From Phycisphaerae bacterium (GTDB lineage: Bacteria > Planctomycetota > Phycisphaerae > UBA1845), in assembly GCA_029260075.1 (NCBI GenBank), contig JAJDDY010000025.1:1-34302 (forward strand): DNA of 34,302 nt, written 5' to 3'. The notes below the pieces were generated by a model. The model did not search any database. It saw only the letters and a list, made by a program, of their open reading frames with translations, and had not been told where the DNA came from. A program made the translations under genes and the position numbers. Shown in pieces: positions 1 through 34,302 of the stretch (position 1 is the stretch's first letter; every line of letters starts with the position of its first letter).

Positions 1-296
1 AACTGGTCGCCGCAGAACACATAGAGCGGAAGGAAGCAGTAACAATCGTAGAAGCCGTGGAAGAAGCGACCTTCCTGCTGCCCGTGAACACGATCGTCGG
101 TGGCATCGAAGTCCAGAATGATTTCTTCGGGTGGCTTGGGAGGGGAGGCAACAAACTGATCGACAAGAACTCCGCTCATCCGTGCCTGTGACTTGCGGTT
201 CACTCCGTTTTCAAATCGGCACAGCGTCGACGGAGACGCGAGCGGATCATCGGGATCAGGGGCGGCTGGCCTGCTACCCAAAACCTGATCCAGGTG
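1..296 (-). pseudogene. IS1380-family transposase remnant, 5' truncated and running off the window
   Basis: Reading the minus strand from 296 to 1 gives an open frame whose conserved stretch includes FDATDDRVHGQQEGRFFHG followed by FYDCYCFLPLYVFCGDQ. I recognise this as the first catalytic-Asp region of IS1380-type DDE transposases, and the upstream STLCRFEN segment also fits the family. A TAA lies in frame at 299-297, no start codon precedes the conserved part, and the usual N-terminal region is missing, so the 5' part is lost. The 3' part lies outside the window. It ends about 45 bp from the stop of the neighbouring kinase gene, so it probably marks an old insertion next to the sigma/kinase pair. 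Family assignment rests on recalled motif similarity. Confidence 0.72.
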
Positions 297-339
297 TTAT
301 GAGAGTCCCAGCGGCACGTGCCGCACGGGCAGAGCGTCG

Positions 340-2931
340 CTATCGTAGACCCGCCGCTTCCTGCGACTCCGTCAGAATCTGGTCGGCGCTGTCGGGAAAC
401 AGTTCGCTCGCGTCGGCCATCGCATCCTTCGCTTCCTGAAGAAACTGCACAGCCAACTCATGTTCACCGATGTGATTGTATGCAATTCCCGCTGAGATCA
501 GGGTCCAGGGTTCGTCTGCGTGTGGAAGATTGACCATGCGATCGGCGATTGCTTTGATGGCCGCCGCGGTCAGCGAAGTCAGTTCCGGCTGTTGCAGCAA
601 ACCAAGGTGGAGTGTTCGTAGTTTCGTGGAGTCGACGTTCGCATTGAACGCTTGCTCAAGCGTAATCAGCGCGTGCTCAAGATGCGCCTGCGCGGCTTTG
701 AGGTCGCCGTCGCTTCTGCGAACGCTCGCGATCCTACGGTGCACCTGCGCGCGAAGGTAACTGGACTCCTCATCAAGAGGTGCGCGGCGTTCAAATTCAT
801 CAAGTGACGCCAACGTCTTCATCGCGTACTTAAGTGCTGACGGACTGTCGCCTCGTCTCGACTCCACCCCCACCAGTTGAAAGCAAACCTTCGCCTGAAG
901 CCAATGACTACGCGGAAGTTCCGCCTCAGACTCTACGAGTGAATCTACCAGCGTTTCGGCTTCAAACAATATCTCATCTATGGGCGCGAGGGGATTCGCC
1001 GCTACTCGATAGTATGAGAGCGAACTGAGATTTCCAACCAAGAGGCTCATAGCCTCGCGGTCGTCTGGATCGATGCGCCGTATTCGCCGCAACGTAGCAA
1101 CGCCTTCTTCCAAGCTGTTCACGGCCATTGCCCAGTCGCGCTCGCGCGCCGCCAGATCAGCCAATCGAGCATGAGACGACGCCAGCCCTTTAAGCCTTGC
1201 CGAATTATCAGGGTCATCGGCAACAAGCGCCGCAGCAAGCACCAATCGCTTTTGACAATACTCTTCGGCAACCGCAGGTTCCCTTCGTTTGAGTGCGAGC
1301 GCCCCCATACGGTCATAGCTCCAGCCAAGGTTGTCGCGGAAATGTGTGTCTTCGGGATGCTCGTTGACAAGACGCTCGTCTATATCAAGGGCCTCCAGGT
1401 AGTGATACCCGCACCGTTCCAAGTCGCCTCGCCGTTGAGCCAAGTCGCCCAAAACGACGTGGTTGATCGCGAATGCAGAAATGTTTTCGGGAACCCGGGC
1501 TTCGTCTTCGGGCAATTCGTTGCGAAGCCGCATCTCCGATTCAAAATGTGACTGAGCCTCCGCATACTCGGAGAGTTTGACGGCGAGACTCCCGAGTTGG
1601 TGGTGCGTATGCACGAGGTCCATTCGAAAAATCGGATCGTCACCGTGTTCGTTTGCCAAGGGCATCAGTCGCTCGTACGCTCCGCGAAGTAGCTTTCGCT
1701 CTGCGTGACTCGCGCCTGGTATTTTGTCGAGTTGCGTCAACACATCGTTAATCAAGAACTCAAGGGATTCTCGGGCGAGTCGGTACTGATCCTGCGCGTC
1801 GACTGCACGCTGCTGCGCCACACATTCCGAACGCACGGCCCGCTCGTAGAGAATGGAAGCGGTCACCGCATACGCCACGCCGGTTATGAGCAGGACACCG
1901 ACCGCGACAGCAGCCGTCCGATGCCGGCGCATCGTCTTGATAAGCAAGTACGCCGTGCTGTCTCGCTTGGCTTCGACAGGCTCCCCGGCGAGATATCGCT
2001 CGACATCGCGAACCACCTCGCCGGCGATTTGATAACGTCGGTCAGGAACAACTTGCAGACATTTGAGAACAATGGCGTCTAACTCGTTGTCGATTTCGCG
2101 GCGGTATCGGCTGGGCGGCGGATGATCGCCCGCGAGAATGCTTTCCATGACATCGCGTGCGATGGCAAATTGGTCGTACGGAACGGACTGTGTGAGCATG
2201 AAGTAGAAAAGGAGTCCCAGACCATAGACGTCTGTTCGTAAGTTGACGTTGTTGGGGTCGTCCCGAAGTTGCTCCGGCGCCGCCCACGGCAACGACCCCA
2301 CAAACTGTCCCGTCGCGGTCACCGGCATGACGCGACGTTGGTCGTCGCTCGTCTTGGCAAGACCGAAGTCCAACACGTGCGGATCACCGCGCGCATCAAC
2401 GAGGATGTTGGCCGGTTTCAGGTCGCGATGGGTAATACCGTGCAGATGCGCAGCGTCGACAGCCCCGGCGATTTTCAGAAACAAAGCAAGCGTATCGACC
2501 AGGGAGAGATGTTCATTCCGGATGTACTCATCAAGGGGCTGCCCGTCAATGAAGTCCATGACGAAGTAGCGTTGTCGCTCGGTCGTTCCACTGGTGTGAA
2601 TCGTGACGATGTGTGGGTGTTGAAGCCGACTGAGAATCTGAACTTCTCGTTCGAAGCGAGTTCGCGCCGCTTCGCCGCTGAACGGACCCGACCGCAACAC
2701 CTTGATCGCAACACGCCGTTGCGTCGTGTCTTCAATCGCCTCATAAATCGAGCCTTGACCACCGCTACCGAGACCGGCCACTACCTTGTACCCAGGAAAC
2801 ACATCTGCTGGCAGATCGCCCGCGGGTTCGATGGGACTGAGCCGAAGAGCCGATCGTGTCTGCGCCCGAGCATAGTCGATGCGTTGATTCGCATCGGCGT
2901 TTGCTGAAGCTTGGTCGATTCCTTGTATCAT
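340..2931 (-). CDS. Membrane-anchored Ser/Thr protein kinase with C-terminal TPR-like repeats
   Basis: 863 residues from the ATG at 2931, chosen because GGAGG lies 5 nt upstream; a GTG at 2943 is the alternative. Kinase domain at about residues 48-315: glycine loop GLGSGGQGS (53-61), ATP-binding lysine in VAIKVL (K77), catalytic HRDLKPAN (168-175), DFG (188-190) and the APEQ motif (219-222). All key residues are present, so it should be an active Hanks-type kinase. One membrane helix follows (about 339-362), then a long alpha-helical region to the end with TPR-like character, probably for protein binding on the other side of the membrane. It starts 40 bp after an ECF sigma gene on the same strand. 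In planctomycetes such ECF-kinase pairs are common, and the kinase is thought to control the sigma factor by phosphorylation. The substrate here is not visible. Confidence 0.93.
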   Translation of the reverse strand: MIQGIDQASANADANQRIDYARAQTRSALRLSPIEPAGDLPADVFPGYKVVAGLGSGGQGSIYEAIEDTTQRRVAIKVLRSGPFSGEAARTRFEREVQILSRLQHPHIVTIHTSGTTERQRYFVMDFIDGQPLDEYIRNEHLSLVDTLALFLKIAGAVDAAHLHGITHRDLKPANILVDARGDPHVLDFGLAKTSDDQRRVMPVTATGQFVGSLPWAAPEQLRDDPNNVNLRTDVYGLGLLFYFMLTQSVPYDQFAIARDVMESILAGDHPPPSRYRREIDNELDAIVLKCLQVVPDRRYQIAGEVVRDVERYLAGEPVEAKRDSTAYLLIKTMRRHRTAAVAVGVLLITGVAYAVTASILYERAVRSECVAQQRAVDAQDQYRLARESLEFLINDVLTQLDKIPGASHAERKLLRGAYERLMPLANEHGDDPIFRMDLVHTHHQLGSLAVKLSEYAEAQSHFESEMRLRNELPEDEARVPENISAFAINHVVLGDLAQRRGDLERCGYHYLEALDIDERLVNEHPEDTHFRDNLGWSYDRMGALALKRREPAVAEEYCQKRLVLAAALVADDPDNSARLKGLASSHARLADLAARERDWAMAVNSLEEGVATLRRIRRIDPDDREAMSLLVGNLSSLSYYRVAANPLAPIDEILFEAETLVDSLVESEAELPRSHWLQAKVCFQLVGVESRRGDSPSALKYAMKTLASLDEFERRAPLDEESSYLRAQVHRRIASVRRSDGDLKAAQAHLEHALITLEQAFNANVDSTKLRTLHLGLLQQPELTSLTAAAIKAIADRMVNLPHADEPWTLISAGIAYNHIGEHELAVQFLQEAKDAMADASELFPDSADQILTESQEAAGLR

Positions 2932-2971
2932 GGCTGCCTCCACAACCTACAGCGCCATGTCCGCGAAGAAT

Positions 2972-3595
2972 TCACGCGCTTCGGCTGAAAAACCGTGTCG
3001 AGTCGCCCAGAATCTCCGCGAGACGGACGTGGGCGCGGGTCTTGATCATGTATATCGCCCCCGCTGAACGCCCCATTTCACTCGCGACCTGCTGAGCCGT
3101 CTTCCCCTCAATGTCGATGCTTCGAACCACACGGCCGTAATCTGGCGGAAGCAATCCAATCGCGTGTTCGATCGCAGCCTTGATTTCCAGTCGAGAAGCC
3201 TGATGACTCGGACTTGACTGTGAGCCGGTCAGCGACGCAAGCAGCGCCACGTGCGAATCACCATCTCTTAGGAGGGATATCTGGCGGCGTCGAGGTGGCC
3301 GTTTCTGGCGATTCAGATCACGTATGGCATTACGCAGATTGTGCTCCGCGATCCTTGTGAGCCAACTGAGAAAAGCGCCATTACGCGCTGGTCGAAATCG
3401 ACCGATACGCAGGAACGCTTCCATATAGGCTACTTGAAGCACGTCGGCGACGCTCAGAACAGCCCGGTATCGACGGCCGATCTGACCGGAAAGCCGCGAT
3501 TTCAACTCGGCGTGATTGACAAGAATGGTTTTCGAGAGCGCTTCGTCGTCGCCACCGACGGCCCTTTCCAGCAGGAGGTTATAGTTGGCTGTCAA
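2972..3595 (-). CDS. ECF-type sigma-70 factor, partner of the downstream kinase
   Basis: 207 residues. The start is TTG at 3595, supported by GGAG 6 nt upstream (complement of 3602-3605); no ATG fits better. Region 2 is at about residues 30-100 (SVADVLQVAYMEAFLRIGRF, then FLSWLTRIAEHNLRNAIRD), and region 4 at about 140-200 (IGLLPPDYGRVVRSIDIEG, then the helix-turn-helix TAQQVASEMGRSAGAIYMIK). The basic linker QKRPPRRR between them is typical of planctomycete sigma factors of this type. No anti-sigma gene adjoins it; the next gene in the same direction is a membrane Ser/Thr kinase, which fits control by phosphorylation rather than by an anti-sigma factor. The pair is transcribed away from the nuo operon across a shared gap of about 755 bp. 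Confidence 0.88.
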   Translation of the reverse strand: MTANYNLLLERAVGGDDEALSKTILVNHAELKSRLSGQIGRRYRAVLSVADVLQVAYMEAFLRIGRFRPARNGAFLSWLTRIAEHNLRNAIRDLNRQKRPPRRRQISLLRDGDSHVALLASLTGSQSSPSHQASRLEIKAAIEHAIGLLPPDYGRVVRSIDIEGKTAQQVASEMGRSAGAIYMIKTRAHVRLAEILGDSTRFFSRSA

Positions 3596-4351
3596 CGTTG
3601 GCTCCGATCAACCCCTTTGAACATGAAGTGTCGAGTTTACCAAGTTTCCCTGCTTTTCCAAAATCGTCCAAGAAACCTATGCCGAATGGTCAGACATCGT
3701 TGTGTCGAACGATGAGTCTCGCGGCGATGACCCTGCCTGCTCATGTGACCTCCTACCCAAACAGACGAACATGGACGGCGGTAAGGGAACGGAGCGGTTC
3801 AAGTCGAGCGGGTTGCTGGACTGCGGTCGTTCACACCGCTTCGATTCACGTCGCGAATGCGCGCCAACGAAACTGGTGTCGGAATTCGAAACGCATAATT
3901 GCAAGATTCAACCCGACGAATCGCGGGCAGCACAACATTGTGAAAAATTTCTCGATTTCCTTCTCCAACGGCTGTGCCGGGCTGCTGGCTGGGGTTAGGA
4001 TGCCGGGAAGCCATGTTCGAGGCTGCCCACATTGGCGGTGTTGAGGGGTTGATCTACTCGATCCCGTCTTCTGGCTGATTGGGCGTTTCCGTGACTGGTG
4101 GACGATGTTCTTCCCGCGGAATGATTCGGCTCGTCGGCGAGTTGGCGGAAGTTTGCCCGCATGCGGGCCTTCATCCGGTACACGGATTGCTGGCCGTTAG
4201 GGTATTATGCCGACCATAGACCATGTGGTCGGTGTCGCCTAACCGAATGGAGCAGGGAAGTCTGAGCGACGGCGTCGTGCGTTGACCGCACAAGCAACGT
4301 CACGCTGCCGACCGAACAAACAATGCGATCTTGGATCGTGCGAACAACGCC
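3596..4351. other. Gene-free divergent region between the sigma gene and nuoA
   Basis: About 755 bp with no convincing gene: the short open frames here lack recognisable domains and good start signals. It must carry promoters for the sigma/kinase pair (leftward) and for nuoA (rightward). I see a perfect 14-bp palindrome at 4155-4168 and an inverted repeat CGACCA/TGGTCG at 4211-4231. A TATTAT hexamer stands at 4203-4208, but no good -35 box lies 16-18 bp before it, so I do not call a promoter. Confidence 0.6.
4155..4168. promoter_or_regulatory. Perfect 14-bp palindrome upstream of nuoA
   Basis: GCCCGCATGCGGGC is a perfect dyad about 185 bp before the nuoA start and about 35 bp before a TATTAT hexamer at 4203. 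It could be an operator for a dimeric regulator or the end of an unseen transcript. No T tract follows, so a terminator is less likely. The function is inferred only. Confidence 0.25.
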
Positions 4352-4771
4352 ATGCTCATAGCCAATATCGATTCTTACGCACCCATCGTCGTCGTGGCGC
4401 TCATCGCGCTAACGATGGCGGCAGGGATGCTCACTCTTGCTCATGTGCTGGGTCCGAAGGCTCGACACGGTTCAGTCAAAGATGCCCCTTACGAATCGGG
4501 CATGCCGCCCATCGGCAGCACGCACCGCCGCCTCAACGTTCGGTTCTACATTGTGGCTGTGCTCTTTCTGCTGTTCGATGTCGAGGTTATCTTCCTTTGG
4601 CCTTGGGCCAAGGTGTTTCATGCCGCAGCAGCCAACGGCGTTACCATCCCGTTGGAAAACGGCGGTGTGGCTGACAAGGGATTCCTGCTGATCGGCATGG
4701 GTATCTTCTTCTCGCTGCTCGTGTTCGGGCTGCTGTATGAGTGGAAGAAAGGGGCGTTTCGATGGGAATAG
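4352..4771 (+). CDS. nuoA: NADH-quinone oxidoreductase subunit A
   Basis: 139 residues from the ATG at 4352; the in-frame TTG at 4331 would add seven residues without family support. NuoA is a small membrane subunit of complex I near the quinone site. Three hydrophobic helices are visible (about residues 8-30, 65-88 and 104-127). The family signature lies between helices 1 and 2: [20 protein letters not shown], then [16 protein letters not shown] with the conserved acidic FDVE. It is the first gene of the operon; its TAG (4769-4771) lies inside the start of nuoB, which begins at 4762, so the two are probably translationally coupled. No strong ribosome binding site precedes the start. Confidence 0.95.
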
Positions 4772-5355
4772 CCGTACCGCCGGCGCCGTTCCAAGAAAGC
4801 AAAGAGGACTTCCTCAGCACGAAGCTCAGCCACGTGGTCAACTTGATTCGCAAACAAGGTGTGAACTGGGCCCGGAAGAACTCGCTTTGGCCCATGCCGT
4901 TCGCCACCGCGTGCTGCGGTATCGAATTGATGGCCACAGGCGCTAGTCGATACGACATTGGCCGTTTCGGTGCTGAAGCCATGCGTTTCACACCGCGTCA
5001 GTGCGACCTGTTGATCGTTGCGGGCCGCGTGGCCATCAAGATGATGCCGGTCCTTCATCGTATTTACAAACAAATGTCGGAACCGAAGTGGGTCATCAGT
5101 ATGGGTGCTTGCGCAAGCACCGGCGGCGTGTTCGACACGTACGCCGTCGTGCAGGGGATCGACCAATTCCTTCCGGTTGATGTCTACGTGCCCGGCTGTC
5201 CGCCGCGACCGGAAACGCTTCTTGAAGGCGTTATGGCGATCCAATCCATCGTTGAAAACGAGGGCGTCAAGAGTAGCCAACAGCGGCGGCGAGGGCTTGG
5301 CCTAGTCGTCGAGCCGACGGTTCAGATTAACGTGGATAACGAGGGAACGAGTTAG
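4762..5355 (+). CDS. nuoB: NADH-quinone oxidoreductase subunit B (N2 cluster subunit)
   Basis: 197 residues from the ATG at 4762, with AAAGGGG about 7 nt upstream; it overlaps nuoA by 10 bp. NuoB carries the last iron-sulfur cluster (N2), which reduces quinone. The four expected ligands are present: the adjacent cysteines C51-C52 in [12 protein letters not shown]117 in [11 protein letters not shown] and C146 in [11 protein letters not shown]. Other conserved parts are [18 protein letters not shown] and the segment around [15 protein letters not shown]. Length and motif order are normal for the family. One base separates its stop from nuoC. Confidence 0.97.
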
Positions 5356-5356
5356 C

Positions 5357-5893
5357 ATGTCCACCGCCGCTCATGCTATCGTCGACGTGCTCACCACGCA
5401 GTTTCCCGATATCGATTTCGCGATGGCCCCACTTCTGGCGGTCGATCGCCCGGAAGATGAGCAAGTATGCGTGCGTGTCGCACCGGATCGCTTGCTTGAG
5501 GTGTTGCGGTTTCTTCGCGACGATGAACGATGCGCGTTCGAGCAGCTCTGCGATCTGACGTGTGTGGATTATCTGAATTTCCCCAACGCCCGCGACCGTT
5601 TCGGCGTGATCTACTCGCTGCTGTCGCTTAGCCACGGGCATCGTCTTTGGGTCAAGTGCTTTGTGAACGATCCGAAGCCGGAGGTTCCCTCCGTGACGGA
5701 CATCTGGTACGGCGCGGACTGGACGGAACGCGAAGTGTACGACATGTTCGGCGTGGTCTTCACCGGTCATCCGGACCTGCGGCGCATTCTGACGTGGGAG
5801 GGGTTTGAAGCCCACCCGCTCAGAAAAGACTATCCGCTTCGTGGACACGGGGAGCGTGAGAACTTTGAAGTCGTCCTGCGCGAGGATGCGTGA
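5357..5893 (+). CDS. nuoC: NADH-quinone oxidoreductase subunit C
   Basis: 178 residues; the ATG at 5357 follows the nuoB stop directly, with GAGGG about 12 nt upstream. NuoC (30-kDa subunit) is part of the peripheral arm and packs against NuoD. The family signature WTEREVYDMFGVVFTGHPDL is complete, followed by RRILTWEGFEAHPLRKDYPLRG at the C-terminus. It is a separate gene, not the NuoCD fusion of enterobacteria. It is followed by a gap of about 230 bp, filled with repeats, before nuoD. Confidence 0.96.
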   Translation: MSTAAHAIVDVLTTQFPDIDFAMAPLLAVDRPEDEQVCVRVAPDRLLEVLRFLRDDERCAFEQLCDLTCVDYLNFPNARDRFGVIYSLLSLSHGHRLWVKCFVNDPKPEVPSVTDIWYGADWTEREVYDMFGVVFTGHPDLRRILTWEGFEAHPLRKDYPLRGHGERENFEVVLREDA

Positions 5894-5938
5894 GTGGCCT
5901 GATGGCTGGGTGGGATAAGGGATAAGAGTTGATGGATC

Positions 5939-6090
5939 ACCGGCTGGAAGCCGGTGCCCCACTTTGCATCATCGGCAGGTGGCTGGTGCCACACTTTGGA
6001 TCACTGGCGAGCGGTTGGTGCCATGCGTTGCATCACGGACGGGTGCCGCACTTTGGATTGTCGGATGGAAGCCGGTGCCACACTTTTTTG
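5939..6090 (+). repeat. Degenerate tandem hairpin repeat block in the nuoC-nuoD gap
   Basis: About five degraded copies of a unit of roughly 30-40 nt. The best copies contain GGAAGCCGGTGCC followed by CCACTTT or ACACTTT (first copy around 5943-5967, last around 6064-6086). The first includes a 7-bp hairpin (ACCGGCT, GGA loop, AGCCGGT, 5939-5955). Inner copies keep only GGTGCC(A) and (C)ACTTTGGATCA pieces. This family differs from the repeats before nuoE, nuoH, nuoL and nuoN. It encodes nothing evident; similar short repeats are common between planctomycete genes as I recall. Confidence 0.6.
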
Positions 6091-6123
6091 ACGGGCTGCG
6101 TAACTGACTAGCATTCAATCACC

Positions 6124-7392
6124 ATGAGCACCACAACCACAACGGTTCCCCAAGTCGGTCCCGCGACGTACGCTCCCGAAGAGCCGGGCGGCGACGTTTG
6201 GGTCCTAAATTTCGGGCCGCAACATCCCGCGACGCACACGACGCTGCGCCACGTGTTGGAGCTGGACGGCGAGCGGATCATCGGATGCACCGTGCACATC
6301 GGCTATCTGCACAGCGGTTTCGAAAAGATCGGCGAACACCTCAACTACAACCAATACGTCGTGGTGACGGACCGGATGAACTACGTTTCGCCCATGGCGA
6401 ACAACATCTGTTGGCACCATGCGTGCGAGCGATTGTTCGGCATCAAGATCACTCCGCGTTGCAAAGCCATTCGCACGATCATCGCCGAACTCGCCCGCAT
6501 TCAAGACCACCTGCTCGGCGTGGGCGCAGCCGGGCTCGATCTCGGCGCGTTCACGGCCTTCATGTATCCGTTCAACGCCCGCGAAAGCATCTACGATCTG
6601 TTCGAAGACGTTTGCGGGGCGCGTTTCACCACGAGCTACACGCGTCTGGGCGGGTTGATGCAAGACATCGCCCCGGACTGGCCGGCCAAGGTCAAACAGG
6701 TTTGCTCCGAAGTGCTTCCCAAGGCCGTCGACGATTTGGAGACGCTGCTTTCGCGTAACCGCATTTTCGTCGAACGCACGTCGGGCGTTGGATACGTCAG
6801 CCGAGAGGACGCCATCTCCTGGGGGTTGACCGGTCCGCTTGCCCGTGCAAGTGGTGTGCGGCGTGACCTGCGTAAGGACGAACCGTATCTTTGCTACGCC
6901 GACAACTGGGACGGGCAGGGCGCCTCGGCCGTGTCGTTCAAGGTTCCCGTGGCTACGGCGGGCGACTGCTATGCACGCTACCAAGTGCGTGTGGCCGAGA
7001 TTCGCGAGTCACTCAAGATCGTCGAACAGCTGATCGATCGCATTCCCGAGGGTCCGATCGACGTGCTTCCGGGCGACAAGAAAACACTACCAGACAAGAG
7101 CGAAGTGTACGGCAGCATCGAAGGTCTGATCCATCATTTTGAGCAGATTATGACCAACCGGGGCAACGAAGCACCGGTCGGCGAAGCGTACGGGTCGAAC
7201 GAAACCGCCAACGGCGAACTCGGGTTCTTTATCGCCAGCGACGGCGGTAACTGTGCGTATAGAGCGCGCTGCCGACCGCCGAGCTTTATCAATTATCAGT
7301 GCTTCCCGAAGTTGATCGTGGGTCATCAAATTAGCGACGTGACGGCGCTGCTCGGGAGTTTTAACATCATCGCTGCCGAACTGGATCGGTAG
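6124..7392 (+). CDS. nuoD: NADH-quinone oxidoreductase subunit D
   Basis: 422 residues from the ATG at 6124. NuoD (49-kDa subunit) forms the quinone-binding pocket with NuoB. Seen: FGPQHPATHTTLRHVLELDGE near residue 32, with the conserved quinone-site histidine; the loop GYLHSGFEKIGEHLNYNQY; TDRMNYVSPMANN, with the tyrosine position of the quinone site; and LGAFTAFMYPFNARESIYDLFEDVCGAR. The C-terminus has the expected RARCRPPSFINYQCFPKLIVGHQISDVTALLGSFNIIAAELDR. Length matches non-fused NuoD proteins. The tail is followed at once by the first cluster of hairpin repeats. Confidence 0.97.
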   Translation: MSTTTTTVPQVGPATYAPEEPGGDVWVLNFGPQHPATHTTLRHVLELDGERIIGCTVHIGYLHSGFEKIGEHLNYNQYVVVTDRMNYVSPMANNICWHHACERLFGIKITPRCKAIRTIIAELARIQDHLLGVGAAGLDLGAFTAFMYPFNARESIYDLFEDVCGARFTTSYTRLGGLMQDIAPDWPAKVKQVCSEVLPKAVDDLETLLSRNRIFVERTSGVGYVSREDAISWGLTGPLARASGVRRDLRKDEPYLCYADNWDGQGASAVSFKVPVATAGDCYARYQVRVAEIRESLKIVEQLIDRIPEGPIDVLPGDKKTLPDKSEVYGSIEGLIHHFEQIMTNRGNEAPVGEAYGSNETANGELGFFIASDGGNCAYRARCRPPSFINYQCFPKLIVGHQISDVTALLGSFNIIAAELDR

Positions 7393-7410
7393 CGAGATAC
7401 GTGACATGAA

Positions 7411-7533
7411 GGGCCGAGAAAGGATTCACGGCCCAGCGTTGCTTCATGAGGGGCCGAGAAAGGATTCACGGCCCAGCGATAGCGGGTTATGTGTGACGTT
7501 GGCGCAAGAGGACCGAGAAGGGATTCACGGTCC
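7411..7533 (+). repeat. nuo hairpin repeat cluster 1 (three copies) upstream of nuoE
   Basis: Three copies of the 24-nt hairpin at 7411-7434, 7451-7474 and 7510-7533, each followed by AGCG. The first two have stems GGGCCG/CGGCCC and loop AGAAAGGATTCA; the third has stem GGACCG/CGGTCC and loop AGAAGGGATTCA. Changes in the stem are matched on both sides while the loop stays the same. The last copy ends 37 nt before the nuoE start. An open frame starting at ATG 7406 runs through the cluster into nuoE, but the copies are not all in the same frame within it. Confidence 0.9.
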
Positions 7534-7570
7534 AGCGGTCCAGCGTCTTCCGATCGCGATAGAGATACGC

Positions 7571-8176
7571 ATGGCTTGGAAAACGATTGATCGCACGACG
7601 CCGGTGGTTGACGCCGACGCCCCGCCCGTCCTGAGTGACGGGGTTCGCGACAAGATCCGCTCATTCTTCGTTCGATACGAAACGAAGCGGGCGGTGCTGC
7701 TGCCGGCGCTGCACGTCGTGCAGCACGCGCTGGGGCATATCTCGTGGCAGGCAATGGCCGAAATCGCGGAGATTCTGGAGATACCGCCGTCGGACGTGAT
7801 GGATACGGTCTCGTTCTATACCCACTTTTGGACGCACCCCAAGGGCAAGAAAGTGATCACTGTTTGCCGAAGCCTGTCTTGCGAGTTGATGGGCGGCGCG
7901 GACATGCTCGATACGCTCAAGAAGAAATTGAATATTACAGAACACGAGACCACGACCGACGGGCGATACAGCCTGGTTACCGAAGAATGTCTGGCCGGCT
8001 GCGATCACGCGCCCTGCCTGCTGGTTAACGAAAAGCTACACAAGCGCGTCCAACCCGCGGACGTAGACAAACTGTTGGCGGACGATTCCAACGATCGCGT
8101 CACCATGCCGCGCAGCGATCTGTTCGACCCGCCGCATGAAACGTCCGAGTCGCCGAACGGCGCGGACGAGGCATAG
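7571..8176 (+). CDS. nuoE: NADH-quinone oxidoreductase subunit E (2Fe-2S, N1a)
   Basis: 201 residues from the ATG at 7571. The frame is open back to ATG 7406, but those 55 extra codons are repeat-derived (hairpin cluster 1) and unlike any NuoE, so I prefer 7571. NuoE (24-kDa, thioredoxin-like) holds a [2Fe-2S] cluster in the NADH dehydrogenase module. Ligands are C99 and C104 (CRSLSC) and C140 and C144 (CLAGC), giving the family pattern Cx4C-x35-Cx3C. Also present are ALGHISWQAMAEIAEILEIP and DTVSFYTHF. The tail after about residue 165 is acidic and family-variable. nuoF starts 8 bp after its stop. Confidence 0.95.
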   Translation: MAWKTIDRTTPVVDADAPPVLSDGVRDKIRSFFVRYETKRAVLLPALHVVQHALGHISWQAMAEIAEILEIPPSDVMDTVSFYTHFWTHPKGKKVITVCRSLSCELMGGADMLDTLKKKLNITEHETTTDGRYSLVTEECLAGCDHAPCLLVNEKLHKRVQPADVDKLLADDSNDRVTMPRSDLFDPPHETSESPNGADEA

Positions 8177-8184
8177 AAGAAGAC

Positions 8185-9492
8185 ATGGCATCGTTCGAAC
8201 CCATCTTGCTGAGAAACCGGGGCGTGGAGAATTCCACGTCGCTGGAGGTATATGCGTCGCGGGGTGGATACCAAGCCGTACGCAAGGTGCTGCAGAGATC
8301 GCCGGCTGACGTGATTGAGGAAGTCAAAAGCGCAAACCTTCGCGGTCGCGGCGGTGCTGGTTTCCCCGCCGGCGTCAAGTGGAGCTTCCTACCGAAAGAT
8401 CGAACGCGCACGCTGCTGTGCGTCAACGCCGACGAGTCGGAACCGCCCACGTTTTGCAACCGCGTACTGATCGAAACCGACCCGCACCAGTTGATCGAGG
8501 GAACGATCATCGCAGCCTACGCCACGCAATCACAGGTGGCCTACGTCTACATGCGCGGTGAGTTCCACGAACAGTTTCACATTCTACAAAAAGCGATCGA
8601 CGAAGCGTACGCAGCCGGATACCTCGGCAAGAACGTTTTCGGGAGCGAGTTCTCGGTCGAGTGCTACGTCCACCGCGGCGCTGGGGCCTACGTCTGCGGC
8701 GAAGAGACTGGGTTGATCGAATCGCTCGAAGGCAAGCGTGGTTGGCCTCGCATCAAGCCGCCCTTCCCTGCCGTCGAAGGGTTGTTCGCCCTGCCGACCG
8801 TGGTCAACAACGTCGAAACGCTTTCGTGCTTGCCGCACATTATCGAGCGCGGCGCCGATTGGTTCACCGGAATCGGCCCGGCGCACAGCGCGGGACCGAA
8901 ACTGTTTTGCGTCAGCGGACCGGTCAACAAGCCGGGCTGCTACGAGGGGGCTATGGACATTACCGTCCGAGACCTGATCGAGCGCGACGACATGGGCGGC
9001 GGCATGATGGACGGGAAGGAAATCCGAGCGGTGTTCCCCGGCGGTATTTCCATGGGCGTTTTGACGGCCGACGAAATCAACATGAAGCTCGACTTCGACG
9101 ACCCGCGCAACTTCGGACTGCTCGGTCTGGGTACCGCCGCCGCTGTGGTGGTGGACACCGACACGGACCTGCGTTCGGTGCTTCGCAACATCGCTCGTTT
9201 CTACGGTACGGAGTCGTGCGGTCAGTGTACGCAGTGTCGCGAGGGTACGTCGTGGATGAACAAGATTGCGACGCGCATCGCGATGGGCGCCGGCCGCGTC
9301 GAAGATCTGGATATTCTACTTGAAACCGCGCGCAATATGGGCATGATGCCCGGCCTGAGCATTTGCGGATTGCCCGACGGAGCCACGTTTCCGATCGAGA
9401 CGCTCGTGAAGAAATTCCGCCCGGAGTTGGAGGCGGCGATCCTAGCGCAAGAGCCCGGCCGCGCGGAAGCGGTGTTGAACGTGTTGAACTAA
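8185..9492 (+). CDS. nuoF: NADH-quinone oxidoreductase subunit F (NADH/FMN, N3 cluster)
   Basis: 435 residues from the ATG at 8185. NuoF (51-kDa) oxidises NADH with FMN and passes electrons to cluster N3. Seen: FMN/NADH loop GRGGAGFPAGVKW (residues 54-66), NADESEP (81-87), GAGAYVCGEETGLIESLEGKR and RIKPPFPAVEGLF; N3 ligands C345, C348 and C351 in ESCGQCTQCREGT, with C394 in LSICGLPDG. One oddity: the usual GTFKDR after NADExEP reads PTFCNR here, so a normally conserved Gly is Pro at position 88. The rest is normal in length and order. Its stop is followed by a 150-bp gap holding a hairpin, then a small gene. Confidence 0.96.
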   Translation: MASFEPILLRNRGVENSTSLEVYASRGGYQAVRKVLQRSPADVIEEVKSANLRGRGGAGFPAGVKWSFLPKDRTRTLLCVNADESEPPTFCNRVLIETDPHQLIEGTIIAAYATQSQVAYVYMRGEFHEQFHILQKAIDEAYAAGYLGKNVFGSEFSVECYVHRGAGAYVCGEETGLIESLEGKRGWPRIKPPFPAVEGLFALPTVVNNVETLSCLPHIIERGADWFTGIGPAHSAGPKLFCVSGPVNKPGCYEGAMDITVRDLIERDDMGGGMMDGKEIRAVFPGGISMGVLTADEINMKLDFDDPRNFGLLGLGTAAAVVVDTDTDLRSVLRNIARFYGTESCGQCTQCREGTSWMNKIATRIAMGAGRVEDLDILLETARNMGMMPGLSICGLPDGATFPIETLVKKFRPELEAAILAQEPGRAEAVLNVLN

Positions 9493-9525
9493 TGCCCTGC
9501 GCAGGTCTGCGTATCGATGGGGTGG

Positions 9526-9545
9526 CCCATGGCTTTAGCCGTGGG
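9526..9545. repeat. Imperfect hairpin in the nuoF-nuoG gap
   Basis: CCCATGGCT, a TT loop, then AGCCGTGGG form a 9-bp stem with one G-T pair, flanked by GGTGG and GGGAC. As I recall, sequences of the type GGTGGCCCATGGCT...AGCCGTGGG recur between genes in planctomycetes. No T tract follows, so it is not a clear terminator. It is unrelated in sequence to the other nuo hairpins. Confidence 0.55.
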
Positions 9546-9644
9546 GGACTCGAATCGACGGCGCATTCGCGTGGCGCGACCTTTAGAGACGTCGGGGACT
9601 AGTCGCAGATAGCGCGCTGCGGCACACCGAATGGCAGGTGGTCC

Positions 9645-9902
9645 GTGAGATTGAACGAGTTACAAGAGTTGCTTCGTAAGCAGCCGTTCGAGGCGTTTTG
9701 TATTCAATTGACGAACGGACAATCGTTCGTCATTCGACACCCGGAGTTCGCTGCCCTGTCGCGCAGCAGCATGTACGTGGGTATTCCTTCGGGCAAAGAT
9801 GAGATTCCGGACCGATACGTGCAGTGCGACTTACTGCACATTGTCACCATCGAGCCCGTAAACGGATCGCGGCGCCGAACGCGGAAGAAACCGAGTAACT
9901 AG
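9645..9902 (+). CDS. Small conserved-type hypothetical protein within the nuo operon
   Basis: 85 residues from the GTG at 9645, supported by AGGTGG 5-10 nt upstream; the nearby ATG at 9631 runs into a stop after five codons. The protein begins MRLNELQELLRKQPFEAFCIQLTNGQSF and continues with VIRHPEFAALS, ending in a basic RRRTRKKP tail. I recognise this layout (short helix, PFxxF, a strand with (D/N)GxxxxVxHPEF) from small proteins frequent in planctomycetes and some acidobacteria, with no known function. It is not a complex I subunit. It lies in the same direction between nuoF and nuoG, 33 bp before nuoG, so it is probably co-transcribed; a complex I role would be speculation. Confidence 0.7.
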   Translation: MRLNELQELLRKQPFEAFCIQLTNGQSFVIRHPEFAALSRSSMYVGIPSGKDEIPDRYVQCDLLHIVTIEPVNGSRRRTRKKPSN

Positions 9903-9935
9903 CAGCCACAGCAGGCTGACGTACGAACGAACGCT

Positions 9936-11567
9936 ATGCCCAACGTAATCATCGACAATCAAGAGGTTGACTGCCGCGACGGTATCTCCGTCTTGCAGGC
10001 GGCGCTCGACAATGGGCGAGATGTGCCGCACTACTGCTACCACCCCGGTCTGTCGGTGGTGGCTTCGTGTCGTCTCTGCCTGATGGAAATGAAGATGCCG
10101 CACCCCAAGACGCACGAGATGGGGTGGGCGCCGAAGTTGATTCCGTCGTGCCAGACGATCGTGCGTGACGGCATGGAGGTTCGCTTCAACTCCGATCCGG
10201 TGCAGGCCAACCAAAAGGCCTGCATGGAGTTTTTCCTGCTGAACCATCCGCTCGACTGCCCGGTTTGCGATCAGGCCGGCGAGTGTCATCTTCAAGACTA
10301 CAGCTATAGGTTCGGCCGGGCGGAATCGCGCATGGTCGATCAGAAACAGGTTAACCCGAAGAAAGACATCGGGCCGAGCACACTGCTCTATCAAGACCGG
10401 TGCGTGATGTGTACGCGATGCGTTCGCTTTGCGACGGAGGTGGCGGGCACGAGTGAGCTGTGCATCGTGAATCGTGGCGGCCGTGCGGAAATCGACGTGT
10501 TCCCCGGCAAACCGCTTGATAACCCGATGCAAGGCAACGTCGTAGACATCTGCCCGGTCGGATGCTTACTCGATAAGGACTTCCTGTTTCAGCGACGCGT
10601 TTGGGAACTGACGGGTTCGCCGTCCATCTGCCCCGGTTGCGACCGAGGGTGCGCCGTCCGCGTGGACCATGCGGATGAGAAGGTCTATCGACTCAAGCCA
10701 CGATACAACCCCGGCGTCAACGATTGGTGGATGTGCGACGAGGGGCGTTTCGGATTCAAATACATTCACGATGCGAAACGAATCACGTCGCCCATCGTGC
10801 GGCGCGGGCTCGACGTCACGACGCCCGACTGGCGCGACGTTCCCGATATCATTCGTTTTCGATTCGAGCAACAAGTACTGGAGCACGGCGCCGACAAGGT
10901 GGCGGTGGTGCTCTCTCCGTTCATGGCCTGCGAAGAAGCCTGGCTGTTGATCAAGTTCATTCGAGGCGTAGCGCCCGAAGCGGCGCTGGTGATGGGTCCG
11001 GTTCCGACCGAAGGTAAAGAGCAGACGTTCCCGGTTCGTAGCGCCAACAGCGGTGCGAGCGAAGCTGACGTACGCTTCACGATCAGCGCGGAGAAATGCC
11101 CAAACCGGCGTGGTATCGAAATGTTGATCGGAGGCGCCGGCGGAACGACGCTGTCGTTTGATGAGTTCAATGAGCAATCAGGTGCATGGTCGGCGGTTTG
11201 GATGGTCGGTGGATACCCCAAGCCGTGGGTCGACAAGGCCACGACGAAAGCCGTCGCCAAGGTAAACCTGCTCGTCTTGCAGGATCTTCTGGAGAGCGAC
11301 CTTGTGGCCGCAGCGTCCATTGTTCTTCCCGCGTGTGCGTGGGTGGAGCGTGACGGCAGCTTCGTCAACGCGAGCGGGTTAATTCAGCCCTTCGAGCGAG
11401 CGATCAATCCGCCCGAGGGCGCGAAACGCGACGGTCAATACCTGTTTGAGTTGGCCGGGTATGAAGGGTTGTATAGCGGCGAGCGGGTTCGTGGGTTGAT
11501 GGCTGCGGAGTTGGATTCGTTTGCGAAAATCGCAGAAGCGCCGACGGCGCCGGCCCACGCGCATTAG
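9936..11567 (+). CDS. nuoG: NADH-quinone oxidoreductase subunit G (short form, keeps N7 ligands)
   Basis: 543 residues from the ATG at 9936. NuoG (75-kDa) carries the electron chain between NuoF and the membrane-side clusters. N1b [2Fe-2S]: C34, C45, C48, C72. N5: H104, C108, C111, C117 (HPLDCPVCDQAGEC). N4: C156, C159, C162, C206, with C210 nearby. Also C232, C235, C239 and C267, spaced Cx2Cx3Cx27C, the arrangement known for the extra cluster N7 of Thermus and Escherichia. The molybdopterin-oxidoreductase-like C-terminal domain is short: Thermus and E. coli proteins are far longer (about 780 and 910 residues). The last 20 residues are low-complexity. A gap of 232 bp with five hairpin repeats follows. 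Confidence 0.95.
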   Translation: MPNVIIDNQEVDCRDGISVLQAALDNGRDVPHYCYHPGLSVVASCRLCLMEMKMPHPKTHEMGWAPKLIPSCQTIVRDGMEVRFNSDPVQANQKACMEFFLLNHPLDCPVCDQAGECHLQDYSYRFGRAESRMVDQKQVNPKKDIGPSTLLYQDRCVMCTRCVRFATEVAGTSELCIVNRGGRAEIDVFPGKPLDNPMQGNVVDICPVGCLLDKDFLFQRRVWELTGSPSICPGCDRGCAVRVDHADEKVYRLKPRYNPGVNDWWMCDEGRFGFKYIHDAKRITSPIVRRGLDVTTPDWRDVPDIIRFRFEQQVLEHGADKVAVVLSPFMACEEAWLLIKFIRGVAPEAALVMGPVPTEGKEQTFPVRSANSGASEADVRFTISAEKCPNRRGIEMLIGGAGGTTLSFDEFNEQSGAWSAVWMVGGYPKPWVDKATTKAVAKVNLLVLQDLLESDLVAAASIVLPACAWVERDGSFVNASGLIQPFERAINPPEGAKRDGQYLFELAGYEGLYSGERVRGLMAAELDSFAKIAEAPTAPAHAH

Positions 11568-11576
11568 TATGAAAAA

Positions 11577-11742
11577 TGCCGAGAAGGGATTCACGGCACA
11601 GCATCTACGAACGCTGGAGCGTGAATCCTTTCTCGCTCCCTGGTTAGTGCCGAGAAGGGATTCACGGCACAGCGTGTGGTAGTACAACATGTGTCGAGAA
11701 GGGATTCACGGCACAGCGTGCCGAGAAAGGATTCACGGCGCA
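11577..11742 (+). repeat. nuo hairpin repeat cluster 2 (five copies) upstream of nuoH
   Basis: Copies at 11577-11600, 11617-11640 (inverted), 11648-11671, 11692-11715 and 11719-11742. Forward stems are ATGCCG/CGGCAC, GTGCCG/CGGCAC, GTGTCG/CGGCAC (G-T pair) and GTGCCG/CGGCGC (G-T pair), with loops AGAAGGGATTCA or AGAAAGGATTCA. The inverted copy has stem GGAGCG/CGCTCC around the complement of the loop and is preceded by CGCT, the complement of the AGCG tail. The last copy ends 57 nt before the nuoH ATG. Confidence 0.9.
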
Positions 11743-11799
11743 GCGTAACTGTGTGACACCGTAATCCGTTTGGCGGGGTCGGGTTTGAACGACGAGAAC

Positions 11800-13029
11800 A
11801 TGATCGAGTTTCTAACGAGTCAATTCGGCGTCAGCGCTCAGTTCGTCGTCAGCGTAGTGCTTGCCCTGGTGGTGATTGGGGCCATGCAAGGCGGTGTGGC
11901 GTACTGCATCTACTTCGAGCGGAAGATTTCCGCGTGGATTCAGGATCGCTATGGCCCCAACCGCGTGGGCCCGCTCGGCTTGCTGCAACCAGTGGCCGAC
12001 GGCGTCAAGTTCTTCTTCAAGGAAGACGTGGTGCCTCGCCACGTCGACAAGGTTCTGTTCATCCTGGCGCCGGGCATGATCATGTTCGTGTCGTTGATCG
12101 GCTTCGCGGCCATCCCGTGGGGCGGGCAGTTGCAGCTCGGCGAGAAGCTGGTCAACATTCAAGTGGCCAACCCCGACATCGGTTTGCTCTACATCCTCGG
12201 CGTGGCGTCGATGGGCGTCTATGGCGTCGTGATCGGCGGATGGGCGAGCAACAGCAAGTATCCGTTCTTTGGTGCGATCCGAGCGACGGCGCAGATGATC
12301 AGCTACGAAATTCCGATGGGTTTGTGCATCCTGGTCGTCGTGCTGACCATGGGCACGCTTCGCCTGGAAGACATCACACAACTGCAGACGGGGTATTGGC
12401 TTGGGTTCATCCCGCAATGGAACATGTTCCTACACCCACTGGCGTTCTTGATCTTGTTCATCTGCGTTCTTGCGGAAGCGAATCGGGCTCCGTTCGATCT
12501 GTCGGAGGCTGAGCAGGAACTGGTGGGCGGTTTCCACACCGAGTACAGCGCGCTGAAGTTCGGCATGTTCTTTCTCGCCGAATACGGACACATGATAACG
12601 TCGAGTGCTTTGATCACCGTGCTGTTCCTTGGCGGTTGGCACTTGCCGTGGTTTTCCTGGACGCAACCCGAAGCTACGCAGTGGTACGCTGTGGTCGCGA
12701 AGATGGGCGTGATCAGCGCGAAGATCGTCGTGTTCCTTTTCCTGATGATGTGGATACGCTGGACGCTTCCGCGATTCCGCTTCGACCAGTTGATGCGGTT
12801 GGCGTGGCAACGATTGATTCCTGTCACGCTCGCCCTGTTCGTCCTCACCGTCGGCCTGCTCTACTTTGGCCTGCATCGCTCGCCGGTGTGGGCGCTCAGT
12901 GGCAACGCGGTCATCGTCGTGGTCATGCTGGTATCAGCTGGCACGGTGGGCAAGGAAGTAACCGGTCGGCAGCCGAACCTGCCACGAATTCAAGAGTCAC
13001 CCGGCGCCGCTGCGCTGGCGGGGGTTTGA
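11800..13029 (+). CDS. nuoH: NADH-quinone oxidoreductase subunit H
   Basis: 409 residues from the ATG at 11800; the frame is open to a TTG at 11770, but the preceding residues have no family support. NuoH (ND1-like) is the membrane subunit that forms the quinone channel and links the peripheral arm to the proton pumps. Seen: YFERKISAWIQDRYGPNRVGPLGLLQPVADGVKFFFKED near the N-terminus and the acidic loop EANRAPFDLSEAEQELVGGFHTEYSALKF, both diagnostic. About eight membrane helices are evident. The C-terminal tail after about residue 380 is polar. nuoI starts 8 bp after the stop. Confidence 0.96.
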   Translation: MIEFLTSQFGVSAQFVVSVVLALVVIGAMQGGVAYCIYFERKISAWIQDRYGPNRVGPLGLLQPVADGVKFFFKEDVVPRHVDKVLFILAPGMIMFVSLIGFAAIPWGGQLQLGEKLVNIQVANPDIGLLYILGVASMGVYGVVIGGWASNSKYPFFGAIRATAQMISYEIPMGLCILVVVLTMGTLRLEDITQLQTGYWLGFIPQWNMFLHPLAFLILFICVLAEANRAPFDLSEAEQELVGGFHTEYSALKFGMFFLAEYGHMITSSALITVLFLGGWHLPWFSWTQPEATQWYAVVAKMGVISAKIVVFLFLMMWIRWTLPRFRFDQLMRLAWQRLIPVTLALFVLTVGLLYFGLHRSPVWALSGNAVIVVVMLVSAGTVGKEVTGRQPNLPRIQESPGAAALAGV

Positions 13030-13037
13030 GTGCATCC

Positions 13038-13631
13038 ATGATGCGTGACGAAGACATTCTCGAACTGAAGGCGCCGCAACTTAACCCGGCGGAGCGTCTG
13101 TTCATTCCGCAGATTCTCGACGGGATGAAGACCACGCTCGTACACCTGGGCAAGAGCTTGTTGACCAAGCCCATGACGGTGCAATATCCGGAAGAACGGC
13201 GTACCGTTCGCGTCGACAACTATCGCGGCGTGCACCGGCTCAATCGCGATGCGGACGGTCGTGTGGCGTGCGTCGCCTGCCACATGTGCTCGACCGCGTG
13301 CCCGGCCCATTGCATTCACATCGAAGCCGCCGAGTCCCCATGGGACGATCGCGAGAAATATCCGGTCAAGTTCGACATCGACGAACTGCGGTGCATCTAC
13401 TGCGGGATGTGCAGCGAAGCCTGCCCCGTAGACGCCATCGAGCTAACCCCAGACTACGACCTGGTCGGTCGGTCGCGCCAGGAGATGATCCTCGGCAAAG
13501 AAGAGTTGCTGTCCATTTTCGACAAGACCAAAGACGTCAAGCCCAGAAAGAACCCCGGCATCACCGGCTATCCCGGCACCGGCGACAAACCCAAAGCCAT
13601 CGAATCGTCCAGTGAGGTGCCAAAACAGTGA
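13038..13631 (+). CDS. nuoI: NADH-quinone oxidoreductase subunit I (two 4Fe-4S clusters)
   Basis: 197 residues from the ATG at 13038 (a second ATG follows at 13041). The frame is open far upstream within nuoH, but that part is just the other frame of nuoH. NuoI passes electrons through clusters N6a and N6b to NuoB. The two ferredoxin motifs are complete: C78, C81, C84, C88 (CVACHMCSTACP) and C119, C122, C125, C129 (CIYCGMCSEACP). The N-terminal amphipathic part with LVHLGKSLLTKPMTVQYPEE is family-typical. The C-terminal tail is Lys/Pro-rich. Its TGA overlaps the GTG start of nuoJ by 4 bp. Confidence 0.96.
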   Translation: MMRDEDILELKAPQLNPAERLFIPQILDGMKTTLVHLGKSLLTKPMTVQYPEERRTVRVDNYRGVHRLNRDADGRVACVACHMCSTACPAHCIHIEAAESPWDDREKYPVKFDIDELRCIYCGMCSEACPVDAIELTPDYDLVGRSRQEMILGKEELLSIFDKTKDVKPRKNPGITGYPGTGDKPKAIESSSEVPKQ

Positions 13632-14407
13632 CACCGACGACAGGCCATCTTCTCTACCTCGTCTTCGCCCTCGGCGGTGTGGGTGTATACCTGCTCCTGC
13701 CCAAGGGTCGCGGATCGCAGGTCCGGGCGGGCGCCGTGCTCGGTGGGCTGGCGCTGGCGGCGCTCATCAGTGTCCTGGCCACACGAATCGTCGTGACCAA
13801 TTCGACCACGGCATTCTTCTACGTCTTTTCGACGATTGCGATGCTCGGTGCGGTGCGTGTGATTACCCACACGAAGCCGGTCTACAGCGCCTTGTACTTC
13901 GTGCTTGTGGTCATCTCGGTGGCTGCCCTGCTGGTACTGATGCAGGCGGAGTTTCTGGCCATCGCCCTGATCATGGTCTACGCCGGTGCGATCATGGTGA
14001 CCTATCTGTTCGTCATCATGCTCGCGCAGCAGGATACCGCACCCGTGTGCGATCGCCGATCGCACGAACCGTTTCTAGCTGTGCTCGCCGGGTTCGTGCT
14101 CATGGCTGCGGTGGCTGGACGATGCGGCGATCTCACCACAGCGAGTGGCGACACGATCGCGCAAGCGTCTCCGACGAAAGCAACACTGGTCGCCAACGTG
14201 CCCGAATCGAGTGACGTCGGCAACACCACCGCAATCGGCAGGGCCGTAATGACACGATACATCGTGGCGTTCGAAATAGCCGGCGTCCTCCTTCTTGTGT
14301 CGATGGTTGGCGCGATCGCCCTGGCGAAGAAAAAGCTACCCACAGAAACGGTGGAAGAAGAGCGAACCCCGATCGGACAGATTGGGCGGGAGGTGCCACC
14401 GTACTAA
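13628..14407 (+). CDS. nuoJ: NADH-quinone oxidoreductase subunit J
   Basis: 259 residues. The start is GTG at 13628, inside the nuoI stop (GTGA overlap), which suggests coupled translation. NuoJ (ND6-like) is a membrane subunit with five helices, visible here at about residues 4-20, 29-50, 55-78, 90-132 (a long pair) and near 210-240. The family core is YSALYFVLVVISVAALLVLMQAEFLAIALIMVYAGAIMVTYLFVIML, including the VYAGAIxVxxLFVxML signature. A stretch of about 50 polar residues (150-200) separates the last helix. The TAA overlaps the nuoK ATG by one base. Confidence 0.93.
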   Translation: MTPTTGHLLYLVFALGGVGVYLLLPKGRGSQVRAGAVLGGLALAALISVLATRIVVTNSTTAFFYVFSTIAMLGAVRVITHTKPVYSALYFVLVVISVAALLVLMQAEFLAIALIMVYAGAIMVTYLFVIMLAQQDTAPVCDRRSHEPFLAVLAGFVLMAAVAGRCGDLTTASGDTIAQASPTKATLVANVPESSDVGNTTAIGRAVMTRYIVAFEIAGVLLLVSMVGAIALAKKKLPTETVEEERTPIGQIGREVPPY

Positions 14408-14709
14408 TGCCTGGTATCGTGGAATATCTCATTCTGTCCGCCGTGCTGTTCGCCTTGGGTTTGGTCGGTTTTCTCTCGCGTAGGAACCTGATTGTCATGT
14501 TCCTGTCGACCGAGGTGATGTTTCAAGGCGTGGTCATCAGCGCCGTCGCCTTCGCAAAGTTTCACCGACAGATGGACGGACAGGCGATGGGCTTGTTCTT
14601 GCTGGTGATTGCGGCTGCGGAAGCCGGGTTGGCGCTGGGCATGGTGGTCATGCTGTACAAACGGCGCGGCACGCTTGACGTCGACGTATGGTCGTCGATG
14701 CGCGGATGA
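14407..14709 (+). CDS. nuoK: NADH-quinone oxidoreductase subunit K
   Basis: 100 residues, the usual NuoK length; the ATG at 14407 shares one base with the nuoJ stop (TAATG). NuoK (ND4L-like) has three membrane helices carrying two acidic residues of the proton path, visible here in FLSTEVMFQGVVISAV and VIAAAEAGLALGMVVMLYKR. The short hydrophilic tail ends in TLDVDVWSSMRG. A single hairpin repeat follows before nuoL. Confidence 0.95.
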   Translation: MPGIVEYLILSAVLFALGLVGFLSRRNLIVMFLSTEVMFQGVVISAVAFAKFHRQMDGQAMGLFLLVIAAAEAGLALGMVVMLYKRRGTLDVDVWSSMRG

Positions 14710-14724
14710 ATCTCTCGCGATGTG

Positions 14725-14748
14725 GGTGCGAGAAGGGATTCACGCACC
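14725..14748 (+). repeat. nuo hairpin repeat, single copy upstream of nuoL
   Basis: One 24-nt copy with stem GGTGCG/CGCACC and loop AGAAGGGATTCA, followed by AGCGG. Compared with the majority stem GTGCCG/CGGCAC, several positions differ and each change is matched on the other side, while the loop is identical. It ends 15 nt before the nuoL ATG, so it could occupy or shield the translation start region. No other ribosome binding site is obvious for nuoL. Confidence 0.88.
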
Positions 14749-14763
14749 AGCGGTAAGACGATA

Positions 14764-16722
14764 ATGTCAATCGAAACACTCAAACTCTGCGGGATAATCA
14801 TTCTGCTGGCCCCGTTGGCTGCCGCCGTGGTGGCCGGTGCGCTCGGAACGCGCGTGCTCAAGTCGCAAACGCATTGGGTTACGATCCTCGGCGTGGGCAG
14901 CGCGTTTACGTGTTCCTGTCTGGTGTTCAATCAGGTCGTTGGGGCGCCGGCTGGCGAATCGATGGCTACGATTCCGATTTACGACTGGATCCCCAACGCC
15001 ACCGCGTCGATGTTTCGCGTCGAACTCCTAATCGACCCGCTCACGTCGTTGATGCTGCTCGTGGTAACCGGCGTCGCCCTACTCGTGGTCATCTATTCTC
15101 GCGACTACATGCGCGATCACGGCCAGCCGGAACGCGGATACGAACGGTTCTTCGCCTTCCTGGCGCTGTTCGTTTTTTCCATGTGCGCACTCGTGCTCGG
15201 TGGGAACTTCATCCTGCTCTATCTCGGCTGGGAAGCCGTGGGGCTATGCAGCTATCTTCTGATCGGATTCTACTACGACCGCCCAACCGCAGCGGCGGCC
15301 GCGAAGAAAGCCTTCCTGGTCAATCGAGTGGGCGACTTTGGTTTCGGTTTGGGCATCCTGCTGATCTACCTGACCTTCGGATCGCTCGAATACACGGCTG
15401 TGTTTGATATGGTATCGCGCGGCGTGGACGCAGCCGGAAACACCGTGCCCTCAAGCACCATCACCACCATCGCCCTGCTGCTGCTCTGCGGGGCGTGCGG
15501 CAAGAGCGCCCAACTGCCGCTACACGTCTGGCTGCCCGACGCGATGGAAGGCCCGTCCCCAGTGTCCGCACTCATTCACGCCGCCACCATGGTAACGGCG
15601 GGTATCTACATGATCGCGCGATGCGGCGCTATCTTCTCCGCTTCGGCAACGGCCATGACCGTGGTTGCGGTCATCGGTGCCGTCACGGCGCTGTTCGCAG
15701 CCACCATCGCACTCGTACAGACGGATATGAAGCGCATCCTTGCGTATTCCACCATCAGCCAACTGGGATACATGGTGCTCGGCGCCGGCGTTTACGCAGC
15801 CGACTCCGCCGTGTTCCATCTGTTCACACATGCGTTCTTCAAGGCGTTGCTGTTCCTTGGTGCGGGCAGCGTCATGCACGCGATGGGCGGAATCATCGAC
15901 TTGCGACAGTTCGGTGGTCTGCGACGGGTGTTGCCGTGGACCTTCCGCACCTTCGTCATCGGATCACTGGCGCTGGCTGGTTTCCCGCTGTTCAGCGGAT
16001 TCTTCAGCAAAGACGAAATCATCCACCACGCCCTGACAGCAAGTCCCGTGCTCGGCGTCATGGCCTTGGTCACCGCGGCGCTCACGGCGTTTTACACGTT
16101 TCGCATGGTGTTTCTGGCGTTCTGGGGACGCGAGCGCATTCCAGAAGGCGTTCATGCCCACGAGTCGGGCGGTTGGATGCTCGCGCCGCTAATGATTCTT
16201 AGCGTGGGCGCGGTGTTCGCCGGATACCTTGGTGTTCACGCCGTTGGCGGTGGGTTTCACGAGTTCCTGGCGCCGGTGTTTGAGCACACGTTCGCAGCCC
16301 ATCGTCACGTCACCCATGTAGCAGGCGTTGAGCCGACGCTCTGGGATGAGTACGGGTTGATGGTGGTGTCCGGCGCGATCGCGATTCTGGCCATCGCCTT
16401 GGCCTACGTTTTGTACGTGCCGCAGCGGTGGTTTCCCGCACTGGTCAAGGCCTCAGCCGTCCGCACGCACCGAACACTTTGGAATAAGTACTACGTAGAT
16501 GAGTTGTACGACGCCGGGTTGGTTTCACCGGCGCGGCGGGCCGGTCGTGTTTGTGTCGGCTTGGACGATTACCTCATCGACGGACTGGTCTGGCTGGCGA
16601 CGGCCATACCGAGAGGTCTGGGTTACTCGGCGCGTGTGTTGCAATCCGGGTTTCTTCAAGGTTACGGTGTCAGCATGGTGGCGGGGATCGCCATCATCAT
16701 GATGTTTGTTTTCTGGTCATAA
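14764..16722 (+). CDS. nuoL: NADH-quinone oxidoreductase subunit L
   Basis: 652 residues from the ATG at 14764. The frame is open to a GTG at 14722, but those codons are the hairpin repeat. NuoL (ND5-like) is the distal antiporter-type proton pump with the lateral helix. Seen: LGWEAVGLCSYLLIGFYY, with the key Glu of helix 5; KSAQLPLHVWLPDAMEGPSPVSALIHAATMVTAG, with the conserved Lys; and MKRILAYSTISQLGYMVLGAG. The C-terminal part includes KYYVDELYDAGLVSPARRAG and a final hydrophobic helix of the lateral arm type. Length is normal. Its TAA overlaps the AAGGAG ribosome binding site of nuoM. Confidence 0.96.
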   Translation: MSIETLKLCGIIILLAPLAAAVVAGALGTRVLKSQTHWVTILGVGSAFTCSCLVFNQVVGAPAGESMATIPIYDWIPNATASMFRVELLIDPLTSLMLLVVTGVALLVVIYSRDYMRDHGQPERGYERFFAFLALFVFSMCALVLGGNFILLYLGWEAVGLCSYLLIGFYYDRPTAAAAAKKAFLVNRVGDFGFGLGILLIYLTFGSLEYTAVFDMVSRGVDAAGNTVPSSTITTIALLLLCGACGKSAQLPLHVWLPDAMEGPSPVSALIHAATMVTAGIYMIARCGAIFSASATAMTVVAVIGAVTALFAATIALVQTDMKRILAYSTISQLGYMVLGAGVYAADSAVFHLFTHAFFKALLFLGAGSVMHAMGGIIDLRQFGGLRRVLPWTFRTFVIGSLALAGFPLFSGFFSKDEIIHHALTASPVLGVMALVTAALTAFYTFRMVFLAFWGRERIPEGVHAHESGGWMLAPLMILSVGAVFAGYLGVHAVGGGFHEFLAPVFEHTFAAHRHVTHVAGVEPTLWDEYGLMVVSGAIAILAIALAYVLYVPQRWFPALVKASAVRTHRTLWNKYYVDELYDAGLVSPARRAGRVCVGLDDYLIDGLVWLATAIPRGLGYSARVLQSGFLQGYGVSMVAGIAIIMMFVFWS

Positions 16723-16735
16723 AGGAGCGGCGACG

Positions 16736-18682
16736 TTGGAAGGTATTCTAACGCTTGTCATTTTCTCACCGCTGATCGGCGTGCTGGTTTTGCTGCTGCC
16801 CGGCGTGCGTTCCGACGTTGCGATTCGGCGCACGGCGCTTGGTTGCACGTTGCTGACGCTGGCGATCACGGTGATGTGCGTCGTCGCGTTCTATCAGGGT
16901 CCGCCCGAGGGTGAGCCGTCGGGACCGTACCGTCTGACGACGCACATGGCTTGGATCGGTGGCGGATCGAGCGCCGAATCCGTGGACATCGACATCGGCT
17001 ATCGCGTCGGCGTCGATGGTATCAGCATTTGGCTTGTCGCGCTGACGTCGCTGCTTACGCCGCTAGCCATCTGGTCGAGCTTCACGTCCGTCCAAAAACG
17101 CTGCCGCGAGTATTACGCCCTGTTGTTGTTACTGCAGGTGGCGTTGCTCGGCGTCTTCTGCGCGACGGACTTACTCTTGTTCTATGTGTTTTTCGAATTC
17201 ACGCTGGTCCCGCTTTATCTTCTGATCGGCGTTTGGGGTGGATCAGAGCGTCGCCGCGCCGCGAACAAGTTCTTCATCTACACAATCGCCGGCAGCGTGC
17301 TGACTTTCGCCGGAATTGTCTACCTCGCGTACTTCGCCTACAGCGTTCGCGGAAGGCTCTCGCTCGACTTCGTATTCCTCAAACAGCTCGGACAGTCGGG
17401 AGCCATACCGTTTGAGGTTCAGTGGTGGCTCTTCGTCGCGTTCGCCGCCGGTTTCGCCATCAAAGTGCCGCTGTTCCCCTTCCACACCTGGCTTCCGCTC
17501 GCGCACACGGAGGCACCGACCGCAGGCAGTGTCATGCTCGCCGGTGTGCTGCTCAAGCTGGGAACGTATGGCTTTTGCCGCTTGAGCATTCCCATGCTGC
17601 CGGACGCGGCGCGACATCTCGCACCGGTCGTGGCTGTCATCGCGATCATCGGCATCATCTATACGGCGCTGGCGGCGTGGGTTCAAAAAGACATCAAGAA
17701 ACTGGTGGCGTACTCGTCTGTTTCGCACCTTGGTTTTTGCATGCTCGGGCTCTTCAGCCTCAAGGTCGTCGGCGTGGGCGGCGGCGTGCTCTACATGATC
17801 AATCACGGGCTCTCGACGGGCGCACTTTTTCTTCTGATCGGTTTCCTCTACCAGCGATACCACACGCGTAGCATCGACGAAATCAGCGGGCTTGCCCGGC
17901 GCATGCCATGGCTCGCGTTCTTCTTCGTGTTCTTCACGCTCAGCAGCATCGGGCTCCCGGGGCTCAACGGTTTTGTCGGCGAATTTCTCGTTCTGATTGG
18001 CGCCGCCACTTCGGCATCAACCAACGATGGTATTGCGGCCGGTCCGCTGGGTTATGGCTACGTCATTCCAGCCGCTACGGGCATTATCCTCAGTGCGGTG
18101 TATATGCTTTGGATGTGTCAGCGTGTGCTGTTCGGCCCGCTGAACGAGCCGCGCGATACCCCGGACACCTCAGCTGGGCTGACGCACGACCTGACGCGTA
18201 GTGAAATCGGCATGCTCGTTCCGCTGGCTGCGTGTTGCGTGTTCATCGGCGTCTACCCGAAACCGCTGCTCACGACATTCGAAGTCGCCATCAGAACCAA
18301 CATTCTCACCTCGACCGTATCCATCGCCGACGCACAGCCGATACGGCAAGGCGAGCATGACGCTGTTTCCTTACCGGGGTCGGCCAGCGTTCAGCTCGCA
18401 GCCGCACGAGTGTTCGGAACGGGACTGAATGATTCGGAACTGCTGAATCGATCTGACGATGCGCCGCGATCCATCATTCAGAACACCGTCGCAAGTGTAG
18501 GGTGCCGAGAAGGGATTCACGGCACAACTTGTATTCAGGGCACTGTCGCAAGTGCAACGTGCCGAGAAAGGATTCACGGCACAGCTTGTGTTGGGCATCG
18601 AGAAGGGGTTCACGGCACAGCTTGTGTGGAGCGTCGAAAACGGGTTGACGGTACAGCTTCGTCCGGAGGGGTAGGTCGATGA
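16736..18682 (+). CDS. nuoM: NADH-quinone oxidoreductase subunit M with repeat-encoded C-terminal extension
   Basis: 648 residues from the TTG at 16736, chosen because AAGGAG (16722-16727) lies 8 nt upstream. NuoM (ND4-like) is an antiporter-type proton pump. The core ends near residue 515 and has LLFYVFFEFTLVPLYLLIGVWG (with the key Glu), the Lys-containing FAIKVPLFPFHTWLPLAHTEAP and KKLVAYSSVSHLGFCMLG. NuoM proteins usually have about 470-510 residues, so about 130 are extra. The last part, from residue 589, is built from four hairpin repeats read in one frame: CREGIHGT, CRERIHGT, HREGVHGT and RRKRVDGT. The stop overlaps the nuoN start as ATGA, so translation through the repeats probably feeds nuoN. 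Confidence 0.95.
   Translation: MEGILTLVIFSPLIGVLVLLLPGVRSDVAIRRTALGCTLLTLAITVMCVVAFYQGPPEGEPSGPYRLTTHMAWIGGGSSAESVDIDIGYRVGVDGISIWLVALTSLLTPLAIWSSFTSVQKRCREYYALLLLLQVALLGVFCATDLLLFYVFFEFTLVPLYLLIGVWGGSERRRAANKFFIYTIAGSVLTFAGIVYLAYFAYSVRGRLSLDFVFLKQLGQSGAIPFEVQWWLFVAFAAGFAIKVPLFPFHTWLPLAHTEAPTAGSVMLAGVLLKLGTYGFCRLSIPMLPDAARHLAPVVAVIAIIGIIYTALAAWVQKDIKKLVAYSSVSHLGFCMLGLFSLKVVGVGGGVLYMINHGLSTGALFLLIGFLYQRYHTRSIDEISGLARRMPWLAFFFVFFTLSSIGLPGLNGFVGEFLVLIGAATSASTNDGIAAGPLGYGYVIPAATGIILSAVYMLWMCQRVLFGPLNEPRDTPDTSAGLTHDLTRSEIGMLVPLAACCVFIGVYPKPLLTTFEVAIRTNILTSTVSIADAQPIRQGEHDAVSLPGSASVQLAAARVFGTGLNDSELLNRSDDAPRSIIQNTVASVGCREGIHGTTCIQGTVASATCRERIHGTACVGHREGVHGTACVERRKRVDGTASSGGVGR
18502..18654 (+). 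repeat. nuo hairpin repeat cluster 4 (four copies) inside the nuoM coding region
   Basis: Copies at 18502-18525, 18559-18582, 18595-18618 and 18631-18654. The first two are near-consensus (stem GTGCCG/CGGCAC, loops AGAAGGGATTCA and AGAAAGGATTCA); the third has GCATCG/CGGCAC and loop AGAAGGGGTTCA; the fourth, GCGTCG/CGGTAC and loop AAAACGGGTTGA, is the most decayed. Start-to-start distances are 57, 36 and 36 nt, all multiples of three, so every copy is read in the same frame. Linkers contain AGCTTGTGT. The last copy ends 24 nt before the nuoN ATG. Confidence 0.92.
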
Positions 18683-20280
18683 ACTTCGAACAACTTTCGA
18701 TGCTCGCTCCGGAATTTACTATGCTGGTCGGCGGCTGCCTGGCGCTTCTCGTCGGTGCCACGTCGGCGTCACAACGTGCCCAGTTGGTTTCACCGTTGGC
18801 GTTCATTACGATTGTCGCGGCCTTACTCATGACCCTGTCGCTGGGCACGCCCGAGTCGGCGCAGGTCATTCCCGGCCTGTGGCTATCGTCGCTAACGTTC
18901 TACGTGCGGTGCGTAGCGCTGGTTGTCGGGGCGATCATCGTCCTGGTGAACTGGCATCAGCCGACGGCGTCGGAGCGCGGCGAGTACATGGCGCTCATAC
19001 TGTTCTCGCTACTCGGCGTCCTGCTCACGGCTTCGTCGAACGATCTGATCGTGCTCTTTTTCAGCATTGAACTCGTAAGCATTCCGACGTACGTCTTGAT
19101 CGGACTCAGTCGTGAAGATTCGCGTGCGTCGGAGTCGGCCGTCAAGTACTTCTTCCTCGGCGCATTGTCCGCCGCCATTCTCGCCTACGGCATGAGCTTC
19201 CTCTACGGCGCTGCGGGTACGACGCTGTTGCAGACGTCGGGTGACGGCGCGTCGATCGCGGCGTGGGCGTCTCACGGCGTCATGAGCGGAACAGCCATCG
19301 TTGGTTTGCTGCTGATTCTAGCCGGTTTGGCGTTCAAGGTCGCAGCCGTGCCCTTGCATGTGTACGTCGGTGACGTGTATGAAGGCGCCGCATCGCCCAT
19401 CACCGGCCTGCTCGGTTTCGTTCCGAAGCTGGCCGGGTTCGTCGCGCTGATTCAGATTTTTTCCGCCTGCCAGTGGGACGTACCGGACGCCGCGTACTGG
19501 GCGATATGGGCGATGGCGGCGGCGACGATGACCGTGGGCAACGTGGTCGCGTTACTGCAGACCAATGTCAAACGCATGCTGGCCTATTCGAGCGTAGCCC
19601 ACACGGGTTACATGCTGGTCGCGCTGCTGGTCGGTCCGATGGCGGGACACGGACCGATGCACAACGGCGTAGCCGCCCTGCTGTTCTACATCGCCGTGTA
19701 CGGGGCGATGAACCTCGGACTGTTCGCGGTGTTGTCGGCGTTTGCTCGTCGCGGGAAGCCGATCGAGACGCTTGACGATCTGGCCGGGCTCGCCACAGTT
19801 TCACCCTTGATCGGTTTGGCCACCGCCGTATGCAGTTTCTCGCTGATGGGCCTGCCACCCACGGCCGGATTTGTCGGCAAGCTCTATGTATTCAGCAGCG
19901 CCTTTTCTCTTGGGGCCGAACACGCCTTCCAAAAACCCTTGATCATCCTGGCGGTCATCGGCGTGGTGAACTCGGCGATCGGTGCAGCGTACTACCTGCG
20001 CATTGTGGCGTCGGTCTACATTCGCGAAAGTGACGAGTCGCCGACACCCGTCGCCGGACACCCGGTGCGATGGGGGATCGCGTTGTGCAGCATCCCCCTG
20101 CTCGTTCTGTTTGTCTGGCCGGTCGGCCTGCTCGATACGGCACGGCAGGCGTCCGTCCCCACCAATGCACCGGTCCACTCGGTGAAGGTGGTCGAGGCCA
20201 GCGGTATCACATCCGCCCCAAATACGACCCCGCCCGTGCTCTTGAACGAGATGCCGTTTGCCGCCGCTTCACGCGACTAA
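18679..20280 (+). CDS. nuoN: NADH-quinone oxidoreductase subunit N
   Basis: 533 residues; the ATG at 18679 overlaps the nuoM stop (ATGA), and GGAGGGG stands at 18664-18670, about 8 nt upstream. NuoN (ND2-like) is the proton-pump subunit next to NuoK. Seen: FFSIELVSIPTYVLIGLSREDSRASE, with the conserved Glu; LAFKVAAVPLHVYVGDVYEGAASPITGLL, with the conserved Lys; and VKRMLAYSSVAHTGYMLVAL. About 13-14 membrane helices are evident. The last 45 residues are a polar, family-variable tail. It is the last nuo gene; nnr follows 23 bp later on the same strand. Confidence 0.96.
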   Translation: MNFEQLSMLAPEFTMLVGGCLALLVGATSASQRAQLVSPLAFITIVAALLMTLSLGTPESAQVIPGLWLSSLTFYVRCVALVVGAIIVLVNWHQPTASERGEYMALILFSLLGVLLTASSNDLIVLFFSIELVSIPTYVLIGLSREDSRASESAVKYFFLGALSAAILAYGMSFLYGAAGTTLLQTSGDGASIAAWASHGVMSGTAIVGLLLILAGLAFKVAAVPLHVYVGDVYEGAASPITGLLGFVPKLAGFVALIQIFSACQWDVPDAAYWAIWAMAAATMTVGNVVALLQTNVKRMLAYSSVAHTGYMLVALLVGPMAGHGPMHNGVAALLFYIAVYGAMNLGLFAVLSAFARRGKPIETLDDLAGLATVSPLIGLATAVCSFSLMGLPPTAGFVGKLYVFSSAFSLGAEHAFQKPLIILAVIGVVNSAIGAAYYLRIVASVYIRESDESPTPVAGHPVRWGIALCSIPLLVLFVWPVGLLDTARQASVPTNAPVHSVKVVEASGITSAPNTTPPVLLNEMPFAAASRD

Positions 20281-20303
20281 GCTCTCCCCGTACACTTACG
20301 CCC

Positions 20304-20999
20304 ATGACTGTGGCCCTTACCCGTGCGCAGGTTCGACGCGTAGACCAACTCGCGATCGACCGATACGGCATCCCCGGCGCGGTGCTGATGGAAAACGCCG
20401 GTCGAAACGCGGCCGAACACATTCGCGCCGAGTTCGGCGTGACCGGACACGCCATCATCCTCTGCGGTACGGGCAACAACGGCGGCGACGGATTCGTAAT
20501 CGCCAGACACCTGCACAACGTCGGCTGGCAAGTGCGCCTGCTGATCGCCGGTGATTTGCCGAGTCTGTCCGGCGACGCCCTCGTCCACTACCGTATCGTC
20601 GAAGCCATGGGCTTGGATATCACAATCGCATCAGATGCAAAGGGTCAGCAGTCGTTCCTGCAGAAAACTCAAGCAGCGGTCGTCGTTGTCGATGCGCTTC
20701 TGGGCACCGGTTTTCGCGGCGACGTGCGTGAACGGACAGCCGAGTTGATCCGCACGGTCAACGCGAGCCCGAAACGAGCGGTGGTGGCTATTGATGTTCC
20801 TTCCGGAATGGACTGCGACACCGGCGCCGGCGGCGACGCAACGATTTGCGCCGACCTCACCGTCACCTTCGTGGCGCCCAAGGTCGGGTTCGCTGCAGCG
20901 CGTGCGTCGACATACGTCGGACGCGTCGAAGTGGCGGACATAGGCGTCCCGCCCGAGCTTATCGAACAAGTTCTGCGTGGCGAATCGGAGATCGCCTAG
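20304..20999 (+). CDS. nnr: NAD(P)H-hydrate epimerase, single-domain (YjeF N-terminal type)
   Basis: 231 residues from the ATG at 20304; the frame extends upstream into nuoN but only as a shadow. The enzyme converts R-NAD(P)HX to the S form so that a dehydratase can restore NAD(P)H. Seen: MENAGRNAAEHI, GTGNNGGDGFVIARHL (nucleotide loop), DALLGTGFRGDVRE and AIDVPSGMDCDTG with the catalytic Asp, then TVTFVAPKVGF. The C-terminal dehydratase/kinase-like domain of the two-domain E. coli protein is absent, so the partner dehydratase must be encoded elsewhere. It lies 23 bp downstream of nuoN and may be the last gene of the complex I operon, which would link cofactor repair to the main NADH consumer. 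Confidence 0.9.
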   Translation: MTVALTRAQVRRVDQLAIDRYGIPGAVLMENAGRNAAEHIRAEFGVTGHAIILCGTGNNGGDGFVIARHLHNVGWQVRLLIAGDLPSLSGDALVHYRIVEAMGLDITIASDAKGQQSFLQKTQAAVVVVDALLGTGFRGDVRERTAELIRTVNASPKRAVVAIDVPSGMDCDTGAGGDATICADLTVTFVAPKVGFAAARASTYVGRVEVADIGVPPELIEQVLRGESEIA

Positions 21000-21205
21000 T
21001 TCGCGTGGACCGTCGCGGATCGGTCGCCACGTAGTCATCAACGACGTCCCGCTGAACACACGGCGCGTTGCAGGAAACTCGCACCAAGAAATTCCTTCCG
21101 GCCACGCCGCACGTCATCCTCATGTCGCCTATAATCAAAGCGATAGGACGTCACCGGGCCGAACCCGAACGGAACCGAGTCAAAGGCAAACGAACAGGAT
21201 TGTGC

Positions 21206-22348
21206 ATGAACATCGTTAGTCGATTCCGCATATTCCTCATCCCGACCTGTCTCGCGCTGACGTGTCTCGCATCAAACGCGACGGCGGTGCGTGCCGCGCC
21301 GCCGCGTGAAGCACAACAGTCAATGCGTGACCGTCTGCTGGCCATCGCCGGCGACGGATTTCAGATTCGTGAAACGGACCATTTTGCGATTGCGTATGAC
21401 GCCCCGTACGAAACACTCCGCCCGATGACCGGCCGATTGGAAGGGATCTATGACGCGGTCTGGCGGTTCTGCCAGGGCATGCACTTGCACGTGAAACCGA
21501 TTCGCGATCCACTCGCCGTGCTGCTTTTCAACACGTTTGAGGAGTTCAAGGCCTACAGTGAAAGTGTCGGCGTACAAGCTGATGCCATGGCTGGTTTCTA
21601 CCTTCATCAGACGAACGTAGCCACGTTCTACAACACCGCCGGAAATCCCAGTCTACGTCGAGTCGGGTCGTGGATCGCCAACGCGCAGGAGCAATTTCTA
21701 CATGTCGGCGGCGATCGAGGTCGACGCCAAGCGCTGATGCAGGAAATCACCATGCTTCAGGCCCAGCGAAGCGGCATCATCAAAACGTACAATCGATTCG
21801 TCATCCAACATGAAGCAGCCCACCAGATTCTCTTCAATCTTGGCGTGCACGTGCGTCACGGTGACAATCCAACCTGGCTGGTCGAGGGAATCGCCTGCCA
21901 CTTTGAAGTTCCCCAGACAGCCGCAGACGGCATTCCCAGAAGGGTCAACCACATGCGCCTTGGAGACTTCCGCGACGCACTCGAGGTGGCCGCCGGTACG
22001 ACACGAATCACGAACGAGCACCACTTGGCCTCGCGCAAGGGCGGACGGTTCGTCCCCATCTCACGCTTGGTCGGTGATCCGGATGTGTTCGCAATGGCTG
22101 GTGACAAGGTCGCGTTTCGTTATGCACAGGCTTGGGCGCTGGTCTATTATCTACACCAAAAGCATCGCGAAGGATTCTCCACATACCTGAAGCAACTCAG
22201 GAAACGCAAGCCGGGCATCGCGGTACAGCCCGAGCAGCTTGTCAAGGAATTCGTTTCCGCCTTCGGCCGGCCGGATTTCGACTTTGAACGCGATTGGATC
22301 GGGTACATGCTGAAACTCCGCTTTGAACGGGACAAGGCAGGCCTTTAG
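21206..22348 (+). CDS. Secreted metallopeptidase-like protein (DUF1570 type, HEAAH motif)
   Basis: 380 residues from the ATG at 21206; the frame is open to 21068, but only this start gives a proper signal peptide (basic MNIVSRFR, hydrophobic FLIPTCLALTCLASNATA, likely cut before residue 30). The mature part contains FVIQHEAAHQILFNLGVH, a HExxH zinc motif, and about 25 residues later WLVEGIACHFE, whose Glu is the expected third ligand of a gluzincin-type site. A LFNTFEEFKAYSESVGV segment and an AGFYLHQTNVATFYNT segment fit DUF1570 proteins, a group common in planctomycetes. The substrate is unknown. The stop codon overlaps the left inverted repeat of the MITE-like element that follows. Confidence 0.75.
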   Translation: MNIVSRFRIFLIPTCLALTCLASNATAVRAAPPREAQQSMRDRLLAIAGDGFQIRETDHFAIAYDAPYETLRPMTGRLEGIYDAVWRFCQGMHLHVKPIRDPLAVLLFNTFEEFKAYSESVGVQADAMAGFYLHQTNVATFYNTAGNPSLRRVGSWIANAQEQFLHVGGDRGRRQALMQEITMLQAQRSGIIKTYNRFVIQHEAAHQILFNLGVHVRHGDNPTWLVEGIACHFEVPQTAADGIPRRVNHMRLGDFRDALEVAAGTTRITNEHHLASRKGGRFVPISRLVGDPDVFAMAGDKVAFRYAQAWALVYYLHQKHREGFSTYLKQLRKRKPGIAVQPEQLVKEFVSAFGRPDFDFERDWIGYMLKLRFERDKAGL

Positions 22349-22527
22349 TGCAGCGTCACACCTCCTTTTGTGGGTTTCGAGAATGGCACGTCGGTTCGTG
22401 CGGCACCAGAGCCCTGGGCGCCAGCCCGCGGACTGGTCCCACCGTTAGCGCGGTTGGCTCTGACCCGCGCGTCTGATTACGGTGGTGCGTGCTGCGACAA
22501 TCCGAAGGCTTCGGTGTGACGCTGCAC
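22348..22527. mobile_element. MITE-like non-coding element, copy A
   Basis: 180 bp bounded by a perfect 15-bp terminal inverted repeat: GTGCAGCGTCACACC at 22348-22362 and its complement at 22513-22527. The inner 117 bp (22411-22527) closely match a second copy at 30928-31043, including GGGCGCCAGCCCGCGG, TGGTCCCACCG or CGGTCCCACCG, GGCTCTGACC and the right end. There is no open frame of note and no clear target duplication. The left end begins on the last base of the stop codon of the preceding metallopeptidase gene. The rest of the gap up to trkA at 22669 shows nothing I can assign. Confidence 0.7.
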
Positions 22528-22668
22528 GTGTGCGACCCCTGACGGCTACTTCCGCCCCGACGAGACGCAGGGAGGACGTACTTTGGCTCAACGCCTCTTC
22601 AAGGTGGTGATCACACGAGCAAATCGGTATGATGGCCATGGATCAGCCGTGGCGCGGGAACGATCCGA

Positions 22669-24009
22669 ATGAATGTAATCATCGCAGGTGCGGGCGAGGT
22701 GGGCGGACACGCCGCCAAGGTCCTCTCCGACGAGAACCACAACGTCACCCTTGTCGACCTATCGGTGGATCGTTTGCGCGCGCTGGACGAGCGACTCGAT
22801 GTCCGTACGATCGTGGGCCATTGTTGCCACTTCGACATACTCCACGACGCCGGCGCCGAACACTGCGACCTCATGCTCGCCGCCACGCAGGTCGACGAGA
22901 TCAATCTCTTGGCCGCATCAGTGGCCAAGGCGGCCGGGGCTAAGAAGACTATCGTTCGCGTCCACCACACCGCCAACTTTTCGCTTCGCGGAACGACCTA
23001 CGCGGCGCAGCTTGGCATTGACGAATTGATCTGTCCGGAACACCTAACGTCGCTAGCCGTAGCCCGCACGATTCGCAACCCCGGTTCCATCGCACTTGAG
23101 GAATTCGCTCGCGGTCGCATTCTCATGCAGCGATTTCTCGTCAGCCCAGGCGTCTCGGCGTTGGGTAAGCAACTGTCCGAAATGAACTTTCCCGGCAACG
23201 CGCGGGTAGCCATCGTTGAGCGTAGCGGAACAACATCCCTCGCCCGCGCCGACACTTCGCTGGAAGACGGCGACATCGTCACGGTCGTCGGTGAAGCGGA
23301 CTCGTTCGACTCGGTGCGCAAGATATTTAGCAAAGACCGCGACCGGCGAATCCATATCGCCATTATGGGTCAGGCCAGCACGGCGGTGTGGCTTTGTCGC
23401 GCACTGAAGAGCCGCGTTTTCTCCGTCCGCCTGTTCGTGGAAGGTCGGCAGCGTGCCGAAGTACTTTCCGAAAAGCTCAGCCACGTCACGGTGCTTGAAG
23501 GTGATCCGACAGACCCCACGACCTTTCACGACGAGCACATCGGCAAAGCGGATACGTTTCTGGCGGTCACCGAAGACGATGAGCAGAACATCCTGGCGTG
23601 TGCGCAGGCGAAGGCACTCGGAGTGAAGACCTCCATCGCCGTGGTACAGCGTGCCAAATATCTGCACCTACTCCCACACGTCGGCATCGATCACGCCTTC
23701 AGCCCGCGAGCCGACGCGGTCAAGGCGCTACTGCACCTGATCGAAAGAGGCTCCATCCACTCCCTGGCGACGTTCGCCCACGGAGTGGCTGAGGTGTACG
23801 AGATTCGACCCACCAAGCGCGGCAAAGTCATCGGCCAACAATTGCGCAACATCAAGTTCTCATCGCCCGCGATGATCGCCGCCATCCATCGCGGCGACCG
23901 GGTATACATCCCGGGTGCCGAGGATGAAATCGAGGTGGCCGACCGCGTCCTGGTAATTGGCGCGTGCGGCATGACGAGCAACCTTCAAGAGCTCTTTGGA
24001 TCCAAATGA
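22669..24009 (+). CDS. trkA: Trk potassium uptake system NAD-binding protein TrkA
   Basis: 446 residues from the ATG at 22669. TrkA is the cytoplasmic ring that gates the TrkH potassium channel-like transporter. It has two RCK units: first Rossmann fold at the N-terminus (MNVIIAGAGEVGGHAAKVL, then LVD at the end of strand 2), with a TrkA-C domain at about 140-215; second Rossmann domain from about 224 and second TrkA-C at about 365-446 (YEIRPTKRGKVIGQQLRNIKF). The second glycine motif is degenerate (IMGQASTAVWL instead of GxGxxG), so only the first site is likely to bind NAD(H). Residues 64-83 are unusually rich in His and Cys. Its TGA overlaps the trkH ATG by 4 bp. Confidence 0.93.
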   Translation: MNVIIAGAGEVGGHAAKVLSDENHNVTLVDLSVDRLRALDERLDVRTIVGHCCHFDILHDAGAEHCDLMLAATQVDEINLLAASVAKAAGAKKTIVRVHHTANFSLRGTTYAAQLGIDELICPEHLTSLAVARTIRNPGSIALEEFARGRILMQRFLVSPGVSALGKQLSEMNFPGNARVAIVERSGTTSLARADTSLEDGDIVTVVGEADSFDSVRKIFSKDRDRRIHIAIMGQASTAVWLCRALKSRVFSVRLFVEGRQRAEVLSEKLSHVTVLEGDPTDPTTFHDEHIGKADTFLAVTEDDEQNILACAQAKALGVKTSIAVVQRAKYLHLLPHVGIDHAFSPRADAVKALLHLIERGSIHSLATFAHGVAEVYEIRPTKRGKVIGQQLRNIKFSSPAMIAAIHRGDRVYIPGAEDEIEVADRVLVIGACGMTSNLQELFGSK

Positions 24010-25547
24010 CGCTCGAACTCCGAACGGTCATTCGCCAAGTTGGCATGTTGATGATCGTCGTCAGCGCGCTCATCGGCGCCGCGGCGATCTTCGCCGTCTA
24101 CGACCATGTTCAAGGTAACGTGACGGACCGCAGCGATCTTATCGCGCTGTTGCTCACGTCGTTTATCGGGACGGTTGTCGGCGGCGTACTGTTTCTCCTA
24201 GGCCGAGCATCCACTGAAGCACTGGGGCAGCGCGAGGCGTTATTGCTCGTAGCCACAAGTTGGATCATCGCCGCCGTGCTTTCGGCCATCCCCTACCGAC
24301 TTTGGGCGTCCTTTCGCGTCAACGCAGCAGTCGTCCCGCACAGTTTCGACTCGCTGGCCAGCTGCTTCTTTGAAGCCATGAGCGGACTGACGACGACCGG
24401 AGCGACGACGGTTGAACAACTCAGCACGCTCCCGCGAAGCATTCTTTTATGGCGTGCGCTGACCCATTGGATTGGCGGGCTAGGGATCGTCGTCTTGTTC
24501 GTAGCGGTTTTGCCCCTGCTTGGCGTCGGCGGGCGACGCATCTACCGGTTGGAGTCGCCCGGTCCGAGTCCGGACGGTGTCACACCGAGAATCCAAGACA
24601 CCGCTCGAAGCCTGTGGTTGATCTATGTCGGGCTCACACTGGCCGAGGTATTGGCGCTGAAGATTTGCGGCATGGGCTGGTTCGATTCCGTTTGCCACAC
24701 GTTCGCCACGCTGGCGACCGGCGGGTTCGGCACGAAGGATGCGAGCGTAGCGGCGTTCGACTCATCCGCCATTCACTACGTCATCATCGTGTTCATGGTC
24801 CTGGCCGGAGTCAACTTCGGCTTGTACCACCAACTGATGCAACGACGCTGGCGCAAGGTTCGAAAAGATCCGGAACTTCGCGCCTACCTTGTGATCCTAC
24901 TCGTGGCGACCGGCGTGGTCACCATCAGCCTGATGGGAAACGGCTATGGGGACGGTCGCGCGGACAACCCATCCTTCGCCGTCGTCGTGCGCGATGCGAT
25001 GTTTCAAGTAGTCTCGATACAAACCACGACGGGTTTTTGCACGGTCGACTTTGATCAGTGGGGCTTTGCCGCCAAGGCGACGTTGCTGGCATTGATGTTC
25101 GTCGGTGCGTCCGCCGGATCGACCGGCGGAGGTATCAAGGTCGTACGCATTCTGATTGCCGGAAAGGTACTGCTTGCCGAACTGGAACACGCCTACCGAC
25201 CGCGCGTCGTACGCGCCGTGAAGATCGGTCGCGCAGTGATCGATGCGGATCTGAAACTCACCGTCGTGGTGTACGTACTTGGCATCGCGTTAGCCTTCGC
25301 CCTTGGCACCATACTACTGATGATGCTCGATGCCGACGCCGGTATCGACATCACGTCGGCTGCTACCGCCGCCGCCGCAACGCTGAATAATATCGGTCCG
25401 GGCTTGGCCAGTGTGGGCGCAACACACCACTACGCCTGGTTGTCCGGACCGAGCAAGCTCGTTTTGAGCGTGCTTATGCTTCTGGGACGTCTGGAGATGT
25501 TCGCCGTCGTCGCGCTGTGCTCTCCGCGATTCTGGCGCGAAGAGTAA
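24006..25547 (+). CDS. trkH: Trk potassium uptake system membrane protein TrkH
   Basis: 513 residues from the ATG at 24006, inside the trkA stop (ATGA). Forms the potassium-conducting membrane part of the Trk system. Four pore-loop signatures are visible in order: SGLTTTGATT (about residue 125), LATGGFGT (about 236), QTTTGFCT (about 339) and LNNIGPGL (about 461). Before the third membrane repeat's end lies GASAGSTGGGIKVVR. About 10-12 membrane helices are evident and the last segment LMLLGRLEMFAVVALCSPRFWR is typical. Gene order and overlap with trkA support a dedicated pair. Confidence 0.95.
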   Translation: MTLELRTVIRQVGMLMIVVSALIGAAAIFAVYDHVQGNVTDRSDLIALLLTSFIGTVVGGVLFLLGRASTEALGQREALLLVATSWIIAAVLSAIPYRLWASFRVNAAVVPHSFDSLASCFFEAMSGLTTTGATTVEQLSTLPRSILLWRALTHWIGGLGIVVLFVAVLPLLGVGGRRIYRLESPGPSPDGVTPRIQDTARSLWLIYVGLTLAEVLALKICGMGWFDSVCHTFATLATGGFGTKDASVAAFDSSAIHYVIIVFMVLAGVNFGLYHQLMQRRWRKVRKDPELRAYLVILLVATGVVTISLMGNGYGDGRADNPSFAVVVRDAMFQVVSIQTTTGFCTVDFDQWGFAAKATLLALMFVGASAGSTGGGIKVVRILIAGKVLLAELEHAYRPRVVRAVKIGRAVIDADLKLTVVVYVLGIALAFALGTILLMMLDADAGIDITSAATAAAATLNNIGPGLASVGATHHYAWLSGPSKLVLSVLMLLGRLEMFAVVALCSPRFWREE

Positions 25548-25668
25548 CGTCGCCGATTCACTGTCTGCAGGGGCTCGTTTTTCCGATGGTTCTATGTCGC
25601 CTGCGCGTGCTTCCGGCTGTGGTCCGGCTTGCACGCCAATGCGTCGACAGATTGATATGGAGATCGTT

Positions 25669-26034
25669 ATGGGACTTGGTGACTTGCGTCGCTTCGAGGT
25701 GCAGGCGCAGTACGCGATGGTGTTATCAATTCTTGCCACCGCGCCACTTGTAATGGCCGCGTTAATGATCGCACGCAACTACAACCATGATCTCGGTCAG
25801 ATCGTTTATGGCGAGGGCGGATCATTTCTCAAGATGTTCCTCGCCTGTGTCGGTACGTCGGGCATGGTCGGGGCGATTGGGTTTGTGCTCGGTTGGTGCA
25901 GCGCTGGTCAGCGCCGCAACGATCGACCTAAGCAATCGTGGGTCGGCTTTTTCGTCGGCGGGTTCGTGGTGACGATCGCCCTGATCATGATGATCGCGTT
26001 TGTCATGCTGCGATTGGAACAACCATTGTCGTAG
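25669..26034 (+). CDS. Small three-helix membrane protein of unknown function
   Basis: 121 residues from the ATG at 25669, chosen because GGAG lies 6 nt upstream (25659-25662); in-frame starts at 25657 and 25639 are alternatives. Three membrane helices are predicted by eye at about residues 15-37, 53-77 and 91-114, with a polar loop SAGQRRNDRPKQS between the second and third. I recognise no domain. It follows trkH by 121 bp on the same strand and could share its transcript, but nothing ties it to potassium transport. It is followed by a long hairpin. Confidence 0.7.
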   Translation: MGLGDLRRFEVQAQYAMVLSILATAPLVMAALMIARNYNHDLGQIVYGEGGSFLKMFLACVGTSGMVGAIGFVLGWCSAGQRRNDRPKQSWVGFFVGGFVVTIALIMMIAFVMLRLEQPLS

Positions 26035-26092
26035 CCATGCGCTCAGAACGTGTGCGAGAAAACGAATCAAACGGTTTGCGATGAACCGAGCC

Positions 26093-26148
26093 GCGCCCGT
26101 AAGGAAGTGGTCTGCACCCGCGAGCCCGGATCGCTTCCTTACGGGCGC
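26093..26148. repeat. 15-bp perfect inverted repeat with 26-nt loop
   Basis: Arms GCGCCCGTAAGGAAG (26093-26107) and its exact complement (26134-26148) flank a 26-nt loop. No T tract follows either arm, so a classic intrinsic terminator is not supported, although the hairpin could protect or end the transcript of the gene upstream. The arm type resembles repeats of the class CCGCGCCCGTAAGG seen between planctomycete genes, as I recall. Confidence 0.7.
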
Positions 26149-26367
26149 CGCTCAGCAAGAGGCTTCTCGCACGCGTATGTCGCCAAGCGACACACGGCCA
26201 GGAGAGTGGGCCGTACATTAGCGCCAAACCATCGATGTGAGTAAGCCATTCTCGCTTTCCAAGAACATCTGAACCATCAATCGCTATCGCGCGAGACGCC
26301 AACAGAGTCGCCGACGATCTCAACGCATGGACGGTCTTCATTCGCACACCTACCGACCATCGACGGT

Positions 26368-27552
26368 TTGCGCGGTTTGGCGATCGCACTTGTATTTTGG
26401 TACCACGCGCCGTTTCTTTTTCTCGACGTCAAAGCGCTACCGTCGTTCGGTTTCTGGAGCATGAGCACGGCGGGGTGGATCGGCGTCGACCTGTTCTTCG
26501 TCGTGAGCGGATTCCTGATCACAACAATTCTTCTGCGTACGCGAGGGCAGGTCGGACAGCTCCCGACCTTTTGGGCACGACGCGCCCTGCGCATTCTCCC
26601 CCTTGCCTACTTGTACCTCCTAGTGCTCGCGCTACAGCCAGCCATCGGAAACCCGTTGGGCGTGCTCGAACGATTCGACGGATGGCCTTGGTACTTCATG
26701 CACTTCGCCAACGTCTACATCGCCCAACACGGCTTTCAACCGCTGGCCGTCATGATGCTTTGGAGCTTAGCGGTCGAGGAGCAATTCTACGTCGTGTGGC
26801 CATTCGTGGTAAGAAGATTCAGGCCGCGTGCCCTGATGAAGGTGTGCATAGCCATCGCAATCGTCGGACCGGTGATGCGGCTGATCACGCTTCGATATCC
26901 TGCGACGTATGTGCTGACGTTGTGTCGAGCCGACACACTAGCAGCCGGCGCCGTGCTTGCCCTACTGCTGGCCGACCCGCACCTGCGCGACGTCACGTTG
27001 CAACGCTGCCGCCAACTCACCGGACCAGCGCTTATCGTTTTGGCGATCACGCTGGTCGCCCCCTTTGGCCCGTCGTTTTCGTCGACACATCCGCTGACGT
27101 TCAGCGTGGCGGGCTACTCGCTGATCGCAGCCTCCTTCGCCGTCTTAGTCGGGGCTTCGCTAACCGCAACCGGTCTTGCGCGTGCCGTGCTGTGTCACCC
27201 GATCCTTTGCTATGTAGGCAAACGGTGCTACGGGTTCTATATTTGGCACTGTTTCGTCGGCGTGGCCGTCGCTCATCTCAGTGCCAAGTACTTCCCCGGC
27301 GTGCTCGGCTTCGGCGGCTTGGTTGCCCTGTGGCTTCTCTGCACGACCGTCGTCGCTTCAGCGTCCTGGTTCCTTTTCGAAAAGCCCATCCTCGCTCTGA
27401 AGCGTTTCGTGCCACACCAAGGTCAGCGCCCCGAGCCAGCGCCCGCGTCAGCGTCGACACTGAGCAAGACCGCCCCGAACAGAACGGAGGACGATGTTCG
27501 AAACCCGGCGCAAGCACACACGGCGCGACGCGCAGAAACGACCCGCGTTTAG
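26368..27552 (+). CDS. Acyltransferase family 3 (OafA-like) membrane protein, start disturbed
   Basis: 394 residues from the TTG at 26368, the first usual start codon in frame. The family transfers acyl groups to surface sugars and similar acceptors in the membrane. The conserved N-terminal motif is HLPTIDGLRGLAIALVFWYHA, with the Arg-x10-His pair of the active site. Its first nine residues lie upstream of the TTG, so translation must begin earlier, yet from the in-frame TAA at 26242 to 26368 there is no ATG, GTG or TTG. An ATG at 26327 in the next frame would give a normal start if one base were added before about 26347. Also present: FFVVSGFLITTILL, FWARRALRILPLAYLYLL, WSLAVEEQFYVVWPF, and the C-terminal SWFLFEKPILALKRF. 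About ten membrane helices. Confidence 0.85.
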   Translation: MRGLAIALVFWYHAPFLFLDVKALPSFGFWSMSTAGWIGVDLFFVVSGFLITTILLRTRGQVGQLPTFWARRALRILPLAYLYLLVLALQPAIGNPLGVLERFDGWPWYFMHFANVYIAQHGFQPLAVMMLWSLAVEEQFYVVWPFVVRRFRPRALMKVCIAIAIVGPVMRLITLRYPATYVLTLCRADTLAAGAVLALLLADPHLRDVTLQRCRQLTGPALIVLAITLVAPFGPSFSSTHPLTFSVAGYSLIAASFAVLVGASLTATGLARAVLCHPILCYVGKRCYGFYIWHCFVGVAVAHLSAKYFPGVLGFGGLVALWLLCTTVVASASWFLFEKPILALKRFVPHQGQRPEPAPASASTLSKTAPNRTEDDVRNPAQAHTARRAETTRV

Positions 27553-27823
27553 CGTTCCAACCTACTCCCGATTGCGAGCACGACCGGTGGGTTATCGGGC
27601 ATGGACCGACGCGATCGGCGAACTCAGATGCCCTAGTTTTCCCTGCACCGACACGAGCGCAATCGCACAGGGATGGCCCACGCCGCTCTGGATTTCATGA
27701 CACATTCCCGCATCTCAGTATGGAAAATCGGGCCCTACGGGTTAGGATGGTCCGCTAACGAGAATTGGTGCCAATCCGGAGCGAAAATCTCTGGAAAAAC
27801 GGAATTTCATGGAATAGTCAACC

Positions 27824-28456
27824 ATGTCAGAAGGGTTATGCGATAGGACAGACGGGAGTATGAGCAGCATGGGAACTGAAACGGGGCAAGGCAACGAGGA
27901 CGCTCGCACGCGGTTTGAGCGCGTCGCGATGCCCCATTTCGATGTGGTGCTCCGAATGGCACGCGTATTGGGCACAGGTGAGGCCGAGGCTGAAGACTTG
28001 GTGCAGGAAACATTCACGCGGGCTTTCAGCGCGTTCGACCGGTTCGAGCTTCGGACCTACGGCGCCCGTCCGTGGCTACTGCGTATTCTGCACAACGTGT
28101 TCTACACGATGCGTACGCGCGCCAAACGCAGACCGACGTTGCTCGACGACGTCGACTTCGATCATTTCGCTGACGAGTTGGATGAACATGCGTCCGAGCC
28201 AGTAAGCGCCGACTCCGTCGACTGGGACCAGTTCGACGGAGAGATCAAGACGGTGGTGGCCGCACTCCAACCGGAGTATCGAACGGTGCTGTTGCTGTGG
28301 GCGCTGGAGGGGTTGAGTTACAAGGAAATCGCCGAAATTTGCGGATGTGCTTTGGGGACGGTGATGAGTCGGCTTTATCGAGCCAGGCAACTAGTGGGCC
28401 GGGCGTTGCGCAACTATGCGAGCCAACGCAAGCTGAACGTTGAGAGGTTTAACTGA
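27824..28456 (+). CDS. ECF sigma factor with adjacent anti-sigma gene
   Basis: 210 residues from the ATG at 27824; ATGs at 27860 and 27869 are also possible, and the latter has GGGAG 10 nt upstream, so the true start may be later. Region 2: AEAEDLVQETFTRAFSAFDRFE and RPWLLRILHNVFYTMRTRAKRR; region 4: VAALQPEYRTVLLLWALEGLSYKEIAEICGCALGTVMSRLYRAR with its helix-turn-helix. Between them is an acidic linker of about 45 residues. Its TGA overlaps the ATG of the anti-sigma gene by one base, the usual sign of a coupled sigma/anti-sigma pair. An imperfect dyad, ATTGGTGCCAAT, lies about 50 bp upstream. Confidence 0.92.
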   Translation: MSEGLCDRTDGSMSSMGTETGQGNEDARTRFERVAMPHFDVVLRMARVLGTGEAEAEDLVQETFTRAFSAFDRFELRTYGARPWLLRILHNVFYTMRTRAKRRPTLLDDVDFDHFADELDEHASEPVSADSVDWDQFDGEIKTVVAALQPEYRTVLLLWALEGLSYKEIAEICGCALGTVMSRLYRARQLVGRALRNYASQRKLNVERFN

Positions 28457-29337
28457 TGGGGTGTGAACGGTATCGAAAATACGTAGGGGCTTTCGCCGAC
28501 GGCGAGCTCGAGGTTAAGGAAAACCTCGAATTCCTCGAACACGTGAAGATGTGCCCCGCCTGTGCAGCCAGGGTGGACGAAGTCGCCACGATGAAGGGCG
28601 TCTTGCAACGCGTCTACGCCAAGGTCGAACCATCGGAATCGCTTCGACAAAGGGTCGCCGAGTCTCTGGGCGACGCATCCGCTGATTATCGTCACCGCCC
28701 TCGTTCGGGATGGTCCGTGCAACTAAGACGACTGGTCGTCCCGGTAGCAATGGCTGCGGCACTGATTTTTGCAGTCGTCATCTGGCCGAGCGTCGACCGG
28801 TTCCGACCGCGCCCCGGCAGTGTCACGGTGGTCACCGGCCGGATCGTTTCGGACGTCCGCGCCCAGCATACCGCGTGCCTCGGGCGATCCGGAGGAACAC
28901 ACCAAGCCGCCGACCTACCGCTGGACGTGGTGGGCATCAGCAACGTACTGTCTCGCGAACTCAAGTTGCGCGTTCTCGCTCCCGACTTGCGTTCCCTCGG
29001 GTTCCGGTTGGTTGGTGCGGATCGTTGTGGCGTACGCGGGCATTCCGGCGCCCATGTCTTGTACCAAGCATTGAAGAAAGACGCTTACCTGTCTATCTTT
29101 ACCGTAGGTCGACTACCGGAAGTCGTCACGACGTCGAACGCCCAGATTTTCGATGTGTTCGTCTCCGACGGTGGGCCGTTGGCCGTGCTCGGTTGGCATT
29201 CCGACAAAGCGTCCTACCTAGTATGTGGCGATCTTCCCAAGTCCGAGCTTCTCGGATTGGCCGACCAGATTCGGTTCGCCGACGCCGATACGCAAGACCC
29301 AACAGAACCGGTATTCGTACGACGCGATGGTGACTAG
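28456..29337 (+). CDS. Transmembrane zinc-binding anti-sigma factor
   Basis: 293 residues from the ATG at 28456, overlapping the sigma stop (TGATG). The N-terminus has the zinc anti-sigma pattern: C3 and the Hx3Cx2C motif H29, C33, C36 (EHVKMCPACAARV), which would hold the sigma factor in the cytoplasm. One membrane helix follows at about 92-110. The outer part (about 120-293) has LRVLAPDLRSLGFRLVGADRCGV and a Trp-containing VLGWHSDKASYLVCGDLPKSELLGLA, a layout I associate with putative transmembrane anti-sigma proteins of this class. It contains four Cys and several His residues, so a redox or metal signal is possible but not shown. Confidence 0.88.
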   Translation: MGCERYRKYVGAFADGELEVKENLEFLEHVKMCPACAARVDEVATMKGVLQRVYAKVEPSESLRQRVAESLGDASADYRHRPRSGWSVQLRRLVVPVAMAAALIFAVVIWPSVDRFRPRPGSVTVVTGRIVSDVRAQHTACLGRSGGTHQAADLPLDVVGISNVLSRELKLRVLAPDLRSLGFRLVGADRCGVRGHSGAHVLYQALKKDAYLSIFTVGRLPEVVTTSNAQIFDVFVSDGGPLAVLGWHSDKASYLVCGDLPKSELLGLADQIRFADADTQDPTEPVFVRRDGD

Positions 29338-29685
29338 CGAGGACATCCCGGTTCTCGCGTAGCCGCAAGCACCGGTTTCGGACCTCCGCAATCCAACTTC
29401 GACTGCCCTCCGGGTCGCTTGAGCACGCAGCTACAACTTCAGACAAACTGCGATGCGGCCCGCGCGATCGCATCCATAGATTGAGGGGTGCACCTTGCCT
29501 GGATCCTTGCCGATACCCTAGATGGTGAAGTTTTTTTGGGCCTGACTTGTTATCCGGTCCTAGCCAGGATATGATCCGGCGGACTGGGACGTGCCTGCCC
29601 GGACCCTCTGCTTTGACCGCACACCGGAGACGCGCGGGTGGCCGCGTGTGGCGTGACTCAACCCCCTTATTGGAGGATTGCGAGA
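29338..29685. other. Gap before the secreted STN-like gene
   Basis: About 350 bp without a gene I can support. It contains a good sigma-70-like promoter candidate at 29547-29575 and an imperfect hairpin GATGCG/CGCATC at 29452-29474 without a T tract. A run of seven T at 29531-29537 has no strong stem before it. Confidence 0.5.
29547..29575 (+). promoter_or_regulatory. Sigma-70-like promoter candidate for the secreted STN-like gene
   Basis: TTGTTA (29547-29552) and TATGAT (29570-29575) are separated by 17 bp, the ideal spacing, with five of six -10 bases and four of six -35 bases matching the consensus. It lies about 110 bp before the ATG at 29686, leaving a leader with the ribosome binding site GGAGG at 29672-29676. 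In GC-rich DNA such a match is above background, but it is still only a sequence match. Confidence 0.42.
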
Positions 29686-30522
29686 ATGACCATCAAACGC
29701 TTCGCGGTAGTAAGTCTATCGGCACTGTTTGTGTACCCGCTGTCAGCCCTCGCTCAGACCTTGCCGTCACGCACAACCGCCCCCAACCGAGTGACCGCGC
29801 CGAAAGCGCGCCGGGCGACGCTCGTCGCACAACGTAGCAGCAACGCCGCTGCTGCGCTGCTCAAGAAGAGCGTGGACTCCGTCGACTGGGTGGAAACGCC
29901 GTTTGAAGACGTTGTCGATTGGCTCAAGACTGAGGGCGAAGACAACGTCAACGTCGTTGCGCGATGGGAACAGCTTAGCGTAGAGAACATCGACCAGGAC
30001 ACACTCATTTCGCTTCAGCTCAACAACACCACTGTCGGTCAGGTGTTGAACGAGACGCTCGAGGCGGTTTCGGAAGACGACGCCCTGACGTACCACGCCT
30101 TCGGTAACCTGCTCAAGATTTCGACGCACGCCGACTTCGACCGCAAGTTGTACCTCCGCATTTATGACGTAACCGACCTGCTCGTCGAAATCCTCGACAT
30201 GGGCGAAGAGGCGCCGCTTATCGACCTGCAGAAGACCAATTCCGGTGGCGGCGGCGGCGGCGGTGGCCAAAGCGTCTTCGGAGGCGGTAGCAGCACCGGC
30301 CAACAATCCGGCGGCGAAGAGGCAGAGGAAGATATGCTTGAACGCCTCCAGGACTTGCAAACACTGATCACGACGGCGATCGCGCCGCAGAGTTGGGCCG
30401 GAGTGGGTGGCGCCGCTGGTCTCGGTTTGGGAACGATTTCCGTATACAACCGCTCTTTGATTGTCTACAACACCATGGAGGTGCATGAGCAGATCGCCGG
30501 CATCTTCTCTATGGGCGGATAA
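29686..30522 (+). CDS. Secreted protein with STN/secretin-N-like region and Gly-rich linker
   Basis: 278 residues from the ATG at 29686, with GGAGG 9 nt upstream. Signal peptide: MTIKRFAVVS then a hydrophobic stretch to ALA, likely cleaved after residue 23. Residues about 65-150 (VDWVETPFEDVVDWL, then LISLQLNNTTVGQVLNETLEAV and NLLKIST) resemble the small STN domain found at the front of secretins and TonB receptors. Then comes KLYLRIYDVTDLL, a phrase I know from planctomycete secretin-like proteins, a Gly/Ser/Gln linker with eight consecutive glycines (187-194) and a C-terminal part with TISVYNRSLIVYNTMEVHEQIAGIF, like the end of a secretin N-domain. No secretin pore domain follows, so it is not a channel itself. 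The role is unknown. Confidence 0.78.
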   Translation: MTIKRFAVVSLSALFVYPLSALAQTLPSRTTAPNRVTAPKARRATLVAQRSSNAAAALLKKSVDSVDWVETPFEDVVDWLKTEGEDNVNVVARWEQLSVENIDQDTLISLQLNNTTVGQVLNETLEAVSEDDALTYHAFGNLLKISTHADFDRKLYLRIYDVTDLLVEILDMGEEAPLIDLQKTNSGGGGGGGGQSVFGGGSSTGQQSGGEEAEEDMLERLQDLQTLITTAIAPQSWAGVGGAAGLGLGTISVYNRSLIVYNTMEVHEQIAGIFSMGG

Positions 30523-30573
30523 TCAACAGCGCATATCGGCCAACCTGTTTGGCCTAGCATCAGACATTCGCAT

Positions 30574-30870
30574 TCAGGATCGAGCGGGTTTCAACGCGGC
30601 GCGGACGGCGTCGACAGTTATCCCCTCGATCCTGATTGTTTTTAGGGGTGTCGTCAGCCCCCGTACCACGGACACCTCGCGCCGCCGCAGCCCCAACAGC
30701 TTAGCCACGTACGATTCGATTTCCTTGTTGGCCTTGCCCTTTTCGGGAGGTGCAGCCACGGTCAGTTTCGCGCGACCGTCCCACTCGCCAACGAACGCCG
30801 TTCGCGAAGCACCCGGTACCACCTTAACCGGCAGCAGCACCGCATCTTGCTCAGTCGTGATCTGCAACAT
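30574..30870 (-). CDS. DUF167/YggU family protein
   Basis: 98 residues from the ATG at 30870. The family signature is clear: LPVKVVPGASRTAFVG near the N-terminus, LTVAAPPEKGKANKEIESYVAKLLGLRRREVSVVRG in the middle and KTIRIEG near the end. These are small soluble proteins (UPF0235) of unknown function, often near proC or YggT genes. Here it is divergent from proC, with the MITE-like element copy B between them, and convergent with the STN-like gene 51 bp away. Length is normal. Confidence 0.92.
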   Translation of the reverse strand: MLQITTEQDAVLLPVKVVPGASRTAFVGEWDGRAKLTVAAPPEKGKANKEIESYVAKLLGLRRREVSVVRGLTTPLKTIRIEGITVDAVRAALKPARS

Positions 30871-30882
30871 GTCGATAGTCTA

Positions 30883-31043
30883 GTGCTCCGTCACCGCCAA
30901 ATCTACGGGTTTGCGACGGAATCAAAGCCGTGGGCGCCAGCCCGCGGACCGGTCCCACCGCTAGTGCGGAGGGCTCTGACCGGCGCGGCTAGCTCCGGTG
31001 GTGCGGGCGGCAACAATCTAAAGACTAAGGTGTGACGCTGCAC
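30883..31043. mobile_element. MITE-like non-coding element, copy B
   Basis: 161 bp in the gap between the DUF167 gene and proC. The right end GGTGTGACGCTGCAC (31029-31043) is identical to copy A; the left end GTGCTCCGTCACCGCC (30883-30898) is a decayed version of the matching inverted repeat. The inner 116 bp (30928-31043) align along their whole length with copy A at 22411-22527, mostly with single-base changes. No open frame. The element begins 13 bp upstream of the DUF167 start and ends 121 bp before proC, so it separates the two divergent genes. Confidence 0.68.
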
Positions 31044-31163
31044 TCGTCGTTCGTGATTGATACGGCTCGGCGCTCCGCGTTTTTGTCCGACAGACTTGCG
31101 GAACGCGCCCACACGTGCGAACCTGCGGACGGGCTCGGGCAGGTCGGAAGCGAGATCGATTGA

Positions 31164-31982
31164 GTGGCTACACAATACGAAATCGGGGTTGTTGGAGCTG
31201 GCAACGCAGCCGAAGGCATTGTGCATGGAATCTTGCGGCACGCGATCCTGTTCTCAGACCGGATGATCGCGTCGGATCCGACCGAGGCGCGACGACAACT
31301 CTTCGCCGACCGGTTCGATGTCGCCGTGACCGACGACAACGCCCTGCTCGTCCAAAACAGCGATATCATCATCCTCGCAGTCAAACCTCAGCAATATGTC
31401 GACGTATGCACCGGCGTCGCCGAGTTCGTTCGTGCGGATCATCTCATCGTTTCCATCATGGCTGGCGTGTCCACGAAATCGATCGAGAAACTGTTTCCGC
31501 ACGTAGCCGCCCGCGTGATACGCGCCATGCCCAACCTGCCCATACACGTCGGCGCCGGGATGGCCGGCCTCTGTCGCGGCTCCAACGCCCAACCGGTCGA
31601 CCTGTTGCGCGCTCAGCGAATCTTTGACGCCGGGGGTAGATCGATCGTAATTGAAAACGAATCGCAAATGGATGCGGTGACCGCTGTCTCCGGAAGCGGA
31701 CCCGCCTACTTCTACTTCTTCGTAGATGCACTGACGCAAGCAGGAATCGACGCCGGGCTGACCCCGCAACAGGCCGACATCCTCGCCAAACAAACGTGCC
31801 ATGGTGCGGCCCGCATGATGCTCGAATCCGGCGAGTCGCCCGGAGTGCTCCGTGACAAAGTCACGTCACCCGGTGGAACGACGCAGGCTGCCCTCGCCTC
31901 CATGACAGACAACCACGTGTTCGATCACATCCGCACCGCCGTCATGGCCGCCTGCCGCCGAAGCCAAGAACTCGGGCAGTAG
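31164..31982 (+). CDS. proC: Pyrroline-5-carboxylate reductase
   Basis: 272 residues from the GTG at 31164; no ATG gives a complete N-terminus. Reduces pyrroline-5-carboxylate to proline with NAD(P)H, the last step of proline synthesis. N-terminal Rossmann motif EIGVVGAGNAAEGIVHGIL, then the strand IILAVKPQQ; MPNLPIHVGAGMAGL; and the C-terminal dimer part with AVSGSGPAYFYFFVDALTQAGIDAGL, KQTCHGAARMMLESGESPGVLRDKVTSPGGTT, a diagnostic signature. All features of an active enzyme are present. The usual GNMG in the first loop reads GNAA, a small change that still fits NAD(P) binding. Confidence 0.95.
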   Translation: MATQYEIGVVGAGNAAEGIVHGILRHAILFSDRMIASDPTEARRQLFADRFDVAVTDDNALLVQNSDIIILAVKPQQYVDVCTGVAEFVRADHLIVSIMAGVSTKSIEKLFPHVAARVIRAMPNLPIHVGAGMAGLCRGSNAQPVDLLRAQRIFDAGGRSIVIENESQMDAVTAVSGSGPAYFYFFVDALTQAGIDAGLTPQQADILAKQTCHGAARMMLESGESPGVLRDKVTSPGGTTQAALASMTDNHVFDHIRTAVMAACRRSQELGQ

Positions 31983-32001
31983 CGATACACCAGCACGGTG
32001 C

Positions 32002-33804
32002 CTACGGTGCGTCTCCGGTGAAACATCGTTGGAACGCAGCGTAGTCGAACAGATCAATGTCTTTGTCAAGATCGACGCGGAACGACGAGCATGCGTCGCG
32101 ATCGAGGGCTCGGTCGCCCGCGAGCATGCACGCGTGCCACAATGAGAAATCCAACAAGTCCACCACGCCATTGTCGTCGGAATCGCCAGCGTTGTACTCG
32201 TACGCACCCATGTCGACACGCCCGCAAAGAATCCGAGGCCGACCCGCCAGATCAATCGCGTCGACCGATGTGCTCAACTCGGGATCACCGGCGTCGATAC
32301 CCGGCGAACCGGCGTCGATGCTCAAGTCACCGGGCTCAACGTCGCCACGGAGTAAGGCGCCTCGCGACCCCACGCCATCACCGTCACCCCCGCGGAGTCG
32401 GTTGGCGAAGCGCGGATCGCGGTCCATGTTTCCGCCGCCATCGACGACACCATCCGGAAGAGCGTCTTGCACAATGCTGTAAGTCACTAACACGGAACTG
32501 CTGAAGTCATTGAACAACTGGTCGCCGATGACATCGGCGGTGTTACCCCAGACGATGCTATTCGACAGCCTCATATTGCTGCTCTCACAATTAAACGCAC
32601 CGCCGGCGAATCCTGCCGTGTTCTCGCTGAACGTACACTGCGCCACATCGGGCGTACTGCTGAAATTGTAAAGCCCGCCGCCGCCTTGGCTCGCGATGTT
32701 GGCAAAGAAGACGCACCCGGTGACCTCCGGAGATTCGGTGTTGACGAACATGCCACCGCCGCGCTCGGCCCGGCCGATGTTGAACCGACAACCGACCACG
32801 CTAAGCGCCCCGGAAAAGGTGTACAACCCGCCACCTTCGACGGCTTCGTTGCTTGTGAACGTACAATCGACCACCGTGCCGCGACTGTCCCAACTGTTCA
32901 TCCCACCTCCGCGTGCCGCGACGTTGGCATCGAACGTGCATCGCGCCACTTCGGGATCGCTATCACTATTGTATATTCCGCCGCCGTTGAATCGGGCCGA
33001 GTTACCCTGAAACAATGTGCCGGAGATCGTGGGGACACTTCGGTTGTTCTGCATTCCGCCGCCGAAATTCGCCAGGTTTTGCCTGAACACGCCATCGATC
33101 ACCTCGGGCGCACCGTCGCCGTTGAACATCCCACCGCCGCCGCTCGACTGCGCGACATTGGCGACGAAGGAACATCCGCGCAATTGAGGCATGCTGAAAA
33201 TACTGAACATCCCGCCGCCGCTTGACGCCGCCACATTTTGAACGAACGCACAGTCGACCAAATGCGGGTCACTCACCAAGTTGTACACGCCGCCGCCTCG
33301 CTCTGCCGTGTTGTCTTCAAATCTGCAGTTGAGCATTGTGGGATGACTGTTCAGGTTATACATCCCGCCACCATTGGACTGAGCCGAGTTACCAGCGAAG
33401 ACACAATCGGTCACCGTTGGACTCGCGTCGCGGCAATACATCCCCCCACCACAGAGCGTATCCGGAAGAGCCGGACATGCGCTGCCCGTACCGCCGAAGA
33501 TCGTGAAACCGTCCAAGGCGGACGCCGCGCCCTCCCCACTGATGCATTTCACGGCGCTATCCATGAGACCACTGGCGTCGATGGTCGTCACCGAAGCGCC
33601 TTGCTCGCTACGGACCATAATGGCCTTACCCAGGAAATCGATAATCTCTGGATATACACCCGGCGACACCACGCACTCGTCACCGTCGATGGACGCATCG
33701 ATGCAATCCTGAATAGTGGGATGATCCCTCGGAACGGTGCGTGCGACTCCGGCGACGCAAGTTGTCGCCATCGATAGCGCTATGGTGATTCGTAAGCCAA
33801 TCAT
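32002..33804 (-). CDS. Secreted right-handed beta-helix protein with dockerin-like C-terminus
   Basis: 600 residues from the ATG at 33804; a GTG two codons earlier is possible. Signal peptide: MIGLRITIALSMATTCVAGVA. Residues about 25-100 have VPRDHPTIQDCIDASIDGDECVVSPGVYPEIIDFLGKAI, the start of many planctomycete beta-helix proteins. Then about ten repeats of 23-24 residues with the core NGGGMYN, GGGVYN or GGGMF, followed by a strand and CxF, stack as turns of a parallel beta-helix. The C-terminal 60 residues contain SDDNGVVDLLDFSLW and DLDKDIDLFDYAAF, two calcium-loop-like segments like a dockerin pair. Probably a cell-surface or extracellular protein; the ligand is unknown. Not visibly co-transcribed with proC, which is convergent. 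Confidence 0.88.
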   Translation of the reverse strand: MIGLRITIALSMATTCVAGVARTVPRDHPTIQDCIDASIDGDECVVSPGVYPEIIDFLGKAIMVRSEQGASVTTIDASGLMDSAVKCISGEGAASALDGFTIFGGTGSACPALPDTLCGGGMYCRDASPTVTDCVFAGNSAQSNGGGMYNLNSHPTMLNCRFEDNTAERGGGVYNLVSDPHLVDCAFVQNVAASSGGGMFSIFSMPQLRGCSFVANVAQSSGGGGMFNGDGAPEVIDGVFRQNLANFGGGMQNNRSVPTISGTLFQGNSARFNGGGIYNSDSDPEVARCTFDANVAARGGGMNSWDSRGTVVDCTFTSNEAVEGGGLYTFSGALSVVGCRFNIGRAERGGGMFVNTESPEVTGCVFFANIASQGGGGLYNFSSTPDVAQCTFSENTAGFAGGAFNCESSNMRLSNSIVWGNTADVIGDQLFNDFSSSVLVTYSIVQDALPDGVVDGGGNMDRDPRFANRLRGGDGDGVGSRGALLRGDVEPGDLSIDAGSPGIDAGDPELSTSVDAIDLAGRPRILCGRVDMGAYEYNAGDSDDNGVVDLLDFSLWHACMLAGDRALDRDACSSFRVDLDKDIDLFDYAAFQRCFTGDAP

Positions 33805-34187
33805 CAACACCCCATACGGCGTGGTCGCGGAACGTCAGGACGAAGCCACAGCGCGTAGGCGACGCCGTCCATCCGCGGACTAAACGCGTTGCAATAGTCG
33901 GAAGGAGAATGCCGCCTCATGCGGAGGGCCGGTTGCGGAAGTCGTCCTGAGATACCCGAGCGATCACTGTTCCCCAATTGACAAGACGCTCGGCAAAGAT
34001 TGTAACACCGGGACACCCGCATGACCAGCCGGGTAATGCGGGCACGAATGCGCTATGCGCGACAAGATCGGCGTGAACCGGATAGCGGCCTGCAAGACTA
34101 ATGCGGGTGCGATCGGTCAATTCGTAACGACGCCGCGGTGCCCTGAAAGGGCAATCTACCTCAGCCCAGGGCATTGCCCTCGTTGTT
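33805..34187. other. Gap upstream of the beta-helix gene
   Basis: About 380 bp without a supported gene. A minus-strand open frame at 33917-34195 has no recognisable domain and crosses the hairpins at 34140-34180, so I leave it out. The gap should hold the promoter of the beta-helix gene and the end of the transposase fragment; I see no clear -10/-35 pair. Confidence 0.5.
34140..34180. repeat. Two-hairpin repeat at the right end
   Basis: Two small hairpins in a row: GCCCT, GAA loop, AGGGC (34140-34152) and AGGGC, ATT loop, GCCCT (34168-34180), separated by AATCTACCTCAGCCC. As I recall, a sequence of this type (GCCCTGAAAGGGC ... CAGCCCAGGGC) recurs between planctomycete genes. It lies 8 bp after the stop of the transposase fragment. 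Confidence 0.55.
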
Positions 34188-34302
34188 CTACACAAGTCCC
34201 GGCCCGGCGCGGGTTTCGGGGCCGAAGCGTATCCAAGACAGGGCGAAGTCGTGCATTCGTTGCAGGCCTACCCAGGTCGTCTGTGGTCCGGGCGGATTGT
34301 TC
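34188..34302 (-). CDS. C-terminal end of a probable transposase, running off the window
   Basis: Reading the minus strand from the window edge gives 37 codons ending in TAG (34190-34188). The sequence TTWVGLQRMHDFALSWIRFG is the type of ending I associate with IS4-like transposases of planctomycetes (TLWxGLQRxxDFxxAWxxFGPE). The rest lies outside the window, so intactness cannot be judged. If right, both edges of the window carry transposase pieces, one from the IS1380 family and one from another. Confidence 0.42.
   Translation of the reverse strand, partial: NNPPGPQTTWVGLQRMHDFALSWIRFGPETRAGPGLV

Follow-up and report, generated by a model that had tools for sequence, protein, structure and literature searches.

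A dispersed REP-like hairpin family, associated with one RAYT clade, lies in frame at the end of nuoM in a Phycisphaerae bacterium

The four hairpin repeats that lie near the end of the nuoM reading frame of this bacterium very probably belong to a REP-like family which is dispersed by a dedicated RAYT, whose copies inside genes are kept in frame and which has lengthened the NuoM tail. The hairpin itself is a dispersed element, and probably a mobile one.

Features of the window (the whole 34,302-nt stretch of DNA analysed) and of other loci with in-gene copies are collected in Table 1. The original prediction had placed four copies in the nuoM frame, at distances of 57, 36 and 36 nt, and had this frame ending in an ATGA overlap with nuoN; positions, steps and translations were all as claimed, and the 4-nt overlap was seen at 18679–18682. 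Differences were counted over a 27-nt unit, consisting of the hairpin plus AGC, against the consensus GTGCCGAGAARGGATTCACGGCACAGC. Copies 1 and 2 pair fully apart from one A.A mismatch, and the stems of copies 3 and 4 are decaying. Both the frame and the length of the array are known from one draft assembly of 93 contigs.

Table 1 Hairpin copies and associated features in the window and at other loci of the genome
Feature	Location	Strand	Details
Three hairpin copies	7411..7536	+	Gap between ORFs 6124-7392 and 7571-8176
Five hairpin copies (four +, one -)	11576..11741	.	Gap between ORFs 9936-11567 and 11770-13029
One hairpin copy, GGTGC stem	14725..14751	+	Gap between nuoK 14407-14709 and nuoL 14764
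nuoM	16736..18682	+	648 aa, TTG start, TGA stop; TIGR01972 544.5 bits (cutoff 263.8)
57-nt tandem duplication with copies 1 and 2	18476..18589	+	Period 57, 2.0 copies, 85% matches
Hairpin copy 1 (CREGIHGT)	18502..18528	+	1 difference from consensus, stem intact
Hairpin copy 2 (CRERIHGT)	18559..18585	+	0 differences from consensus
36-nt tandem array with copies 2 to 4	18563..18659	+	Period 36, 2.7 copies
Hairpin copy 3 (HREGVHGT)	18595..18621	+	4 differences, decaying
Hairpin copy 4 (RRKRVDGT)	18631..18657	+	7 differences, strongly decayed
nuoN	18679..20280	+	ATG start; TIGR01770 354.7 bits (cutoff 332.6)
In-gene copies: nuoM; recG (twice); S9 peptidase	L283 (S9 peptidase)		
In-gene copy: FG-GAP/ASPIC protein	L163		
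In-gene copy: protein without Pfam match	L169		
In-gene copies: AMP-ligase	L178 8890, 8947		Two, reverse orientation (SCAVNPFSAP), between its two PDB-aligned parts
In-gene copies: glycosyltransferase	L321		Internal site and near C-terminus; no PDB match

A 24-mer search allowing up to three mismatches produced eight matches in the window and none in 100 shuffles, and the 16-nt core CGAGAARGGATTCACG occurred in 275 exact copies in the 4.92-Mb genome (136 and 139 per strand), with no match to a reversed control pattern across the same sequence; the nuoM repeats are therefore not a product of chance. Given the 57-nt duplication and the 36-nt array, the four nuoM copies need not represent four separate insertions. 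As the 57-nt unit also contains ordinary, non-hairpin tail sequence (IQNTVAS / IQGTVAS), the simplest history is one insertion followed by tandem duplication, and the four copies probably arose by such amplification. No part of the window matched Rfam at gathering thresholds.

The hairpin unit of 27 nt comprises a 5-bp outer stem, an apex CGAGAARGGATTC[A/T]CG with an RGGA tetraloop and a 3' foot, AGC. Genome-wide, a GTGCC-stem pattern (≤ 3 mismatches) gave 101 matches and a GGNGC-stem pattern (≤ 2 mismatches) 254. Variation was assessed on 337 core matches, 141 of them distinct over 27 nt, from 92 stretches (838 kb) picked around known copies, a sample biased in density. Outer stems were GGTGC/GCACC (111 copies), GTGCC/GGCAC (65), GGGAC/GTCCC (26), GGAGC/GCTCC (20), GTGTC/GACAC (13) and others, and all five outer pairs, counting G-T, were formed in 264 of the 337. 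Foot positions were retained in 321 (A), 329 (G) and 321 (C) matches. Among the 141 distinct copies, compensatory change kept pairs 2-23, 3-22, 4-21 and 10-15 together above all 500 shuffles and pair 1-24 slightly above them; pairs 5-20, 6-19, 8-17 and 9-16 hardly vary and did not exceed the shuffles. Judged by this comparison of copies, the apex and the 3' AGC foot are fixed and the outer stem covaries. Divergent pairs with the foot outward (18 cases) had core-to-core distances of 31, 33 or 34 nt, and a 507-kb sample held 65 same-strand close pairs, with 27 of its 73 clusters being singletons.

Across the order, the TTCWC form CGAGAARGGATTCWCG matched 41 of 114 genomes, with 281 copies in the own genome, 124 in G047, 95 in G076, 87 in G073, 67 in G020 and 56 in G074. 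The TTCAC form alone was found in 24 of the 114, at high copy solely in the own genome (275 copies, the next having 17); the apparent confinement of the family at high copy to this genome was an artefact of the TTCAC-only pattern. Own-genome copies are nearly all TTCAC (275 of 281), with position 7-18 being A.A in 109 of the 141 distinct ones, and the same position is paired, as a TTCTC palindrome, in most of the copies listed for relatives. This split may possibly reflect co-evolution of RAYT and hairpin.

One RAYT gene of the own genome (C86:223123-223575) matched NF047646 with 114.7 bits (cutoff 80), and its sole PDB match at E ≤ 0.01 was 4er8, TnpArep. As a query against the 114 genomes it recovered 12 full copies (240–412 bits) in 10 genomes including its own, and a fragment in G068; the next-best match beyond this clade reached 69 bits. 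The motifs NHxH and Y(I/L)HxNP were present in all 10 aligned members of the 12 (the own protein has NHVH as its HUH motif, plus Y---NP), which were mutually 57–81% identical. A hairpin lay within ~ 200 nt of every one of the 12 full copies, on both sides in 11 (on one side at L255), and the nearest hairpins were inverted with the foot outward in nine; at 36 distinct RAYT loci of other clades, some cut by contig ends, there were none. By genome, the hairpin was present in 11/11 carriers of the clade (one by virtue of the G068 fragment) versus 30/103 of the remainder (Fisher p = 4.9e-6, Mann-Whitney p = 1.6e-8, both p-values ignoring relatedness). This association suggests that the spread of the hairpin was probably helped by a small transposase of this clade and, together with the 275 exact cores, bears out the earlier view of a mobile or spreading hairpin, mobility itself being probable. 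Counting against this view, several hairpin-rich genomes yielded no RAYT of the clade, namely G073 (87 hairpins), G107 (49), G088 (42) and G048 (37); for these one has to suppose that the transposase was lost, that contigs were missed or that a different mobilizer is at work.

Other candidate transposase genes of the own genome were also inspected. One of them (L149), IS200/RAYT-like but scoring under both NCBIfam cutoffs, had four hairpins ~ 1 kb away, which likewise counts against it, and the loci of an IS200 transposase (L147) and of a RAYT-like gene below cutoff (L148) contained none. Two Y1_Tnp matches (L151 and L152) fell in long ORFs that look unrelated and were set aside. At four loci of the clade (L254, L259, L261 and L265, from G074, G026, G020 and G002), one end of the RAYT gene, or both, also carries a second GC-rich hairpin, GGGAAGGGATTCCC, at a distance of 28 nt from the main one, resembling the end of a compound transposon.

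In the 838-kb sample, 319 of the 337 matches lay outside called ORFs, one at an ORF edge and just 17 inside, versus 258 expected from a coding share of 0.766. Clusters showed a roughly twofold enrichment between convergent genes (44 of 126 clusters vs 90 of 525 gene pairs overall). Such placement, the occurrence of copies in three further gaps of the gene cluster that contains nuoM and the folding of copies 1 and 2 as RNA hairpins are what would be expected if the hairpins were intercistronic RNA elements, serving mRNA stability, pausing or nuoM-nuoN coupling, with an open frame that is incidental. We consider this reading unlikely, albeit the strongest of the alternatives. The 215-nt region of the copies is only mildly better folded than shuffles (z = -2.0, 9/200), and copies residing within recG, the S9 peptidase and the AMP-ligase genes cannot be intercistronic.

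Counts of matches inside ORFs rest on a home-made codon-score ORF caller and miss out-of-frame insertions, since those break an ORF. Four of the 17 were discounted by eye, one in L176, where a divergent core within a long ORF was taken for a chance match, and three in L172, where the start site was probably miscalled, leaving 13 matches at nine sites in seven genes (Table 1). The recG gene, this genome's sole RecG match at that level, has 16 residues between anchors at its first site as opposed to two in 23/29 relatives, the other six having 4–18 unrelated residues, and 51 residues at the second site compared with 6–14 in all 29; both inserts are absent from two solved RecG sequences. In the S9 peptidase, the insert occupies a loop which most of the 14 relatives compared have in a short form, and one of them (L344) has an unrelated insert of its own there. 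Alignment of orthologs shows in-frame insertion within genes, twice in recG and once in the S9 peptidase.

Among the relatives, G076 has a copy in an Eco57I-type protein (L362), where it is flanked by two weakly aligned methylase motifs. Stop-to-stop ORFs over hairpins in G076, G073 and G066 were mostly spurious by eye, and of 51 hairpins in these three genomes we retained this one and possibly another in a GGDEF protein (L367). An insert in the recG of G037 (L239), suspected of being hairpin-derived, was rejected on the basis of its DNA.

The NuoM core ends at approximately residue 527, and the remainder is a tail predicted to be disordered (AlphaFold2 with 28 sequences, pLDDT < 50 at residues 528–648). 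Here, 237 residues separate the GF.GE motif from the stop, compared with 123–213 (median 166) in 47 NuoM loci of relatives, none of which reaches 237, and 30 of these 47 have the same 4-nt overlap between nuoM and nuoN. The tails are hydrophilic and mutually unlike by eye (19 NuoM sequences, own included). Over the stretches available for 109 nuo loci from relatives, no hairpin was found in a nuoM tail; it was seen only at L070 and L118, both times outside the tail. The original prediction had the copies forming the end of an extension of about 130 residues beyond the NuoM core. The copies do end the tail; that they created the extension we reject, since a long, variable tail and the nuoN overlap are found in relatives too, so that the copies merely lengthened what was there. 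In numbers, they appear to have added some 50–60 residues to an already existing NuoM tail. At L118 (position 2259), in another Phycisphaerales genome, the hairpin is of the TTCTC form and occupies the nuoL-nuoM gap.

A second part of the same claim, that a hairpin had been turned into protein, holds in as far as copies occupy the reading frame of nuoM and of several further genes. With no stop ahead of them, the copies are translated if nuoM is, an argument which also speaks against a purely intercistronic role; the open frame and the nuoN overlap suggest that they are. Special selection is not needed to explain the open frame, though. Across 23 intergenic same-strand arrays of at least three copies, 65% of forward frames were open, a consequence of composition that would equally suit an RNA element, and we therefore rejected the uninterrupted frame through four copies as proof of selection; by itself it says little. 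As for the 27-nt unit itself, its three forward frames all lack a stop; the TTCAC form is additionally stop-free in two reverse frames, and the TTCTC form is so in all six frames. In the region of the copies, the score per codon was -0.19 when read as nuoM and 0.09 in an alternative frame, as against 0.17 for the nuoM core in its own frame; by this measure the nuoM frame of the region is not coding-like, and the alternative scores better.

These scores also count against domestication, whereby the copies would be coding repeats retained by selection for some role of the NuoM tail, which we regard as very improbable. All three nuoM spacings are divisible by three, compared with 18 of the 65 between same-strand copies in the 507-kb sample (two nuoM spacings included). 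However, there are just three of them, and under tandem duplication they are not independent; moreover, the tail is unconserved and predicted to be disordered, and the decay of copies 3 and 4 changes amino acids. Least probable of all is an assembly or frameshift artefact, with the real nuoM stopping earlier and the copies being intergenic: a 93-contig draft with tandem repeats may suffer collapse or indels, and none of the 47 relatives' loci has so long a tail, but the frame meets nuoN in the very overlap seen in most of them and other genes have in-frame copies flanked on both sides by homologous sequence.

The explanation we favour, dispersal of a REP-like hairpin by its own RAYT, would run as follows. 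A dedicated RAYT, an HUH single-strand transposase, would disperse the hairpin, the association of the two being observed and the movement presumed, and the hairpin would so have risen to its present copy number, mostly in intergenic positions. Insertions into genes would persist as long as they preserve the frame and the protein can accommodate a loop, and survival in frame would be easy because the unit is stop-free in its three forward frames. One unit may then have entered the variable, disordered C-terminal tail of NuoM just before the nuoN start and have been tandemly duplicated in multiples of three, to be read as the added residues, with the nuoM-nuoN overlap common among relatives retained through the insertion.

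Among known systems, REP elements of the GTAG and CGTC superfamilies (PMC3733652) are likewise short palindromes of high copy number, mostly intergenic and arranged in pairs and clusters, and cognate RAYT genes flanked by the element are another REP-like trait of the present family. However, the foot here is a 3' AGC (GCT on the other strand) rather than GTAG/GTGG or CGTC, the 5' flank is not conserved, the apex is fixed and it is the outer stem that covaries. With a foot of neither the GTAG nor the CGTC type, the family is best described as a REP variant and not as a canonical REP. RAYT classes with their motifs and feet, as well as frame-keeping REP insertions inside one RAYT subclass, have been set out in PMC6006769, and the RAYT-REP unit in PMC2817692. 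The class 2 RAYTs (TnpAREP) and REPtrons of these accounts share the HUH and Y---NP motifs and the flanking hairpin with our clade, but differ in their GT[AG]G foot. Class 3 TnpAY1 proteins (PMC6006769) are similar in having Planctomycetes hosts and atypical hairpins that can be of high copy number, but are defined in that account by Y----Q and a CnGA foot, where we find Y---NP and AGC/GCT. REPINs (PMC3116915) resemble the inverted doublets with short fixed spacing described above; in contrast to REPINs as presented there, singletons and same-strand close pairs are also common here.

The analogy with Rickettsia palindromic elements (RPEs; PMC10969869, PMC3733652), drawn when the repeats were first noticed, is a good one in kind, because the hairpin is read in frame in nuoM and several other, unrelated genes. 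Compared by description alone, the first-described RPEs are ~ 150 bp (PMC10969869) as opposed to 27 nt, and RPE-4 and RPE-6 are CGTC REPs said to be without a dedicated transposase (PMC3733652), whereas a RAYT is associated here. The latter source already reports REPs inside genes, translated into amino acids, for several bacteria. In the literature searched, supplementary files and closed journals aside, neither the motif strings nor an account of this hairpin family was found. We regard it as a REP/RAYT family with an unusual foot, working like REP/RAYT and, within genes, like RPEs.

Protein-coding palindromes are hereby extended beyond Rickettsia and the species already in print to Phycisphaerae, and a single hairpin family with an unusual foot is tied to a single RAYT clade. 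The two inserts in recG and those in nuoM and the S9 peptidase offer natural cases for studying the tolerance of proteins to transposon-made loops. More speculatively, and with a good deal of doubt on our part, a RAYT-driven hairpin could serve in this order as a constant source of small in-frame insertions into proteins: nine codons long and stop-free, the unit could enter genes, recG included, without killing them, and the A.A form and shifting stems would then reflect a recent burst with RAYT-hairpin co-evolution.

Finally, the combination of a fixed apex and a covarying stem provides a ready data set on hairpin recognition by RAYTs. Truncated forms of the hairpin were also encountered: at L186 (5865–5979), a hairpin half (GCTGGTGCGTGAATCCCTTT) is repeated in a 20-nt tandem array of about six units.
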